Assembly (NCBI GenBank): GCA_029974595.1
Contig: JARKRC010000063.1
Location: 1-64,000 of the forward strand
Origin: Ereboglobus sp.
GTDB taxonomy: Bacteria > Verrucomicrobiota > Verrucomicrobiia > Opitutales > Opitutaceae
DNA length: 64,000 nucleotides
Direction: 5' to 3'
Part shown: positions 1 through 64,000 of the stretch, in pieces
Layout: each line of letters begins with the position of its first letter
Numbering within the stretch: position 1 is the stretch's first letter
Program-made: the position numbers and the translations under genes
The notes under the pieces: model-generated
Database searches by the model: none
Told to the model about the DNA's origin: nothing
The model's input: the letters and a program-made list of their open reading frames with translations, nothing else

Positions 1-107
1 CCCCGCCCCCCCTTGGCGCACGCGGCTCTTTGATCGCACGAGACGTTCTCTTGCACGAGATGCTCTTTCGCACGCGCGCTCTTCTTTTACACGCGGCTTT
101 CGGGAAA
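1..107. other. Non-coding flank downstream of obg
   Basis: This short stretch follows the stop codon of obg. Read on the minus strand it holds imperfect repeats built around CGTGCGAAAGAGC, CTCGTGCAAGAG and CTCGTGCGATC, then a C/G homopolymer-rich end. I see no gene and no clear terminator. Confidence 0.4.
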
Positions 108-1121
108 TCACTCCGCTTTCGGGCGGATTTTGCGGACGCGCTTGAGGAGCTCTTTTTTCAACTTTTCCAAGCCGTCGCCAGTGAGGCAGGAGATTTCGAT
201 GACATCGACCTTGTTGCGCGTCTTGAACTTTTTCAGATTCTTGGCGGCTTCGGGGATGTCCATTTTATTCGCGACGACGAGGCGCGCTTTTTTCAGGAGC
301 GCGGAATCGTAGAGCTTGAGCTCCTTGACGAGCGTCGCGTAGTCGTCGCGCGGATCGCGGGCGTCGGCGCCGGCCATGTCGATCAGGAACATGAGCACCG
401 AGCAGCGTTCGATGTGGCGGAGAAAACGGTGGCCGAGGCCGCGGTTTTCGCTCGCGCCTTCGATCAGTCCGGGGACGTCGGCAAGGAGCAGGCGGTCGAA
501 GTTTTTCGGGTCGTTGTATTCGATGACGCCGATTTGCGGGTGCAGCGTGGTGAAGGGATACGCGGCGGTTTTCGGACGGGCGGCGGTGAGTTTGTTCGTG
601 AGCGAGGATTTGCCCGCGTTGGGGAAGCCGACGAGGCCGATGTCGGCGATGCTTTTGAGGACGAGGCGAAAGGCGCCACCTTCGCCGGGCGCGCCGGGGT
701 TCGCGCGCTTGGGGGCGCGGTTCGTGGAGCTTTTGAAACGGGTGTTGCCCCAGCCGCCGTTGCCGCCTTTGCAGAGCACGATGCGTTCGCCGTCCCGGAT
801 CACCTCGGCGACGACTTTGCCGGTCTCCTCGTTGATGACGACGGTGCCGAGCGGCATTTTCAAGATGGCGGAGCGGCCTTCGCGTCCGTTGCAATCGGAG
901 CCCATGCCGTGCTCGCCGCGCTCGCCCTTCCAGTGCGGCTTGTATTTGTAATCGACGAGGTTGTTGGTGTTCACATCGCCGAGGAGCACGATGTCGCCGC
1001 CGCGTCCGCCGTCGCCGCCGTTGGGGCCGCCCCAAGGCTCATATTTTTCACGCCGGAAACTGATGCAGCCGCGTCCGCCGTCACCGGCTTGGGCTTTGAT
1101 TACACATTCGTCGATAAACAT
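108..1121 (-). CDS. obg: GTPase Obg/CgtA
   Basis: This is the ribosome-associated GTPase Obg (337 aa), which acts in late 50S assembly and stress control in the cytoplasm. Residues 1 to about 158 form the glycine-rich Obg fold with GGDGGRGG-type runs. The G domain follows, with G1 GFPNAGKS (165-172), G3 DVPG (215-218), G4 NKMD (285-288) and G5 near SCLTG. The chain ends soon after the G domain, so there is no OCT extension, which is common in the family. In many bacteria obg follows rplU-rpmA; here its upstream neighbour is instead a D,D-carboxypeptidase gene. The ATG at 1121 begins with the family-typical MFIDE. The assignment is very secure. Confidence 0.97.
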   Translation of the reverse strand: MFIDECVIKAQAGDGGRGCISFRREKYEPWGGPNGGDGGRGGDIVLLGDVNTNNLVDYKYKPHWKGERGEHGMGSDCNGREGRSAILKMPLGTVVINEETGKVVAEVIRDGERIVLCKGGNGGWGNTRFKSSTNRAPKRANPGAPGEGGAFRLVLKSIADIGLVGFPNAGKSSLTNKLTAARPKTAAYPFTTLHPQIGVIEYNDPKNFDRLLLADVPGLIEGASENRGLGHRFLRHIERCSVLMFLIDMAGADARDPRDDYATLVKELKLYDSALLKKARLVVANKMDIPEAAKNLKKFKTRNKVDVIEISCLTGDGLEKLKKELLKRVRKIRPKAE

Positions 1122-1123
1122 AA

Positions 1124-1163
1124 ATGGAATGCGGAATTGGGAATGCGGAATGCGGAATGTGGC
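1124..1163. repeat. GCGGAAT-type short tandem repeat
   Basis: The gap just upstream of obg carries repeats of the word GCGGAAT (TGGAATGCGGAAT, then AATGCGGAATGCGGAATG). The same module recurs near 4597-4625 and 42605-42718, also in gaps between genes. It overlaps no plausible coding sequence. Confidence 0.6.
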
Positions 1164-1258
1164 GAGCTTTTAATCAGAGGCCGGGGGGCGGAAGACTGGG
1201 GGCAGCGGTCAGAAGACGGGAGCGGAAGGTCGGAGGGTTTGTCTGCCGGCTTTCTGCC

Positions 1259-2293
1259 TCACCGCTTTCGGCTGGCGGGAGCGGGGAAGACGATTTGCGG
1301 GATTTCACCATCGGATTGCGCGGGGGCGGCGATGGAGTCCGCAGGCGTGGGCGCGGGTGTTGTGCTTGCCGGGAAAATGGGCGAGACCGGCGATATGGGC
1401 GATGGAGGTTGCACCCGAAGCCTGGCGAAGGCGGACTCGATGAGTTCGGCGATTTTTGCGTCGCGCGCGAGGCGGCTGGGCGTGCCCATGGTCACGACGA
1501 TGACACGATTGCCGTTGCGTTCGGCGGTGGCGGCGAGGCAGAAGCCGGCGCCGTTGGTGAAACCGGTTTTGAGTCCGTCAACTCCGGGGACTTTACCGAG
1601 GAGTTTGTTGTGATTGACCATCGCGACGGGTTGCGCGCGCCGGCCTTCGCCAAAATTGCGGGTGCGCGCGGAGGTGTATTTGATGATGTCGGTGTTTGCG
1701 ATGAGATGGCGCGCGAGGATGGCGAGGTCGCGCGGGGTGGTGAGGTCGCCTTCGCTGATTCTGCGGCTGGGAGGGGGAAGGCCGTGCGGGGTGACGAAGG
1801 TGGTGTTGTTCATGCCGAGTTCGCGGGCACGGGCGTTCATGCGTTCGACAAACGCGGCCCGGGAACCGGCGGCGGTGCGGGCGAGGGCATTGGCGCAGTC
1901 GTTGGCGGATTGGATCATGAGGGCGTAAAGAAGATCCTCGACGGGGAAGACTTCCTTTTCCTTGAGCCAGACTTGGGTGCCGCCGATCCCGCTGTCCTCG
2001 GCTGTGACGATGACGGGGGTGTCGGTCGAGATTTGTCCGGCTTTGATGGCGTCGTGGACGATGAGGAATGTCATCAATTTCGTGACGCTGGCGGGCGGGG
2101 TGACGGCGTCGGCGTTGTCCTCGAAAAGGACGGAGCCGTCCCTGGCATTGATGACGATGGCGCCCTTGTAGGTGGCGGGCGGAGCCTTTTGGGCTGGTTT
2201 CGCCGGCGCGGCCTGAAGCTCAGGCTGGATGGCAGCGAGTGCGAGAAAGGCGGTGACGACAGTGAGAAGGTGCGGGAAAAATCGGTTGCTCAT
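1259..2293 (-). CDS. D-alanyl-D-alanine carboxypeptidase (PBP5/DacA family)
   Basis: A serine-type D,D-carboxypeptidase of the S11 family (344 aa) that trims the terminal D-Ala of peptidoglycan stem peptides in the periplasm. A signal peptide spans roughly residues 1-28. The three catalytic boxes are in order: SVTK (69-72, nucleophile Ser69), SAN (129-131) and KTG (242-244). The C-terminus is proline/alanine-rich and basic rather than an obvious amphipathic membrane anchor. The reading frame stays open upstream to 2425, but that part overlaps an inverted repeat (2357-2439) and encodes a low-complexity Phe/Ser/Pro tract. The ATG at 2293, which opens the signal peptide, was therefore preferred. 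Confidence 0.93.
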   Translation of the reverse strand: MSNRFFPHLLTVVTAFLALAAIQPELQAAPAKPAQKAPPATYKGAIVINARDGSVLFEDNADAVTPPASVTKLMTFLIVHDAIKAGQISTDTPVIVTAEDSGIGGTQVWLKEKEVFPVEDLLYALMIQSANDCANALARTAAGSRAAFVERMNARARELGMNNTTFVTPHGLPPPSRRISEGDLTTPRDLAILARHLIANTDIIKYTSARTRNFGEGRRAQPVAMVNHNKLLGKVPGVDGLKTGFTNGAGFCLAATAERNGNRVIVVTMGTPSRLARDAKIAELIESAFARLRVQPPSPISPVSPIFPASTTPAPTPADSIAAPAQSDGEIPQIVFPAPASRKR

Positions 2294-2356
2294 TTCAAAA
2301 GGCGAAAAAAATGAGCGAGTGGCCGCTGGATTAAAGAAGGAAATGAAAAACGAAGG

Positions 2357-2439
2357 GTGAAATGTGAAGGGTGAAGAGGGAAAAAAAGTCAGCGAAGCCG
2401 GAGGGCTCGGATTTTTCCTTTTCACCCTTCACATTTCAC
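2357..2439. repeat. Perfect 19-bp inverted repeat
   Basis: Arms at 2357-2375 and 2421-2439 are perfect reverse complements (core GTGAAATGTGAAGGGTGAA) separated by 45 bp. They lie between the carboxypeptidase start and the end of the next minus-strand ORF, whose stop codon falls inside the right arm. The pair could fold into a long hairpin and act as a terminator, or it could be one of the dispersed intergenic modules seen elsewhere in the window. Confidence 0.6.
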
Positions 2440-2690
2440 TCTTCTTCTTCCGTATCGTCGCCATCGGCGGTCCAGGATGCGCCGCCGGGGCCACTTTCGA
2501 AGAAGCCTTCGTTGTCGAGGATGGCGATGACTTGCGCGGCGATTTTCTGACGGTCGGGCAGGGGGATCACGGGGTGTTCCGTGGCGAGGAGTTCGAGGAG
2601 GAGCGAGCGGGCTTCCGAGGGGTTGGTGCAGCCGCCGAGGACTTCATCCGCACGGTTGGCCGTTTCATCGATGAGCGTCTTGAGGTTCAT
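2436..2690 (-). CDS. Small acidic hypothetical protein
   Basis: An 84-aa protein that I do not recognise. It has an N-terminal predicted helical part (MNLKTLIDETANRADEVLGG), a Leu-rich middle and a very acidic tail ending DGDDTEEEE. It lies 60 bp downstream of the ABC exporter on the same strand and upstream of the carboxypeptidase, so it could be in the same transcript. Codon use matches its high-GC neighbours, which supports a real gene, but there is no domain evidence. Confidence 0.6.
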   Translation of the reverse strand: MNLKTLIDETANRADEVLGGCTNPSEARSLLLELLATEHPVIPLPDRQKIAAQVIAILDNEGFFESGPGGASWTADGDDTEEEE

Positions 2691-2750
2691 GATGCCGACA
2701 AGTAAGCAGATTTTTGCCGGGACGCCAGCCGGGTTTTGAGTTCGGCGAGA

Positions 2751-4595
<1,845 letters not shown>

Positions 4596-4596
4596 G

Positions 4597-4625
4597 GTGA
4601 ATGCGAGATGCGGAGTGCGGAATGC
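4597..4625. repeat. GCGGAAT-type short repeat
   Basis: The words AATGCGAGATGCGGAG and TGCGGAATGC sit immediately upstream of the ABC exporter start. They resemble the modules at 1124-1163 and 42605-42718. Confidence 0.5.
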
Positions 4626-4665
4626 AAAGGGAAGAAAAAGCGTATTTGGGAAAGGCGGCGAGCCG

Positions 4666-5724
4666 TTAATCTTTTGAAGTTTTTACGTCGAGCGCGTCGC
4701 GGAGCCCGTCGCCGAGGAAGTTGAGCGAAAAAATCATGAGCGAGAAAACTGCCGCCGGGCAGGTGAGCTGCCATGTGTATTCCTCCATGACCTCGGAGCC
4801 GTCCTTGATGAGGACGCCGAGCGAGCTGATGGGCGGCTGCACGCCGAGGCCGAGGTAGCCGAGGAAAGCCTCAAGGAGCATGACCGACGGAATCGTGAGC
4901 GTGATATACACAATGATCGGGCCGAGGATGTTTGGCAGGATGTGGCGAAAAATGATGCGGCGCCTGCCGAAGCCGAGCGATTGCGCGGCTTCGATGAACT
5001 CCATGTGTTTCACCGCCATGACCTGCGAGCGCACGATGCGGGCCATCGTCAGCCATTCGACCGCGCCGATCGCCGCGAAAAGCAGCACGAGATGCCGTCC
5101 GAAGAGCACCATGAGTAGGATTACAAAAATGGTGAACGGCAGCGAATACATGATGTCCACGACGCGCATCATGAAGGCGTCGAGCTTGCCGCCAAAAAAG
5201 CCCGCAACGGCCCCGTAAGACACGCCGATGATGAGCGCGACGGCGGTTGCGGCGAGGCCGACGCCGAGCGAAATGAGCCCGCCCCAGCAGAGGCGCGCGA
5301 AGAGGTCGCGCCCGTGTTTGTCGGTGCCGAGGATGTGGAGGTTGCGCGAGTATTGTTTGTCGCCGACGCGGATGGTTTTGCCCTTGAGAAGCGCGGCGCG
5401 GAGGGCCTGCGACTCGGGCGCGGCGGTGAAAATGCCCTCGTCGTCGAGCATCTCGATGGTCGCGAAATCGTAGGGGCGGTCGTCGGGCACGACGCGGATT
5501 CCAATCGTGCCAGGTTCAGCATTTCCCACGTAGTTATTCTGGTCGTAGTAGGGCTGCCCGAACAGCCAGCCGCCGATGCAGATCAGGACGAGCGCGGCGA
5601 ACGTGGCGGCTCCGAAAAGCGCGAGGTGGTTTTTGCGCAAACGCAGCCACGCGTCATGCCAGAGCGAGCTGCCTTTTTCGAGCGGCTCGGCGGTGGAGGA
5701 AGGATTGATGGCGTGTCCTCGCAT
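4666..5724 (-). CDS. Peptide ABC transporter permease, OppC/DppC type
   Basis: The second inner-membrane permease of an oligopeptide/dipeptide importer (352 aa). One membrane helix lies near residues 35-57. It is followed by an unusually long periplasmic insert of about 80 residues, then HILGTDKHGRDLFARL and a five-helix permease core. The EAA loop reads EAAQSLGFGRRRIIFRHILP and would contact the ATPase. The ATG at 5724 lies 2 bp after the oppB stop, so the two are co-transcribed and perhaps translationally coupled. No binding protein or OppD/OppF ATPase is encoded next to them, so those subunits must come from elsewhere. Confidence 0.92.
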   Translation of the reverse strand: MRGHAINPSSTAEPLEKGSSLWHDAWLRLRKNHLALFGAATFAALVLICIGGWLFGQPYYDQNNYVGNAEPGTIGIRVVPDDRPYDFATIEMLDDEGIFTAAPESQALRAALLKGKTIRVGDKQYSRNLHILGTDKHGRDLFARLCWGGLISLGVGLAATAVALIIGVSYGAVAGFFGGKLDAFMMRVVDIMYSLPFTIFVILLMVLFGRHLVLLFAAIGAVEWLTMARIVRSQVMAVKHMEFIEAAQSLGFGRRRIIFRHILPNILGPIIVYITLTIPSVMLLEAFLGYLGLGVQPPISSLGVLIKDGSEVMEEYTWQLTCPAAVFSLMIFSLNFLGDGLRDALDVKTSKD

Positions 5725-5726
5725 GT

Positions 5727-6713
5727 TCAGTTTTCGAGACGGACCTTGGGATTCATCCACGCCTGCGCGAGATCGACGAGGAGGTTGAGCGTCATGATCA
5801 GGATGGCGTAGAGAATCACCGTGCCGAGGATGAGGAAGTAGTCGCGGTTGAAGGCGCTCGTCACGAACTCGCGGCCGAGCCCGGGAATCTGGAAAATCAT
5901 TTCGATGATGAACGAGCCGGTGAGGATGTTCGCCGTCGCGGGCCCGAGGTAGGCCACGACGGGCAGCAGCCCGCCGCGCAGCGCATGGCGGAAAACGACC
6001 CGCGTTTCCGACGCGCCTTTCGCGCGCGCGGTGCGGATGAAATCCTGGTTGAGCACCTCCAACATGCCGCCGCGCGTGAGCCGCACGATCGGCGCGGCGT
6101 AGGCGAGGCCGAGCACGAGGCACGGCAGCACGCGGTCGTGCAGGTCATACCAGCCGGACGCGTTGAACCAGTGCAATTGCAGCGCGAAAACGAGCACGAA
6201 AATCGGCCCGACGACAAACGTCGGCACCGCGAGCCCGACCATGCCGAACGTGGACGCAGCGTAATCGATCCACGTGTTGCGTTTGAGCGCGGCGATCACC
6301 CCGAGCGTGATGCCGATGCCGAGCGCGATCATGAGCGAGGGGATGCCGAGCTGGATGGAGACGGGAAGTTTTTCGGCGATGATCTCGTTGACGGTGCGGT
6401 TGGCGTATTTGTAGGAGGGACCGAAATCCATGCCGAGGCCGGCCTTGAGGTCGATGACGCCCTCGTCGGAAAAGAGCAGGGCGGGGCGGAAGGTTTTCGG
6501 CATCACGTCCCACATGTATTTGCGATACTGCCACCAGAGCGGCTTATCGAGGTTGTAGTGGGCTTTTATGTTGGCCTCGATCTCGGGCGTGGTGGATTTT
6601 TCCGCCGTGAACGGCCCGCCGGGCGCGAAACGCGACATGAAAAACGTGGCCGTGACGATGACAAACAACGCGAGCAGCGTTTGCAGGAGGCGTGAAATGA
6701 AGAAGCGTGTCAT
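5727..6713 (-). CDS. Peptide ABC transporter permease, OppB/DppB type
   Basis: The first permease subunit of the peptide importer (328 aa). It starts with a membrane helix (FFISRLLQTLLALFVIV) and the family hallmark FAPGGPF. A periplasmic stretch of about 90 residues is longer than in E. coli OppB. The EAA loop reads RTARAKGASETRVVFRHALR. The ATG at 6713 was chosen because the upstream in-frame extension runs into the region divergent to the S9 peptidase and has no signal-like sequence. It heads the oppB-oppC pair. Confidence 0.92.
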   Translation of the reverse strand: MTRFFISRLLQTLLALFVIVTATFFMSRFAPGGPFTAEKSTTPEIEANIKAHYNLDKPLWWQYRKYMWDVMPKTFRPALLFSDEGVIDLKAGLGMDFGPSYKYANRTVNEIIAEKLPVSIQLGIPSLMIALGIGITLGVIAALKRNTWIDYAASTFGMVGLAVPTFVVGPIFVLVFALQLHWFNASGWYDLHDRVLPCLVLGLAYAAPIVRLTRGGMLEVLNQDFIRTARAKGASETRVVFRHALRGGLLPVVAYLGPATANILTGSFIIEMIFQIPGLGREFVTSAFNRDYFLILGTVILYAILIMTLNLLVDLAQAWMNPKVRLEN

Positions 6714-6876
6714 CGGTTGGATCGCGGCGGAGGCGCGGATGTGTGCGGAATGAGGAAACCGCAGATAAGACATGCAGAACGCGGCGGCGGGAAGCAGATT
6801 TTCACGCGGTCCCCGCATTTCCCGCCGGGCTTTTCCTTGCGTCGATGCGGATCGTCGCAACAACATTCGCGGCATC

Positions 6877-8820
6877 ATGCCAGACACACGATTTGCCCCC
6901 GCGTTTTCGCTTGGAGTTTTGCTTGCCGTCGCATCGGTTCTGCCGGCCTTTGCCCAGGCGCCCGCCAACCTCACCGCCGATGGCATCCCTGCGATTCCCG
7001 CCGAACTGCGGCAGGATGTTGCGCGCTACCTCGAATTTCGCTCTGCCGTTTTCAACGGCTGGCATCCGGTGCGCCGCGAGCTCCTCGTCACGACGCGCTT
7101 CGCCAGCACCGCGCAACTCCACCTCGTGCGGCAGCCGCTCGGCATGCGCAAGCAGCTCACGTTTCTCACGGAGCCCGTCGCCAGCGCCTCGTATCGCCCG
7201 AAAACCGGCGACTTCATCGTCTTCAGCCAGGACCGCGGCGGCGGTGAGTTTTATCAGATCTACCGCTACGATTCCGACGGGCGCATCACACTCCTCACCG
7301 ACGGCAAATCGCGCAACAACTTCGGCTCCTGGTCGCGCGGCGGCGAATGGATCGCCTACAGCTCGACGCGCCGCAACGGCGCCGACACCGACATCTACCT
7401 CATGAACCCCGCCGACCCCGCGCGCACCGACCGCCTGTTTCTCCAACTGAAAGGCGGCGGCTGGAGCGCGGGCGCGTGGTCGTTCGACGACAAGCGTCTC
7501 CTCGTCCGCGAATATATTTCGATCAACAAAAGCCGCTATCACATCGCCGACATCGCCACCGGAAAAATGGAATGCATCACGCCCGACGAACCCGCTTCGT
7601 GGGCAGGCGCGCGATTCGCCCGCGACGGAAAATCGATCATCGTCATCACCGACTCCGGCTCCGAATTCATGACCCTTGCGCGCCTCGACCTCGCCACGAA
7701 AAAACTCACGCCCATCACGGGCGCCGGGCGCTGGGATGTTGAAAATATCGCGCAGTCCGCCGACGGCAAAAAACTCGCCTACACCGTCAACGAAGCCGGC
7801 GCGAGCGTGCTGCGTTTCCTCGATCTCGAAACGGGTCGCGAAATTCCCTCGCCCAAACTCCCCGCCGGAATCATCGGCTCGATGAAATGGCACGACAACA
7901 ACACCGACATCGCCTTCACGCTTACGCACGCCCGCAGTCCCGCCGACACCTATTCGATCAACATCGCGACCGGCGTGCTCGAACGCTGGACCGAAAGCGA
8001 AACCGGCGGACTCCCCGCCGGGACCTTTGTGCAACCGCAGCTCATCACCTTCAAGAGCTTCGACGGCCTCGACATTTCAGCATTCCTCTATCTGCCCGAT
8101 ACGAAGAAATTCCCCGGCCCGCGCCCCGTGCTCCTCAACATCCACGGCGGCCCCGAGTCGCAATCGCGTCCCGGCTTCCTCGCGCAAAACAACTACCATC
8201 TCAACGAACTCGGCATCGCGCTCGTGTATCCAAATGTCCGCGGCTCCAGCGGCTACGGCAAAACCTTTCTCACGCTCGACAACGGTTACAAACGCGAAGA
8301 CTCCGTGCGCGACATCGGCGCGCTTCTTGACACGCTCGCCGCCGATCCGCGCCTCGATCCCGCGCGCATGGCGGTGACCGGCGGCAGCTACGGCGGCTAC
8401 ATGTCGCTTGCCACCATGATTCATTACGGCGATCGCATGCGCTGCGGCATCGACGTTGTCGGCATTTCGAATTTTCTCACCTTCCTCAAAAACACGCAGG
8501 ATTACCGCCGCGATCTCCGCCGCGTCGAATACGGTGACGAGCGCGATCCGGAAATGCGCGCCTTTCTCGAAAAAATCTCGCCGACCACCAACATCGCAAA
8601 AATCAAAAAGCCCATGCTCATCGTGCAGGGCAAAAACGATCCGCGCGTGCCCGTGACCGAGTCCGAGCAAGTCGTCGCCGCCCTCCGCGCCCAGGGCAAC
8701 AAAGTCTGGTATCTCATGGCTGCCGACGAGGGCCACGGCTTCCGCAAAAAAGCCAACGCCGACTATCAGTTCATAACCACGATTCTTTTCCTGCGCGAAA
8801 ATCTGCTCGGCGGGGAATAA
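6877..8820 (+). CDS. S9 family peptidase (prolyl oligopeptidase family)
   Basis: A secreted serine peptidase of 647 aa. A signal peptide (residues 1 to about 23, ending AFAQA) is followed by a beta-propeller with repeated DGK/RNNFGSWS-type blades and a C-terminal alpha/beta-hydrolase. The catalytic triad is visible as Ser504 in GGSYGGYM, Asp588 in KNDPRVP and His620 in EGHGF. Members of the family cut short peptides, often dipeptidyl/acyl-aminoacyl type. It is divergent from oppBC, which fits periplasmic peptide breakdown followed by uptake (inference). It is a paralogue of the peptidase at 26865-28841. The ATG at 6877 precedes the signal peptide; an in-frame start at 6772 lacks one. Confidence 0.94.
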   Translation: MPDTRFAPAFSLGVLLAVASVLPAFAQAPANLTADGIPAIPAELRQDVARYLEFRSAVFNGWHPVRRELLVTTRFASTAQLHLVRQPLGMRKQLTFLTEPVASASYRPKTGDFIVFSQDRGGGEFYQIYRYDSDGRITLLTDGKSRNNFGSWSRGGEWIAYSSTRRNGADTDIYLMNPADPARTDRLFLQLKGGGWSAGAWSFDDKRLLVREYISINKSRYHIADIATGKMECITPDEPASWAGARFARDGKSIIVITDSGSEFMTLARLDLATKKLTPITGAGRWDVENIAQSADGKKLAYTVNEAGASVLRFLDLETGREIPSPKLPAGIIGSMKWHDNNTDIAFTLTHARSPADTYSINIATGVLERWTESETGGLPAGTFVQPQLITFKSFDGLDISAFLYLPDTKKFPGPRPVLLNIHGGPESQSRPGFLAQNNYHLNELGIALVYPNVRGSSGYGKTFLTLDNGYKREDSVRDIGALLDTLAADPRLDPARMAVTGGSYGGYMSLATMIHYGDRMRCGIDVVGISNFLTFLKNTQDYRRDLRRVEYGDERDPEMRAFLEKISPTTNIAKIKKPMLIVQGKNDPRVPVTESEQVVAALRAQGNKVWYLMAADEGHGFRKKANADYQFITTILFLRENLLGGE

Positions 8821-8895
8821 ACGCGGGCGCGGCCGCCCATGTGCGCGCTTGCGTCTCCAGCCAATTTGCGTCGCAATGCCGCATTGCACCGAATC

Positions 8896-9684
8896 ATGAG
8901 CGACGCCAACGAGCCCATACGCATCCAAAAATACATCGCCGACGCCGGCGTGTGTTCGCGCCGCGCCGCCGAAACGCTCATCCGCGAGGGCGAGGTATGG
9001 GTGAACGGCACCTGCGCCGCCATCGGCCAGCGCGTGACGCCCGGCGTGGACAAAGTCACCGTCTCCGGCAAACCCGTGCGCGCCGCCGCCCCGCAACGCA
9101 TCACCCTTGCCGTCCACAAACCCCGAGGCCTCATCTGCTCCAACTACGACCCGCACGACGCCGACACGATTTTCACCGTGCTTCCGCGCGAGTTCGCGAA
9201 GCACCGCTTCTTCTGCGCCGGACGCCTCGACAAGGACAGCGAGGGCCTCGTCATCCTCACTACCGACGGCGATCTCGCGCATCGCCTCATGCACCCGAGC
9301 AACATCGTCGTGAAACGATATCTCGTGTCGCTCAAGCAACCCTTTCCCGCGGCAAAAAAGCCGCTCCTCATCAAAGGCATCGTTTATGAAGGCGAACGCC
9401 TCAAGGTCGAACGCGCGCGTTTCCTCGCGCCCAATGCCGCCGGCGATTCCGCGCAGCTCGACGTGCAGATGCACCACGGCAAGAAACGCGAAATCCGCCT
9501 CCTCTTCACCACGCTCGGCTACGACGTGAAACGCCTCAAACGCTACCAGATCGGGGCTTTCACCCTGAAGGGAATCCCCATGCGCGCCGTCAAGCCCCTC
9601 ACGCCCCGGGAAATCGCCATGCTCTTCAAGGTTCCCCGGCTTCCGGGCGAAAAAAACGCCGCGAACCAGATTTCAAGCAGTTAA
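8896..9684 (+). CDS. Pseudouridine synthase, RsuA/RluB/RluE/RluF family
   Basis: A 262-aa enzyme that isomerises a uridine in 16S or 23S rRNA. An N-terminal S4 RNA-binding domain (IRIQKYIADAGVCSRRAAE, about residues 7-60) precedes the catalytic domain. The catalytic Asp is in GRLDKDSEGLVILTTDG, and the KKREIRLLF block is also family-typical. The target site cannot be read from sequence. The ATG at 8896 gives the usual short lead into the S4 domain; the in-frame ATG at 8839 adds an unlikely 19 residues. Confidence 0.93.
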   Translation: MSDANEPIRIQKYIADAGVCSRRAAETLIREGEVWVNGTCAAIGQRVTPGVDKVTVSGKPVRAAAPQRITLAVHKPRGLICSNYDPHDADTIFTVLPREFAKHRFFCAGRLDKDSEGLVILTTDGDLAHRLMHPSNIVVKRYLVSLKQPFPAAKKPLLIKGIVYEGERLKVERARFLAPNAAGDSAQLDVQMHHGKKREIRLLFTTLGYDVKRLKRYQIGAFTLKGIPMRAVKPLTPREIAMLFKVPRLPGEKNAANQISSS

Positions 9685-9694
9685 CCAAAACATC

Positions 9695-10681
9695 ATGAAA
9701 CACACCACGCGCATCTTTGCCCTCTTCGCGCTTTGCACCGTGTCCCTTGCCGTGCTTCGCGCCGCCCCGTTTGCCGGTGACACGCCCGTCCACGCCAGCC
9801 CCGATCCTGCCTCTCCCGTCCTCCTCACACTCGGCGCCGGCACCGAACCTTCCCCCGCGACATCCGCTTCCACTGCCGCCCTTCCCGAAGGCTGGGAGGC
9901 GATCGCGATCACCGCGTCGATTGACGTTTGGGTGCGCGACAGCGACCTCAACAAGGAACTCGACGTGAGACCCGGAGCCATTCTGCGCGCCGAGCCCAAT
10001 CCCGACTCGCCTTCCGTCGGCACGATGGTTGCCGGGGACATTACCGAACTGCGCGGCATCCAAGGCAAATGGGTGCAGATGCACGTCACCAAAAAAACGA
10101 CGGGCTACATCAACACATCAGCATCCGCGCCCGTCACACCCGTCGTGCCTGCCACGCCCGTCACACCCGCCGGCGCTCCGTCCCAGCCAGCCGCCGCCCC
10201 TGCGCCCGACTCCAAGGCGGTCCAGCCCGCGCCTTCAACACCGCCTCCTCCTCAGCCAGCCTCCACCGTTCCTTACGCTCCCAACCAGACCGCGGCCCCC
10301 TCCGTGCAGCAACCGCTTTCCGTTGCCGCCGGAGCCTCTTCCGCGCAAACCACGCGCCCGACAGGCGCGCCTGCCGCCCCGATTGGCGGAGGCCGCACCT
10401 ACGAGGCGAAACCCGCCGACGCCAGCTCGGCTGCCATTCCCCGCACCTTTGAAGGCGTCTTCGCCTCGACGCGACGCGCCCTCATGCCCCGCCGCCCCTA
10501 CGAGTTCCAACTCACCGCTTCCGACGGCACCCGCCTTGCCTATCTCGACCTGGACAAAATCACCGCGACCGAACAATTCGAAAACTACATTGGCCGCACC
10601 GTGATTGTGAACGGCTCGATGGAGCCTGTTCCCAATACACAGGACATCGTCATCAAGGCCGAAACACTCCAGGCAAAATAA
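9695..10681 (+). CDS. Secreted SH3-domain protein with Pro/Ala-rich linker
   Basis: A 328-aa exported protein of unknown role. The signal peptide ends near LRAAPFA. Residues ~25-140 look like two bacterial SH3-type segments ([33 protein letters not shown]), which often bind peptidoglycan or peptides. A long Pro/Ala/Thr-rich linker (~145-235) leads to a compact C-terminal domain of beta character ([20 protein letters not shown] through [19 protein letters not shown]), perhaps OB-fold-like. It starts 10 bp after the pseudouridine synthase stop, so the two may share a transcript. Cell-envelope binding is inference. Confidence 0.8.
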
Positions 10682-10706
10682 AGCGCCTCCACGCCAAGGA
10701 CAATTT

Positions 10707-11582
10707 ATGCAACTGATCGACGGCAACCAAATCGCACAGGCCATCATCGCCGAACTCAAAACCGAAGTCTCCGCCATCAACGGACGCAAGCCCTGCATCG
10801 CCCTCGTGCGCGTGGGCGACGATGCGGCTTCGATTTCCTACGTTCGCAAAAAGGAAAAAACATCGCAGGAAATCGGCATCACCAGCCGCGTCATTCTGCC
10901 GCCCGTCACGATTTCACAGGACGAAATCTTCGCGCTCATCGACCAACTCAATGCCGACCTCGCGGTGGACGGCATCCTCGTGCAATCGCCCCTCCCCAAG
11001 CACATCGACGAAGTCGCCGTGTTCCGCCGTGTCTCGCCCGAAAAGGACGTGGACGGCTTCAACACCATCAACCTCGGCAAAGTCGCCCAGGAAGACCCGA
11101 CCGGCTTCGTGGCCTGCACGCCCGCGGGCATCATGGAAATGCTCGCCCGCTCCGGCGTTGATCTCAAGGGCAGGCACGTTGTCGTCCTTGGCCGCTCGCT
11201 CATCGTGGGCAAGCCCGTCGCGCTCCTTGCCCTCCAGAAAAAAGCCGGCGCCAACGGCACCGTGACCATCTGCCACTCGCAGACCGCCAACCTCCCCGCC
11301 ATCACGCGCCAGGCCGACGTGTTGATTGCCGCCATTGGCCGCGCCGAATTCGTCACCGCCGACATGGTCAAGCCCGGCGCCGTCGTGATCGACGTCGGCA
11401 TCAATCGCGTGCCCGATGCGACGAAAAAAACCGGCTACCGCCTGACTGGCGACGTCGCCTTCCAGACCGTCGCCCCGCTTTGCAGCCAGATCACGCCCGT
11501 TCCCGGCGGCGTCGGCCCCATGACCGTCGCCATGCTCATGAGCAACACCGTGAAAGCCTGGCGGCAGTCCGGCAAAAGATAG
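10707..11582 (+). CDS. folD: Bifunctional methylenetetrahydrofolate dehydrogenase/cyclohydrolase
   Basis: FolD (291 aa) interconverts 5,10-methylene-THF and 10-formyl-THF with NADP, supplying one-carbon units in the cytoplasm. The YVRKKEK segment contains the catalytic Lys, LVQSPLPKH is the folate-binding signature, and [16 protein letters not shown] plus [14 protein letters not shown] are the cofactor and C-terminal signatures. The length is normal. It follows the SH3-protein gene by 25 bp on the same strand. Confidence 0.97.
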
Positions 11583-11633
11583 ACGGCGCCCGCCGCCTCG
11601 CCCCGGTTAAAGACGGCCGCAATCCGCAAGCCG

Positions 11634-12788
11634 ATGACTTCCTCATCCCAGGATAAAATTCTCATCGTCGATGACCAGCCGGTCAACGTCCAGCTGCTCA
11701 GGCGCAAGCTCGAACGCGAAGGCCTCGGCGTCGAGACGGCGTCCTCCGGGCAGGAAGCGCTCGATCTGGTGGCAAGGGAGCAGCCCGTCCTGATCCTGAT
11801 CGACGTCATGATGCCCGACATGGACGGCATCGAGGTGTGCCGCCGCTTGCAGGCGTCCGAGGCCACGCGGGCCATCCCTGTTATTTTTGTCACGGCTCGC
11901 GGCGCCCGCGAACACAAGATCGAGGGCCTTTCGGTGGGCGCGGTCGATTATATAACCAAGCCGGTCGATCTCGACGAAATGGTCGCGCGCGTGCGCACGC
12001 AGCTTCGCCTCGTAAGCATCAATCGCGAGATGGTGGACTTGCAAAAACGCCTCGATGAATCGCGCCGCGCGGCGCTGATCGGCGCGGTTACGCAGGGCAT
12101 CGCGCACAATCTCAACAACCTCCTCGCCGTCGTTCTCGGTTATGTCGACCTGATAAAAATCCAGCACAACAAACCCGAGCTCGTGAAGAACAACGCGGCC
12201 AATGTCGAGAAAGCCGTGAAGCGCATCGCCGGCGTGATCAAACAGCTCAACCTGCTCGTCGTGCAAACCCGTCCGCCGGCGAGCCGCGTTTCGCTGCAGC
12301 AGCTCCTCGACAACAGCATCGCGCGCTATCAGGCCGCCTTTGAAATCACCGCGCCGGTGACGGTCACAAACCCGCTCGGCGACCTCGAAGTCGAGGTGCA
12401 CGTCGAATCCTTTGAGGATATTTTGAGCAAATTGCTGATCAATGCATGGGAGAGCTACGGCCCCGCCAATGCCCCGGCGGACGCCGCGGCTGACAACGCC
12501 GTCGGCGCTTCGCGGCCCATCGAGCTGCGCACCGGCGCGGCCAGGTCGCCGGTCGGAGCGGAGGCGTTTGCGATTTTTATCGAGGATCGCGGACGCGGCA
12601 TCGCTCCGGAAATCCGCGACCATATGTTTGAGCCCTTTGTGAGCACAAAGCAGTACGTCGGCGTCGGCATGGGCCTGAGCATTGCGCGCCACACGCTGCG
12701 TACGCTCGGCGGCGACTTGACCGTGGCCGACCGTGAGGGCGGCGGCGTGACGGCGACTCTCATTTGTCCCGTGGAACAGAAAAAATGA
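11634..12788 (+). CDS. Response regulator-histidine kinase hybrid (REC-HisKA-HATPase)
   Basis: A 384-aa signalling protein with the receiver at the N-terminus. REC spans about 8-125, with phospho-acceptor Asp57 (LILIDVMMPDMDG) and Lys109 (YITKP). A coiled-coil segment follows, then a HisKA-like block with His158 in GIAHNLNNLL. The ATPase domain has an N-box (KLLINAWESY), G1 DRGRGIAPE and G2 GVGMGLSIARHTL. There is no membrane or input domain, so it probably receives phosphate from, or reports to, a separate kinase. The AHNLNN form of the H-box is typical of REC-first, NtrB-like kinases. No output DNA-binding domain is present. Confidence 0.9.
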   Translation: MTSSSQDKILIVDDQPVNVQLLRRKLEREGLGVETASSGQEALDLVAREQPVLILIDVMMPDMDGIEVCRRLQASEATRAIPVIFVTARGAREHKIEGLSVGAVDYITKPVDLDEMVARVRTQLRLVSINREMVDLQKRLDESRRAALIGAVTQGIAHNLNNLLAVVLGYVDLIKIQHNKPELVKNNAANVEKAVKRIAGVIKQLNLLVVQTRPPASRVSLQQLLDNSIARYQAAFEITAPVTVTNPLGDLEVEVHVESFEDILSKLLINAWESYGPANAPADAAADNAVGASRPIELRTGAARSPVGAEAFAIFIEDRGRGIAPEIRDHMFEPFVSTKQYVGVGMGLSIARHTLRTLGGDLTVADREGGGVTATLICPVEQKK

Positions 12789-12882
12789 CACGCGCCCCGG
12801 GCTGCGCGTCATCTGCAGGCGGATGGGAGGGAAATTCTGTTTGCGATTGTTTTTATAAGGCGGCCATACAACTTTTGCGCGC

Positions 12883-13176
12883 ATGGCGCTAAACCAGACC
12901 GAGCAGCGGATATACGATTACGTGCGGGAGAATCCCGAGGAAAAACATTTTTGGGAGCACAAGGTTCGCAGCGTCGCCGCCGCGCATGCGGACGACTTCA
13001 CCGCAGCCGCCGCGCTGGACATGGAGCTGCGCGCGTATGTCATCGAGCGGGCGAGCGCGACAAAACAACTCGCGGACGCGCCCGTCCGCATGAGCATGCG
13101 CGGTCTGGCCGAATATCTAATACGCACATGGACAACCCCGCGGCCCAAAAAGAAAGCAGCGCCTGGATCGGATTGA
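12883..13176 (+). CDS. Hypothetical protein, 97 aa
   Basis: A small mainly helical protein (MALNQTEQRIYDYVRENPEE at the start, basic PRPKKKAAPGSD at the end). I do not recognise a family. The composition and codon use match the genome, and it follows the hybrid kinase on the same strand after ~95 bp. It may be a DNA- or protein-binding accessory factor, but nothing in the sequence shows this. Confidence 0.6.
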   Translation: MALNQTEQRIYDYVRENPEEKHFWEHKVRSVAAAHADDFTAAAALDMELRAYVIERASATKQLADAPVRMSMRGLAEYLIRTWTTPRPKKKAAPGSD

Positions 13177-13259
13177 TCATGGCTGCCATACTTGCATTTC
13201 CGTTTTGTTTTTATATTAACCGCCGCGAGGGAAAGGCTGTCCGGTTTTGCCCGGAATAA
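13128..13259 (+). CDS. Candidate 43-aa single-pass membrane peptide
   Basis: A short ORF overlaps the 3' end of the preceding gene by 49 bp in another frame. It encodes a polar N-terminus, one strong hydrophobic helix (AWIGLIMAAILAFPFCFYI) and a basic tail (NRREGK). Overlapping small membrane proteins are common, but there is no RBS of note and no homology evidence, so it stays tentative. Confidence 0.35.
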   Translation: MDNPAAQKESSAWIGLIMAAILAFPFCFYINRREGKAVRFCPE

Positions 13260-13262
13260 ATC

Positions 13263-13352
13263 ATGCCCAAAAGATCAAGCGGACTCGTCGTAAATATTAT
13301 TTCAAAACTCGTGATGTCTATTTTTCAGGACGATGCCGAAGATTCGCGGTGA
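13263..13352 (+). CDS. Candidate 29-aa ORF
   Basis: An ATG 3 bp after the previous small ORF opens a frame of 29 codons (starting MPKRSSGLVV, ending AEDSR). The close spacing is the only argument for translation. I cannot assign a function. Confidence 0.2.
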   Translation: MPKRSSGLVVNIISKLVMSIFQDDAEDSR

Positions 13353-13447
13353 GTGTTTGAATCGGTTTTGATTAAAACATAAATAATTGTTTACCATATT
13401 CTTGTGGTTGATTAGTCTTGCATCTCCTGCATCAAGGGGTGCAGGGA
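13353..13447. other. AT-rich leader region before the tandem RNA elements
   Basis: This part is much richer in A/T than its surroundings (for example TTGATTAAAACATAAATAATT) and ends in a weak hairpin, CCTGCA...TGCAGG. It could hold the promoter for the downstream structured elements, but I cannot place -35/-10 boxes with confidence. Confidence 0.3.
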
Positions 13448-13625
13448 TTCAAACGCCCGTTTGAAGAATTTCAAAAAATTTCCGGATTTTTTTGAAACAT
13501 TTTTGGGATGTTTGCGTCTTACATGGCGTAGGTAGTTCAGATTTCTCCCGCATAGCGGGAGATTTGGGGTAACAAAGAAAGCAATGGGCGGTCCGCTTAG
13601 GGGTAGGCGGGCCGCCCTCTTTTTT
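13448..13625 (+). ncRNA. Candidate structured RNA, copy A of a tandem pair
   Basis: This is the first of two tandem units about 267 bp apart. It has three stem-loops: TTCAAACG/CGTTTGAA at 13448-13465, CTCCCGC-ATA-GCGGGAG at 13545-13561, and a 10-bp GC stem at 13587-13616 followed by a T-run. A 97-bp core (13514-13610) is identical to copy B. Stem 1 differs in its loop between copies but keeps its pairing, and stem 3 differs by U-G here versus U-A in copy B, again keeping the pair. That favours a selected RNA structure, though a dispersed REP-like DNA repeat is the main alternative. Orientation is inferred from the T-tract. Confidence 0.5.
13587..13625 (+). terminator. Rho-independent-type terminator of copy A
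   Basis: GGCGGTCCGC pairs with GCGGGCCGCC (one U-G wobble) around a 10-nt loop, followed by CTCTTTTTT. This is a strong intrinsic terminator shape on the plus strand. Confidence 0.65.
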
Positions 13626-13715
13626 GCATGGATATTCTGAATGACGAAAAGACGGGAAATGCGTTCGGCTTTATGCGGAAGTTTGCGCGGATTGAAGGCA
13701 GCCCGGATACGGCGA

Positions 13716-13890
13716 TCAAACGGATGGTTTGAAGCCGGAAAAAATAATTGGATTTTTTTTGAAGCATTTTTGGGTGCTTGCGTCTTACATGGCGTAGGTA
13801 GTTCAGATTTCTCCCGCATAGCGGGAGATTTGGGGTAACAAAGAAAGCAATGGGCGGTCCGCTTAGGGGTAGGCGGACCGCCTCCTTTTT
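13716..13890 (+). ncRNA. Candidate structured RNA, copy B of a tandem pair
   Basis: The second unit repeats the three-stem plan: TCAAAC/GTTTGA at 13716-13732, CTCCCGC-ATA-GCGGGAG at 13811-13827, and the terminator-like stem at 13853-13882 followed by TTTTT. The 97-bp core at 13780-13876 is identical to copy A. It ends about 100 bp before the start of the PIN-PhoH gene, so it could be an attenuating leader of that gene or an independent small RNA. The 90 bp between the two units shows no similarity to the stretch before copy A. Confidence 0.5.
13853..13890 (+). terminator. Rho-independent-type terminator of copy B
   Basis: GGCGGTCCGC pairs perfectly with GCGGACCGCC, followed by TCCTTTTT. It lies upstream of the PhoH-type gene and would stop read-through into it unless conditionally disrupted. 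Confidence 0.65.
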
Positions 13891-13987
13891 ATACTCATGG
13901 CGGCGGAAAAAAACAGCCGGGGAACACGGGATAGTATTGGACAAAGCGGGAATGCTGTGCTGGGTTATTCACATCTTATCCACACCA

Positions 13988-15580
13988 ATGGAAAGCCTGA
14001 GCCGGGCCAACGCCCACAAATCGCAACTGCTCAAGGAATCCAAGGCGAAGGTGAAAACCTTCGTTCTGGATACCAACGTCCTCCTTCACGATCCACAGTC
14101 GATCTTCAAGTTTGAGGACAACAACCTCGTCATCCCCGTGGAGGTTTTGGAGGAGTTGGATACCATCAAGACTGAACAGTCCACCGAGCGCGGCCGCAAT
14201 GCGCGGCGTGTGCACCGGATATTGCAGGAGCTGCTGCCCGATTCGCACGCGATGCTGGAAGGCGTGCGCCTGCGCAACGGCGGGACGCTTTCCGTCATCA
14301 TAAATTACTATCTCGTGGACCAGCATTTTTCGGGGTCGAACCCGGCGATGCTGCGCTTGCAGGCGGTGCTTCCGGATTTATCCAAGAAGGACAACCGCAT
14401 CATAGCCTGCGCCCTGTATGTGCAGGAGCAGTTTCCGCCTCCGGTCATCCTCGTGACGAAGGATGTGAACGTGCAGCTCAAGGCGCGCGCCGTCGGCCTG
14501 GAGTCGCAGGATTATCTCAACGACAAGGTGCCCGCCGCCGACGCCGAGGCGCGCGAGGGCGCATACCGCGAGATTCCCGCCACCGTATATGAAATGCAGC
14601 GTTTTTGCTCGGAGGGCTTTTTTGCCCTTGAGGGCGGGGGCTCCAAGGGTCTTGCGCTCAACGACTATGTGCTCCTGCGTTCCGATGTCGGCAAAACCAT
14701 GCCGGCCCGTGTGGCGAGTATGGATGCAAGCAACGGCTCGTGCGTGCTGGGGCGTTTGAGAATTCCCGAAAGCGTGCGCGCGCCGGGCGGCATTCCGATC
14801 CGGCCTCGCAACCTTGAACAGCAGTTTCTGATCGACGCCCTGCTCGACGACTCGATCTCGGTCGTCACCTGCTTCGGCAAAGCCGGCACGGGCAAGACGC
14901 TGCTTTCGATTGCCTGCGCGCTGTATCAAACGCAGGAAGGCCACGGCGCGCTCCAGTCGCGCTACGACGGCGTTTCCATTTCGCGCCCCGTCATCGCCGT
15001 GGGAAAGGAAATCGGTTTCCTGCCAGGCGCGATCGAGGAGAAAATGAGGCCGTGGCTGCAGCCGTATTTCGACGCGCTCGAAGTGTTGATTCCCTCAAAG
15101 CCGCCGAAGGAGGCTCAATTTGCCGAGAAAAAAGTCTCGAAGAAAAAGAAGGCGAAGCACGAAGCCGCCATGCGCGCGATGGAAGCCGCACCGATGTCCC
15201 AGGCCTCAAGTCACGCCGGCGGCGGAAACGGCACGGGAATAATAAAACCCTACGAACGCCTGATTCGCAGCGGCATGGTTGAAATCGAGGCGCTGTGTTT
15301 CATCCGCGGACGCTCGATTGCGCGGCGCTTTTTCATATTGGACGAGGCGCAGCAGCTCACGCCGCACGAGGTGAAGACGGTGATCACGCGCATCGCCGAG
15401 GGCTCGAAGATCGTATTGATTGGCGACCCCGCACAGATTGACAATCCCTATGTCGATTCGCGCAGCAACGGCCTTGTATATTGCCACAACAGGATGCGCG
15501 GCCAGTCGCTCGCAGCCCACGTCACGCTCGCAAAAGGCGAGCGCTCCAAACTCGCCGAGCTGGCTGCGGATTTGCTGTGA
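13988..15580 (+). CDS. PIN-domain and PhoH-type ATPase fusion (YlaK/PhoH2-like)
   Basis: A 530-aa protein combining an N-terminal PIN nuclease-like domain (TFVLDTNVLLHDP, acidic EVLEELD, later KDNRI and LVTKDVN) with a C-terminal PhoH ATPase. Walker A is GKAGTGKT and Walker B is FFILDEAQQ, followed by LIGDPAQIDN. PhoH2-type proteins are RNA helicase/RNases. Between the Walker motifs lies an unusual basic insert (EKKVSKKKKAKHEAAMRAME, then a Gly/Ser-rich tract). The ATG at 13988 begins at a charged helix; an in-frame ATG at 13952 is possible. Copy B of the tandem element lies just upstream. Confidence 0.9.
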   Translation: MESLSRANAHKSQLLKESKAKVKTFVLDTNVLLHDPQSIFKFEDNNLVIPVEVLEELDTIKTEQSTERGRNARRVHRILQELLPDSHAMLEGVRLRNGGTLSVIINYYLVDQHFSGSNPAMLRLQAVLPDLSKKDNRIIACALYVQEQFPPPVILVTKDVNVQLKARAVGLESQDYLNDKVPAADAEAREGAYREIPATVYEMQRFCSEGFFALEGGGSKGLALNDYVLLRSDVGKTMPARVASMDASNGSCVLGRLRIPESVRAPGGIPIRPRNLEQQFLIDALLDDSISVVTCFGKAGTGKTLLSIACALYQTQEGHGALQSRYDGVSISRPVIAVGKEIGFLPGAIEEKMRPWLQPYFDALEVLIPSKPPKEAQFAEKKVSKKKKAKHEAAMRAMEAAPMSQASSHAGGGNGTGIIKPYERLIRSGMVEIEALCFIRGRSIARRFFILDEAQQLTPHEVKTVITRIAEGSKIVLIGDPAQIDNPYVDSRSNGLVYCHNRMRGQSLAAHVTLAKGERSKLAELAADLL

Positions 15581-15616
15581 AATTACCGGGGAGGTTGCTG
15601 TCCTTTCGATTTACGT

Positions 15617-15648
15617 CGATTTAAGTCGATTCATATCGACTTAAATCG
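15617..15648. terminator. Palindromic TTAAGTCGA repeat between convergent genes
   Basis: CGATTTAAGTCGAT at 15617-15630 pairs perfectly with ATCGACTTAAATCG at 15635-15648 around a 4-nt TCAT loop, with another related word just to the left. It sits between the 3' ends of phoH (plus) and the AAA+ gene (minus), so it can serve as a bidirectional terminator. A related palindrome occupies the same kind of position at 58538-58557. Confidence 0.55.
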
Positions 15649-15670
15649 TATCCGCGCGCCTTCCCCCGCC

Positions 15671-17836
15671 TCAGAACCCGATACGGCGGCGCGTTGACGA
15701 ATAGCGTGTGTGCCCCTTCGCGAGGCTTTCGCGCTCAAGTGCGTCGAGGCGGTCCGCATTTGTCGTGTTTTCGCCGAGATAATAAAGACTCTGGCGCACG
15801 GTGCGGAAGTCGCCGGGCGAAAGATCGGGGATTTTTTCCAGCCGCGCGGCTTCTCCGCTCGTGAGCGGGACGCCGAACATGCGTCCGAAAAAGTGCTTTT
15901 TACTCGCATCGTCCAGGTGCGCAAATTCCAGCTTGAAAGTGAAACGCCGCAGCGATGCCGGATCAAGGTTGTCCGAGAAGTTCGTCGCGGCGATCAGCAC
16001 GCCGCCGAAGTTTTCCATCTGTTGCAGCAGTTCGTTGACCTGCGTGACTTCCCAACTGCGCTGCGCGCCTTCGCGGGATTGCATGAGACCATCGATTTCG
16101 TCGAGAAACAGGATCGCATTCTCGGCTTTTGCCTGACGGAACGCATCGGTGATGTTCTGCTCCGTTCCGCCGACCCACATCGAGAGCAAGTCGCTCCCCA
16201 TTTTGACGATAACCTTTGTGTCGAGTGTTTTGCCCAGAAACTTAACAAACTCGGTCTTGCCCGTTCCGGGCGCGCCGTGCAGCAGGATGTTCATGCGGGG
16301 CCGGTCGGGCGGGGCGGATGGCGCTTCCGTTTGAAAACGTCGGATGGCCTCCACGATGTGCGCGAGCGGGACGCCGCTTTTCATATTCAGCCCTTCCAGC
16401 GAATAATCCTTTGCGGGCATCAGGCTGTCGTCGGGTTTTATGCCCAGCAACTCGCAATGCGGCTCCATGAGTTTTGCGATCATGGCAGGCGCGTCTTCTT
16501 TGGTCGGCGCAAAATTGGCGACATTGCGCAACGCCAGAGCGATGCCGCCGGCGCTGGTCTGGTAGCGGCGGGCAAACTCGGCCAGCGCATCATCGTCGAA
16601 CAACGCGTCCACTTTATGCAGACGGACGCTGTTTTTCCAGATGGTCGTCCGTTGCGCGGAGGTCAGCTTCTCGAAGTGGATGGAATAATCGAAACGCCGG
16701 CGGCTGGATTCGTCGATTGCTCGGGCAGGCGTGTTGGTGATCCACACCGTCGGGGTTTTTATGGTGTCGAGCACGGTGTTGAACTGGCCTTTGTTCCAGC
16801 TCAGTAAATCGTCCGCCTCATCCACAACCAGCAGGCTTCGTGTGCGGTCAACCTTCATGTCGCTAATCTGCAAAGCGGCCAGCCGCGCCATCTTCGGATC
16901 GATTTTGGATTCCTCTTTTTCTCTGTCGGTCCGCACGATGTCATAACAATCCAACTCAAGCTCTCGCGCCAGACTGCGGGCAAAGCTGGTTTTGCCCGTG
17001 CCGGGCGCGCCGTAGAGCAGGATGTTGAGACCGTGCTCCAGTTTGCGGGCGACAATCATGTTTTTCAGAACAGCCCCGTGCTCCGATGCAAGTTTCCCGA
17101 AAAATTCCCACGGCAGCGTTTCATCCTGATATTTTTTGAAATACCGGCTTTCCAGCGGCGTATCATCGGTTCCGTCAAAAAAGCCAACCAAGGAATTGTT
17201 GAGACGAATGTCTTCACTGATGCAACCGAAGCGTCTCAATTTTTCCGAATCCGACATAGCCTTGCGAACTTCGTTGACATTGCAATTCAGGCACTTGGCG
17301 ACAAAAATTAACTTCTGGATGGCACTGAGTATGCGCTCCGGTTCGGGAGTCTCCAAAACATGGGCCCTCACAAGATAGTGAACGAGCAAGATGTCGCGCT
17401 CTAGGTCGGAAAGGCAAAGTGTCACCTGTAATTCTTCCAGCCGTTGTTGCAGGATGTCTTTCATGTCGGAATCATCGCTGGGCTTCATGCACATGGCCTT
17501 TTCGAGCAGTTGCACAAGGATGTCCTTGACTGTCTTTCGCGGTAGCCTTTGCCACGCATTATAAAACATATCGACTATATTAAAATTAAAGCTGGCTGGA
17601 TCGAGGCGATCATCCTCTTTCGAGTTGCCTCGTAGCTTTATTTTTTGAAGCTCCTCTTGATCGAAGGTTCTCCTGAAGGGCGGCAAGGCATCCTCCCATA
17701 TGATTACATCTCTCAAAATCTTGAATACATCATCATCATAAATATCTTCATCATGATTGCGAATGAAATTGATGAAAAATTCGAGGCCCTTCCACTTGGC
17801 GAATCCTTCTTTTCCCTCATAACGATATGTGCCCAT
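15671..17836 (-). CDS. Double AAA+ ATPase
   Basis: A 721-aa protein with two AAA+ modules after an unrecognised ~250-residue N-terminal region. Module 1 has Walker A GAPGTGKT (276-283), Walker B LLVVDEADD, sensor ITNTP and SSRRRFD as arginine finger. Module 2 has Walker A at 521-528, Walker B ILFLDEID (Asp579/Glu580), a pore-like MWVGG and LRRFTF. Both modules look catalytically intact. The start at 17836 has AAAGGAG five bases upstream, one of the clearest Shine-Dalgarno sites here. It lies 71 bp downstream of the exonuclease gene and probably forms an operon with it. The substrate is unknown; the context suggests nucleic-acid or stress-related remodelling (inference). Confidence 0.85.
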   Translation of the reverse strand: MGTYRYEGKEGFAKWKGLEFFINFIRNHDEDIYDDDVFKILRDVIIWEDALPPFRRTFDQEELQKIKLRGNSKEDDRLDPASFNFNIVDMFYNAWQRLPRKTVKDILVQLLEKAMCMKPSDDSDMKDILQQRLEELQVTLCLSDLERDILLVHYLVRAHVLETPEPERILSAIQKLIFVAKCLNCNVNEVRKAMSDSEKLRRFGCISEDIRLNNSLVGFFDGTDDTPLESRYFKKYQDETLPWEFFGKLASEHGAVLKNMIVARKLEHGLNILLYGAPGTGKTSFARSLARELELDCYDIVRTDREKEESKIDPKMARLAALQISDMKVDRTRSLLVVDEADDLLSWNKGQFNTVLDTIKTPTVWITNTPARAIDESSRRRFDYSIHFEKLTSAQRTTIWKNSVRLHKVDALFDDDALAEFARRYQTSAGGIALALRNVANFAPTKEDAPAMIAKLMEPHCELLGIKPDDSLMPAKDYSLEGLNMKSGVPLAHIVEAIRRFQTEAPSAPPDRPRMNILLHGAPGTGKTEFVKFLGKTLDTKVIVKMGSDLLSMWVGGTEQNITDAFRQAKAENAILFLDEIDGLMQSREGAQRSWEVTQVNELLQQMENFGGVLIAATNFSDNLDPASLRRFTFKLEFAHLDDASKKHFFGRMFGVPLTSGEAARLEKIPDLSPGDFRTVRQSLYYLGENTTNADRLDALERESLAKGHTRYSSTRRRIGF

Positions 17837-17907
17837 AAAAACTCCTTTTAGTGCTATTAAACGTCTCTGTGTGATTTGTGTTTTAGTGATGAACGTGGGT
17901 GACTTTC

Positions 17908-18474
17908 TTAAATCGCATTCCGCTCCGGCAGGATGGTTTCCTGTATGAAAGGCGCGGGGTCTCCGATTTCGCGGAGCATCCGGTGAAACACCTCCGCGAG
18001 CAGGAGCGTGTCGGCGAGCGCGTCGTGGCGATTCGCAGGCAGCGGAATGCCGTAATGCGCGGCGACAGCGTCGAGGCTGCGCCCACGTCCCGAATGCAAG
18101 GCCCGCGAAAGCGCCAGCGTGTCCAAATAGCGGACGGCGCGCGGCGCGGGCATCGGACGCAGCCGTCCAGCGCAGATTTTCAGGAAACGCATGTCGAAAC
18201 GCGCCGCATTGTGCGCGACGAGCACGCCGTCGCCCCCAAACTCGAAAAACGCCGGCAGCGCTTCATACAGCGGAGGCGCGCTGGCGGCGGCCTCCGCAGT
18301 GACGCCCGTGAGCTGCGTGATTTCCCCCGGCACGGGCAGGTGGGGGCGGACGAGCGTGCAGAACCGCGCATCCGTGACAGCCCGCCCGTCGCTGCGCAGG
18401 GCGGCGATCTGGATGATCGCATCGCGATTGCGGTTGCAGCCGGTTGTTTCAAGGTCGAAGAGAACGTATGTCAT
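17908..18474 (-). CDS. DnaQ-like DEDDh 3'-5' exonuclease
   Basis: A 188-aa stand-alone exonuclease of the DnaQ/RNase T superfamily. The four acidic residues and the His are in place: Asp7 and Glu9 in FDLETTG, Asp94 in HNAARFD, His150 and Asp155 in HDALADT. It could process DNA or RNA 3' ends. Downstream on the same strand is the double AAA+ ATPase; upstream, divergent, is a WYL regulator across a perfect palindrome. The ATG at 18474 directly precedes the first beta strand and was preferred over one at 18501. Confidence 0.92.
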   Translation of the reverse strand: MTYVLFDLETTGCNRNRDAIIQIAALRSDGRAVTDARFCTLVRPHLPVPGEITQLTGVTAEAAASAPPLYEALPAFFEFGGDGVLVAHNAARFDMRFLKICAGRLRPMPAPRAVRYLDTLALSRALHSGRGRSLDAVAAHYGIPLPANRHDALADTLLLAEVFHRMLREIGDPAPFIQETILPERNAI

Positions 18475-18512
18475 GATGATGTGTGCTGGTTGATTTCGCA
18501 ATCATGACAGAT

Positions 18513-18539
18513 AATGATGGACACGGCGTGTCCATCATT
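18513..18539. promoter_or_regulatory. Perfect 27-bp palindrome, likely operator
   Basis: AATGATGGACAC (18513-18524) and GTGTCCATCATT (18528-18539) are exact reverse complements separated by GGC. The site lies in the 81-bp gap between the divergent exonuclease and WYL-regulator starts. Its position and symmetry fit an operator for the WYL protein controlling both directions. Binding itself is inferred. Confidence 0.75.
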
Positions 18540-18555
18540 TTGGTGTAGCCTGCAA

Positions 18556-19620
18556 ATGATGAAAAAATCCTCGAAAACACGACTGGCAAAAAAACGGGCG
18601 GGGCGGGCCGATGCGCGCGCCGCAGGGTGGGGCATATCGCGCACCGCGATGGAGCGCGTGCTCAAAATCCAGGATGAGCTGGCGAAGGCATGGAGCGAAG
18701 GGACGAAGGCGCCGACGCTCGGCTGGCTGGCCGAAGTCCTCGACGTGTCGCACAAGACCGTGCAGCGCGACATCGCCTTCATGAGCGACCGGCTCGAACA
18801 GCCCATCGAATACGATCCCTCCGAACGGCGCTACGGCTACACGCGCGAAATCGCCGGATTCCCGCTGATGCAGATGACCGACGAGGAATTGCTCGCGCTG
18901 CTCGTGGCGCGCGAGGCGATACGCCTCTACGACGGCACGCCCTACGCGCCGATGCTGGAGCGCGCATTCAAGAAGCTCGCGCTCCCGCTGGGGAATGTGA
19001 CCGGCTTCGACGCCTCCGACGTATCCGGCGCGGTTTCCTTCAGCGACAGCGGACGCGCAAAGCTTGACCCCGAGGTTTTCAATACCGTGCTGCAAGCCGT
19101 GCTCGATCGCGAGGAAATCGCATTCGACTACGTGAAGCCCTGGGAGCCGGGCGCGGCGCGGCGCTGGCAGGCGGCGCGTCCGCTGCACGTCTGCAATCGC
19201 GGCGGCATGTGGTATGTCATCGTCAAAAACGAAAATGGCCCCAACTGGAACCTTGCCCTCCCGCGCCTGCGGCAGGTCAAACGGCTGGGCGTTTATTTCA
19301 AGCGCGAGGACGTTTTTTCCGTGGATGCTCATTTCGAGGGAGCCTTCGGCGTGTTTCGTGGAAACGCGGAAACGGCGCACAAAGTCCGCATCGCCTTCGA
19401 TGCCTACGCAGGCGCGCTGGTATCCGAGCGCATCTGGCACAAGACGCAGAAGCTGATTTCGCTGAAAAATGGCGGCGTCGAATTGCGCATGACGGTATCC
19501 GCTCTGGACGAAGTGGCCGCCTGGGTGCTCAGCCACGCCGGCGGCGCAAAAGCCCTCGCGCCAGCGGAACTGGTGGCCAAAGTGCGAGAGGCGGCAAAAG
19601 CGATGGCGAATGCGCATTAG
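18556..19620 (+). CDS. WYL-domain transcriptional regulator
   Basis: A 354-aa regulator. After a basic tail, an N-terminal winged HTH (about 30-95; TLGWLAEVLDVSHKTVQRDI) precedes a WYL-type domain around 185-260 (EIAFDYVKPW, RPLHVCNRGGMWYVI) and a C-terminal WCX-like extension. WYL proteins sense ligands, often nucleic-acid derived, and commonly control DNA-damage or anti-phage loci. The ATG at 18556 is chosen because the in-frame start at 18514 falls inside the 27-bp palindrome. Divergent to the exonuclease-AAA+ pair, it is their likely regulator. Confidence 0.9.
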   Translation: MMKKSSKTRLAKKRAGRADARAAGWGISRTAMERVLKIQDELAKAWSEGTKAPTLGWLAEVLDVSHKTVQRDIAFMSDRLEQPIEYDPSERRYGYTREIAGFPLMQMTDEELLALLVAREAIRLYDGTPYAPMLERAFKKLALPLGNVTGFDASDVSGAVSFSDSGRAKLDPEVFNTVLQAVLDREEIAFDYVKPWEPGAARRWQAARPLHVCNRGGMWYVIVKNENGPNWNLALPRLRQVKRLGVYFKREDVFSVDAHFEGAFGVFRGNAETAHKVRIAFDAYAGALVSERIWHKTQKLISLKNGGVELRMTVSALDEVAAWVLSHAGGAKALAPAELVAKVREAAKAMANAH

Positions 19621-19623
19621 TGT

Positions 19624-19680
19624 GTGGAAATCCCAAATCCCAACCGACAAATCCCAAATAAATCACAAATTACAAAAATG
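19624..19680 (+). repeat. AAATCCC-type dispersed repeat module
   Basis: Just after the WYL gene lies a run of AAATCCCAAATCCCAACCG followed by ACAAATCCCAAATAAATC and CACAAATTACAAAA. Related copies occur at about 51605-51670 (opposite orientation) and 56475-56545. Confidence 0.7.
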
Positions 19681-19722
19681 AGGATCGGGTGGCACGGGCT
19701 GTGGTTTGAATGGGTCGGGTAG

Positions 19723-19820
19723 CATGGGCATCCTGCCCATGAGCTCGGGCGGTTGGGGTGGCACGGGCGACTCGCCCGTGTTCCGATGCCTTTTCCCAGC
19801 ACATGGGCTGGCAGCCCATG
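19723..19820. repeat. Cluster of GGGC-palindromes
   Basis: Three short palindromes follow one another: CATGGGCATCCTGCCCATG (19723-19742 region), CACGGGCGACTCGCCCGTG (around 19762-19780) and ATGGGCTGGCAGCCCAT (around 19803-19820). They share the plan TGGCAYGGGC-N-GCCCRTG. The middle one recurs exactly near 47994-48013. The stretch 19621-19884 otherwise holds no gene. Confidence 0.65.
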
Positions 19821-19884
19821 CCACTCGATCACCCAATCATTGAGTTTTTTGCCCGGAGTTTTCGTCTTTTTTCAGGAGGCATGA

Positions 19885-20145
19885 TTATTTGTTTTCGGGA
19901 AAGGCTTTGTATTTCCGGCGGCAGCCAAACCACCAGTGCTCCATGATGCGGGCGGCGTCGGCGTGGCTGATCTTCAGGGAGTGCATGATGATGAGCGTCG
20001 CCGAGCGCTGAGTCAGGCGGAACACGTCGCTTATATCCTCGTAAAGCACGCCGAGCGCGCTCATCTGCTCATCGGACAGGGCCATGCCGATTGCCGGATC
20101 GTTCACGGCAGGCACGCTGGCGGGCGTTGGTTTGTCATCGGGCAT
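19885..20145 (-). CDS. Hypothetical protein, 86 aa
   Basis: A small protein starting MPDDKPTPASV. The middle segment (ALSDEQMSALGVLYEDISDV, then FRLTQRSATLIIMHSLKIS) and the end (HADAARIMEHWWFGCRRKYK) look helical. I do not recognise a family. It lies 75 bp downstream of the cREC-type gene on the same strand and is probably the last gene of that cluster. The ATG at 20145 avoids an implausible N-terminal extension. Confidence 0.55.
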   Translation of the reverse strand: MPDDKPTPASVPAVNDPAIGMALSDEQMSALGVLYEDISDVFRLTQRSATLIIMHSLKISHADAARIMEHWWFGCRRKYKAFPENK

Positions 20146-20220
20146 CGTCGTTGAATGCGTTGTGGATTGATTGGTCGTTAATAACCCTATCAGACGAGGG
20201 AGGACAAACACGGTCCATCA

Positions 20221-20589
20221 TCAAGAGGATGCTTCTCTTGCCTGTCTTGGGCAGGAGCCTGCCCCCTCGGCGCAGGCCTCGGAGCCCAACAATGTGTGGC
20301 GGGCGGAGAAGGCGGTGATGGCGTCGATGCCGCGCTGCATACGCTCGCGCCCGACGGGGTTGGCGGAGTGGATGACAATCCGGGGAGGCGCAAAACCTTG
20401 TGCAAAGACGGCCTCCTCAATCCACCTGACGACATCGTAACCCGTGCCCCGCGAGTCGTCGCCCAAGTCGTGGTCAAGACTGATGTCCGTAACCGCGCCC
20501 TGTTCGAGCAGCGCAATCGCCTCATCCGGCCAATAAACCCGCACCCACCCCTCCGGCGCAGGCCGCATGTCGTCGAGATAGAGTTTCAT
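20221..20589 (-). CDS. cREC-type receiver-like protein (cyclic-phosphate processing receiver domain)
   Basis: A 122-aa single-domain protein. The start MKLYLDDMRPAPEGW and the blocks DISLDHDLGDD, GYDVVRWIEEAV and IVIHSANPVGRERM match the stand-alone receiver-like family annotated as cyclic-phosphate processing receiver (cREC). The acidic pocket (Asp6/Asp7 and LDHDLGDD) is intact. The last ~25 residues look like a non-conserved extension. It starts 7 bp after the stop of the upstream gene at 20597-21406, so the two are almost surely co-transcribed. The family is thought to act in nucleic-acid end processing; its exact reaction is not shown here. Confidence 0.8.
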   Translation of the reverse strand: MKLYLDDMRPAPEGWVRVYWPDEAIALLEQGAVTDISLDHDLGDDSRGTGYDVVRWIEEAVFAQGFAPPRIVIHSANPVGRERMQRGIDAITAFSARHTLLGSEACAEGAGSCPRQAREASS

Positions 20590-20596
20590 GGAGCAT

Positions 20597-21406
20597 TTAC
20601 TTGCCGAGGAAAGATTCTTTGAATAACTTCATTGCTGGATTATAAAAATCATATTGGTTACTGCGGGTAAAACTGGAAAAGTGATACAGATTTATTACGG
20701 GGATCTGCTTGCCATTTATTTCAATGCGATGGCACGTGTTCACACCCGGATTTTCCGGGTGTCCTTCGAAAATATTTTTTAAATAGGGACGCCATTCCAG
20801 AAATCTCCAAAGATTCATGGTAATAATTATATCAGGTGCTAGAATAGAAAATTCTTCTTTAAAGAAATTGCGTTCTTCAATATTCGAATCCTTCAGGAAC
20901 TTAGCTATCAACCCTACGTCGCATGTTGACGAGCCCTTGAATGGATTCGCATATTTAGATAAATTCATAATCGAAAAACTTATCCCTTTAGGGGTCGCAA
21001 AATCCTCGATGATTTTATCCGGATGAGGTATCTCGCCATAAGGAATATTGCCTCCATTGAGAATGCCATACGCTATATATATCATGCGTTGATGGAATTG
21101 TCTCGATCCCAATTTTTCCTTTTTATACCAATAAACCAATAGGTCTAGGTATGAATCGCCATATGAATCAGCCACGTCTCTATTTTCCCTGCCTATGAAT
21201 AATATTTTTGTTTTTTGTGAGTAATAATGCGGGAAAAATCCGTCGGAACTGAATAGTTTTTTTCCGGTATATTCCTGTGATGGATTGTCTCTATTGAAAA
21301 TTTTTGATTCCGCTACTTTCGTTTTCCATGCATCCATGAGCGCGGTCATTTTTTGAAATGATGTTACTTCTTCGGGTGGATAAGGAAGTTTTGTTTTGAG
21401 TGACAT
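20597..21406 (-). CDS. Hypothetical protein, possible uracil-DNA-glycosylase fold
   Basis: A 269-aa protein encoded in DNA much richer in A/T than the surroundings, suggesting recent transfer. The blocks KILFIGRENRD, SIMNLSKYANPF, PDIIITMNLWRF and VINLYHFSSF resemble the strand-loop pattern of the uracil-DNA glycosylase superfamily (an early ILFIG-type strand, a later H-x-S), but key catalytic residues cannot be assigned. A DNA-repair or nucleobase-sensing role is therefore only a hypothesis. It sits 7 bp upstream of the cREC gene and 45 bp downstream of the zinc-ribbon gene, all on the minus strand. Confidence 0.7.
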   Translation of the reverse strand: MSLKTKLPYPPEEVTSFQKMTALMDAWKTKVAESKIFNRDNPSQEYTGKKLFSSDGFFPHYYSQKTKILFIGRENRDVADSYGDSYLDLLVYWYKKEKLGSRQFHQRMIYIAYGILNGGNIPYGEIPHPDKIIEDFATPKGISFSIMNLSKYANPFKGSSTCDVGLIAKFLKDSNIEERNFFKEEFSILAPDIIITMNLWRFLEWRPYLKNIFEGHPENPGVNTCHRIEINGKQIPVINLYHFSSFTRSNQYDFYNPAMKLFKESFLGK

Positions 21407-21451
21407 ATTGGAGTGTAATTTAAGATTTGGTGTAGGTGAATGTGTAGGCTA

Positions 21452-21676
21452 TTACAATTTACTCCAGATATGACCGCTCCCTTCAGGGCAGGTGCATGAG
21501 CTTGGCTGGCGGTCAGCTTGGATGGTTTCATAGCATTTTCTACATTGATAGTTGGTTGAACCAAGTTCTCCCAGTTTATTCCAGATATGACCGCCTCCAT
21601 CGGGGCAATTGCCCGAGCTTGGTTGGCGATTCGATTCGATGATTTGAAAGCACTTTCTGCATTGATAGTAGAACAT
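21452..21676 (-). CDS. Tandem double zinc-ribbon small protein
   Basis: A 74-aa protein made of two near-identical ~33-residue repeats. Each has the plan YQCRKCxxxIxxxRQPSSxxCPxGxGHIWxKL, giving CxxC followed by C and H as likely zinc ligands. The two repeats differ mainly at FQIIESN versus YETIQAD. Such ribbons usually bind nucleic acid or protein. The gene is AT-rich and precedes the possible UDG-fold gene on the same strand. The repetition is itself strong evidence that the ORF is real. Confidence 0.75.
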   Translation of the reverse strand: MFYYQCRKCFQIIESNRQPSSGNCPDGGGHIWNKLGELGSTNYQCRKCYETIQADRQPSSCTCPEGSGHIWSKL

Positions 21677-21906
21677 GATGTTGTGGTGGTTGGGTGTTTG
21701 GTTCCGGGCTTGTTGTGGCCCTTAAAGAATCGCGGAAAAGAGGCTTGGGCAGGGAATGGGCAGTGAGGGGTGAGTAACGAGCTTTTGATTTGGCTACTTT
21801 TTAATGGATAAGTCGTAGCGGTAAAGAAAAAATGAACGAAGCAGGCTATTTCTTTGCAGGGATATTGCAGGAGCTTTGCGGAGAAATCCTGCCTTTCGGT
21901 TGATTT
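21677..21906. other. Gap without recognised gene
   Basis: The 230-bp gap between two minus-strand genes contains a moderately AT-rich tract (21790-21840). It may hold the promoter for the zinc-ribbon operon. I see no repeat or hairpin that stands out. Confidence 0.3.
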
Positions 21907-22626
21907 TCATTTCTTGTCGGTGACATCGGCGAAATGTTGGCGGGTGACGATCACGTCGGCCCAGACTTGTTTGATTTTCAGGATGTCCGGCAGGCTCCAA
22001 TAGGAATGATCGTAGAGTTCGTGCATGGCGTAACAGATGCGATGCTCCGCAAGCTCACCGTGGCTCAAGCCGTCGCATTCATTCCAATTAAGCCGGTTCA
22101 GGTTGCGTCTGGCGTTTGACGGCTCGCGGACGTTTTGCGTCAAGAGCGCGGGTGCGTCATGGATGATGTCTTCCAGGACTTCATGGATGCCCGGTTTGTG
22201 TGTGAAGGGCGCCAGCCGTATCTCGATCTCGAAATCCTTGATGAAGCTGTCCCGGTTTTTGAGCCTTCGCGCCAGCCTTTGCCTGATGGGTTTTGCCTCG
22301 GCATGTGCTTTTTTCAGACAATCGACAAAGAGGGCGTTGATTTTGACAAAGCGCGCGATGGTTTTCGGGGTGAATTTGAAATCATGGTTCAACCTTCTTT
22401 TTCTTTCGCGCAGGATATCATTCAGGGATGGCGCTTTTTTTATGTGCCGGAGGATGTCCATGTCGCCGGGCTGCTGGTCAATCTTGAGGCTTTTTTCGGC
22501 GGCCCAATAGACGCCATGCAGATAAACGGCCAGCGCCTCCAGTTCCTGAAGGGAGCAGGTTTTGGGATTGTTTTTGGCGAGGGCCTGCCGAACAAGCGGA
22601 GTATCTGCTGGATTGGCGGATGACAT
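21907..22626 (-). CDS. Hypothetical protein, 239 aa
   Basis: A soluble, charged, mostly helical protein. I see no signal peptide or catalytic motif. Notable blocks are LNDILRERKRRLNHDFKF in the middle and SHGELAEHRICYAMHELYDH near the C-terminus, which is rich in His and acidic residues. It is on the same strand as the cREC cluster but separated from it by 230 bp. The GC content is intermediate. Function is unknown. Confidence 0.65.
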   Translation of the reverse strand: MSSANPADTPLVRQALAKNNPKTCSLQELEALAVYLHGVYWAAEKSLKIDQQPGDMDILRHIKKAPSLNDILRERKRRLNHDFKFTPKTIARFVKINALFVDCLKKAHAEAKPIRQRLARRLKNRDSFIKDFEIEIRLAPFTHKPGIHEVLEDIIHDAPALLTQNVREPSNARRNLNRLNWNECDGLSHGELAEHRICYAMHELYDHSYWSLPDILKIKQVWADVIVTRQHFADVTDKK

Positions 22627-23087
22627 GATGATTGATGGCTGTTTGGCGAGGCGTCTGCGTGTGCGGAGCGGACGCGCGGAAGAATGGAAGGCTCCAACAA
22701 TGCCAGAGTGAGCTGGACGCAGGCGGTCCAGTATTGGGGTTTTTCTCCGGCATTTGCGGCGCGCCCAGCGCGCGCTCCCTGCCTGAATATTTCACCCCGG
22801 ATTGCGCGATTGCGGATTGAATGGCGCGGACTGCCGCCCCTGTTTCGCGGGCTCGGAGTGCCACTCAATCCACTTCGCGAAGGTTGCCATTTTGGGCATG
22901 GGGCCGCCGCAGACTATTATTGATTCGGCTCTTTCTTCTCCTTCCCGAAATATTCGCTTTGGTCGAAATATGACCTTGGCTTGGAGGGCGGAGGATATGA
23001 AGGCGATTTTGAGGTTCGGGGTTTGCGTCGGCTTTTTCCGGGAGGGGCGCGTCATTCGCGCCCGGTTGCTGCTTTCGGGACAGGCGG
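22627..23087. other. 461-bp gap with a short inverted repeat
   Basis: No ORF here has convincing composition; those on both strands overlap neighbouring genes in shadow frames. A 12-bp near-palindromic pair, GGATTGAATGGC (22814-22825) and GCCACTCAATCC (22860-22871), has one mismatch. This may be a decayed gene or repeat region. Confidence 0.35.
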
Positions 23088-23645
23088 TCAGTTGCGCATG
23101 GGCGGGACGTTGGTCACCGGGCCGGAATCTTTTTTGCGCGTCTTGGGGTCGGTCGGAGGCGTTTCGACTTTGATGGCCGGGCCGGGCTTCTCGACTTTGA
23201 CCAGTTCGACCTCAAAAACGAGCGTCGCGCGGCGTGGGATTTTCGGGGGATCGCCGCGCGTGCCGTAACCGAGTTCGAAGGGGATGATGAGCAGGCGTTT
23301 TTCGCCGACGCGCATCATGGGGATGCCTTCCTCCCAGCCTTCGATGACCTCGCCGCGCCCGGTGCGGAAGCTGAACGGCTGGTCGGGGCTGCGTGTCTGG
23401 TCGAAAACGGTTCCGTTGAGGAGCATGCCTTTGTAGAGCACGCTGACGCGGTCGCCGCGCTCGGCTTTTTCGCCGTCGCCGGGTTTCAGGACAAGCATGC
23501 GCATGCCAGTGGAGGTGGCCTTGGCGTCGGGCCAGGTCTTTTCCACGTATTCAAGATCGGCGGGCGGCAGTTTTTCGCGCTGCGCGTGGAGCGCGGCGGG
23601 GGCGGCAATGAGCAGGAAAAGGGCAATTAGTCTTGGCAATCGCAT
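23088..23645 (-). CDS. FKBP-type peptidyl-prolyl cis-trans isomerase, exported
   Basis: A 185-aa foldase. The signal peptide (RLIALFLLIAAPAALHAQ) directs it to the periplasm. The FKBP domain runs from about 70 to 165, with VLYKGMLLNGTVFDQT, VIEGWEEGIPMMRVGEKR and LLIIPFELGYG as the family signatures. The tail is Lys/Pro-rich. The ATG at 23645 opens directly on the signal peptide; the in-frame upstream extension is proline-rich noise. Confidence 0.93.
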   Translation of the reverse strand: MRLPRLIALFLLIAAPAALHAQREKLPPADLEYVEKTWPDAKATSTGMRMLVLKPGDGEKAERGDRVSVLYKGMLLNGTVFDQTRSPDQPFSFRTGRGEVIEGWEEGIPMMRVGEKRLLIIPFELGYGTRGDPPKIPRRATLVFEVELVKVEKPGPAIKVETPPTDPKTRKKDSGPVTNVPPMRN

Positions 23646-23721
23646 GTCTGTGTTGGTTGGGCTTTCTGTCGGAGGATGTCCGGGAAAACTCTTTCCATCC
23701 GGGGCGCGGCTGTCAGCAAAT

Positions 23722-24414
23722 TTATTCGGCGGCGGCGGAAATGTTGATCGCCAGTTCACGGCCGTTGATGGTGATGCGTTCGATTTTTCGCCACGCGGCG
23801 AGCGCTTCGGCGGGGAGCGTCTGGGAGCCCATCAGTCCATCCATGAGCCGGGCGGTCGCGCCGGGGATGCGGTGCAGGGGCAGCGAACCGGCGGAGGCTT
23901 CGCGCGGCACATACATGACGACGCCCGGCATGCCCGTGGCCGGATTTGCGGGGACGCGCTCGAACGCGCCGCGCATTTGCACGACCAGCGTGCGGGGGCC
24001 GAGGGGCGTCTGCACGGTCAGGGGCGCGGCGACTTGGAGGAGATTGTTTTCGATGCGGAAGTCGAGCTGCGTGGCGGAGGCCGTCATGCCGGCGCGGCGG
24101 GCGGCGCGCGTGTGCGTGCTGGAGGCGAACCATGTGTTGAGCTCGTCCTCGTTGAGCGTCACCACGCCGGGAGCGGCGGCGAGAAGCGCGGCGCGTTTGC
24201 GAACCCAGGTCGCGCCTTTCACGCGGTCGCGGGAGCCTTGCGCATAATAAACCTCGCCCGGGCCGCCGCCGCGGGAGTGGCGGGAGGGCGGATTTGCCGG
24301 GGCGGTCACGACGGGTTTGAAGACGAGGCAGACGGCGGCCAATGCCGCGCCAGCCAGCGCCGCGAGGGGAGTGGCAATGATTTCGAGCCGGCGAAGGGAG
24401 CTTTTTTTGGCCAC
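23722..24414 (-). CDS. Hypothetical single-pass membrane or exported protein
   Basis: A ~230-aa protein with one hydrophobic segment near the N-terminus (IIATPLAALAGAALAAVCLVF) and a soluble remainder, probably periplasmic. Blocks such as VVTLNEDELNTWFASS, AAPLTVQTPLGPRTLVVQM and ITINGRELAINIS suggest a beta-rich domain reminiscent of lipid-binding proteins, but I cannot name a family. I chose the GTG at 24414, since the longer frame to 24579 would overlap the next gene by ~137 bp. The FKBP gene lies 76 bp downstream. Confidence 0.65.
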   Translation of the reverse strand: MAKKSSLRRLEIIATPLAALAGAALAAVCLVFKPVVTAPANPPSRHSRGGGPGEVYYAQGSRDRVKGATWVRKRAALLAAAPGVVTLNEDELNTWFASSTHTRAARRAGMTASATQLDFRIENNLLQVAAPLTVQTPLGPRTLVVQMRGAFERVPANPATGMPGVVMYVPREASAGSLPLHRIPGATARLMDGLMGSQTLPAEALAAWRKIERITINGRELAINISAAAE

Positions 24415-24442
24415 GGAAAAGTGTTTTGGCCGGGCCCGCGGG

Positions 24443-24718
24443 TCAGGCCTGTTTCGCCCCGGCTGCCTTGGCCGCGGCGCAGTTCTCGCAGGCTTTGGGC
24501 GCGCTTGTTTCCTTTGCGGGAGGCGCGCCTTTTTTCGTCTTGAAATCAGTCTGGTAAAACCCCGTGCCCTTGAAGACAAAACCGGCTCCGGCGCCGAGCA
24601 ACCGCCTGACGCCCGTCTTCTTGCACGACGGGCATTTTTTGAGCGGCGCGTCGCTCATCGACTGGAATGCTTCGAATGTATGGCCGCATTTCAGGCATGC
24701 GTAATCGTAGGTTGGCAT
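24443..24718 (-). CDS. FmdB family zinc-ribbon protein
   Basis: A 91-aa protein that opens with the FmdB zinc ribbon: MPTYDYACLKCGHTFE, then KKCPSCKKTGVRRLLG, giving two CxxC pairs. The segment GFVFKGTGFYQTDF is a family hallmark. The tail is Ala/Lys-rich with another CENC pair. FmdB-type proteins are small putative regulators; the target is unknown. Neighbours on both sides are on the same strand. Confidence 0.9.
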   Translation of the reverse strand: MPTYDYACLKCGHTFEAFQSMSDAPLKKCPSCKKTGVRRLLGAGAGFVFKGTGFYQTDFKTKKGAPPAKETSAPKACENCAAAKAAGAKQA

Positions 24719-24735
24719 GATAAAAGCCGCCCTTG

Positions 24736-25344
24736 CTAACGGTTTTTCGGAAACTTGCGAGCCGAGTCTTCACAGGCGCGGAAAAACGCAGCGAAGAAAC
24801 TCCACGCCGCCCCGAGCGCCACAAAAAGCGTGAACGTCATCAGCGGATACCCCGCGGCGATCAGCCCGATGAACGCGAAGCTCGGCACGAGGAAGCGCGA
24901 CTTTGTCGAGCGCAGCATGGCGATGAGCACACGGGGCCGGAACGCATCGCGGTATTCCTCGCGCTTCTGGTATTGGTAAATGCCCGCCGCGGTCAGCGGC
25001 CCGGCAAGCATCACCGCGGGCACCAGCGGCAGATAGACAAAGACACCGTAGCCGAGCCAGCGCAACGGCAGCGTGAGCGCCCAGCCGATGCCGAGCGGCA
25101 GCAGGCCGAGCGCGCAAAAAATCGCGAACGCGGGCACGCCCTCCATGAAAAGCCGCCGCCAGTCCTGCCACTCCGGAAACTCGACCGGCTCGCCGCGACG
25201 CGCCCGCGAGATCAGTTCATACAAATACCCGAATGCAAAAAAATGCGCGACCGGCACCGCCATGAGCAGCGCCCCGATGAGGCAGCGTGCAAACCATGAG
25301 GTTCCCGTGAATAGGCGTTTGCAAATTTGCTCAAGTGTTGGCAT
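24736..25344 (-). CDS. DUF4013-type integral membrane protein
   Basis: A 202-aa membrane protein with about four to five hydrophobic segments. The hallmark stretch GYLYELISRARRGEPVEFPEW followed by DWRRLFMEG matches the DUF4013 family. The function of this family is not known. It is 17 bp upstream of the FmdB-type gene on the same strand, so the two probably share a transcript, and it is divergent from the polyprenyl synthase gene. Confidence 0.82.
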   Translation of the reverse strand: MPTLEQICKRLFTGTSWFARCLIGALLMAVPVAHFFAFGYLYELISRARRGEPVEFPEWQDWRRLFMEGVPAFAIFCALGLLPLGIGWALTLPLRWLGYGVFVYLPLVPAVMLAGPLTAAGIYQYQKREEYRDAFRPRVLIAMLRSTKSRFLVPSFAFIGLIAAGYPLMTFTLFVALGAAWSFFAAFFRACEDSARKFPKNR

Positions 25345-25397
25345 GCAGCAGTTGTTTTAGAGGAAAAACACAAACTGCAAAGATCAGCCCGCGCCCC

Positions 25398-26285
25398 ATG
25401 GACTTCCCAACGCAATTTAACACATACGTTACACGCGCCGAGCAAGGAATCGACACCTGCCTGCCCGCCGCTTCCACCCGCCCCGGACGTTTGCACGAAG
25501 CCATGCGCTACAGCATGCAAGCCGGCGGCAAGCGCCTGCGCCCCGTGCTTCTGCTCGCCGCCGCCGACCTGCGCGGCAACCCGCTCCATGACCCGCTCCC
25601 CGCGGCGGCCGCCGTCGAGTGCGTCCACACGTACTCGCTTATCCACGACGACCTGCCGTGCATGGACAACGACGACATGCGCCGGGGCCGCCCCACCGCG
25701 CACAGGCAATACGACGAAGCCACCGCGCTCCTCGCCGGCGACGCGTTGCTCACGCACGCGTTCCTGCTCCTGTCCACGCGCTACTCGTCCGACTCCGAGC
25801 TCTCCCGCGAGCTCGTCCGCGAGCTCGCCTCCGCCGCCGGCAGCGAGCAGCTCATCGGCGGGCAGATGGAGGATTTGCTCGCCGGGAAAAATGCCGGAGC
25901 CACCGGCGCGCAGCTCGAATACATCCACCTCAACAAAACCGCCGCGATGATCCGCGCCTCCCTCGTGATGGGCGGGCTGTGCGGCGGTTTTCTCGACGGC
26001 GGAGAGATGGGCACGCTCCGCGGGCTCGGGCGCGAGCTCGGGCTCGCGTTCCAAATCGTTGACGACATTCTCGATTCGACCGCCGACAGCGCCACGCTCG
26101 GCAAGACCGCCGGCAAGGACGCGCGCAACGGCAAGACAACCTACGTCAGCCTCTACGGACTCGACGAAGCGCGCGTCCACGCGGCGCGCCACACGCAGGC
26201 CGCGCTCGATGCGCTCGCAAAACTGCCGGGCGACACGACTTTCCTGCGCGAGTTGACATCCATGATGCTCGACAGGAAAAAATGA
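25398..26285 (+). CDS. Polyprenyl (farnesyl/geranylgeranyl-type) diphosphate synthase
   Basis: A 295-aa trans-isoprenyl diphosphate synthase that condenses isopentenyl diphosphate with an allylic diphosphate. The first aspartate-rich motif is DDLPCMDNDDMRRGR and the second is DDILD in FQIVDDILDST. The residues before the first motif (ECVHTYSLIHDD) suggest a short-chain (C15/C20) product of the IspA type. The second substrate-binding features AGGKRLRP and KT are in place. The ATG at 25398 fits the usual N-terminus. Confidence 0.93.
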   Translation: MDFPTQFNTYVTRAEQGIDTCLPAASTRPGRLHEAMRYSMQAGGKRLRPVLLLAAADLRGNPLHDPLPAAAAVECVHTYSLIHDDLPCMDNDDMRRGRPTAHRQYDEATALLAGDALLTHAFLLLSTRYSSDSELSRELVRELASAAGSEQLIGGQMEDLLAGKNAGATGAQLEYIHLNKTAAMIRASLVMGGLCGGFLDGGEMGTLRGLGRELGLAFQIVDDILDSTADSATLGKTAGKDARNGKTTYVSLYGLDEARVHAARHTQAALDALAKLPGDTTFLRELTSMMLDRKK

Positions 26286-26336
26286 CCGCCAAGGCATGAC
26301 GCGCCCGACACGCCACAACACCTCCCAATCATCATC

Positions 26337-26747
26337 ATGACAAAACTCGCCCTCATCATTTCGGCACTCGCCGCCGCGCTCGCGCTGGCCGGCTGCTCAA
26401 AGTCCGCGCGTCTGCCCTCGACCGTGACCATCGTGCAAAAGAACGATGAACTCGCCAAAAAAGCGACGCTCGTGCTCGGCGACACGCTCCTGGTCGAAAT
26501 GCCCGGCGACATGACGACCGGCCACCTGTGGGAGCTTTTGCCGCTGCCCGCCGACACGGCGGGGCTGGCATTGGGCGAGGGCCGCTACGTGTCCGGACAG
26601 ACGCCGTCCGGCGGACCGGGGCGGTTCGTTTATGTGATGCGCACCGTGCACGTGGGCGAGCAAAAGCTGGAGTTCGTTTACCGCCGCACGGCCGAAAAAG
26701 ACAAACCGCCCCTGAAAACTTTCACGGTCACGGTGATGGTGAAGTGA
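26337..26747 (+). CDS. Chagasin-like (I42) protease-inhibitor lipoprotein
   Basis: A 136-aa lipoprotein. The signal ends in the lipobox LAGC (Cys20). The mature part carries the inhibitor-I42 loops: MTTGHLWEL, corresponding to the NPTTGxxW loop, a glycine-rich SGQTPSGGPGRF loop, and a C-terminal LEFVYRR. Chagasin-type proteins block papain-family cysteine proteases. Its gene sits between polyprenyl synthase and a second S9 peptidase; the neighbour is a serine peptidase, so direct inhibition of it is not expected from family knowledge. Confidence 0.82.
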   Translation: MTKLALIISALAAALALAGCSKSARLPSTVTIVQKNDELAKKATLVLGDTLLVEMPGDMTTGHLWELLPLPADTAGLALGEGRYVSGQTPSGGPGRFVYVMRTVHVGEQKLEFVYRRTAEKDKPPLKTFTVTVMVK

Positions 26748-26864
26748 GTTCGTCCGCGCCACGCGGCGGGACGCCTGAGGAAGCAGATTTGTTTTCTTTT
26801 GTGAGCAGATAAGAAAATGCTTCATGCGAAATCCTCCCCATCATTCCGGCCCTTTTCGTTACTC

Positions 26865-28841
26865 ATGAAGCCCTCCAATTTTGCGCGATTGAAAAAACAC
26901 ATCGGATTTGCCGCGATTTTTGCGCTGTCGGTTGCGACATTTCCGGCGGCGCCTTCCGACGAACCAGCCTATTTGCCACTGCCGGAAGCGATGCGCGCCG
27001 TCGGCATTCCCCGGATACCGAAGACGCAGGTCGATGATGTGCAAAAATACGCGAGGCTCGGCGGCACGTCATTTCGCGGCTGGCATCCGCAGGAACGGGC
27101 AATGCTCGCCACCGTCAAATCCGGCGAAACAAGCCAGCTCGCGCTCATCCCGTCGCCCGGAGCGCGCAGGCAAACGCTCACGCGCGGCAAGGAGCCCGTG
27201 GCGGCCGGCACGATGCTCCAGGCCGGCAACCGCCTGCTGCTCGTTTACCAGCACGATACCGGCGGCGATGAGCGATTCCAACTGAGCGTGCTCGATATGG
27301 CTGACAAAAAAACGCGCCTGCTCACCGACGGAAAATCGCGCAACACCGGGCAATGTTTTTCGCATTCCGGACAGTGGGTGGCCTACACATCGACGCGTCG
27401 CAACGGACGCGATACCGATGTTCTCGTCACTGCTCTCGACGGCAAAGTCACGCGCACACTCGTGCAGGCGGACAGCCCCGGCTGGAGCATTCACGATTGG
27501 TCGGCGGATGATAAACATCTGCTGGTCGGAAAAGGCACGGCGCGCACGTGGCAGCTTGTCTCGGTTGCCGATGGCCGCAGCCGCGCGATCCGGAAACCGA
27601 CGGGGAGTGCAGCTTATTCGAGGGTGCGTTTTGCCGAGGGCGGCAAGGCGCTTTATGCGATTGCCGATATCGACGAAGGCGCGCGGCGGGCCTTGGTGCG
27701 CGTCGATTTGAAAACAGGCAAACAAACCGAAATCGTGGCCGACACGCGGTGGGATGTTGAGAGCTATGCGATTTCTCCGGATGGACGCACGATCGCCTAC
27801 GTGGTCAACGAAGATAGTTTCAGCAAATTGCACCTGCTCGACATCGCGACAAAACGCGAGCTGGCGGTTCCCGATTTGCCCGCAGGCATGATCGCAGGCG
27901 GGAGCCTGGAATGGCACCCGAAATTGCGCGAAGTGGGTTTCTCGATGAACAGCGCGCAGTCGTCGTCATCTCCCTATTCGTTGAACGCCGATTCCGGAAA
28001 ACTCACCGACTGGCGCAGCCGGAAGAGCGGCGCGACCATGCGCTTTTCCGAGCCCGAGCTGGTTCACATCGAGGGTTTTGACAGGCTGCGAATCTCCGCG
28101 CTGGTTTATCGTCCCGATCCGCTGAAATTTCCCGGGCCGCGTCCGGTGATTGTCTCGTTTCACGGCGGTCCCGCGTCCCAGTCGCGCCCCGGATTTCTGG
28201 GCAGAGATAATTACTACGTCAATGAAATGGGCATCGCGCTCGTGTTTCCAAACGTTCGCGGCTCGACAGGCTATGGACGTGAGTTTTCACGGATGGACGA
28301 CCGCTACAAACGCGAGGATTCGGTGAAGGATGCGGGCGCTGTTTTCGAATGGATACGCAAGGACAAACAGCTCGACGGCGCCCGCATCGGTGTGATGGGG
28401 GGCAGTTATGGCGGTTACATGGCGCTCGCCACGATGGTGCGTTACAATGATATCGTACGCTGCGGTGTTGACCGGGTTGGCATTTCCAATTTCGTCACGT
28501 TTTTGAAAAGCACGGCGGATTACCGGCGTGACAATCGCCGTAAGGAATACGGCGACGAACGCGACGAAAAAATGCGGGCCTTTCTCGAAAAAATCTCACC
28601 CGCGAACAATGTGGATAAAATACGCGCGCCGCTTCTCATCATCCAGGGTGAAAACGATCCGCGCGTGCCGCTCGGCGAATCCGAAACGATGCGCGACCAA
28701 ATCCTCAAGCGGAACGGCATCGTCTGGTATCTTGGCGCGGCCAACGAAGGCCACGGTTTCAAGAAGACCAGCAACTCCAATTATCAATTCCACGCAACGG
28801 TGCTGTTTTTCAAAAAATATCTGCTCGGCGAGGTGGAGTGA
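26865..28841 (+). CDS. S9 family peptidase (prolyl oligopeptidase family), second copy
   Basis: A 658-aa secreted serine peptidase. A signal peptide (FAAIFALSVATFPAAPS) is followed by a beta-propeller and a hydrolase domain with Ser514 in GGSYGGYM, Asp598 in ENDPRVP and His630 in EGHGF. It is clearly paralogous to the one at 6877-8820, sharing for example SQSRPGFL, GIALV, PNVRGS and YRRD. The ATG at 26865 opens the signal peptide; an ATG at 26817 is possible. Its 3' end overlaps the convergent methyltransferase gene by 32 bp. Confidence 0.93.
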   Translation: MKPSNFARLKKHIGFAAIFALSVATFPAAPSDEPAYLPLPEAMRAVGIPRIPKTQVDDVQKYARLGGTSFRGWHPQERAMLATVKSGETSQLALIPSPGARRQTLTRGKEPVAAGTMLQAGNRLLLVYQHDTGGDERFQLSVLDMADKKTRLLTDGKSRNTGQCFSHSGQWVAYTSTRRNGRDTDVLVTALDGKVTRTLVQADSPGWSIHDWSADDKHLLVGKGTARTWQLVSVADGRSRAIRKPTGSAAYSRVRFAEGGKALYAIADIDEGARRALVRVDLKTGKQTEIVADTRWDVESYAISPDGRTIAYVVNEDSFSKLHLLDIATKRELAVPDLPAGMIAGGSLEWHPKLREVGFSMNSAQSSSSPYSLNADSGKLTDWRSRKSGATMRFSEPELVHIEGFDRLRISALVYRPDPLKFPGPRPVIVSFHGGPASQSRPGFLGRDNYYVNEMGIALVFPNVRGSTGYGREFSRMDDRYKREDSVKDAGAVFEWIRKDKQLDGARIGVMGGSYGGYMALATMVRYNDIVRCGVDRVGISNFVTFLKSTADYRRDNRRKEYGDERDEKMRAFLEKISPANNVDKIRAPLLIIQGENDPRVPLGESETMRDQILKRNGIVWYLGAANEGHGFKKTSNSNYQFHATVLFFKKYLLGEVE

Positions 28842-29628
28842 TGCCTTGCGCGCCGGCTTCCCGCCCGGGAACACCGAGATATAATCGCGCCATGTAGCGC
28901 ATTTCCACGCGGCCGTTGCGCGATTCCTCGGAGAAGAGTTTTTTCAGTGCGGCGACAAAGGCTGCGTGATTAGGATGCCCGGGATTCGGCGCATAGGAGA
29001 GCGAGAGGGCAAAGCCGATGAGCGCATCAAGGTCGAGCGATTGCGCGTTTGGAATCATGACGATCTGGTGCGCGCCCGGAGCGAAAAATGCGGTGAAGAT
29101 GGTTTCGTTGAGATTCTTGTGGCGGGTGTTCGCGTAATCGGGCGCGAGCTCGCGTTGCACGTTTTCGAATTTTTCGAGGAACACAGTGCCGGAACGCAGG
29201 CGCTCATTCCAGATGAGCGCGACGAGGCCGCCGGGCTTTAGAACGCGGGCAAACTCGCGGCGCGCGGCAGCCCGGTCGAACCAGTGGAACGACTGCCCGG
29301 CCGTGATGAGATCAACGGAATGCGGAGGCAGGGTGGTGTTTTCGGCGGCGGCATCGACGCTGGCGAAGCGCGGGTCGGCGCCGAGTTTTTGCTCGGCGGC
29401 CACGCGCATGGCTGCGTTGGGCTCGACGGCGTAAACACGCTTGGCAAGCGGAAGAATGAGTTCGGTCAGGATTCCGGTGCCCGAGCCGATGTCGGCGACG
29501 ACGCTTGCCGAGGGCGAGAGATTCGCGAGCGCGGCAAGACGAGCGATCAATTCGGGTGGATAACCCGGACGGTAGCGAACGTAGTTATCGACGCGACCGG
29601 TGAAGCGTGTGGTTGGATTGAGCGTCAT
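28810..29628 (-). CDS. SAM-dependent methyltransferase, class I
   Basis: A 272-aa methyltransferase of the Methyltransf_11/UbiE-like type. Motif I is VVADIGSGTG, the acidic SAM-ribose contact is in VYAVEPNAAM, and a later ITAGQSFHWFD with ARVLKPGGLVALIW is typical of the group. The substrate is unknown. The ATG at 29628 precedes FTGRVDNYVRYRPGYP, the usual lead-in of this subfamily. Its tail overlaps the convergent S9 peptidase gene by 32 bp. leuA lies 38 bp upstream on the same strand. Confidence 0.9.
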   Translation of the reverse strand: MTLNPTTRFTGRVDNYVRYRPGYPPELIARLAALANLSPSASVVADIGSGTGILTELILPLAKRVYAVEPNAAMRVAAEQKLGADPRFASVDAAAENTTLPPHSVDLITAGQSFHWFDRAAARREFARVLKPGGLVALIWNERLRSGTVFLEKFENVQRELAPDYANTRHKNLNETIFTAFFAPGAHQIVMIPNAQSLDLDALIGFALSLSYAPNPGHPNHAAFVAALKKLFSEESRNGRVEMRYMARLYLGVPGREAGAQGITPPRRADIF

Positions 29629-29666
29629 GGCGCACGGGCGCGGTTCGCGTGCGTCTGCATCGGAAA

Positions 29667-31355
29667 TCAGCGCACATCGTGCGCCGCGGCGCGGTTGACG
29701 GCGCTGGCGATGGCCTTGATGGAGGCGAATTCGATGTTGGTGTTGATGCCGACGCCGAAGTAGGTGCGGCCGCGCTGCGTCTTGATCTGGATGTAGGACG
29801 CGGCGCGCGCCTCGGCGCCTTTGCCGAGTGAGTGCTCGCTGTAGCTGATGAGCTCGAACTTCGGGAGCTCGGTGCTTTCGGCAAGGGCGCGCACGAAGGC
29901 GTCGATCGGGCCGTTCCCTCGGGCGGTGATTTTTTGCGGTTTGCCGCCGTCGATGCGCACGGTCGCCTCGCAGCGCACGGTGTTGTCGCGTTTTTCGGCG
30001 GTCTTGAAGTGCTCGAGCTGGAGCGGCGTTGTGCGCTTGATGTATTCGTCCTCGAAGGCCGCGAGGATTTGCTCCGGGCTGAGCTCGGTGCCTTTCGCAT
30101 CGGCGATGTCGTTGATGAGCTTGCCGATTTCCTTGTGCATGAGTTTCGGCAGTTGATAGCCGTAATCGGTTTCGAGCACATAGGCGACGCCGCCTTTGCC
30201 GGACTGCGAATTGATGCGGATGATCGCCTTGTAACTGCGGCCCAGGTCGGCGGGGTCGATGGGCAGGTAAAGGACGTCCCAAGGTTTTCCGGCGGACTGG
30301 CGCGGTATCGACTTTTTGATCGCATCCTGGTGCGAGCCGCTGAACGCGGTGAAGACGAGTTCGCCGGCGTAGGGATGCCGCGGGTGGACTTCCATGCGCG
30401 TGCAACGCTCGTAGACTTCGCGGACGTGGTTGATGCGGCTGAAATCGAGGCGCGGATCGACGCCGTGCGAATACATGTTCAGAGCGACGTTCATGATGTC
30501 GAGGTTGCCGGTGCGCTCGCCATTGCCGAAGAGCGTGCCCTCAACGCGGTCGGCTCCGGCGAGCAGCGCGAGCTCGGTGGCGGCGACACCGGTGCCGCGG
30601 TCGTTGTGCGTGTGCAGCGAGACGATGGTGCTGTCGCGGCGCGTGAGATGGCCGCACATCCATTCGATCTGGTCGGCATGGACGTTCGGCGTGCCGTATT
30701 CGACGGTGGCGGGGAGGTTGAGGATGATCTTGTTTTGCGGCGCGGGCTGCCAGACGTCGCTGACGGCCTCGCAGACTTCGAGCGCGAAATCGAGTTCGGT
30801 GCTGGTGAAGCTCTCGGGCGAATATTCGTAACGCAGGTTCATTCCCTCGGCGATGAGCGGCTGCGCGCGCTCCTTGAGGAGGCGGGTGCCGTTGACGGCA
30901 ATCGCCTTGATGTCGTCGCGCGAGGCGTTGTTGAAAACGTATTCGCGCTGCTTGGGCGAGGTGGAGTTGTAGAGGTGGAAGATGGCGTTTTTCGCGCCGC
31001 GCAGCGCTTCGAGCGAGCGCGTGATGAGCTCCTCGCGGCACTGGCAGAGTATCTGGATGGTGACATCGTCGGGGATGAGTTTTTCCTCGATGAGGCGGCG
31101 GCAGAAATCGAATTCGATCTGCGAGGCGGAGGGGAATCCGACTTCGATTTCCTTAAAACCGATGTCGTGGACGAGCATGTTGAAGAACTCCAGCTTTTCG
31201 GTGACGCTCATGGGCTGCGCGAGCGCCTGGTTTCCGTCGCGGAGGTCAACGCTGCACCAGATCGGCGCGCGGGTGAGGGTGCGATTGGGCCACTGCCGGC
31301 CGGGCAGATCGACGGGAGGGAAAGGAACGTATTTGGTGATCGGAGCTTTTTGCAT
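29667..31355 (-). CDS. leuA: 2-isopropylmalate synthase
   Basis: LeuA (562 aa) condenses acetyl-CoA with 2-oxoisovalerate, the first step of leucine synthesis. The catalytic barrel begins WCSVDLRDGNQAL with the metal-binding Asp, and SLHTHNDRGTGVAA supplies metal-binding His residues; GNGERTGNLD is also conserved. The C-terminal regulatory LeuA dimer domain (YIQIKTQRGRTYFGVGI) is present, which points to leucine feedback inhibition. It is the long (LeuA2-type) form. The ATG at 31355 gives MQKAPITKY. A long hairpin lies ~130 bp upstream. Confidence 0.95.
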   Translation of the reverse strand: MQKAPITKYVPFPPVDLPGRQWPNRTLTRAPIWCSVDLRDGNQALAQPMSVTEKLEFFNMLVHDIGFKEIEVGFPSASQIEFDFCRRLIEEKLIPDDVTIQILCQCREELITRSLEALRGAKNAIFHLYNSTSPKQREYVFNNASRDDIKAIAVNGTRLLKERAQPLIAEGMNLRYEYSPESFTSTELDFALEVCEAVSDVWQPAPQNKIILNLPATVEYGTPNVHADQIEWMCGHLTRRDSTIVSLHTHNDRGTGVAATELALLAGADRVEGTLFGNGERTGNLDIMNVALNMYSHGVDPRLDFSRINHVREVYERCTRMEVHPRHPYAGELVFTAFSGSHQDAIKKSIPRQSAGKPWDVLYLPIDPADLGRSYKAIIRINSQSGKGGVAYVLETDYGYQLPKLMHKEIGKLINDIADAKGTELSPEQILAAFEDEYIKRTTPLQLEHFKTAEKRDNTVRCEATVRIDGGKPQKITARGNGPIDAFVRALAESTELPKFELISYSEHSLGKGAEARAASYIQIKTQRGRTYFGVGINTNIEFASIKAIASAVNRAAAHDVR

Positions 31356-31659
31356 GTGAGTGCGGAACGAACGAAATTTGAAAAATAAAAGAGAAAAAAT
31401 ACCGTGAAGGGGCGACGTGTGTAAATGTCGCAAACCGCTGCGCACATTTTTTTGCGGGCGGTGGAATGACAGGCAAACGATGGACGCACGATCAGCCGCT
31501 CACGCGACCCGCTCGGATCGTGCGTCTAGATAAGTCGAAGCGCCTGCGCGAAGTTTCGCATGTGATACGGCGCACGGAAAACCCGCGCGCTCGGAGAGTC
31601 AAGAGGGGATTTGCAACGCGCGCCCGGCTTCGCCGTTTCGCCGACATTTTCCCGTTGTC
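31356..31659. other. Gap upstream of leuA
   Basis: The 304-bp gap between the SDR 3' end and leuA start contains a large perfect hairpin (listed separately) and an A-rich tract close to leuA. No leader peptide with a run of Leu codons is evident on the minus strand. Confidence 0.35.
31483..31526. promoter_or_regulatory. 11-bp perfect hairpin in the leuA leader
   Basis: GACGCACGATC (31483-31493) pairs perfectly with GATCGTGCGTC (31516-31526) across a 22-nt loop. No T-run follows on the leuA strand, so it is not a classical terminator. It may be an operator or an mRNA leader element, or a terminator for the upstream SDR transcript. Confidence 0.45.
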
Positions 31660-32847
31660 CTAACTCAGCATGACCTGCCCGCCGGTGACCGGGAGCGCCT
31701 GACCGGTTTCGTAAGTTTGCTCGACCAGATAGAGCACGGCCTTGAGGACGTCGGCCCCGGTGCAACCGCGTTTCATGGGAACCTTCTGCTCGTAGAACGT
31801 CCTCACGTCGGCGACGGTTTTCGCGCCCGGCACTTTTCCGGTTTTGAGATATTGCACAAAGAGGCCGTTGCGCGGATCGGCCCAAAGCGGGCCGTCGAAA
31901 AAATTGCCGGGGCAGACGGCGTTCACCTTGATGTTATACCCCACGAGTTCCTTCGCGAAACTTTGAACCAGACCGATGCCGCCGAATTTGCTCCCGGCGT
32001 AGGCGGCATTTTTGTCGGAACCCTCAAGGCCCGACTTGGAGTTGATTTGGATGATGTCCGTCGTCCATGCGGGGGCGGCGGCATGCTGCGCTTTCATGAG
32101 CCGCCCGCAGTGTTTGGTGATGATGGCAAAAGCCGTGTAATTGATGTCGGTGACGGCCCTGAAGTCCGTCATGTCCTGCTCCAAAATAGAAGCGGCGCGG
32201 AGCACCCCGGCGTTGCTGACGCAGAGGTCAATTCCACCGGCGGTCAGCGCAAAGGTTTCCATCATGGCCCGCACCGAGGCTTCGTCCGCGACGTTGACCT
32301 CCAGCGACAGGGCCGTGGTTTTCCCCTGTCTGGCGTTCAGGGCCGCGGCAACATTATCGGCCCGTTGTTTGTCTAGGTCGGCGATGAAGACAAACGCTCC
32401 GGCTGCGGCGAGCCCGCTGGCGATTTCCTCGCCGAAGCCCCGCGCGCCTCCGGTGACGAGCGCCACCTTGTCTTCCACCACGTTTGCGCGTGCGGCGTTC
32501 GTGTCGCGGTGCGCGCGAGTCCATGCCGGCATCCGTTCGCCGCGCCGGATTTTTTCGACGCCTTCGCAGGTTGGCGCGCAAAGAAACGCACACACGCCGC
32601 TGCCGCTGGAAATCCTGACGCGCAGGGGCGCCGCGCCCTCTGCGAAGTGGCGGCTGTTTTCAAAAGCCTCCGCGAGTCGCTGCGCTGTCGCCGTCTCGTT
32701 TTCGATCGCATCCGCGTCAAGAGTGACAGCCAGCCCGGCGGGCTCCTTCGCAGTGTCCTGCGGCTCATGGGAGACAAACCAAGGGCGTCCGGTTTGCGCG
32801 ATGAGCGCGCCCCTGAGCAACGGGGCGAGAAGCGAGGGCGCTTTCAT
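31660..32847 (-). CDS. SDR oxidoreductase, sorbitol-6-phosphate 2-dehydrogenase-like, with N-terminal extension
   Basis: A 395-aa protein. The C-terminal ~265 residues are a short-chain dehydrogenase: TGGARGFG cofactor motif, SNAG, and the catalytic Ser (INSKSG) and YxxxK (YAGSK). The ending QTYETGQALPVTGGQVM and the KVPMKRGC block resemble sorbitol-6-phosphate 2-dehydrogenases, which oxidise glucitol-6-P to fructose-6-P. The first ~125 residues (starting MKAPSLLAPLLRGAL) are an unrecognised extension not found in compact SDRs. It lies 4 bp after the fructose-6-P-aldolase-like gene, so the pair may act in sugar-alcohol catabolism (inference). Confidence 0.85.
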   Translation of the reverse strand: MKAPSLLAPLLRGALIAQTGRPWFVSHEPQDTAKEPAGLAVTLDADAIENETATAQRLAEAFENSRHFAEGAAPLRVRISSGSGVCAFLCAPTCEGVEKIRRGERMPAWTRAHRDTNAARANVVEDKVALVTGGARGFGEEIASGLAAAGAFVFIADLDKQRADNVAAALNARQGKTTALSLEVNVADEASVRAMMETFALTAGGIDLCVSNAGVLRAASILEQDMTDFRAVTDINYTAFAIITKHCGRLMKAQHAAAPAWTTDIIQINSKSGLEGSDKNAAYAGSKFGGIGLVQSFAKELVGYNIKVNAVCPGNFFDGPLWADPRNGLFVQYLKTGKVPGAKTVADVRTFYEQKVPMKRGCTGADVLKAVLYLVEQTYETGQALPVTGGQVMLS

Positions 32848-32851
32848 GGCT

Positions 32852-33520
32852 TCAGGCGATTCTCTTTGTTCCCTGCGCTTGCTCCCAATCGCTGGCAAAG
32901 GTTGCGACCGCGGCGCGCACGGCATCCGTTTCGACCGCCGTTTCCAGAAGTTCCGGCGACGCTGTGATGGCGTGCGCGCCGGCGGCGATGGCGCGGGTGA
33001 TTTGGGCCGTGTTTTTGAAACTTGCCGCGAGGATTTTTGTGGCGGCTCTGTCGCGGTCGATGAGGGCGCGCATGGCCCGGATGTCCGCCTCCGCATCCGC
33101 GCCGAGGTTTTCCATGCGGTTGAAATACGGCGCGATAAAATCCGCGCCCGCCGTGATCGCCAGAAAAGCCTGCATCCGCGTGTAAATGGCGGTCGCGGTT
33201 ATTTTGCAGCCGCTCGTTTTCAAGACGGACATGGCGGCAAGACCCGCGTTGGTTGTCGGAATCTTGACGTGGATGTTGCGGTCGAACCGGCACAGCGCAT
33301 TTGCCTCCGCGAGCATTCCGGTGGTGTCGATGGCGATGACTTGTGCGTGCAAATCGCGCCTGTCGCCGATGAGCGCGCGGATTTTTTCGAGATGCTCGCG
33401 CAGGTTTATCGCGCCCTCGGTTTTCAAAATGGACGGGTTCGTCGTGACGCCGGAGAAGGGATAAATCTTCGCGTATTTTTCGATGCTGGCGATGCTGGCG
33501 GTGTCGAACAGGAATTCCAT
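32852..33520 (-). CDS. Fructose-6-phosphate aldolase / transaldolase-like (FSA/TalC type)
   Basis: A 222-aa class I aldolase of the FSA/MipB/TalC group. The Schiff-base Lys is in HVKIPTT, FSGVTTNPSIL is the N-terminal hallmark, and IAPYFNRMENLG is typical of FSA rather than of long transaldolases. FSA-type enzymes split fructose-6-P to dihydroxyacetone and glyceraldehyde-3-P or act as transaldolase. It is just upstream of the SDR gene, with a 4-bp gap. The ATG at 33520 gives the typical MEFLFDTA start. Confidence 0.92.
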   Translation of the reverse strand: MEFLFDTASIASIEKYAKIYPFSGVTTNPSILKTEGAINLREHLEKIRALIGDRRDLHAQVIAIDTTGMLAEANALCRFDRNIHVKIPTTNAGLAAMSVLKTSGCKITATAIYTRMQAFLAITAGADFIAPYFNRMENLGADAEADIRAMRALIDRDRAATKILAASFKNTAQITRAIAAGAHAITASPELLETAVETDAVRAAVATFASDWEQAQGTKRIA

Positions 33521-33572
33521 TTTGCTTCGGGTTTTCCCGAGTATCAACCGCCACTCCCACGGTGGAGCAAGT

Positions 33573-34979
33573 TCATTGTTGGCTGCGTGGAAACCGTGAA
33601 GGTTCGGTCGCGGGCGGCAGGTGAACTGTGAAGATGGTTCCTTTTGCGATTTCGCTTTCGACTGTGATGGTTCCGCCGTGGGCTTTCACGATGGCATCGC
33701 AGATGGCGAGGCCGAGACCTGTGCCGCCGCTGGCGGCGCGGGCGCGGGAGGCGTCGGCACGGTGGAATCGCTCGAAGACGCGCGACAGTTGATCGGGCGC
33801 AATTCCCGGGCCGGTATCGCTGACCGAGAGGCACGCGCCGCCGCCGTCTTGATTTGTCCGCAGGGCGATGGTTCCGCTGTCGGGGGTGAAGTGAATGGCG
33901 TTGGCGAGCAGGTTGGTGATGACTTGGGAAAGCCGCGCGGAATCGCCGTGGCAGGGCGCGGCCCGGAGATCGAGGTCGAGGCGCAATCGTTTCGCCTCGG
34001 TGAGAGGGCGGACAAGATTCGCGCAATCGCGGGCCAGTCCGGCAAGATCGCAAGGCTGGCGTTGGATCGGCTCGACGCCCGCATCAAATCGGGCGAGGTC
34101 GAGCAGCGAATCGATAAGCGTTTTCATCCGCTGGGCGGCGCGCACGCAATCGGCGAGCGCCTCGCGATATTCGGCGGGGGTCTGCTCGCGCAGGAGAGCG
34201 CCTTGCGCATGGGTGAGAATGAGCGAGACCGGCGTGCGGAGCTCGTGGGAGGCGTCGGCGGTGAATTGCTTCTGCCGCGCGAATGCGGTTTCCAGCCGGG
34301 CGAAGGTTTCGTTGAGCACGTTGGAAACCTCACCGAGTTCGTCCTCCGGCTTGGGAACATCAATGCGCCGCGAGAGATCACCGTCGGCAATTTGTTTCGC
34401 GGTGCGGCTGACTTTGGCGAGCGGGCGCGTCACCCGGGAGGCGATCCACCAGGCGAGCCCGAGCCCGAGCAGCAGCACGCCGAGGCCGAACGCGGCGAGC
34501 GACGCGGCGTCGGCGCGCATCGCGGCGCGCTCACTCCGGATGTCCCGCCCGACCAGAAAACAGCGGCCCGAGGGCGCGACGTGGATCAGCTCGCGGAAAT
34601 CGCCGCGCATCCGGAAACTTCTCCCCTTGTCCCTTTGCGCGGGCATCGGGGTTTCAGGGGCGTCGTTGGAGTGTCCTTGCACGAGGCCTTCGCCCAGCCA
34701 CACCCAGTAGTAGAACGGATCGCCGCCTTCGTTGGCGAAAAGCTCAAGCGTGCGGGGCGAAAGGTGCGGCTGGCTGACTTCACGCAGACGCTGCCCGGCT
34801 TCAGGCCGGTAGGCGCCGATGAGCAAATTCAGTCTTTTTTCGAGTTCGCGGTCGATCTCGGCGATTCGCGCCGCGCTCTCGCGGTGCCATGCCACGTAGC
34901 CAAAACCGGCGAGCACAACAAGCAGCAGCAGGCCGATGTGGCCGAGCAAACGCGCGCGAATGGAGTAGCGGAGCTTCAT
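33573..34979 (-). CDS. Two-component sensor histidine kinase
   Basis: A 468-aa inner-membrane kinase. Membrane segments at ~10-30 and ~160-180 flank a small periplasmic sensor domain. HAMP follows, then HisKA with His245 in TADASHELRTP, and HATPase with N-box (LLANAIHFTPD), G1 DTGPGIAP and G2 GGTGLGLAI. The overall form resembles CusS/QseC-type sensors, but the signal cannot be inferred. The start codon overlaps the regulator stop in an ATGA junction, indicating coupled translation. Confidence 0.93.
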   Translation of the reverse strand: MKLRYSIRARLLGHIGLLLLVVLAGFGYVAWHRESAARIAEIDRELEKRLNLLIGAYRPEAGQRLREVSQPHLSPRTLELFANEGGDPFYYWVWLGEGLVQGHSNDAPETPMPAQRDKGRSFRMRGDFRELIHVAPSGRCFLVGRDIRSERAAMRADAASLAAFGLGVLLLGLGLAWWIASRVTRPLAKVSRTAKQIADGDLSRRIDVPKPEDELGEVSNVLNETFARLETAFARQKQFTADASHELRTPVSLILTHAQGALLREQTPAEYREALADCVRAAQRMKTLIDSLLDLARFDAGVEPIQRQPCDLAGLARDCANLVRPLTEAKRLRLDLDLRAAPCHGDSARLSQVITNLLANAIHFTPDSGTIALRTNQDGGGACLSVSDTGPGIAPDQLSRVFERFHRADASRARAASGGTGLGLAICDAIVKAHGGTITVESEIAKGTIFTVHLPPATEPSRFPRSQQ

Positions 34980-35635
34980 GGTTCGATGCCGATGCCGTAG
35001 CCGTGCCCGCGTCTCGTGATAATGAAATCCTGCCCGAGTTTCCGGCGCAGATTGGAAACACGCACATCGAGCAGGTTGGAGAGCGTGTCTTCGTTTTCGT
35101 CGAAAAGGTGCTTGTAGAGCGTGGTGCGGGTGACGACCTCGCCGCGATGCAGCGCGAGGTATTCGAGCAGGGCGTATTCGCTTGGCTGGAGCGCCACGAC
35201 TTCGCCTTTTCGCCACACGCAGCGCTGGGCGGTGTCGAGCACGACCTCGCCGAAATCCATGCGGGTAATCGCGATCGCGGCCCCGCGCCGGATGAGCGCA
35301 CGCACGCGTGCGAGCAGTTCCGGAAGGTCGAAAGGTTTCACGACATAGTCGTCCGCGCCGCAGTCCAGCCCGCGCACGCGATCCGCGCTGGCATCGCGCG
35401 CCGTGAGCATGAGCACCGGGGTCTTCTTCGTTTTCCGCAGCCGCGCCAGCAGCTCCCATCCGTCGAACTTGGGCAGCATTGCGTCGAGCAGGACGGCGTC
35501 ATAGTCGTTTTCCTGCGCCTTATATAATCCCTCCTCGCCGTCCTCCGCCGTGTCCACGGCGTAGCCTTCGGCGCGCAATATCGTTGCGAGTCTGCGCAGC
35601 ATATCGGCTTCGTCTTCGATGATGAGGAGTCGCAT
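34976..35635 (-). CDS. OmpR/PhoB-family response regulator
   Basis: A 219-aa regulator with an N-terminal receiver (phospho-acceptor Asp51 in AVLLDAMLP, Lys in VVKPF) and a C-terminal winged-helix DNA-binding domain (LQPSEYALLEYLALH, RVSNLRRKLG, TRRGHGYGI). It is translated just before the sensor kinase with a 4-nt overlap. The ATG at 35635 directly precedes the first beta strand RLLIIEDE. Target genes are unknown; the divergent esterase is a possible one. Confidence 0.94.
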   Translation of the reverse strand: MRLLIIEDEADMLRRLATILRAEGYAVDTAEDGEEGLYKAQENDYDAVLLDAMLPKFDGWELLARLRKTKKTPVLMLTARDASADRVRGLDCGADDYVVKPFDLPELLARVRALIRRGAAIAITRMDFGEVVLDTAQRCVWRKGEVVALQPSEYALLEYLALHRGEVVTRTTLYKHLFDENEDTLSNLLDVRVSNLRRKLGQDFIITRRGHGYGIGIEP

Positions 35636-35729
35636 GGAAAGGATAACGTGACACCCATCTTGTTGAAATCGCCACCATGTCAAAACAACGATTTTTTGGC
35701 GCTAATGTTCCCAAAAGGTTGGCGCGGGT

Positions 35730-36722
35730 ATGATGGCGCGAAACCACGCAAAAACCATGACCTCCCGCCGTGCAACACGTCTCGCATCATTCATCATCAC
35801 CATCGCGGCTATTTGCGGCTTGCAGTCCGCAATCTTCGCGCAGGTTCCAAAGGCTCCGCGCAGCCCGGACAAGGACAGGCCGCGGACGGCCGGCGCCGCA
35901 GTCGCCCTTGCGCCCAACCAGCCCGCACCGCCGGCCGGCTTCGATGTCGTGCGCAAGGGCATTTCGCGGGGAAAAATCACGACGCTAAAGTATGAATCCA
36001 AATCGGCGGGCGGCACGTTTCGCGCGACGGTTTACACGCCGCCGTCGTTTTCTCCCGGCGAAAAATATCCCGTGCTCTACTTGCTCCACGGCGCGAGCGG
36101 AGACGAGAACACCTGGGTGAAAGACATCAACGCCGCCGCGATTCTCGACAATCTCTATAGCGCAGGAAAACTCGCGCCGATGATTGTCGTCATGCCGTCG
36201 AGCCTCTCGGTCGCGGCACGCAAACAGGCGGGCGACAGCCGCGATGCCAAGGCGGACGCGAGCGCGACATTCGGCGATGTGTTGTTGCGCGACTTGATTC
36301 CCCTCGTCGAATCCAAGTATTCCGTTTTCCCCGACCGCGAACACCGCGCGCTGGCGGGTCTTTCGCGCGGGGCGAATCTGGCGCTTGGCGTCGGGCTCGT
36401 CGGCTCCGACACATTCGCCTGGCTCGGCGTGTTCTCCGGCGGCAACGCGCGCCAGCTGACGGACAATTCGCAACTCGACTTGTCCTCGCCGGGACGCCAG
36501 CCGCGGCTGCTATGGCTCTCCGTCGGCAATCGCGACGAGGTTGTGGGCGCCAGAATGGCGGAGCTGGGCGCGCTTCTGACAAAGAAGAGGATCCCGCACG
36601 TCTTCCGCATCAACGACGGAGGACACGAGCCAAAGGTCTGGATGAGCGACCTCTACTATTTCGCGCCGATGCTTTTCCCGGATGTGAAGGCCGCATTTGA
36701 GCGCGCTCTGGAAAATAATTAA
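35730..36722 (+). CDS. Secreted esterase (feruloyl-esterase/D-family alpha/beta hydrolase)
   Basis: A 330-aa exported hydrolase. After a signal peptide (FIITIAAICGLQSAIFAQ), the esterase-D-type domain has YPVLYLLHGASGDENTW and nucleophile elbow GLSRGAN (Ser). The later Asp and His (GGHEPKVW) complete a likely triad. Such enzymes release ferulic, acetyl or other acyl groups from plant polysaccharides or act on glycerol-like esters. The start may be at 35730, 35733 or 35757; I cannot decide. It is divergent from the two-component regulator. Confidence 0.87.
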   Translation: MMARNHAKTMTSRRATRLASFIITIAAICGLQSAIFAQVPKAPRSPDKDRPRTAGAAVALAPNQPAPPAGFDVVRKGISRGKITTLKYESKSAGGTFRATVYTPPSFSPGEKYPVLYLLHGASGDENTWVKDINAAAILDNLYSAGKLAPMIVVMPSSLSVAARKQAGDSRDAKADASATFGDVLLRDLIPLVESKYSVFPDREHRALAGLSRGANLALGVGLVGSDTFAWLGVFSGGNARQLTDNSQLDLSSPGRQPRLLWLSVGNRDEVVGARMAELGALLTKKRIPHVFRINDGGHEPKVWMSDLYYFAPMLFPDVKAAFERALENN

Positions 36723-36754
36723 AACGTCACAACCTATCAGGATCGGGCATTCGC

Positions 36755-38950
36755 ATGTTGCCGCCCCGCTTTTCAATCGCGCTTTCCGGCATGAAATCGC
36801 ACGCCGCGCATCTGGCGGCGGGGTTGCTTTTGACGATTGGGGGCGCAGTCGCGCAGGCGCAGGAATTCGCGCCGCGCATCGGATTCGTTTATCCGGCGGG
36901 CGGCAAGCAAGGGACAACGATTGAGGTGACTGTCGGCGGGCAGCACCTCGTCGGACCAGCCGGCGTGATTGTCTCCGGCCCCGGCGTGCGGGCCGTCGTG
37001 GTTCCGTCGGAACCGCTACTTTCCGGCAAGCAAGCCGCCGACGCGCGCGGCAAGTTGAAGGAATTGCGGAAGCAGAGAAACGCCGCGTCGCGCGAAGAAA
37101 TCAGGAGAATCAGCCAGAGGCTGGCGTTGCATGAGAAATCGAAGATCACGCCGGCAATCGGCGAGAGGGTCACCGTTCGGATTACCATCGCCCCGGATGC
37201 GCTTCCGGGGAATCGCGAGCTGCGGCTTTTTACCGCTACCGGGCTGACCAATCCGCTGTTGTTTCAGGTTGGCCAGCTCCGGGAATGCTGCGAGCCGGAA
37301 CAGGAGCAGGATGACAACTGGATGCGGATACAGAAGTCGATCAACGACCCCGACAGTCGCGTGAAACATGGACGCAGCAACACTCCGCCGATGGCCGTCA
37401 CTCTGCCGGCAACCATCAATGGCCGGATTCTGCCCGGTGAGGTGGATCGGTTTCGGTTCAAGGCGCGGCGCGGCGAGCGCCTGCTTGTTGCGGTCAGCGC
37501 CCGCGAGCTTTTGCCGTATCTCGCCGACACGGTTCCCGGATGGCTGCAAGCAACCATCGCGCTGTCCGCTCCAAATGGAACGGAGCTGCCGGCTGGCGGT
37601 GATGTGCAAATCCACGCCGATCCGGTTTCTCATTATGAAATTCCTGAGGACGGGGAATACACGCTTGAGATCAGGGACAACATTTACCGGGGGCGCGACG
37701 ATTTCGTGTATCGCATCCACATTGGTGAACGATCGCGGATGGCGGATGTCTTTCCGTCAGCCGGCAAGCTGCCGCCGGGCTCGGCGACGGAGCGGGAGCC
37801 AAACAACACTCCCGACAACGCCCAGCCCGTCACGCTGCCAGTCGTAATCGCAGGACGCATTGATGAGCCGGGCGATGTTGATGTCTTCCGCTTTGAAGGC
37901 AGCGCAGGCGATCGGATCGTGGCGGAAGTCCATGCGCGCCGTTTCGACTCGCCGCTCGACTCCCTGCTCATCATTTCCGACGCCGCCGGCAATCAAATCG
38001 GATTCAACGACGATCATGAGGACAAAGGCTCCGGCCTGAACACGCACCACGCCGATTCCTACCTTGCGGTCACGCTTCCTGCGACCGGTGTTTATTACGT
38101 TCACATTGCCGACATCCAGCAAAACGGCGGCGAGGCATTCGGCTACCGGCTGCGAATCAGCGCGCCGCAGCCCGATTTTGCCCTGCGCGTTGTGCCTTCC
38201 ACGCTCAACATTCGCACCAACGCGACGCAGCCTGTCACCGTTTACGCGCTTCGCCGCGACGGATTCACCGGCGAGATCACGCTGGCATTAAAGCACGCGC
38301 CCGCCGGGTTTGAACTGGCCGGCGGCGTCATCCCGGCCAATCAAGACAAGGTGCAATGCACGCTGACGGCTCCCACCTCGCTCGCAAAATCTCCGGTCGC
38401 CCGGATCGTGCTGGAAGGTCGCGCAACGATCGGCGGGCAGGCGCGCATCCGCCCCGCCGTTCCCGCGCAACAGATGACGCAGGCATTTTCCTACCAGCAT
38501 CTGGTTCCGAGCAGGGATTTGCTTGTCCATGTGGCCAAAAAATTCGCTCCCGATTCCCCGGCGCGACTCATCAGTTCGGCCCCCGTGAAAATCCCCTTGC
38601 GGGGAACCGCGCGGGTGATGTTCAGCGTTCCCCGTTACTTTCCATTCGACGCGGAGCGGATCCAACTGCTCGATCCGCCGGAAGGAATCACGCTCAAGGA
38701 TTTTTCCATCGACAGGGATCGCATCACAATCGTGCTCGAAGCGGACGCCGCCAAAGTCAAACCCGGACAAACGGGCAACCTGATCGCGGCCTTTGTCGCA
38801 AAGGATAAAACCCCGCCCGGCGCTCCCAAGAAAAATCCCGTGCGTGTCCCGCTGGGTTCCCTGCCGGCGATTCCATACATGGTTGTCGGCGACAAGAAAC
38901 CGCAAACCGAGCCGGAAGCCACCGGCGCAACAGCAGGATTGGAACCATGA
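36755..38950 (+). CDS. Secreted PPC-domain protein (planctomycete/verrucomicrobial type)
   Basis: A large exported protein (731 aa, or 719 if started at the ATG 36791 that heads MKSHAAHLAAGLLLT). After the signal peptide it has an Ig-like FVYPAGGKQGTTIEVTVGG domain, then bacterial pre-peptidase C-terminal-like domains (GRILPGEVDRFRFKARRGER; GRIDEPGDVDVFRFEGSAGD) and further beta modules. The family is typical of the phylum and often precedes DUF1549/DUF1553 and DUF1501 genes, as here, with a 4-bp overlap to the next gene. Function is unknown; binding to surface polymers is plausible. Confidence 0.85.
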   Translation: MLPPRFSIALSGMKSHAAHLAAGLLLTIGGAVAQAQEFAPRIGFVYPAGGKQGTTIEVTVGGQHLVGPAGVIVSGPGVRAVVVPSEPLLSGKQAADARGKLKELRKQRNAASREEIRRISQRLALHEKSKITPAIGERVTVRITIAPDALPGNRELRLFTATGLTNPLLFQVGQLRECCEPEQEQDDNWMRIQKSINDPDSRVKHGRSNTPPMAVTLPATINGRILPGEVDRFRFKARRGERLLVAVSARELLPYLADTVPGWLQATIALSAPNGTELPAGGDVQIHADPVSHYEIPEDGEYTLEIRDNIYRGRDDFVYRIHIGERSRMADVFPSAGKLPPGSATEREPNNTPDNAQPVTLPVVIAGRIDEPGDVDVFRFEGSAGDRIVAEVHARRFDSPLDSLLIISDAAGNQIGFNDDHEDKGSGLNTHHADSYLAVTLPATGVYYVHIADIQQNGGEAFGYRLRISAPQPDFALRVVPSTLNIRTNATQPVTVYALRRDGFTGEITLALKHAPAGFELAGGVIPANQDKVQCTLTAPTSLAKSPVARIVLEGRATIGGQARIRPAVPAQQMTQAFSYQHLVPSRDLLVHVAKKFAPDSPARLISSAPVKIPLRGTARVMFSVPRYFPFDAERIQLLDPPEGITLKDFSIDRDRITIVLEADAAKVKPGQTGNLIAAFVAKDKTPPGAPKKNPVRVPLGSLPAIPYMVVGDKKPQTEPEATGATAGLEP

Positions 38951-40497
38951 AAACATCCGTGATACCCGCAGTCATCCTTGTCGCAGCGCTTGCTGGCGCG
39001 AGCTTGCATGCGGCACCGGCGACGCCCGCGCCTTCACAGAGCAGCGAGATCGACAGGCTCGTTTTCAGCAGACTGGAGCAACTCGGAATCCAGCCTGCGA
39101 ATCCGTGCTCTGACGAGGTGTTTGTCCGTCGTGTGTTTCTCGATGTCATCGGCACGCTGCCGACCGCGCAGGAGGCGCGGCGGTTTTTGTCCGATGCGAA
39201 CCCGAACAAACGCGGAATGCTGATTGAGCAGCTCCTGCGGCGCGATGAGTTCGCGGATTACTGGGCGATGAAGTGGGGAAACCTGCTGCGCATCAAATCG
39301 GAGTTTCCCATCAACCTGTGGCCCAACGCGGCGCAATCGTATCACCAGTGGATTCGCAGCAGCATCAGGGAAAACATGCCGTTCGACCGCTTCGCGCGCG
39401 AATTGCTCACCGCCAGCGGCAGCAACATGCGCAAGCCGCAGGTCAATTTTTACCGCGCCATCCGAAACCGCGCGCCGGAGGGTATCGCCAGCGCCGTGGC
39501 GCTTACGTTCATGGGTACGCGGACCGAAAGTTGGCCTGCCGAAAAACTGGCCGGCATGACCGTCTTTTTTTCGCGAGTGGGCTACAAGACCACGGCGGAG
39601 TGGAAGGAGGAAATCGTATGCTTCGATCTCACAAAGCCGCCCGGCTCCGCGTCCGCCACGTTCCCGGACGGCACGACGCTGAAGCTCTCCCCGGTGCAAG
39701 ATCCGCGGGCCGTGTTTGCCGACTGGCTGCTCAAGCCGGGAAATCCGTGGTTCGCCCGTGCCATTGCGAATCGCGTTTGGTATTGGCTGCTGGGACGCGG
39801 CATCATCCATGAACCTGACGACATCCGGCCTGACAATCCAGCGGACAATCCCGAATTGCTGGATTGTCTGGAGCGGGAACTGGTGGCGTCCGAGTATGAC
39901 ATAAAAAATCTTTTCCGACTGATACTGAACTCGCGGATTTACCAACTTTCCTCGGCGCCCGCGGATAACAATCCGCAAGGCGAGGCGGCTTTCGCCTTTT
40001 ATCCGATGCGGCGCTTGGAGGCGGAAGTGTTGATTGACGCGATCAACCAAATCACGGGCACGACGGAAAAATATGTCAGCCGCATCCCGGAACCCTTCAC
40101 TTACATGCCCGAGGAACAACGCGCGATTGCGTTGTCGGATGCCAGCATCAGCAGTTCCTTCCTTGAATTGTTCGGACGCTCGCCGCGCGACACCGGCTTG
40201 GAATCGGAGCAACGCAATCCCGTCCCGACCGCCGCGCAGCAGTTGCATCTGCTGAACTCAAGCCATGTGCGCGGCAAGCTGGAGCAAAGCGCCGCGCTCC
40301 GCGCCATGCTCGGAAATTCACGCGTGTCCGGGAATGTGCTCGACGAGCTTTACCTCGCGATTTTGTCGCGCCTGCCCACCAGCGAGGAGCGCGGGGTCGT
40401 GCAGGCATACCAACGCGCCAGCGAGAACCGGCAAGGCGCCGGCTTGGATGTCGCGTGGGCGTTGATCAACAGCGCGGAGTTCCAGTTTCGGCACTGA
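38947..40497 (+). CDS. DUF1549/DUF1553 domain secreted protein
   Basis: A 516-aa exported protein with the planctomycete/verrucomicrobial DUF1549 then DUF1553 domains. Hallmarks include VRRVFLDVIGTLPTAQEARR, WGNLLRIKSE, PFDRFARELLTASG, and later FARAIANRVWYWLLGRGI and AIALSDASIS. No cytochrome CxxCH (which some relatives carry) is visible. The start overlaps the preceding PPC gene by 4 bp. The family often pairs with DUF1501 proteins; its biochemical role is not established. Confidence 0.9.
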   Translation: MKTSVIPAVILVAALAGASLHAAPATPAPSQSSEIDRLVFSRLEQLGIQPANPCSDEVFVRRVFLDVIGTLPTAQEARRFLSDANPNKRGMLIEQLLRRDEFADYWAMKWGNLLRIKSEFPINLWPNAAQSYHQWIRSSIRENMPFDRFARELLTASGSNMRKPQVNFYRAIRNRAPEGIASAVALTFMGTRTESWPAEKLAGMTVFFSRVGYKTTAEWKEEIVCFDLTKPPGSASATFPDGTTLKLSPVQDPRAVFADWLLKPGNPWFARAIANRVWYWLLGRGIIHEPDDIRPDNPADNPELLDCLERELVASEYDIKNLFRLILNSRIYQLSSAPADNNPQGEAAFAFYPMRRLEAEVLIDAINQITGTTEKYVSRIPEPFTYMPEEQRAIALSDASISSSFLELFGRSPRDTGLESEQRNPVPTAAQQLHLLNSSHVRGKLEQSAALRAMLGNSRVSGNVLDELYLAILSRLPTSEERGVVQAYQRASENRQGAGLDVAWALINSAEFQFRH

Positions 40498-40532
40498 TTT
40501 CCAAGAGAAAGCCAGCATCAAAAAACAACATC

Positions 40533-41918
40533 ATGAACACACACACCATCACCCGTCGCGACATGATCAAACACGGCCTCATTGGCGCCGCCGGCCTGTG
40601 CCTGTCCGGCTCCGCCGCGCTGCGCGCGCTGGCCGCGACCCGGCAGCCAGGGAGAGCGGCGAAGGCAAAGTCGGTCATCCAAATCTGGCTTTCCGGAGGA
40701 CCGTCGCACATCGACACCTTCGATCCCAAGCCGGAGGCCGGTGTCGATTACTGCGGCCTCTACCGCAAGCCCATCGAGACCAACGTGAGCGGAATGCGCA
40801 TTTGCGAAATGCTGCCGCTGCTGGCGAAGCAGGCGGACAAGTATTCCATCATTCGAGGCATGACGCATGGCAGCGATGCGCACGAGACGGCGACCTACAT
40901 GACGCAGACCGGCAGCGCGCCCGGCGGGCGGCTCGTATATCCGAGCGCGGGGGCCGTTGTTTCCCTGTTCAAAGGTTATGACGGCGGCTATCAGGGACAA
41001 ATCCCGCCCTACGTCACGTTGACCGAGCCACTGGGACGTTTCGACGAGGCGGGATTTTTGGGGACGCGTTACAGGCCCTTCGCAACGGGCGGCGATCCGG
41101 CGCAATCGCGCTTCATCGTGGAAGGCGTCGTCACGGAAGGACTCACGAACAAGCAACAACTCGAACGGCGCGAATTGCTCCACAAACTCGACAGGCTGAA
41201 GCACGCGCTCCCGCGCAATCCGGCGATGGAGGCGTTTGTTCACTCGCAAGACCAAGCCTACGACATGATCGTCGGCGATGGCGCTAAAGCATTTGACCTC
41301 TCCGAGGAAAACGACGCCCTCCGCGACCGCTATGGCCGCGCCGTCGTGGTGCAAGGCTCCCCGTCGGCTCAAACCACGTTTGGAGGACGAACCACATTCG
41401 GACAATGCTGCCTCGTGGCGCGGCGGCTGGTCGAACGCGGCGTGCCTTTTGTCACCATCAAATATCCCGGCTGGGATACGCACAAAGACCACTTCGCGGA
41501 AATGAAACGCAAGCTGCCCGAACTCGACCAAGGCATGTCAACCCTGCTTCAGGACTTGGCGGAACACGGCTTGTTGGAAAGCACCATTGTCTGGTGCGGC
41601 GGCGAGTTTGGCCGCACGCCGCGAGTCATGATGGAAGCGCCTTGGAACGGCGGGCGCGGGCACTGGGGCAGGGCGTTCAGCGCCGTGGTGGCCGGCGGCG
41701 GATTCAAAGGCGGCCAAGTGGTCGGCGCGACGGATGCCTGGGGCGAGGAGGTGAAAGACCGCCCGGTTTCTCCCAGCGATCTCATTGGTAGCGTTTATGA
41801 ATTGCTTGGAATTGATCCCGAGGCGCGTTTGCCGAACCCGGACGGCATGGACATCCGTGTCATGCCCGCGCGAGCTGGGGGCGTCCCGTCAAACGGACTG
41901 CTGAGGGAAATCATGTAG
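40533..41918 (+). CDS. DUF1501 domain protein with Tat signal
   Basis: A 461-aa protein of the DUF1501/sulfatase-fold superfamily. It begins with a twin-arginine motif (TRRDMIKHGLIGAAG), so it is probably exported folded. Blocks IQIWLSGGPSHIDTFDPK, IRGMTHGSDAHETATY, YPGWDTHKDHF and WCGGEFGRTPRV are family hallmarks; the metal-type residues resemble the alkaline-phosphatase superfamily. It is the last gene of the PPC-DUF1549/1553-DUF1501 operon, 35 bp after the previous stop. The ATG at 40533 begins the Tat signal. Its enzymatic activity is unknown. Confidence 0.92.
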   Translation: MNTHTITRRDMIKHGLIGAAGLCLSGSAALRALAATRQPGRAAKAKSVIQIWLSGGPSHIDTFDPKPEAGVDYCGLYRKPIETNVSGMRICEMLPLLAKQADKYSIIRGMTHGSDAHETATYMTQTGSAPGGRLVYPSAGAVVSLFKGYDGGYQGQIPPYVTLTEPLGRFDEAGFLGTRYRPFATGGDPAQSRFIVEGVVTEGLTNKQQLERRELLHKLDRLKHALPRNPAMEAFVHSQDQAYDMIVGDGAKAFDLSEENDALRDRYGRAVVVQGSPSAQTTFGGRTTFGQCCLVARRLVERGVPFVTIKYPGWDTHKDHFAEMKRKLPELDQGMSTLLQDLAEHGLLESTIVWCGGEFGRTPRVMMEAPWNGGRGHWGRAFSAVVAGGGFKGGQVVGATDAWGEEVKDRPVSPSDLIGSVYELLGIDPEARLPNPDGMDIRVMPARAGGVPSNGLLREIM

Positions 41919-41994
41919 GGGAGGCGCTCATCGGCATGATGTCGGGATTTCCCTGCCGCTTTCTCTCAAGATGGCAGGAATCCGAAACCTGCCA

Positions 41995-42603
41995 TTATCC
42001 GAGCGCTTTTTTAATGAGATGCTCGGTTGTCGCCTTCGGACCGAGGGCGAGGTTGGCGCGGCGGATGGCTGCGTCGGCGTCGGCGGCTTTGTAGCCGAGT
42101 GCGGCCAGGGCGAGCACGGCGTCGTGGATGCGCGCGTCCCCGGCGGGGGCGGATTTGCCGCCTGTGGGAGCGCCTGCGGTCGTGTCGAGCGTGCCGGTCG
42201 CGCCGAGTTTGCCGCGCAGTTCGACGACGAGGCGCTCGGCGGTTTTTTTGCCGATGCCGGGGCATTTGGAAAGCGTGGCGATGTCGCCCATGCGGATTGC
42301 CGACTCAAGCGAGGCGAGCGAGAGTTTGCTCATGATCGTGAGCGCGCTTTTCGGGCCGATGCCGCTCACGTGGTCGATCATCAACTGGAAAAAATCACGC
42401 TCCGCCGGGCTCGCGAAACCATACATCGTTTGCGAATCCTCGCGGTAGATCACCACGGTGTGCAGCTTCACCTGCGAGCCGGTCGCCGGCAGTTTCTCGG
42501 CGGTGGTCACGGGAATGCTCACGCCATAACCGAGACCGTTGATCTCAATCGTGGCCTGAAGCGGCGTGGCCTCCGTAAGCGTGCCTTGGATGGAAACAAT
42601 CAT
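41995..42603 (-). CDS. ruvA: Holliday junction branch migration protein RuvA
   Basis: RuvA (202 aa) binds four-way junctions and loads the RuvB helicase in recombination repair. The N-terminal OB domain begins MIVSIQGTLTEATP, two helix-hairpin-helix motifs follow (HVSGIGPKSAL and KCPGIGKKTAERLVVEL), and the C-terminal domain (DAVLALAALGYK) binds RuvB. The length is normal. Neither ruvB nor ruvC is adjacent; ruvC lies 16 kb away. Confidence 0.96.
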   Translation of the reverse strand: MIVSIQGTLTEATPLQATIEINGLGYGVSIPVTTAEKLPATGSQVKLHTVVIYREDSQTMYGFASPAERDFFQLMIDHVSGIGPKSALTIMSKLSLASLESAIRMGDIATLSKCPGIGKKTAERLVVELRGKLGATGTLDTTAGAPTGGKSAPAGDARIHDAVLALAALGYKAADADAAIRRANLALGPKATTEHLIKKALG

Positions 42604-42604
42604 G

Positions 42605-42718
42605 GGAAATGTGGAATGTTTTTAAATGCGGAATGCGGAGTTCGGAATGTGGAATGATCGGAATTCGGCGGGGATTGTTGGTTTTTAATTCCGCATTCCG
42701 AAATCCGCATTCCGCATT
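42605..42718. repeat. GCGGAAT-type repeat forming an inverted pair
   Basis: The gap between ruvA and dapB is filled by GCGGAAT-like words in one direction (for example ATGCGGAATGCGGAG and CGGAATGTGGAATG, 42625-42655) and their complements in the other (ATTCCGCATTCCG and CCGCATTCCGCA, 42690-42718). The halves can fold back on each other and may work as a terminator-like hairpin. Related words occur at 1124-1163 and 4597-4625. Confidence 0.65.
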
Positions 42719-43450
42719 TCACACCAGTCCCAAGACGCGCTGCATGTCATAGACGCCGGGTTTTTGTCCGGCGACCCACTCGGCGGCGCGGATGGCGCCG
42801 CGGGCGAAGATGGCGCGGTCGGAGGCTTTGTGTGTGAGTTCGATGCGTTCGCCGAGGGCGGCGAACATGACGGTGTGATCGCCGACGACATCGCCTCCGC
42901 GCAGGGAGTGCACGCCGACTTCCGTCGGGGCGCGCTCGCCGGTGATGCCTTCGCGTCCGTGGCGGAGCGCGGCGGCGGTGAGCTTGCGCTCCTCAAGGAT
43001 GATTTCAAGGAGGCGGCCGGCGGTGCCGCTGGGCGCGTCTTTTTTGAAGCGGTGGTGCATCTCGACGACTTCGGCGTCGTAGTCGGAGCCGAGCACGGAG
43101 GCGGCACGGCGGGTGAGCGCGAAGAGGAGGTTGACGCCGACGGAGTAATTGCCCGACCAGACGCAGGGGATTTTGGCGGCCTCGGCGAGGAGCGCTTTTT
43201 TCGCGTCGTCGGCGTGGCCGGTCGTGCCGATGACGAGCGGTTTGTTGTTCGCCGCAGCAAGGCGGATGATGTCGCCCGTGATTTTGTGCGAGCTGAAGTC
43301 GATGATGACGTCGCCGGCCTTTGCGCCGGCCTCGAAGTCGTCGCCGACATCGACGGCGGCGACGATGTCGTGGCCGAGTTGCGCGGCGGCGGCGATGATG
43401 GCCTGGCCCATGCGGCCCTTGGATCCGAAGAGGGAAATGCGTAGTGACAT
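42719..43450 (-). CDS. dapB: 4-hydroxy-tetrahydrodipicolinate reductase
   Basis: DapB (243 aa) reduces HTPA with NAD(P)H in lysine and diaminopimelate synthesis. The N-terminal nucleotide-binding motif is FGSKGRMGQAI (G-x-x-G-x-x-G), FSSHKIT follows, and the active-site segment MHHRFKKDAPSGTA is clear. It lies 26 bp downstream of dapA on the same strand, forming a dapA-dapB operon. Confidence 0.96.
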   Translation of the reverse strand: MSLRISLFGSKGRMGQAIIAAAAQLGHDIVAAVDVGDDFEAGAKAGDVIIDFSSHKITGDIIRLAAANNKPLVIGTTGHADDAKKALLAEAAKIPCVWSGNYSVGVNLLFALTRRAASVLGSDYDAEVVEMHHRFKKDAPSGTAGRLLEIILEERKLTAAALRHGREGITGERAPTEVGVHSLRGGDVVGDHTVMFAALGERIELTHKASDRAIFARGAIRAAEWVAGQKPGVYDMQRVLGLV

Positions 43451-43476
43451 TTTGGATACGGGTGGAAGGGCGCGGG

Positions 43477-44364
43477 TTATTTGCCGAGGGCGGAGAGCAC
43501 GCCGGCGAGGATTTTTTCGTTGGCGGGGCTCATTTCGCAGAGCGGCGGGCGCACGGCGGCGGAGGAGATGATGCCGGCGCGGGCGAGCGCCGTTTTGACG
43601 GGCACGGGGTTTGGCTCGATGAAGAGCGTCTTGAAAAGCGGGTAGAGCTTGCGGTGGAGTTTTGCGGCGGCGGCGTAGTTGTTTGAGAGCGCGAGCGCGG
43701 TGAGTTTCACGACTTCGCGGGGGACGAGGTTGGAGGCGACGCTGATGACGCCTTCGGCGCCGACCGACATGAACGGGAGCGTGAGGCTGTCGTCGCCGCT
43801 CAACACGGTGATGTCCCTGCCGAGCGCCTGCTTGATCTGATCGACGCGGTCAACGGAGCCGCCGGCTTCCTTGATGGTGCGGACGTGGGGGTATTTGGCG
43901 CGGAGGCGTTCGACGACGGGAACGCCGATCTCAATGCCGCAGCGCCCCGGAATCGAGTAGAGGATGATGGGCTTGTCCGTGATTTCGGCGATGGTGGCGA
44001 AGTGGCGGTAGAGGCCCTCCTGGCTGGGTTTGTTGTAGTAGGGCGCGACGAGCAGCATGGCGTCGGCTCCGGCCTCGTGTGCGAGGCGGGTGTATTCGAC
44101 GGCTTCGTGCGTGGAATTGGAGCCGGTGCCGGCGATGACGGGCACGCGTTTGCGGGCCGCCTCGATGACGGCGCGAATCACGTCGAGATGCTCGTCTTGG
44201 AGCAGGGTGGGGGATTCGCCGGTGGTGCCGACGGGGACGAGTCCGTTGATGCCCGATTTGATCTGAAACTCGACCAGCTTGCGCAAGTCATCGTAGACGA
44301 CGGCTTCGTTCTTGAAGGGCGTTGCGAGGGCGGTGATGGCACCTGTGAGTGGACGCAGTTTCAT
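43477..44364 (-). CDS. dapA: 4-hydroxy-tetrahydrodipicolinate synthase
   Basis: DapA (295 aa) condenses pyruvate with aspartate semialdehyde. GTTGESPTL holds the substrate-binding loop, YYNKPSQEGLYRHF the catalytic Tyr, YSIPGRCG a second signature, and the Schiff-base Lys is in TIKEAGG. The ATG at 44364 gives the expected MKLRPLTGAITALATPF start; an in-frame ATG at 44412 adds 16 residues. dapB follows after 26 bp. It is divergent from the Pro/Ala-rich secreted protein gene. Confidence 0.96.
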   Translation of the reverse strand: MKLRPLTGAITALATPFKNEAVVYDDLRKLVEFQIKSGINGLVPVGTTGESPTLLQDEHLDVIRAVIEAARKRVPVIAGTGSNSTHEAVEYTRLAHEAGADAMLLVAPYYNKPSQEGLYRHFATIAEITDKPIILYSIPGRCGIEIGVPVVERLRAKYPHVRTIKEAGGSVDRVDQIKQALGRDITVLSGDDSLTLPFMSVGAEGVISVASNLVPREVVKLTALALSNNYAAAAKLHRKLYPLFKTLFIEPNPVPVKTALARAGIISSAAVRPPLCEMSPANEKILAGVLSALGK

Positions 44365-44518
44365 GGACGTTTTGAAAAGATTTTTGCCAAGCAAAACATC
44401 GATTCGTGCCAACGCGACACGTTTTTTTATGCGCCGCGCGGTTGCCGGGGAATTTTACGCGACTTGCCACGGCAACGAGGATCGTGCTTTGTCTGACGCC
44501 ACGCATCATTGGAGCGCC

Positions 44519-45466
44519 ATGATTTTTCCGCGCACACAATCCTCCGCCATCGCCGCCGTTCTCACAATAGCGGGTGCCGCCTTGTTTGCCGCCGATGCCC
44601 AGCCGCAGCCGGTCGCGTCGGCGCCGCAAGCCGCGGCGCAATCATCTCCGCAACCAGCGCCGGCGGAGGGAGCGGGGTTGCAGCCGCTTTCGAACGCGCC
44701 GCTTCCGGTGTCCGCGTTGCCGGGCGGCGGCAATGCGCTCTTGCCGGATGGCGTTGCCAACTGGGCGGTCGGACAGCCGCCTTCGGATGCGCTGGCGCCG
44801 TCTCCGGGGATGCCGCAAACGCGCGTGCTTCCCGCGCACGCGGACAACGCGGCGCATCTCTTGCCGGGAAACGCGGCCTATTCGTCGAACTGGCTGGTCG
44901 ATGGCGTCGCCCGTGTCGAGGCGCAGGAAAAACGCCGCCGTTCCGCCGACATCACGCGCGATGGCAGGCGCGTGGACGAGGTGCTTTACGCCCAATTGTC
45001 GGAACAGGAAAAACGCGAACTTGAGGCGGATGCGATTTCCGCGGGCAAAAATAACGCCGCTTCAAACGACCCGATGGTGCAGTATTTGCAGAAGTGGCTC
45101 GCGTCGTCGTCCGCGGCGGCGGACGCGGCGATTGGTATCCAGTCTTCCGATTCCGGCAGTGCGCAGGCGCAACCCGGGGCGGCAGGCGCATCACCGCGTG
45201 CGGCGGCAGTGGACAACGCAGCCGTCGCCGCGCAGTTGATGCAGCCGACTCTTGAGGCGAGCGGCCCGAGCATCGTGCGTCTCCCGCCCCCGCCCATCCA
45301 AGCAGAGCCTCCGCAGGCAACCGCGCCCCTTGCCGAGGGAACCCGTCCGATGGGCGGCATTCCTGAAAACACGACTTTGAAAATCAAGCCGATTGACCCG
45401 AAATACGATCCGTCCAAGCCGCTCGTGGACGACGGAAAATATTTTCCGCAGCTGCGGCGGTTTTAG
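44519..45466 (+). CDS. Secreted Pro/Ala/Gln-rich hypothetical protein
   Basis: A 315-aa exported protein with a signal peptide (SAIAAVLTIAGAALFAADA) and largely low-complexity Ala/Pro/Gln sequence. A charged helical segment (AQEKRRRSADITRDGRRVDE, then YAQLSEQEKRELEADAIS) lies in the middle, and the C-terminus is short and more ordered (IKPIDPKYDPSKPLVDDGKY). I do not recognise a family. The ATG at 44519 fits the signal peptide better than the upstream frame from 44312, which overlaps dapA. Its role is unknown; an envelope-associated or scaffold protein is possible. Confidence 0.65.
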   Translation: MIFPRTQSSAIAAVLTIAGAALFAADAQPQPVASAPQAAAQSSPQPAPAEGAGLQPLSNAPLPVSALPGGGNALLPDGVANWAVGQPPSDALAPSPGMPQTRVLPAHADNAAHLLPGNAAYSSNWLVDGVARVEAQEKRRRSADITRDGRRVDEVLYAQLSEQEKRELEADAISAGKNNAASNDPMVQYLQKWLASSSAAADAAIGIQSSDSGSAQAQPGAAGASPRAAAVDNAAVAAQLMQPTLEASGPSIVRLPPPPIQAEPPQATAPLAEGTRPMGGIPENTTLKIKPIDPKYDPSKPLVDDGKYFPQLRRF

Positions 45467-45598
45467 GGTCGTCGCGCGCGAGAACGCGCGCGGGTTTGTG
45501 CGGAGCGCGTTCAATCTTTCCAAAAATTTTCTGATTGGGTTTCGCCGTGCATTCCGTAGCGATAGCCGGCCTCAAATCCACTAACTACCAACACATAT

Positions 45599-46504
45599 AT
45601 GTCACTCGCACTTCTCTTCGCCGGCCAAGGCGCACAAAAAGTCGGCATGGGCAAATCGCTCTACGAAAACTCCGCCGCCGCGCGCGCACTCTACGACGAG
45701 GCCAACAATGTCCTTGGATGGGACTTGAAAAAAATCTCGTTTGAAGGCCCGGACACCGAGCTCACGCAGACCAAGGTTTGCCAGCCCGCGCTCTTTGTGC
45801 ACGGGCTCGCACTCCTCGCCGCGCTCAAGGAAAAGGGCAATGCCGATGTCGCCGGCGCGAAATACGCCCTCGGTCTCAGCCTCGGTGAAATCACCGCGCT
45901 CACCGCCGCCGGTGTGTTCGATTTCGCGACCGGCCTGCGCGTCGTCGCGGAGCGCGGACGCCTCATGCAGATGGCGTGCGAAGCCACCCGCGGCAGCATG
46001 GCCGCGATCGTCGGCGAGAGCCGCGAGACCGTCGCCGCCCTTTGCGCGAAGTTCGATCTCGAAGCCGCCAATTTCAACTGTCCCGGCCAGATCATCATTT
46101 CCGGCGAAAAACAAAAAATCGCCGACGCCGTGGCGGACGCGAAGGCCAGCGGCATCAAAAAAGCGATGGAGCTCAATGTCGCCGGCGCCTACCACAGCCG
46201 TCTGATGGTGCCTGCGCGCGACGCGTTTGCGACATTCCTGGAAACCGTGCCCTTTGCCGCGCCCGGGATGACCGTTTTCACCAACACGACCGGCAAGGCC
46301 GTCAGCGAACCCGCTGACATCCGCGCCGCGCTCGTGAAGCAGGTCGTCTCCTCCGTTCTCTGGGAAGACTGCATCGTGAGCGCACAGACTGCGGGTGCGA
46401 CGGCGTTCCTTGAACTCGGGCCCGGCGGCGTGCTTACCGGCCACGTCAAGCGCACGAACAAGGACTGGCCCGTCAGCAGCAAATCCGAATACGCGGATCT
46501 GTAA
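45599..46504 (+). CDS. fabD: Malonyl-CoA:ACP transacylase
   Basis: FabD (301 aa) loads malonyl onto ACP for fatty-acid synthesis. The start SLALLFAGQGAQKVGMG is canonical, the nucleophile Ser is in LGLSLGE, and the catalytic His is in GAYHSRLM. No other fab gene is adjacent. A strong intrinsic terminator follows at 46536-46566 and isolates it from gltX. Confidence 0.96.
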   Translation: MSLALLFAGQGAQKVGMGKSLYENSAAARALYDEANNVLGWDLKKISFEGPDTELTQTKVCQPALFVHGLALLAALKEKGNADVAGAKYALGLSLGEITALTAAGVFDFATGLRVVAERGRLMQMACEATRGSMAAIVGESRETVAALCAKFDLEAANFNCPGQIIISGEKQKIADAVADAKASGIKKAMELNVAGAYHSRLMVPARDAFATFLETVPFAAPGMTVFTNTTGKAVSEPADIRAALVKQVVSSVLWEDCIVSAQTAGATAFLELGPGGVLTGHVKRTNKDWPVSSKSEYADL

Positions 46505-46535
46505 CCGCCCTCCGGGACGATTCCCTTTTGACACG

Positions 46536-46566
46536 GCGTCAGGCACACCATTGCCTGACGCTTTTT
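46536..46566 (+). terminator. Intrinsic terminator after fabD
   Basis: GCGTCAGGCA (46536-46545) pairs perfectly with TGCCTGACGC (46552-46561) around a 6-nt loop, followed by TTTTT. It lies 31 bp after the fabD stop. Confidence 0.9.
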
Positions 46567-46598
46567 ATTAAACACAACCACGAGTTTACATTTTTGCC

Positions 46599-47972
46599 AT
46601 GTCCAGCATCCGCGTCCGTTTTGCTCCGAGTCCCACCGGTTTTTTCCACATTGGCAGCGCCCGCACCGCGCTCTTCAACTGGCTCTACGCGCGCCACACC
46701 GGCGGCACGTTTGTGTTGCGCATCGAGGACACCGACAAGGAGCGCAACAGCGAAGAATTCCTCAATGTCATCTACGACAGCCTCAAGTGGCTCGGTATGA
46801 ACTGGGACGAAGGCCCCGGCATCGGCGGCGATTACGGCCCGTATCGCCAGAGCGAGCGCGACCCGATCTATCGCGAATACATCCAAAAACTCATCGACGC
46901 CGGGCGCGCCTACGAGAAGGACGGCGCGATCTGGTTCAAGCTCATCGGCGAGCGCCATGAGGCTTACGACGATCATCGCAAAAAAACTGTCACCAAGGTC
47001 AAGGCCGCGCCCACCGAGATCAACGACCTCATCCGGGGCCGCGTCGAACGCGTCGAGGACGAGGATTTTGTCATCGTGCGCTCCGACGGAAATCCCGTTT
47101 TCCATCTGGTCAACGTCATCGACGACATCGCCATGAAAATCACGCACGTCATTCGCGGCGAAGACCACCTCTCGAACACCAGCAAGCATGTCGAACTCTT
47201 CAAGGCCTTCGGCGCGCCCGTGCCGCATTTCGCGCACATCCCGCTCATCCTGAAACAAAACGGCCCCGGCAAAATGTCCAAGCGCGACCAGGGCGCGCTC
47301 GTCGAGGAGTATCAGCGCCGCGGATACATTCCCGAGGCTCTCGTCAATTTCCTGAGCCTGCTCGGCTGGAATCCCGGCGATGATCGCGAAAAAATGCCCG
47401 TCGAGGAAATCATCCGCCTCTTCGACCTGTCCGGCGTCAACCAGAGCAACGCGCGCTTTGACGACAAAAAACTCGCGCACATGAACATGGCCTACGTGCT
47501 CGCCCTGCTCGCCGACGATTTCGTGGCGCGCGCGAAAGCCTATTTCACAAAACACAACGTGTTCGCCGCCGGCGCGCCCGACGAAGCCTATCTGCGCGAA
47601 GTGCTCCTGCTCTCGCAGCCCAAGATCAAGGGCATCGAGGATCTGCCCGCCTACACGGCTTATTTCTTCACGGAAAACTACGCCATCGACGCAAAAGTCC
47701 GCGACAAAGTGATGTCGAAGGGCGACCCGAAAACGCGCCTCCAGGAACTCGCCGGCGTGCTCAAGACGGCTGATTTTTCGAGCGACCTCGCCATTGAGGA
47801 AGCGATCAAAACGCTCGCCGCCGCGAAGGGGCTCGGCTTTGGCGATTATCAGGCCGTCTCACGTCTTGCCGTGTCCGGCACGAACGTCGGCCCGAATCTC
47901 ACCGGCATGTTCCGCGTGATGGGCCGCGAGCGCGTGCTCTCGCGCATCGAGCGCTTTCTGGCGGCAGCGTAA
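46599..47972 (+). CDS. gltX: Glutamyl-tRNA synthetase
   Basis: GltX (457 aa) charges tRNA-Glu (and, in bacteria lacking GlnRS, tRNA-Gln) in the cytoplasm. The class I HIGH motif appears as HIGS in [15 protein letters not shown], and KMSKS as KMSKR in [27 protein letters not shown] and [11 protein letters not shown] are further signatures. The length is normal. Whether it is discriminating cannot be read here. Confidence 0.96.
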
Positions 47973-47990
47973 GCAGCGCGACCGAGTCGA

Positions 47991-48043
47991 GTGGCACGGG
48001 CGACTCGCCCGTGGGATTGCGTGGCATAGGCAGCCTGCCCATG
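47991..48043. repeat. GGGC-palindrome repeats
   Basis: After gltX come CACGGGCGACTCGCCCGTG and then GCATAGGCAGCCTGCCCATG. The first is identical to the copy near 19762-19780. The gap to the sulfatase gene (47973-48184) holds nothing else that I recognise. Confidence 0.65.
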
Positions 48044-48184
48044 TTTGGCGCCACGCAACATCGCGACGTGCCGCGCGCAGGCGAGTTCCGCGAGCCGAGC
48101 ACAGTCAGACGCGATGTGTGCCGTTGACCTCACTGCAAAAGGCCAATGCCTCTCCCGTTGGATTCCTCCTGCCTGTAGCGGCCC

Positions 48185-49651
48185 TTATTTCGGTTGATAT
48201 TCGGTATTCACGACACTGGCCGGTTTTTTCATGTTGGCCGCCGCTTCTGCATTGTTTTTAGGAACGAATGCGCGCAGTCTGTTGATGGTAGATTCATATT
48301 TGGGATCGCCTGCGAGATTGTTCCATTCGTCTGCATCCGTGGTGTGATTGTATAATTCCTCGGTGCCGTCGGCATAGTGGATGTACCGCCACGGTCCGGA
48401 GCGGATTGCATGATTTCCGCGCAGATAGGTCGTGAGTGCGGGCGGAAATTCAGCGTCCGGGTTGGCGAACAGCGGCGCAAGGCTCTGTCCGTCGAGATCA
48501 TTTTTCGGCTTCAGGCCGCACAGCTCGATCAATGTCGGATAAATTGCCGTGAGGTCGACCGGCCTGTCGATCACGGTGCCCGCTTTTATCCATCCCGGGG
48601 CGGCAAAAATCAGCGGCACATGCGTGCTTTTTTCCCAGAGCGCGAATTTCTCGATGTGCTGTTTCTCGCCGAGATGAAATCCATTGTCGCTCCAGAGCAC
48701 GATGATCGTGTTGCTCTTGTAGCGGCTTCGGTCCAGCGCATCCAGCACGCGTCCGATCTGGGCGTCGGCAAAACTCGCGCACGCCTGATACGCCATGACC
48801 ATGTCCTGCCATGCGCGGGGGTTTTGGCCCAGGGCCTTTTCCATGCCCTTCCAGAACCAGCGGTTTGGCTTCAACAATTTCGCGGCGCCGGACGGCAGAT
48901 CGTTCCAATCGTCCGGCTTTATCCGTGGCATGACCACGTCGTGCTGCTTATACTGGTCGAACCATGCCTGCGGCGCGAAGAGAGGCATATGCGGCCTGAA
49001 TATGCCTATGCTCAATATGAAAGGCCGCTCGTGTTTTTTCTCCAGGAACCCGACTCCGTAGGAGGCCGTTTTATAATCCACCGCGTCCTGTTCCCGCGCG
49101 GGCCACGCGCCCCAGTCGGTGTTGCGGCTGCCATACCATTCCAGGCCGTTGAGTTTTTTTTCCGGCAGCGGGGAGTCCGGATACGTCTTCGGCATGGGTT
49201 GAAAATCATCAAACGATGCGTCATCATGAAACGCGCCGTCCCAGTGATGATGAAACACCTTGCCCGCGCCGGCTGAATAATAACCGCTGCGCATGAAATA
49301 CTGCTGGATGGTGAGCGCCTCCGGCAGCGCGCCGCGCCAGTCGGTCTTGTTGCCATAAACGCCGGTTTTGTGAGGCCTCAGCCCGGTCATCACCGACGCC
49401 CGCGACGGATTGCATACCGGGGACGGACAATAGGCGTGGGTGAACAGCGCCCCCTGTCGCGCCAGCCGTTCGAGGTTGGGCATGCGGATCGGGTTGTCGC
49501 GATCGAGAACGGAGAGCCAGTCGTTCAAATCGTCGATGATGAGAAAGAGAACATTGGGCCGCTGATTTTCCGCCGCGCCGCACGGCGCGAGCATTCCTGG
49601 CAGCGTGCACAACAGGCCGCCTGCGATCATATTATTCAGTTTTATCTTCAT
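48185..49651 (-). CDS. Exported sulfatase (iduronate-2-sulfatase-like)
   Basis: A 488-aa sulfatase with an N-terminal signal peptide. The formylglycine motif is Cys80-Asn-Pro-Ser-Arg (CNPSRASVMTG), so Cys80 would be modified by a formylglycine-generating enzyme encoded elsewhere. NVLFLIIDDLNDW supplies metal-binding Asp residues, and LWSDNGFHLGEKQH further ones. It most resembles iduronate-2-sulfatase-type enzymes of planctomycetes and verrucomicrobia that remove sulfate from glycosaminoglycan- or mucin-like glycans. No glycoside hydrolase is adjacent. Confidence 0.93.
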   Translation of the reverse strand: MKIKLNNMIAGGLLCTLPGMLAPCGAAENQRPNVLFLIIDDLNDWLSVLDRDNPIRMPNLERLARQGALFTHAYCPSPVCNPSRASVMTGLRPHKTGVYGNKTDWRGALPEALTIQQYFMRSGYYSAGAGKVFHHHWDGAFHDDASFDDFQPMPKTYPDSPLPEKKLNGLEWYGSRNTDWGAWPAREQDAVDYKTASYGVGFLEKKHERPFILSIGIFRPHMPLFAPQAWFDQYKQHDVVMPRIKPDDWNDLPSGAAKLLKPNRWFWKGMEKALGQNPRAWQDMVMAYQACASFADAQIGRVLDALDRSRYKSNTIIVLWSDNGFHLGEKQHIEKFALWEKSTHVPLIFAAPGWIKAGTVIDRPVDLTAIYPTLIELCGLKPKNDLDGQSLAPLFANPDAEFPPALTTYLRGNHAIRSGPWRYIHYADGTEELYNHTTDADEWNNLAGDPKYESTINRLRAFVPKNNAEAAANMKKPASVVNTEYQPK

Positions 49652-49950
49652 GGTAAATGTGAGGGTGGCAAACGTATGGGGTCAGGCAACATGAGCAGCA
49701 GAGAGTGGAAATGCGTGTTGAAGCGAATTACACTCCAAGCCGCCATGCATGACACTGGCGGCGCTGCACGGAGTGGGGCGCTGTTTTTTGCAATTCATAC
49801 TTTTGAAATTGGGAACCAGGAGTCATGTCGGATTGGGTGGCTTCTTGATTGGTCACGATGGGCGACGCGTCGGGATTTGGAAGCTTCAAATCGCCATTCA
49901 TCAATACAATGCTTTCGCGCTTTTGCGATCCAGCGCGCTTATGGCGTTCC
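49652..49950. other. Gap upstream of the sulfatase
   Basis: This ~300-bp gap separates the sulfatase start from the 3' end of the oxidoreductase gene. I see no convincing ORF, hairpin or repeat in it; it probably carries the sulfatase promoter. Confidence 0.3.
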
Positions 49951-51405
49951 TTATTTTGCCGCCTTCAGTCCGTGCAGGTAGCTGTCGATTTTGTTCGCGG
50001 TGATGACGCCGTAGTTGATCGTGCCGAGCCAGCCGGACATGATGATCCCGACGCTGCCGGCATGATACAGGCCGGGGAGTTTTTCACTGAGATTCATCGA
50101 CACGGGCAGCCCCTCGAACTTCGTGCCAAATGACGTGCCGAGATGATGGTGCGTGTAGCGCTCGATCGTGCGCGGCGTGGCGGCTTCCATCCAGTCGATC
50201 TTCGCGCGCACGCCGGGGATGAAGCGTTCGAGCGCGGCGATGGATTCGTCGATGAGCCGCCGCTTGTGCTGTTCGTAGGCGGCGGCGTCCATTTTTTCCC
50301 AGTCGGGATAGCGGCCGTTGAGCGAGGCGACGACGGTGTAGCGCGCATCGGTGTTGTGCGGGCGCGTGTCGGGATAATAAACGGAAAACGTGCGGCTCGT
50401 CGTGTGCAGGTCGGTGAGCTCGGCGTTGCTGTAGGCGGGCGCGTCGGAGGTGAAGACGAGGTCGCCGATGTGCGGGATTGTTTCGCCCTTGCGGATGCCG
50501 AGATACACTTGGCATGAGCTGGTGTTGACGCGCACTTTGCGAGCCTGTTCGACAAAGTCGGCTGGAAAGTTCTCCGCGCCGGCGAGGCGGAAGATCGTGT
50601 TGTGGATATTGGCGTTCGAGAGGACGGCCTTGGCGCGGATGATGCGCTCGCTGCCGCCGCTTGTGGCGATGATGCCGCAGACGGTTTTGCGTCCGTTTTT
50701 CTCCTCAACGAGGACGCGGTCCACGAGCACTTTTTTGCGGAGCTCGACGCCGTTTTTGCGAAGCTCGGCGCACATTTTTTCGATGAGCACGTCGGAGCCG
50801 CCGCGGAAGGTGAAGACGCCCGCGCCCATGAAGTTCGAAAAGACGATGCCGTAGGTGATGGCGGGGTCGTCGAAATTGGAGCCGTTGGCGTAGGAGATCG
50901 GCTCCATGAGCAGGCGGTGAACGTCGGGACGCCTGGGAAAAAAGCGTTCGAACATCTGGCCGGTGGTCTCGGTGTTGCTGTCGTAGTAATTCATCGAGCG
51001 CAGATGCTCGTAGAACGTTTCGACCTGCGCGGGCGGCAGGTGGAATTGCTCGACGAGGACGCGCGTGTAGTCCTCGCGGGTGAAGGTGGTCCAGACATCC
51101 ATCTGCGGATTGACGAAGCGGATGTCCTTGAGCTGCTCGATGGAGCCGGCGATTTCCCTGCTCCAGTAGCGGCGGCAGGACTTGATCATGCCCGAGGGAA
51201 AGCCGTGGAGCGAAATGTCGAAGATATGGCCTCCCTTGCGGGTGAACCAGGTGGCGAGTCCGCCGAATTGATAGTGATGTTCGAGCAGAAGCACGCGGTG
51301 CCCGGCCTTCGCGAGGACGTTTGCCCCGGTCAGACCACCCAACCCGCTGCCGATGACGATGACGTCATATTCATCGGCGACGCCTTTTAACCAATCGTAT
51401 GCCAT
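49951..51405 (-). CDS. FAD-dependent phytoene-desaturase-like oxidoreductase
   Basis: A 484-aa flavoprotein of the CrtI/RetSat-like family. The dinucleotide-binding motif [20 protein letters not shown] and [13 protein letters not shown] bind FAD at the N-terminus. The C-terminal [20 protein letters not shown] is typical of carotenoid/retinol saturase-like enzymes. No other carotenoid gene is nearby, so the substrate is unknown. The ATG at 51405 fits the usual N-terminal length. Confidence 0.9.
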
Positions 51406-51463
51406 GTGAGTCGGGGTAGTGAATGCGTCGATGGAAAAAAATCCACGGCAAAATTCAGGGACG

Positions 51464-51702
51464 GGGGAGGAAAGGGACGGGGGAGGAAATTAAGAATTAA
51501 GAATTAAGAAGTCAGAGGTCAGAGGCATGAGGCGTGAGGCATGAGGAAATTAAGTTCCGAGCGAAGCGAGATGCCTGCCATTAAGAATTAAGAAGTGGGT
51601 CGGCTTTTGTGATTTGTGATTTGTGCATTGGGATTTATTTGGGATTTGTCCGATTGGGATTTGGGATTTATCCCTGAACATGGGCGGACGCCCATTGCCA
51701 TC
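51464..51702 (-). repeat. Left copy of a composite inverted repeat
   Basis: This gene-free stretch is built of modules: GGACGGGGGAGGAAA (twice), TAAGAATTAAGAATTAAG, CATGAGGCGTGAGGCATGAG, GATTTGTGATTTGTG, GGGATTTGTCCGATTGGGAT, and the palindrome ATGGGCGGACGCCCATTGCC. Read on the minus strand, about 120 bp of it (51583-51702) closely matches 56434-56557 on the plus strand by eye. Together they bracket the AT-rich segment in inverted orientation. Confidence 0.7.
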
Positions 51703-51822
51703 CCGCTCCACCCTGACACCACTTGTTACACTCAGGGAGGACCGTGGACAAGGATGGGAACGCTGTGAGTTCAAGCAGCGATGCCACGAGGATGCTGATT
51801 TTTGCGTGCAGCTTTTGCCCGG

Positions 51823-52080
51823 TTATCCCTTCCTGCCTCCATTTTTCACTGCCGCTGGCTCATTCGGTGTCGTGGAGGGGCGGATTTTTTCCAATTCGGC
51901 GATGGCCTTTTCTGCGTGATTGACCGGGGGAGAGCCTTCCTTGATCCAGTATTGGACGATAAGGGTGAGGTAGGTGGAGCGCGAGAGGGTGAGCCGTTCA
52001 CGCCGGCTGTCTATCAGGTCGATGACCGCTGAATCGACGACGGCGGAGATGGTGGCACGGCCTTTTTTGTTTTTTCCCAT
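51823..52080 (-). CDS. Probable ribbon-helix-helix DNA-binding protein
   Basis: An 85-aa basic protein. The N-terminal part MGKNKKGRATISAVVD then AVIDLIDSRRERLTLSRSTY fits an RHH (Arc/MetJ-like) fold: a short strand followed by two helices. Such proteins repress their own operon or act as antitoxins or plasmid/transfer regulators. The C-terminal half is Pro/Glu/Lys-rich. The ATG at 52080 is preferred over 52137. No toxin partner is evident. It is the first gene inside the inverted-repeat-bounded segment. Confidence 0.6.
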   Translation of the reverse strand: MGKNKKGRATISAVVDSAVIDLIDSRRERLTLSRSTYLTLIVQYWIKEGSPPVNHAEKAIAELEKIRPSTTPNEPAAVKNGGRKG

Positions 52081-52379
52081 GAGGAAGGAATTGTAGGGCC
52101 ATCGAAAAAAGCGGCACGATTTTTGTTGATTTTTCAAAATAGTCTATCATTTCTATGTTTCCTATCGGAAATATTGACATCCTCTTGCCACGAAAATCCA
52201 AGAAAACCCTCCCCCCGTTCCGCTTCTTACGGACAACGCCTCCTCACCCATGAAAACCACCCTCCGCACCATCGATTCGGGCACACGAGCCTCGAAATCT
52301 GATTTTCAGGGAAGCGCGGTATCCATTTAGGACGATGCTTTCCAATCCACCAACAACCAACAAACACACAGACCAACGC
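52081..52379. other. Gap with a short palindrome and a 26-codon ORF
   Basis: The gap between the RHH-like gene and the AT-rich ORFs includes TTTCCTATCGGAAA (52158-52171), a possible operator for the regulator. A 26-codon plus-strand ORF at 52250-52330 (MKTTLRTIDSG start) may be a truncated gene remnant. Neither is strongly supported. Confidence 0.3.
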
Positions 52380-52538
52380 ATGAATACTGACAACAAGGCC
52401 CAAACTCAGCCGAATTCTCCCGCCGAAAAAAGTAGCCCTAAAAAAACCATCAATCAGAGCGCGCCCGATGATTCTGATAAGCAAATTGTAACAGATGCAG
52501 ACCGTGATCCCAAGCCAGATAAAGTCATATTGGGCTAA
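52380..52538 (+). CDS. Candidate 52-aa hydrophilic ORF
   Basis: A short, strongly hydrophilic ORF (MNTDNKAQTQPNSPAEKSSP start; acidic end DADRDPKPDKVILG). It lies 56 bp upstream of another small AT-rich ORF on the same strand. The ATG at 52335 would lengthen it to 67 aa. Whether it is translated is uncertain; an intrinsically disordered small protein is plausible. Confidence 0.4.
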   Translation: MNTDNKAQTQPNSPAEKSSPKKTINQSAPDDSDKQIVTDADRDPKPDKVILG

Positions 52539-52594
52539 GGTATCAAGATATCCTAATCAAACAACAACCAATAACAATCAAAACACATATCGCT

Positions 52595-52786
52595 ATGTAT
52601 CCAAATGAACGCATTAAATATCTGACTCAACTCTATACAAGAGAGCTAGATTTAATCATGGGAGAAACAGATCAGAAAGAAATTAAAGACAGTGAATTTA
52701 TAGAAAAACTGAGAATACTCGTTGGCGCAAGCACACCTGATGAAATGCGGAAACGATTTCAAGAGCTCGCAGGAATAAAAAAATAA
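52595..52786 (+). CDS. Small helical hypothetical protein, 63 aa
   Basis: An AT-rich ORF encoding a charged helical protein (MYPNERIKYLTQLYTRELD start, FQELAGIKK end). I recognise no family. Its base composition differs sharply from the core genome, as does that of the next gene, so both probably arrived together. Confidence 0.5.
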   Translation: MYPNERIKYLTQLYTRELDLIMGETDQKEIKDSEFIEKLRILVGASTPDEMRKRFQELAGIKK

Positions 52787-52930
52787 ATTTGTCAGCCATG
52801 TGAGCAGGTGACGTCGCCCATCCCGTCACTTGTTCCATCTTCTTAGCAATCCGATAGCCTCTCAAGGTGGGTAGCAGCAATGTTATGACATAAAAATATA
52901 AACAGTGAACAATCACTATACCATCAAGCC

Positions 52931-54778
52931 ATGACAAACCATTCGTTTTCTTTGAAGCCTCAATCAATCAACACTTCAAACAGCAGTTGCCTCACGATGA
53001 TGCGGCAAGCTGCTTTTTTATTGATACTTGTATATACTTTTCTTTTGCCGGTCTGTGGAAAGAATCGCGAGATGCATGCGGGGCAAGATGGCCTGGCACG
53101 CGAAGAAGAAAGGCAGAAAATACAAACGGGGCCTTATTCAAATTTGATTGCTTACAAAAGTGAGTCTTTCAGTAGTAACTCTAACTATTATATTTCCGTA
53201 ACGCCGGAGAAGTTGAACGCTTTGTCCCAATCCCTTTATGGCGTTGACTACATAACCGTTGTCAACGCGGCTGTGAAGGCATCAGAAAAAACTTTATCCG
53301 TAAAAGAGTATAAAAAATTATTCGCTCGAGCAGGTGATCATTCGAGCGGATTTGATGAAAATATTTCGCAATATTGGCATAGGTATAAAATAGCCGCATT
53401 GCCTAATGACAATCTTGGAGTGGCGAAAAATTGCGGCGCGACCGTTGGAGAAGAAATAACCGGATTAATTTTCACGATCAAATCGAAATTTGAGAGGAGG
53501 AACGTTAATGATATAAAAAGCATTGGGCAAGAGATTGCGTTTGCGAATTATCCGTCAGATTTGGGAGAAGGCGGAAAACACGAAACCCTCATATACGATA
53601 TTAGGAATAAAACAGTTAACTATTATGCTGCTCTGAACGACAGAAGAATAATTGGTTATGTAACACCCAATGAGAAAAAATATGTGACAGCACACTATTT
53701 GGACGCTGCTATCGAAAGGGGTAAGCAGGATAAAAGAGCAAACGCCACCGATTACTTTATTTTTGATTCATTTTATGGCGTCGAGGAGGGTTCTTTAGGT
53801 ATGTTGGAGCGTCTTTTGGGGGCAAAAATCAGCATTGAGGTCGAGTTGAAGTCTGGATTAACAAATAAGGAGCTATTAAAAGGGAATACTTTTGCCAGCC
53901 GGCCATTGAAAGGATCGCTGGCCTACAATCTTGGCGGATCAATAAGAAAGGCGCGAGGTCTAGAGCCATACAATGGTTCGCTATGGATAACAGATATTTT
54001 GACAAATTTTATAAAACAGGGGCTTCATAACCTAAAGATTTTTAGGACGGACAATGATGGTTCTGTCTTGTGGGTAATAACATCCAATGACCTTGTTGTT
54101 TTCTCGCTTATTGCGCCTCATTATTCACCCTATGGAGAGAATTATACGCCATTGGATTTTATCATGAATGAAGATCTATTCCCAATCCGGGAAAAATACT
54201 TTGATCTGGTTATGAAGACAAGACGCGGTAGGCAAGATACTCCTCAGGCAATTCCATCTCTTTCGAAAGACGGATTTTATTGGAGCCTTGGCGGAGATTT
54301 GTTTACTCCCAAGGCAAGCAAACAGGAAGGGAAGATCGTAAATTTGGAAAACCGAGATCTTAGGCCGATTCACAAAATATTGTTGAAAAATCATTTTGAG
54401 TTTATTAATAATAAATTTGTCATCGGGTTGGATTATGCTGAAGATAAGGAATATTATTATAAACTTAAATCCGGAATTTTGCTTCCGGAGGGGATCGTTT
54501 CTTCTGGCGATGATAAATTTCCCGTCGTGCTTCAAGTTGTCGATGGATATACTGTAATAACAACGGATATTGGAAATGGATGGATGACTTATGCTTACCC
54601 TTCCAGCTTCCACGACAACGTCATTGGAAGGGACAACGCAATAAAGGAACGGGAAAGACAGCAAATGCGAGAAGTTGATCAGATCAACAGACGATCGGAT
54701 GAGCAATGGCAGCAAAAGGATATGCGCCGCCGCGAACTAGAGGAGCAAAGGGAGATACAGCGTCTTCGAAAACAGTGA
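52931..54778 (+). CDS. Large AT-rich secreted hypothetical protein
   Basis: A protein of up to 615 aa (593 if started at the ATG 52997 that heads MMRQAAFLLILVYTFLLPVC). The latter start gives a clear signal peptide and is likely the true one. The remainder is soluble with no domain I recognise; FIFDSFYGVEEGSLGMLERL and the segment around 54300-54500 look globular. The last ~45 residues are a charged coiled coil rich in Arg/Glu/Gln (DEQWQQKDMRRRELEEQREI). Codon use is AT-rich, unlike its neighbours, suggesting transfer. Its job is unknown. Confidence 0.7.
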   Translation: MTNHSFSLKPQSINTSNSSCLTMMRQAAFLLILVYTFLLPVCGKNREMHAGQDGLAREEERQKIQTGPYSNLIAYKSESFSSNSNYYISVTPEKLNALSQSLYGVDYITVVNAAVKASEKTLSVKEYKKLFARAGDHSSGFDENISQYWHRYKIAALPNDNLGVAKNCGATVGEEITGLIFTIKSKFERRNVNDIKSIGQEIAFANYPSDLGEGGKHETLIYDIRNKTVNYYAALNDRRIIGYVTPNEKKYVTAHYLDAAIERGKQDKRANATDYFIFDSFYGVEEGSLGMLERLLGAKISIEVELKSGLTNKELLKGNTFASRPLKGSLAYNLGGSIRKARGLEPYNGSLWITDILTNFIKQGLHNLKIFRTDNDGSVLWVITSNDLVVFSLIAPHYSPYGENYTPLDFIMNEDLFPIREKYFDLVMKTRRGRQDTPQAIPSLSKDGFYWSLGGDLFTPKASKQEGKIVNLENRDLRPIHKILLKNHFEFINNKFVIGLDYAEDKEYYYKLKSGILLPEGIVSSGDDKFPVVLQVVDGYTVITTDIGNGWMTYAYPSSFHDNVIGRDNAIKERERQQMREVDQINRRSDEQWQQKDMRRRELEEQREIQRLRKQ

Positions 54779-54873
54779 CTGTTGTTTCGGTAAAATGTTA
54801 TGCTATCCCCCCCGGTTTCCTCATGAGTGCGGGGGGATTATAAAACCAAACGCACACACAAACCTCGCAGATC

Positions 54874-55320
54874 ATGCCAAACCCACCGCCACTCCCCCAA
54901 ACTTCCGGCAACGCCGGAAAACCTGTCGTGAAATCCAAGCGCATTGCCATTATATGCGTTGTCATTGTAATATTTGTAATATTTGTCAGCATTATGGCAG
55001 AGGTTGATTCAGGCAGACCTCCCATCGGCACTTATTCGCGGACCGACACCTATTACGGCGGCCATAGTTATACGTCCTCAATCACGATACAAGAGGGCGG
55101 CACAATCCTGGCGGAGATCCGGACCGGCTCCGGCGCCGTTGACAGGACGGGCACTTACACCCTGAACAAAACCGGCGGAGGCAAGTGGGCGATGGATGTC
55201 GTCTGGCACACCACCGAGTTTTATAACACATTGGGAGCGCGTCCCAGCTTGAGCAACCGGCAGACAATCCATGTCTCCGGCAAGACCATCAGTATTGGAG
55301 AAACCACATACAGAAAATGA
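54874..55320 (+). CDS. Small membrane-anchored hypothetical protein
   Basis: A 148-aa protein with a Pro-rich cytoplasmic N-terminus, one membrane helix (IAIICVVIVIFVIFVSIMA) and an extracytoplasmic beta-rich domain containing IGTYSRTDTYYGGHSYTSSI and TGTYTLNKTGGGKW. The plan resembles the next protein (a short GTY/SGFY-type beta domain), so the two may be distant relatives. No family is recognised. GC content is back to normal here. Confidence 0.6.
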   Translation: MPNPPPLPQTSGNAGKPVVKSKRIAIICVVIVIFVIFVSIMAEVDSGRPPIGTYSRTDTYYGGHSYTSSITIQEGGTILAEIRTGSGAVDRTGTYTLNKTGGGKWAMDVVWHTTEFYNTLGARPSLSNRQTIHVSGKTISIGETTYRK

Positions 55321-55354
55321 GACAACCCTTTGCCTTCCTCAAACCATAGCCATC

Positions 55355-55729
55355 ATGAAACCACGGCTTCTTATTTCCATTGTCATCGCCAGCATGGGCG
55401 TTCTGGCGTTCGCGCTGATCGGCTGCGAGAAAAACCGCTCGTCGTCCTCATCGTCCACATGGACGCCCGACAGGGCGAATGTCTCCGGCTTCTACACCTC
55501 CGATCAGGGATTGGGCGGCTGGGGCGGAACCATCAGGCTAAGCGCAGGGTATTTTGTCATGAAAGACCCGATGCTCAGCAGCAGCAGCGGCAATACCATG
55601 AGGGGGGATTACTCTGTCAGGGGAAACACCATAATTTTCTATGTCGATGGTTCGGAGAACTTCACCGCGAAGGTTTACAAAGACAGGCTCGTTGCGGGAG
55701 GGAGAGGCATTGTTTACCGGAAAGAGTGA
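55355..55729 (+). CDS. Small lipoprotein of unknown function
   Basis: A 124-aa lipoprotein. The signal ends in FALIGCEKN, a lipobox with Cys24, and a Ser-rich stretch follows. The body has beta-type blocks NVSGFYTSDQGLGGWGG and GDYSVRGNTIIFYVDG, similar in style to the preceding protein. It lies 34 bp downstream of that gene, so they are probably co-transcribed. The ATG at 55355 directly precedes the signal. Confidence 0.65.
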   Translation: MKPRLLISIVIASMGVLAFALIGCEKNRSSSSSSTWTPDRANVSGFYTSDQGLGGWGGTIRLSAGYFVMKDPMLSSSSGNTMRGDYSVRGNTIIFYVDGSENFTAKVYKDRLVAGGRGIVYRKE

Positions 55730-55829
55730 TGAGGCAATGCCTGGAGAGGCGACACCGGGGGCTTTGAACCGCAGATGGACGCGGATGCACGCAGATGCCG
55801 GCATGGGTTGAAGTGCTATAGTCGTTCCT

Positions 55830-55954
55830 ATCAACATTGACACATATTGGTAGGGCGAAGCCTCCGGCTGAGCCGCAACCATTCGCGCCACCACAGACGG
55901 CTCAGCCGGAGGCTTCGCCCTACCTTTCTCGAACTGAAGTGTGCCAATGTTGAT
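55830..55954. mobile_element. MITE-like palindromic element 1
   Basis: This 125-bp element has near-perfect outer arms (ATCAACATTGACACA at 55830-55844 against TGTGCCAATGTTGAT at 55940-55954, one mismatch). Perfect 26-bp inner arms lie at 55850-55875 and 55898-55923 (AGGGCGAAGCCTCC; GGAGGCTTCGCCCT). It contains no ORF. The structure resembles a non-autonomous transposable element or a large hairpin repeat. Confidence 0.6.
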
Positions 55955-55973
55955 TGACTTTACTATGGAAAAA

Positions 55974-56120
55974 CGCGTGCGACAGGGAGGGGCGGCGTCT
56001 CGCCGCCCGACGCGACGCCGTCGCGCCCGGTTTGGCAAAATCGGAAACAGAAAGGCAAAAAAAGAGGGCGAGGCTTTGCCTCGTCCGGCGGCGAGACGCC
56101 GCCGCTCCCTGTCGCACGCG
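55974..56120. mobile_element. MITE-like palindromic element 2
   Basis: A second 147-bp element has 34-bp terminal inverted repeats at 55974-56007 and 56087-56120 with a single mismatch (starts CGCGTGCGACAGGG; ends CCCTGTCGCACGCG). The interior carries more short palindromes such as GCGAGGCTTTGCCTCG. It holds no gene and lies 19 bp from element 1. Both occupy the gap between the lipoprotein gene and tRNA-Gly. Confidence 0.6.
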
Positions 56121-56254
56121 TTCTCCTTGCCGCACGCGTTGTTCGAGGAGGTGATAACGGCCAGAGCCTTGCCGAAGAAAGCGGTAACACCAAAATAACA
56201 CCAAGACAGCCTTGCTCCGCCTCAACTCTTTCAACCTCTCTCCATAGGGGAAAC

Positions 56255-56329
56255 TGGTGCGGGCAGAGGGAATCGAACCCTCCTCTCATGCTTGGGAAGC
56301 ACACATAATAGCCGATATACTATGCCCGC
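56255..56329 (-). tRNA. tRNA-Gly (CCC)
   Basis: The minus strand folds as a full tRNA: acceptor GCGGGCA/TGCCCGC, a weak A/T-rich D-stem, anticodon arm TGTGC-TTCCCAA-GCATG with anticodon CCC, and T-arm GAGGG-TTCGATT-CCCTC. Discriminator A and an encoded CCA (56255-56257) follow. It reads glycine GGG codons. It sits inside the composite inverted repeats, next to the two MITE-like elements, with its 3' end facing the AT-rich segment. Confidence 0.95.
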
Positions 56330-56830
56330 GATCAGTTAAGAGAACGGCACGAAGACTGGATGGCGGAGCGTCGCGGCGCAATCACGAACTTTGCTCGGAG
56401 GCGGCCTGCTTTTGCGAGTGCAAGAGGAAGCATGGAGCGGGATGGCAATGGGCATGCCGCCCATGTTCAGGGAAAAATCCCAAATCCCAACCGGACAAAT
56501 CCCAAATAAACCCCAACGCACAAATTCCAAATTACAAAAGCCGACCCGCTTCTTAATTTCCTCATGCCTTCTGCCCCATGCCTCATGCCTCACGCTTGCT
56601 CCTCTGCCTCCTGACTCCTTCCATCCTTTTCCGGCTTCTTCCTTTCCGCCCTTCCGCGTTTCCGCGATTGATCACTCTGTCTCCAACCCACATGCCGGGT
56701 CGCCCGTGCCACGTCCTGACATCATTTCCTGTTACACCCTGCCGCTTGCGTTCGAACCGCCTGCTTTCGGCGCGCGGGCTTTTTTTGAGTGACAATCGGG
56801 GCGGAGTTTCGCGATTGTGCGCGCTCCACT
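56330..56830. other. Gap between tRNA-Gly and the Lrp-like gene
   Basis: This ~500-bp gap holds the right copy of the composite inverted repeat (listed separately). The rest, about 56610-56790, is pyrimidine-rich and contains no convincing gene. Confidence 0.5.
56434..56610 (+). repeat. Right copy of a composite inverted repeat
   Basis: It opens with GGAGCGGGATGGCAATGGGC and the palindrome CAATGGGCATGCCGCCCATG, then TTCAGGG, AAATCCCAAATCCCAACCGG, ACAAATCCCAAATAAACC, AAGCCGACCCGCTTCTTAAT and CATGCCTCATGCCTCACG. The same modules in the same order occur on the minus strand at 51702 down to about 51500, with an extra ~40 bp there. A shorter relative is at 19624-19680. Confidence 0.7.
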
Positions 56831-57319
56831 ATGAATCCTGTTCTGCAATTGTTGCTCGAAGGCGGCAGTCTGACGACCGCGCAAATGGCGCAGGTCGCCG
56901 GCATTTCCACCGCCGAAGTCGAACAGCACCTGGAACAGTTGAAGAAAGATAAAATCTTCCTCGGCTGGCGTCCGGTGCTCGATCTTTCGCGCGAGGCCGC
57001 CGCAGCCGCATCGGTGCGCGCCGTCATCGAGGTCAAGGTCACTCCGGAGCGCGGCGGCGGATTCAACCGCTTCGCCGAGCGCATCGCGAAATTCGACGAG
57101 GTCGAATCGTGCTACCTGATGTCGGGCGCCTACGACTTGCTGGTGTTCGTGCGCGGCGGATCGTTGCAAAAAGTCGCCGCGTTCGTGTCGGAAAAGCTGT
57201 CCACCGTCGAGGGCGTGCTCTCCACGGCGACGCATTTCATGCTGCGCTGCTACAAGGAGCAGGGTTTTCTGCTCGACGACGACGCGGACAACTCGGCGCG
57301 CCTCACCGTTTCGCCCTAA
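56831..57319 (+). CDS. Lrp/AsnC-family transcriptional regulator
   Basis: A 162-aa regulator with an N-terminal HTH (LLEGGSLTTAQMAQVAGIST, VEQHLEQLKKDKIFLGW) and a C-terminal RAM ligand-binding domain (VRAVIEVKVTPERG, VESCYLMSGAYDLLVFVRG). Lrp/AsnC proteins respond to amino acids. The gene is 30 bp upstream of an aminotransferase and probably regulates it and itself. The ATG at 56831 fits the HTH start. Confidence 0.9.
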   Translation: MNPVLQLLLEGGSLTTAQMAQVAGISTAEVEQHLEQLKKDKIFLGWRPVLDLSREAAAAASVRAVIEVKVTPERGGGFNRFAERIAKFDEVESCYLMSGAYDLLVFVRGGSLQKVAAFVSEKLSTVEGVLSTATHFMLRCYKEQGFLLDDDADNSARLTVSP

Positions 57320-57349
57320 CCCCGAACCCGAGAGGATTCTTTTATTACA

Positions 57350-58534
57350 ATGAGCACCGACCCGAAAAAGTGGGTGGCGGGCCACGTGGCCTCGCTGCCC
57401 AAGAGCGGCATACGTGATTTCTTCGATCTGGTCGCCAAGATGAAGGGCCAGGACGTGATTTCGCTCGGCGTGGGCGAACCCGATTTCGTCACGCCGTGGC
57501 ATGTGCGCGAGGCCGCGATCTACGCCCTCGAGCACGGCAAAACCTATTACACGGCCAATCTCGGCCTGATCGAGCTGCGCCGCGCCATTTCCAAATACGT
57601 CGAGGAGCATTTCTCCGTCGCATACCGTCCCGAGGACCAGGTGCTCGTGACGGTCGGCGTGAGCGAGGCCGTCGATCTGGCGTTCCGCGCGTTCTGCAAT
57701 CCCGGCGACAAGGTGATGTATCACCAGCCCTGCTACGTTTCGTATCATCCGAGCGTGCAGCTCGTGCACGCCACCGGCATCGCCGTGCCGACGTTTGCGA
57801 AGGACAATTTCGCGCTCACCGCCGAGGCGCTCCGCGCCGCGTGGCAGCCCGGCGCGAAAATCCTCATGCTCAACCTGCCGTGCAACCCGACCGGCGGCAC
57901 ATGCACGCGCGAGCAACTAGAAAAAATCGCCGAATTCTGCCGCGAAAAAGACCTGCTCGTTCTGAGCGACGAGATTTACTCCGAGCTCACGTTCGACGGC
58001 GTGCACACAAGCATCGCCTCGCTGCCCGGCATGGCCGGGCGCACGATTTTCCTGCACGGTTTTTCGAAGGCGTTCGCGATGACCGGCTGGCGCATCGGCT
58101 ATGCGTGCGGCCCCGCCGTGCTCATCGATGCGATGATGAAGGTACACCAATACTCCATGATGTGCGCGTCGATCATCTCGCAGGAGGCCGCCCTTGAGGC
58201 CCTCACGCGCGGATGGGACAACGTGTGCCGGATGCGCGAGCAATACCACCGCCGCCGCGACCTGGTCGTGCGTCGTTTCAACGAAATCGGCCTGACATGC
58301 CATTCGCCGCGCGGATCGTTCTACGCGTTTCCGGATGTCACCGGCACGGGGCTCGACGAAAAGCAATTCGCCGTCGAATTACTCGCCGCTGAAAAAGTCG
58401 CCGTCGTGCCCGGGCAGGCGTTCGGCGCAAACGGCGCGGGCCATGTGCGCGCGTGTTTTGCGACGAGTTACGAGCAGCTCATCGAAGCCTGCAATCGCAT
58501 CGAGCGGTTCGTCGCCGGCAAACGCCCGGCCTGA
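57350..58534 (+). CDS. PLP-dependent aminotransferase, class I/II
   Basis: A 394-aa fold-type I aminotransferase. Hallmarks are SLGVGEPDFVTPWHVREAA, NLPCNPTGGT, SDEIYSELTF, and the PLP lysine in FLHGFSKAFAMTGWRIGY. The group includes PatA/aspartate-type aminotransferases; the exact amino donor cannot be fixed. It follows the Lrp/AsnC-like regulator by 30 bp on the same strand, and a 20-bp palindrome lies just after its stop. Confidence 0.93.
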   Translation: MSTDPKKWVAGHVASLPKSGIRDFFDLVAKMKGQDVISLGVGEPDFVTPWHVREAAIYALEHGKTYYTANLGLIELRRAISKYVEEHFSVAYRPEDQVLVTVGVSEAVDLAFRAFCNPGDKVMYHQPCYVSYHPSVQLVHATGIAVPTFAKDNFALTAEALRAAWQPGAKILMLNLPCNPTGGTCTREQLEKIAEFCREKDLLVLSDEIYSELTFDGVHTSIASLPGMAGRTIFLHGFSKAFAMTGWRIGYACGPAVLIDAMMKVHQYSMMCASIISQEAALEALTRGWDNVCRMREQYHRRRDLVVRRFNEIGLTCHSPRGSFYAFPDVTGTGLDEKQFAVELLAAEKVAVVPGQAFGANGAGHVRACFATSYEQLIEACNRIERFVAGKRPA

Positions 58535-58537
58535 CTT

Positions 58538-58557
58538 AAATCGACTTAAGTCGATTT
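58538..58557. terminator. 20-bp palindromic TTAAGTCGA repeat
   Basis: AAATCGACTTAAGTCGATTT is a perfect palindrome and is followed by two further TTTAA(G/C)TCGA words to about 58575. It lies between the convergent aminotransferase (plus) and ruvC (minus) genes, as does its relative at 15617-15648. Confidence 0.5.
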
Positions 58558-58598
58558 AACTCGATTTAAGTCGATGCGGGGACACGCCGCGCGCGGTT

Positions 58599-59189
58599 TT
58601 ACCCTCTCCACGTAAAAGCGTGGCACAGGGCGACGCCGGCGGCGTCGGCTTCGTCGTAGGCGAGCGTGTTTCCGTGGCCGAGCATGCCCATGACGGTGCG
58701 GGCCATTTGCTCCTTGCTCGCGCGGCCCGCGCCGACGACCGCCTGCTTCACGCGCAACGGCGGATATTCGAAAATCGGCAGTTCCTGCAGCGCCGCCGCC
58801 GCGATCGCCGCGCCGCGCGCGGCCCCGAGGATTTGCGCCGTCTGGAAATTCTGCACGTAGATCGTCTGCTCGAGCGCGACGTGGCGCACGGTCACACGGG
58901 AGCCGGTCAGGAATGCGGTCACGGCGCGATGAATCTCGGCGAGCGCGGCGGGCATCGGGAATTTCGCCGGCACCTTCACCGTCTGGCAGCGCAGGAGCAC
59001 AGGCATGCGCCTGGGCGTGAATTCGATCAGCGCGAGGCCGGTGCCGCGCAAGCTCGGGTCGATGCCAAGCACGCAGCCGGAGTAGGGCGCGCGTGTCAGC
59101 GCGAAATCGCCGCGCGTGACATCGGCCGCCGGGGAAAGTTTTCCCGACAGTTTTGCCGCCCACATTTGCCTGACTGACATGCGCGCCAT
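58599..59189 (-). CDS. ruvC: Holliday junction resolvase RuvC
   Basis: RuvC (up to 196 aa) cleaves Holliday junctions after RuvAB branch migration. The first catalytic Asp is in VLGIDPSLRGTGLALIEF, the Glu in VALEQTIY, and the C-terminal acidic pair in YDEADAAGVALCHAF. The usual protein begins just before GIDP, so this one carries ~38 extra N-terminal residues. ATGs at 59177 and 59165 are alternative starts. No ruvA or ruvB is adjacent. Confidence 0.93.
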   Translation of the reverse strand: MARMSVRQMWAAKLSGKLSPAADVTRGDFALTRAPYSGCVLGIDPSLRGTGLALIEFTPRRMPVLLRCQTVKVPAKFPMPAALAEIHRAVTAFLTGSRVTVRHVALEQTIYVQNFQTAQILGAARGAAIAAAALQELPIFEYPPLRVKQAVVGAGRASKEQMARTVMGMLGHGNTLAYDEADAAGVALCHAFTWRG

Positions 59190-59245
59190 TTGGAAGACAG
59201 AGGGGACAGCGGCCGGCGGTCAGAGGCCAGAAAAAACGGGCGCGA

Positions 59246-60649
59246 TCACAACATCGCCTCCGCGCGGCTCACTCCCGACGCGATGCACGACGGCACCGCG
59301 ATGCCGTCGCGCACATTGCCCGCGATGCCCAGGCCGGGGTGCGCCTGCTCGAACTCGTCGATCAACGCCAGATATTGCCCGTGGCCGACGTTGTATTGCG
59401 GGATCGCGTGCGTGTGCGCCGAGAGTTTTTGGAAGACGGGCGCGCCCTGTATGCCGAGCAAATCCCTGAGCGGCGGAGTCACGAGATCGACGAGCTGCTG
59501 ATCTCCCAAATCCGCGAGTCCCGGCTGGCGCGTCCCGCCGATCATGACCGTGAGCGCGACATGACCGGGGGGCGTGCGTCCTGGGAACAGGCTGCTGCTG
59601 AACAACACGCCGAGAAAAGGCAATTTCTCGACTTCCGGCACCAGCGCGCCAAAGCCGTCGAGAGGATGCGCGACCTGCTCGCGCCGGTATCCGAGAAAAA
59701 GCGAGGCGAGCGGAGGCGACATGATTTCGCCGAGCTGCGCGAGCGGCGTGTGGAGTTCGCCGGGTCGGGCCGGATCGGGCGCGACCTGCAATTCCGCGAG
59801 GGCATTTGCCGGAATCGCGAACAACACCTTGGAAAACACTTCTGTTTGTGTCTCGCCGTTGCGCGTCCAGCGCAGCAGCCAGCGGGTCCCCGCGGAATCG
59901 CGCGCATCCATGCGCGAGACCGATTCCACGCGCGCGCCCGTCTCGATGGCCGATCGGGGAAGCTGGGCGGCGATGGTGTCGGGCAGTTCCTGCAAGCCGT
60001 TCCTGAACGACAGAAGTTCGGCCTTCGGTATGCCGGCCTTGCGCCGCGCGCGCGCCTGGGCGAGCTGGCCGCGAATGATCGAGCCGTGCGTGCGCTCGGC
60101 GTCCCAGATGAACGGCATCGCGTGGCGCGCGGAGAGTTTTTCGGGATCGCCCGCGTAGATGCCCGCGACCATCGGGTTGAGCGCGTAGTCGACAAACTCG
60201 CTGCCGTAGTGCTCGCGGGCGAGCCGGGCGAGCGGCAGGTCTTCAGTGCGGTTGCGCGGGCGCGAGAAAAAATAATCGCGGACGATGCGCCATTTCAGAT
60301 CAAACGACACGAGCTTTGTCGTGATTGCCGAAAAGGGCGACATGGGCAGCGCCATGAGTCTGCCGTTGCGCACGAGGAAACGTTTTTTTGCGCGCGGGTC
60401 GGGCGGGAGGCGATTTTCGGCGAGAGGCGGCAGGTCGAGGTAGCGTTTGAATTCGTTCGCCTTGTCGAGCACGGTGTTGGGGCCGGTTTCGATGAGCCAG
60501 CCCTCCGGCGCGCGCTCGGTGCGAATCGTTCCGCCGAGCCGTTCCGCGGCTTCGAAAAGTCTCACATGACGGTTCTTGCAGGCGAAATGGTGTGCGGAGG
60601 CGAGTCCCGTGATGCCTCCGCCCACGACGGCGATGGACTGGTTGCTCAT
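59246..60649 (-). CDS. Protoporphyrinogen oxidase (oxygen-dependent, HemY/HemG type)
   Basis: A 467-aa FAD enzyme that oxidises protoporphyrinogen IX or coproporphyrinogen III in heme synthesis. The dinucleotide fold [17 protein letters not shown] begins at residue 5. [27 protein letters not shown] and the C-terminal [17 protein letters not shown] are characteristic. Whether its product is protoporphyrin or coproporphyrin cannot be told. The ATG at 60649 precedes [12 protein letters not shown]. It is divergent from rpmH. Confidence 0.9.
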
Positions 60650-60761
60650 TTTTCGTGAGGTTGATTGCACGGGCAGGGCGCGGAACGGCGCAACAAAAAA
60701 ACACATTTCCGCTTTACACTCGGCGCAATGTCCGGTCACCTCTCACCCTTTTCGACAAATC

Positions 60762-60899
60762 ATGCAACCTACATTCCGTCCACATCGCAAGAAGCGCGCC
60801 CGTCAAATCGGTTTCCGCGCCCGCAAGTCCACCAAGGGTGGCCGCAAAGTTCTCGCCAACCGCCGCCGTGTTGGCCGCAAGCGCCTGACAGTCGTTTGA
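60762..60899 (+). CDS. rpmH: 50S ribosomal protein L34
   Basis: A 45-aa highly basic protein with the L34 hallmark [18 protein letters not shown], then [20 protein letters not shown]. The length is canonical. It heads the rpmH-rnpA-yidD-yidC block usually found near the replication origin; dnaA is not in the window. The frame is open further upstream, but only the ATG at 60762 gives the correct start. Confidence 0.96.
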
Positions 60900-60954
60900 T
60901 TCCGTCGCGCAACATCCGCCGATTTTGTAACGCGATCCAACACCCACCCGCATC

Positions 60955-61350
60955 ATGCGCTTCCGCCCCCAACAACATGTGCGGCGGCAGCGCGACTTCC
61001 GCAACCTGCGGGAAAATGGCCGCCGCCTCGAATGCGGCGGCTTTGTGTTTTGGTATTGCAAACGCCCGCTGGAAAGCGCGCCCGAAACATCCGCGGCGCG
61101 TTTCATGCAGCCGGATGTTTCCCGCCTCGGAGTCGTCGCATCCTGCGCGGCGGTCGGCAACGCCATTGACCGCACCCGCGCCAGGCGCCGGCTTCGCGAG
61201 GTTTTCCGGCGCAACCAGCAGCTTGTCCCGCCGGGCTACGACATCATGCTTGTTGCCCGCCGTTCGCTCAACGGGCAGGATTTTGCCTTGATCGAGCAGA
61301 AGTTCACCGACGCGTGCCGCAGGATTTTCAGCAAAAAAGCCGAACAGTGA
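60955..61350 (+). CDS. rnpA: Ribonuclease P protein component
   Basis: A 131-aa basic protein that assists RNase P RNA in cutting pre-tRNA 5' leaders. The RNR motif is clear in [20 protein letters not shown], and [10 protein letters not shown] follows. It starts 55 bp after rpmH and its stop overlaps the likely GTG start of yidD. Confidence 0.93.
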
Positions 61351-61658
61351 AACAACCTTCAAACCCATCGCCCAAGCGCCTGTTTGCCGCGCCGTTTCTC
61401 TTTTTAATCGCGGTTTACCAGCGCGTGTTTTCGCCGGTCTTGCACGCCGCCGCGGGCCCGTCGTTTGGCTGCCGTTTTCATCCGACTTGTTCGCACTATG
61501 CGGCCGAGGCGCTCCGCACGCACGGTCTGTTCCGCGGTTTGATCCTCGCGGGCTGGCGCCTCCTGCGCTGCACGCCGCTGAGCGCGGGCGGCATCGATCC
61601 GGTGCCGCCGCCGGTTTCCGCTGCGCCGCGCCGCCCGCGTTGCGAGCGCGTGGCCTGA
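61347..61658 (+). CDS. yidD: Membrane protein insertion efficiency factor YidD
   Basis: A ~103-aa protein with the YidD hallmarks [32 protein letters not shown] and [15 protein letters not shown]. It helps the YidC insertase at the inner membrane. The start is probably the GTG at 61347, overlapping the rnpA stop; an ATG at 61314 would overlap further. It belongs to the conserved rpmH-rnpA-yidD-yidC block. Confidence 0.92.
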
Positions 61659-61701
61659 TTTTTCCCGACTCAATTTTCAACACATCACACCCTTTAGCAT
61701 A

Positions 61702-63504
61702 ATGGACAAAAAAAACCTGATCATCGGCATGTTCCTGTTGGTTGCCGCGTTCGGCCTCATGTATATGAGCTCGCAGAACCAGCCCAAGCCGCCGCCTCCT
61801 TCTCCTTCGCAGCCTTCAACGGTCGCTCCCGTTTCCATGCCCGCCGCGCAGCCTGCGCTTCCCGGCGGCGAAGTCGCGAGCAATGCGAACTTCGCCCCCG
61901 TCGCCGCTGTGAACGGCGACGCGCGTTATGTGACCTTGTCGAACGACTACATCCAGGCCCGCTTCACCGATCACGGCGGCGCGATCGCGGATATCGCCTT
62001 CAAAAAATATCCCGACCAGAAGGGCTCCGCCGAGCCTTTTGTGTTCAACGACAAGCACGCCGACCCGATCTTCGCGTTTTCGAGCGACGCCTTCACCTCG
62101 AGGAAACTCGACCGCCATGTGCGCTACGAGCTCGTCTCCAGCAAGGCAAACGAGGTCGTTTATCGCACCGTCTTTGAAAACCGCATCGAGGTGCTGCGCC
62201 GCTACGTGATCGAGCCCGCCGGCGTGAACGAAAAGGGCCGCGACCCCTACCGCATCCGCCACGAGCTCACCCTCCGCAACCTCACCGGCGAGACCATCCC
62301 GCTTCCCGTGCTCTCGTTCAACATCGGCACCGCCTCGCCGGTCAACGAGCGCGACACGGGCATGTATCTGGACAGCGGATACAACAACGGCGACAAATCG
62401 CACTTCATCGAACGTTCGGCGCTGGCCGGCGGCAGCGGCTTCTTTGGCATCGGGGCCAGCCAGCCCGTGCCCTACATCAACACGCCCGAGAAAATCATCT
62501 GGGCCTCCGTCAGCAACCAGTTCTTCACCGGCCTGCTCACGCCCGACAATCCCGGGCGCGGCATGCTCACCCGCCGCATCGAGCTGCCGCCCCTGCGCGG
62601 CATGACCACGCCCGCCGTCGGCCTCACCGCCACCGCCTCCTTCGACGCGCCCGCGCTTGCGCCCAACAGCGAGGCCACCCTCGGCTTCAACTACTACGGC
62701 GGTCCGAAGGAATACACCCGCATTCGCGCGTTCTCCACGCACAACGAGGACGAGGTCATGCAATACGGCCGCTATTTCTTCAACCGCATCATGTTCAGCG
62801 GCGCCATCGCGCCCTTCATGAACTGGCTGATGAACCTCATGCACAAGTTCGTCGGACAATGGGGCGTCGCCATCATCCTCATGACGCTTCTCCTTAAAGT
62901 CGTGACCGTGCCCTTCACGCTCGCCGCCTCGCGCTCCGCCAAGCGCATGCAGAAAATCCAGCCCGAGATGCAGGCCCTCCGCGAGAAATACAAGGACAAC
63001 CCGCAAAAGATGAACAAGGAAACCATGGAGCTCTTCAAGAAGCACAAGGTGAATCCGATGGGCGGCTGCCTTCCGATTTTCATCACGATGCCGCTCTTCG
63101 TCGCCTTCTTCGTGATGTTGCAAAGCACCGCGGAACTCCGCTTCCAAGGTTTTCTGTGGGCAAGCGACCTCTCCGCGCCTGATACCATCGGGCGCATTTG
63201 GGGCATCCCGATCAACATCATGCCGCTCCTCATGGGCGCGACGATGCTCTTCCAGATGCGCCTCACGCCATCGCCCACGGTGGACAACGCGCAGGCGAAA
63301 ATGATGAAAGCCATGCCGATCATTTTCACCCTCTTCTGTTACAACTTCTCCTGCGCCCTCGCGCTTTATTCGACGATCAACGGCGTCTTCACTATCGGCC
63401 AGCAACTCATCGTCAACCGCATGAAGGACAAGGATCCCGTGCCCGCCGCTCCCGCCGCCGGCAAGCGTCCGATGAAAAACGTCACGCCTTCCAGAAAAAA
63501 GTGA
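61702..63504 (+). CDS. yidC: Membrane protein insertase YidC
   Basis: YidC (600 aa) inserts proteins into the inner membrane, alone or with Sec. An N-terminal membrane helix (IIGMFLLVAAFGLMYM) precedes a large periplasmic domain (about 70-350). The C-terminal Oxa1 core contains WGVAIILMTLLLKVVTVPFT and MNPMGGCLP-like KVNPMGGCLPIFITMPLF. The tail is Lys/Arg-rich. The length fits Gram-negative-type YidC. It follows yidD by 43 bp. Confidence 0.96.
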   Translation: MDKKNLIIGMFLLVAAFGLMYMSSQNQPKPPPPSPSQPSTVAPVSMPAAQPALPGGEVASNANFAPVAAVNGDARYVTLSNDYIQARFTDHGGAIADIAFKKYPDQKGSAEPFVFNDKHADPIFAFSSDAFTSRKLDRHVRYELVSSKANEVVYRTVFENRIEVLRRYVIEPAGVNEKGRDPYRIRHELTLRNLTGETIPLPVLSFNIGTASPVNERDTGMYLDSGYNNGDKSHFIERSALAGGSGFFGIGASQPVPYINTPEKIIWASVSNQFFTGLLTPDNPGRGMLTRRIELPPLRGMTTPAVGLTATASFDAPALAPNSEATLGFNYYGGPKEYTRIRAFSTHNEDEVMQYGRYFFNRIMFSGAIAPFMNWLMNLMHKFVGQWGVAIILMTLLLKVVTVPFTLAASRSAKRMQKIQPEMQALREKYKDNPQKMNKETMELFKKHKVNPMGGCLPIFITMPLFVAFFVMLQSTAELRFQGFLWASDLSAPDTIGRIWGIPINIMPLLMGATMLFQMRLTPSPTVDNAQAKMMKAMPIIFTLFCYNFSCALALYSTINGVFTIGQQLIVNRMKDKDPVPAAPAAGKRPMKNVTPSRKK

Positions 63505-63585
63505 CACGCCCGCGCAATCCCTCCAAGCTCTGCCTGCCAACTTAAACCTAAACTTAAAACGTAAACTCAAACTCCACATCCCCAC

Positions 63586-64000
63586 ATGGCAGGACACAGC
63601 AAATGGGCTAAACTGAAACACTTCAAGGGCGCCATCGACGCCAAGAGAGGCAAAATCTTTTCCCGCATTTCGCGCGACCTCACGCTCGCCGCGAAAGCCG
63701 GCGGCGGTGACCCTTCGGCCAACCCGCGCTTGCGCACCATCCTTCTCAAGGCGCGTGACGCCAACATGCCCAACGACAACATCGACCGCGCCATCAAAAA
63801 AGGCACGGGCGAGCTGCCCGGCGTTTCCTACGAAGACGCCATCTATGAAGGCTACGGTCCCGGCGGCGTCGCCTTCATCGTCAAAGTCACCACCGATAAC
63901 AAAAACCGCGCCGCCTCCGCGGTGCGCAGCGTGTTCACCCGCTATGGCGGCAACCTCGCGGGAGCGGGAGCGGTTGCCTTCAATTTTGCGCATGCAGGCC
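63586..64000 (+). CDS. YebC/PmpR family protein, partial at the window edge
   Basis: The frame runs open to the end of the window, so the 3' part is missing. The start [20 protein letters not shown] is the YebC/PmpR hallmark, followed by [20 protein letters not shown] and [14 protein letters not shown]. These proteins have been described as transcriptional regulators and, more recently, as translation factors at proline-rich stretches. The short A-rich stretch before the ATG has repeats of the type CTTAAAC/CCTAAAC. Confidence 0.92.

Follow-up and report, generated by a model that had tools for sequence, protein, structure and literature searches.

The window, meaning the whole 64,000-nt stretch of DNA analyzed here, belongs to contig 4 in a 4.07-Mb genome from Ereboglobus sp., a genus that NCBI taxonomy places under Opitutaceae, Opitutales. 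Between a small gene and phoH it carries two related units in head-to-tail arrangement, unit A (approximately 13448-13625) and unit B (approximately 13716-13891). The upstream gene, which we call p97 (12883-13176), encodes a 97-aa protein with no Pfam match. The longest phoH reading frame opens at 13850, just before the terminator hairpin of unit B, and an alignment of relatives suggests that phoH starts at 13988. An earlier sequence-only reading of this region had described two tandem copies of a structured element sharing an identical 97-bp core. Both copies are present (13473-13624 and 13739-13890; 90% identity across 152 nt, spacing 266 bp), and the core is identical as described, with a corrected length: the longest run without a difference is 99 nt (13512-13610 versus 13778-13876), compared with a longest shared run of 8 in 1000 shuffles.

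Unit A begins with a palindrome, TTCAAACGCCCGTTTGAA (13448-13465), a candidate regulator site recognized from a pattern shared within the genus. All further features lie on the forward strand. They begin with a promoter-like block (13493-13522; TGAAAC, 16 nt, then CGTCTTAC), in which GCGTC is conserved, and a predicted sRNA (13528-13624) whose 5' end we infer from that block and whose 3' end we place by the T-run. Within the predicted sRNA lie stem 2 (13544-13562), which has a 3-nt loop and is supported by covariation; a first GGGGUA motif, UUUGGGGUAAC (13563-13573), identified by invariant columns and followed by an A-rich linker; and a terminator hairpin, recognized by its pairing, with a second GGGGUA in its loop and a T-run behind it (13586-13625). 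Unit B repeats this order: a palindrome, TCAAACGGATGGTTTGA (13716-13732), again a candidate regulator site from the genus pattern; a promoter-like block (13760-13788) assigned by pattern and conservation; a predicted sRNA (13794-13890) with a likewise predicted 5' end; stem 2 (13810-13828), assigned by pairing over the family; the first GGGGUA motif (13829-13839); and a terminator hairpin containing the second motif, with its T-run (13852-13891).

Both units thus end, as previously noted, in a GC-rich hairpin, of 14 pairs, with a T-rich tail. A simple terminator scan found 2 sites in the region versus 1.1 (SD 1.0) in shuffles, a count that is no evidence by itself. Folding was more informative: both copies folded better than all of 200 shuffles (z = -5.05 and -5.56), and the predicted sRNA of unit A gave z = -5.61. 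The reported stem 3 difference, U-G in one copy and U-A in the other, was also upheld. The genome contains four strong units in all. The other two, on contigs C25 and C13, are 88% identical over the 82 nt that comprise stem 2, linker, and terminator, and five further matches at E > 0.2 are noise.

A conserved RNA structure with a repeated GGGGUA motif

Three elements make up the conserved RNA: stem 2, linker, and terminator hairpin. In a MAFFT alignment of 22 sequences, pairing is kept in 99.8% of 418 cells, and both partners vary at 8 of 19 pairs, compared with 1.9 in shuffles; the covariation test proposed for these copies is thus positive. Across 83 distinct sequences, pairing holds in 99.5% of 1554 cells, both-sided changes occur at 18 of 19 pairs (11.1 when shuffled), and the covariation score is 0.467 versus 0.157; this alignment was fitted to a covariance model and therefore leans toward it, whereas the MAFFT alignment is independent. 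When partners are slid in the larger alignment, pairing falls to 40-59%. Among the 83 sequences, 99.1% of stem 2 cells and 99.8% of terminator hairpin cells are paired, and the U-A pair closing the terminator loop is found in 83 of 83.

Stem 1, which the sequence-only reading had taken to be a preserved RNA stem, fared differently. Pairing in 21 relatives extends to 60.8% of its cells versus 57.9% in shuffles, and its covariation score of 0.215 (shuffles, 0.173) was equaled by 4 of 500 shuffles and nearly reached by a slide of +1 (0.196). It overlaps the promoter-like block, and the region is conserved as sequence instead.

The fixed parts of the family are mostly unpaired: UUGGGGUAA after stem 2, the A-rich linker, and the GGGGUA in the terminator loop. 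GGGGTA is present twice in 185 of 189 distinct units, while the surrounding stems vary, including the sequence of the terminator stem. Judged by eye, the alignment showed no conserved upstream antiterminator partner. At one locus (L131:3939-4013), a divergent unit that shares its locus with a normal one retains a single GGGGTA motif.

The units form a multicopy family in Opitutales

A search of Opitutaceae genomes, which had been proposed for these units, revealed relatives far beyond the window. At the DNA level, the unit was found in 147 of 150 family genomes, representing 49 of 49 genera; the genomes without a match were G010, G070, and G120. Covariance model R1 (E <= 0.01) matched 132 of 223 order genomes and, in a phylum-wide search, 63 of 387 genomes, of which 61 belong to the order. 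Model R2 (E <= 0.001) matched 137 of the 223 Opitutales genomes and, at class level, 75 of 384 genomes, 71 of them within the order; some of the 86 order genomes with no R2 match are small or incomplete. Positive genomes have 1 to 7 matches each. Tandem units occur at 10 of 175 loci, as double and triple copies.

Outside the order, six genomes matched weakly (E 6.6e-5 to 0.008): G630 and G402 in the phylum search (E 6.6e-5 and 4.5e-4) and G893, G854, G835, and G921 in the class search (E 4.6e-4 to 0.008). None of the three that we inspected (G630, G402, and G893) has both GGGGUA motifs, G893 retaining only an AGGGGU terminator loop, and we take these three to be chance matches. A pattern scan of named genomes returned at least 117 stretches, which, among the matches listed, were mostly from Opitutales, Opitutaceae, or Verrucomicrobia records. 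Pattern matches in Paenibacillus (L175) and a viral contig (L221) were rejected, having no model match at E up to 1, as were those in Armatimonadota (L169; 19.4 bits) and Alphaproteobacteria (L208), which had no model support. A strong unit (98 bits) also lies on a contig labeled Parcubacteria (L161:829-914), perhaps reflecting a binning error or transfer.

The family corresponds to no class that we could recognize. When 4227 Rfam families were compared with the window at gathering cut-off, the only match was a tRNA elsewhere, and none fell on the units. Around the units at E up to 10, the best match was RgsA (E 0.0054; 21.4 bits against a cut-off of 88.4), on the other strand and upstream of the conserved core; eight loci searched at E up to 0.5 gave no match. 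Together with the strong covariation, this bears out the suggestion of a duplicated structured RNA of no recognized class. No sRNA family from Opitutales is described in the titles and abstract openings of the papers listed from an incomplete literature library, and work combining GGGGUA with small RNAs, judged by titles among the matches listed, concerns plants, animals, and fungi.

Promoter-like blocks and palindromes precede the units

Several types of promoter-like block recur upstream of the units. The patterns were written after viewing the sequences, so the controls demonstrate excess and not independent discovery: TTGAC-N16-19-TA at 49 of 187 units (1.25 in shuffles), TTGAC or CTTGC at 118 of 187 (27), GAANC-N14-17-CGTC at 22 of 187 (0.6), GGAAC at 8 of 187 (0.1), and a sigma54-like pattern at 10 of 189 (1.1), or 4 of 189 (0.2) in a stricter form. 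A sigma54-like pattern with another spacing gave 2 of 187 versus 1.35, and at least one of the ten sigma54-like units (L026) also fits the GGAAC type. The sigma-class names, including the ECF-type label for the TGAAAC/CGTC spacing, are our presumption.

Units A and B carry the GAANC/CGTC type. GCGTC is invariant in 21 units, which were selected for this upstream type. In four genomes of the genus, all nine matches to the ECF-like pattern fall at units. We considered a wider ECF regulon and rejected it, as a strict pattern in the window's own genome and a wider one in the four genomes found units only; because the pattern is limited to units, the sigma class stays a guess. A sigma-70 scan of 13300-14050 found no promoter.

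Palindromes accompany these blocks. The TCAAACG...TTTGA palindrome starts 91-104 nt before 7 of the 9 phoH-locus units of the genus; the pattern was not found at either unit of G080. Among 61 DAHP-synthase-linked TTGAC units, a relaxed inverted repeat is present at 40 (9.6 in controls), mostly with a spacing of 28-31 nt, and an exact one at 12 (1.14 in controls). The arrangement of this TTGAC...GTCAA-like repeat, flanking the putative sRNA promoter, suggests an operator.

Two conserved genes often lie downstream of the units

Three genes recur beside the units. DAHP synthase lies downstream on the same strand of 64 of 189 units (63 loci), phoH does so at 22 (18 loci), and relatives of p97 are located just before 34 (30 loci). 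Searched to a distance of 1.5 kb, none of the 189 units had an opposite-strand copy of any of the three. None of these genes was recognized for 88 units, 63 of which are flanked by at least 1 kb on each side; the 88 include both units of one locus (L013) with a partial phoH match downstream. Proteins encoded near the 88 units form cluster groups of at most 11 proteins, with 179 singletons, and few are annotated.

The gaps between terminator and downstream gene contain promoter-like boxes of their own. A CTTG(C/A) box occurs in 46 of 63 DAHP synthase gaps, compared with 1-7 in ten shuffles. The smallest gap to the start of this gene, at a conserved start codon, is 62 nt; as judged from upstream sequence, DAHP synthase mRNAs may be leaderless. 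The box is mostly found 38-47 nt before the start codon (e.g., L010, approximately 3980-4080). For phoH, 15 of 18 loci have TCGACA within 60 nt of the start. One or both of TTATCCACA and TTATTCACA occur in 14 of 18 upstream gaps, that of the window's genome included, where TTATTCACA and TTATCCACA are found shortly before the start of phoH (13965-13984). We take these two sequences to be DnaA-box-like.

With promoter-like boxes located after the terminator, the genes downstream appear to be served by promoters of their own, and the units' stable placement therefore reads as vertical inheritance of sRNA genes. Because phoH and DAHP synthase usually have such boxes and 88 units lack the tested neighbors, the family probably comprises free-standing sRNA genes and not a phoH attenuator. 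The same observations speak against the double attenuator of phoH that had been offered as one meaning of the tandem copies.

Discussion

We propose that each of units A and B is a complete gene, the two lying in tandem, that encodes a trans-acting sRNA of approximately 85-100 nt and belongs to a multicopy Opitutales family with a mode of action like that of LhrC, and we give this reading a probability of roughly 0.55. Each gene would have its own palindrome upstream, promoter-like block, and intrinsic terminator, and its RNA would expose GGGGUA twice, after stem 2 and in the terminator loop. By analogy with LhrC, either copy of the motif would most likely make first contact with C-rich (UACCCC-type) mRNA sites, and this contact would alter translation or decay of the mRNAs. 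Copies behind different promoters could allow different signals to feed one RNA. What the sequences themselves show is the conserved structure, its distribution and copy number, the terminator hairpins, and the conserved blocks upstream; transcription, action in trans, base-pairing, and the signals are inferred. Near 1114 crude ORF starts from 139 loci, UACCCC showed an unremarkable ratio of 1.40, which ranks 8 of 30 permutations in a comparison of low power. Also counting against the proposal are the 86 order genomes with no R2 match, the negative sigma-70 scan, the confinement of the ECF-like pattern to units, and the failure to find a known sRNA chaperone (below). The frequent position of units next to phoH or DAHP synthase would be expected of a cis role as well.

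We searched for RNA-binding partners of such an sRNA. Hfq binding, which the A-rich linker had brought to mind, is not supported, with Hfq found in 0 of 61 family genomes (own genome included; 5 of 14 control genomes positive), nor is dependence on ProQ, found in 0 of 41 (own genome included; 1 of 14 controls). KhpA/B gave no match over cut-off in 41 genomes and 13 weak ones. The search for CsrA gave 0 of 3 genomes in the genus and 36 of 61 in the family; as the RNA is near-universal in the family, a CsrA sponge is not supported. ANTAR antiterminator targets consist of two hairpins with a hexaloop on each, and the 3-nt stem 2 loop of the family units does not fit that design.

The main rival to a base-pairing sRNA is a free-standing sRNA that captures some RNA-binding protein through its paired GGGGUA motifs, in the manner of CsrB or RsmY. 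The motif's two identical copies, maintained in fixed structural settings throughout the order, together with the invariant U-A closing the loop and the missing UACCCC signal at starts, are what such capture would predict; with CsrA disqualified by its distribution and no candidate protein in its place, we regard it as rather unlikely. Less probable still is a cis-acting element, an attenuator or riboswitch, in the phoH and DAHP synthase leaders, and we give it little credence. It would account for the same-strand pairing of units with these genes, for the lack of opposite-strand matches, and for the hairpin that closes each unit. It accords poorly with the promoter-like boxes that follow the terminator in most of these gaps, with the 88 units that have no such neighbors, with double and triple copies, and with an alignment that, inspected by eye, showed no conserved antiterminator partner. 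A DNA repeat of the REP type, which the sequence-only reading had tied to many copies scattered in both orientations without covariation, or a set of bare terminators devoid of RNA function would suit hairpins in several copies per genome; this reading is highly improbable given four strong copies in 4.07 Mb, 1 to 7 matches per positive genome, compensatory changes, invariant unpaired motifs, and conserved promoter-like blocks.

Returning to the trans-acting sRNA, we tentatively entertain a broader scheme, an order-wide promoter-swapped system in which GGGGUA paralogs behind sigma-70-like, ECF-like, and sigma54-like promoters would let many signals converge on one RNA, in hosts that often lack CsrA and in which searches detected neither Hfq nor ProQ. 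If true, such a system would point to a protein partner or chaperone not yet described. If the family is real, it provides Opitutales with an RNA of near-universal occurrence about which hypotheses can readily be framed: its motif is repeated and can be mutated, two of its locations are conserved and can be probed, and the usual chaperones did not turn up in its hosts.

Known regulatory RNAs offer three points of comparison. Transcription attenuators precede amino-acid biosynthesis genes, and the units similarly place a terminator ahead of DAHP synthase, an aromatic-pathway gene; unlike attenuators, they are mostly followed by a promoter-like box before that gene, and inspection by eye showed no antiterminator partner. 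CsrB and RsmX/Y/Z, which capture CsrA, repeat an ANGGA motif in loops and linkers and occur in several copies per genome. The units share the repetition of a short motif in loops and linkers and the several copies, but they carry GGGGUA, and the genus genomes searched yielded no CsrA. The closest parallel is LhrC1-5 of Listeria, described as a five-copy sRNA of 111-114 nt whose motif lies in an unpaired segment, in the loop of the terminator, and a third time in another loop; it acts on lapB without Hfq (PMC4132741). We do not assign the units to the LhrC family, given the different motif and the absence of an Rfam match in a library that may or may not include an LhrC model. LhrC carries UCCC where the Opitutales units carry GGGGUA, twice, and the two share a multicopy organization and a redundant short motif placed both in single-stranded sequence and in the loop of the terminator.
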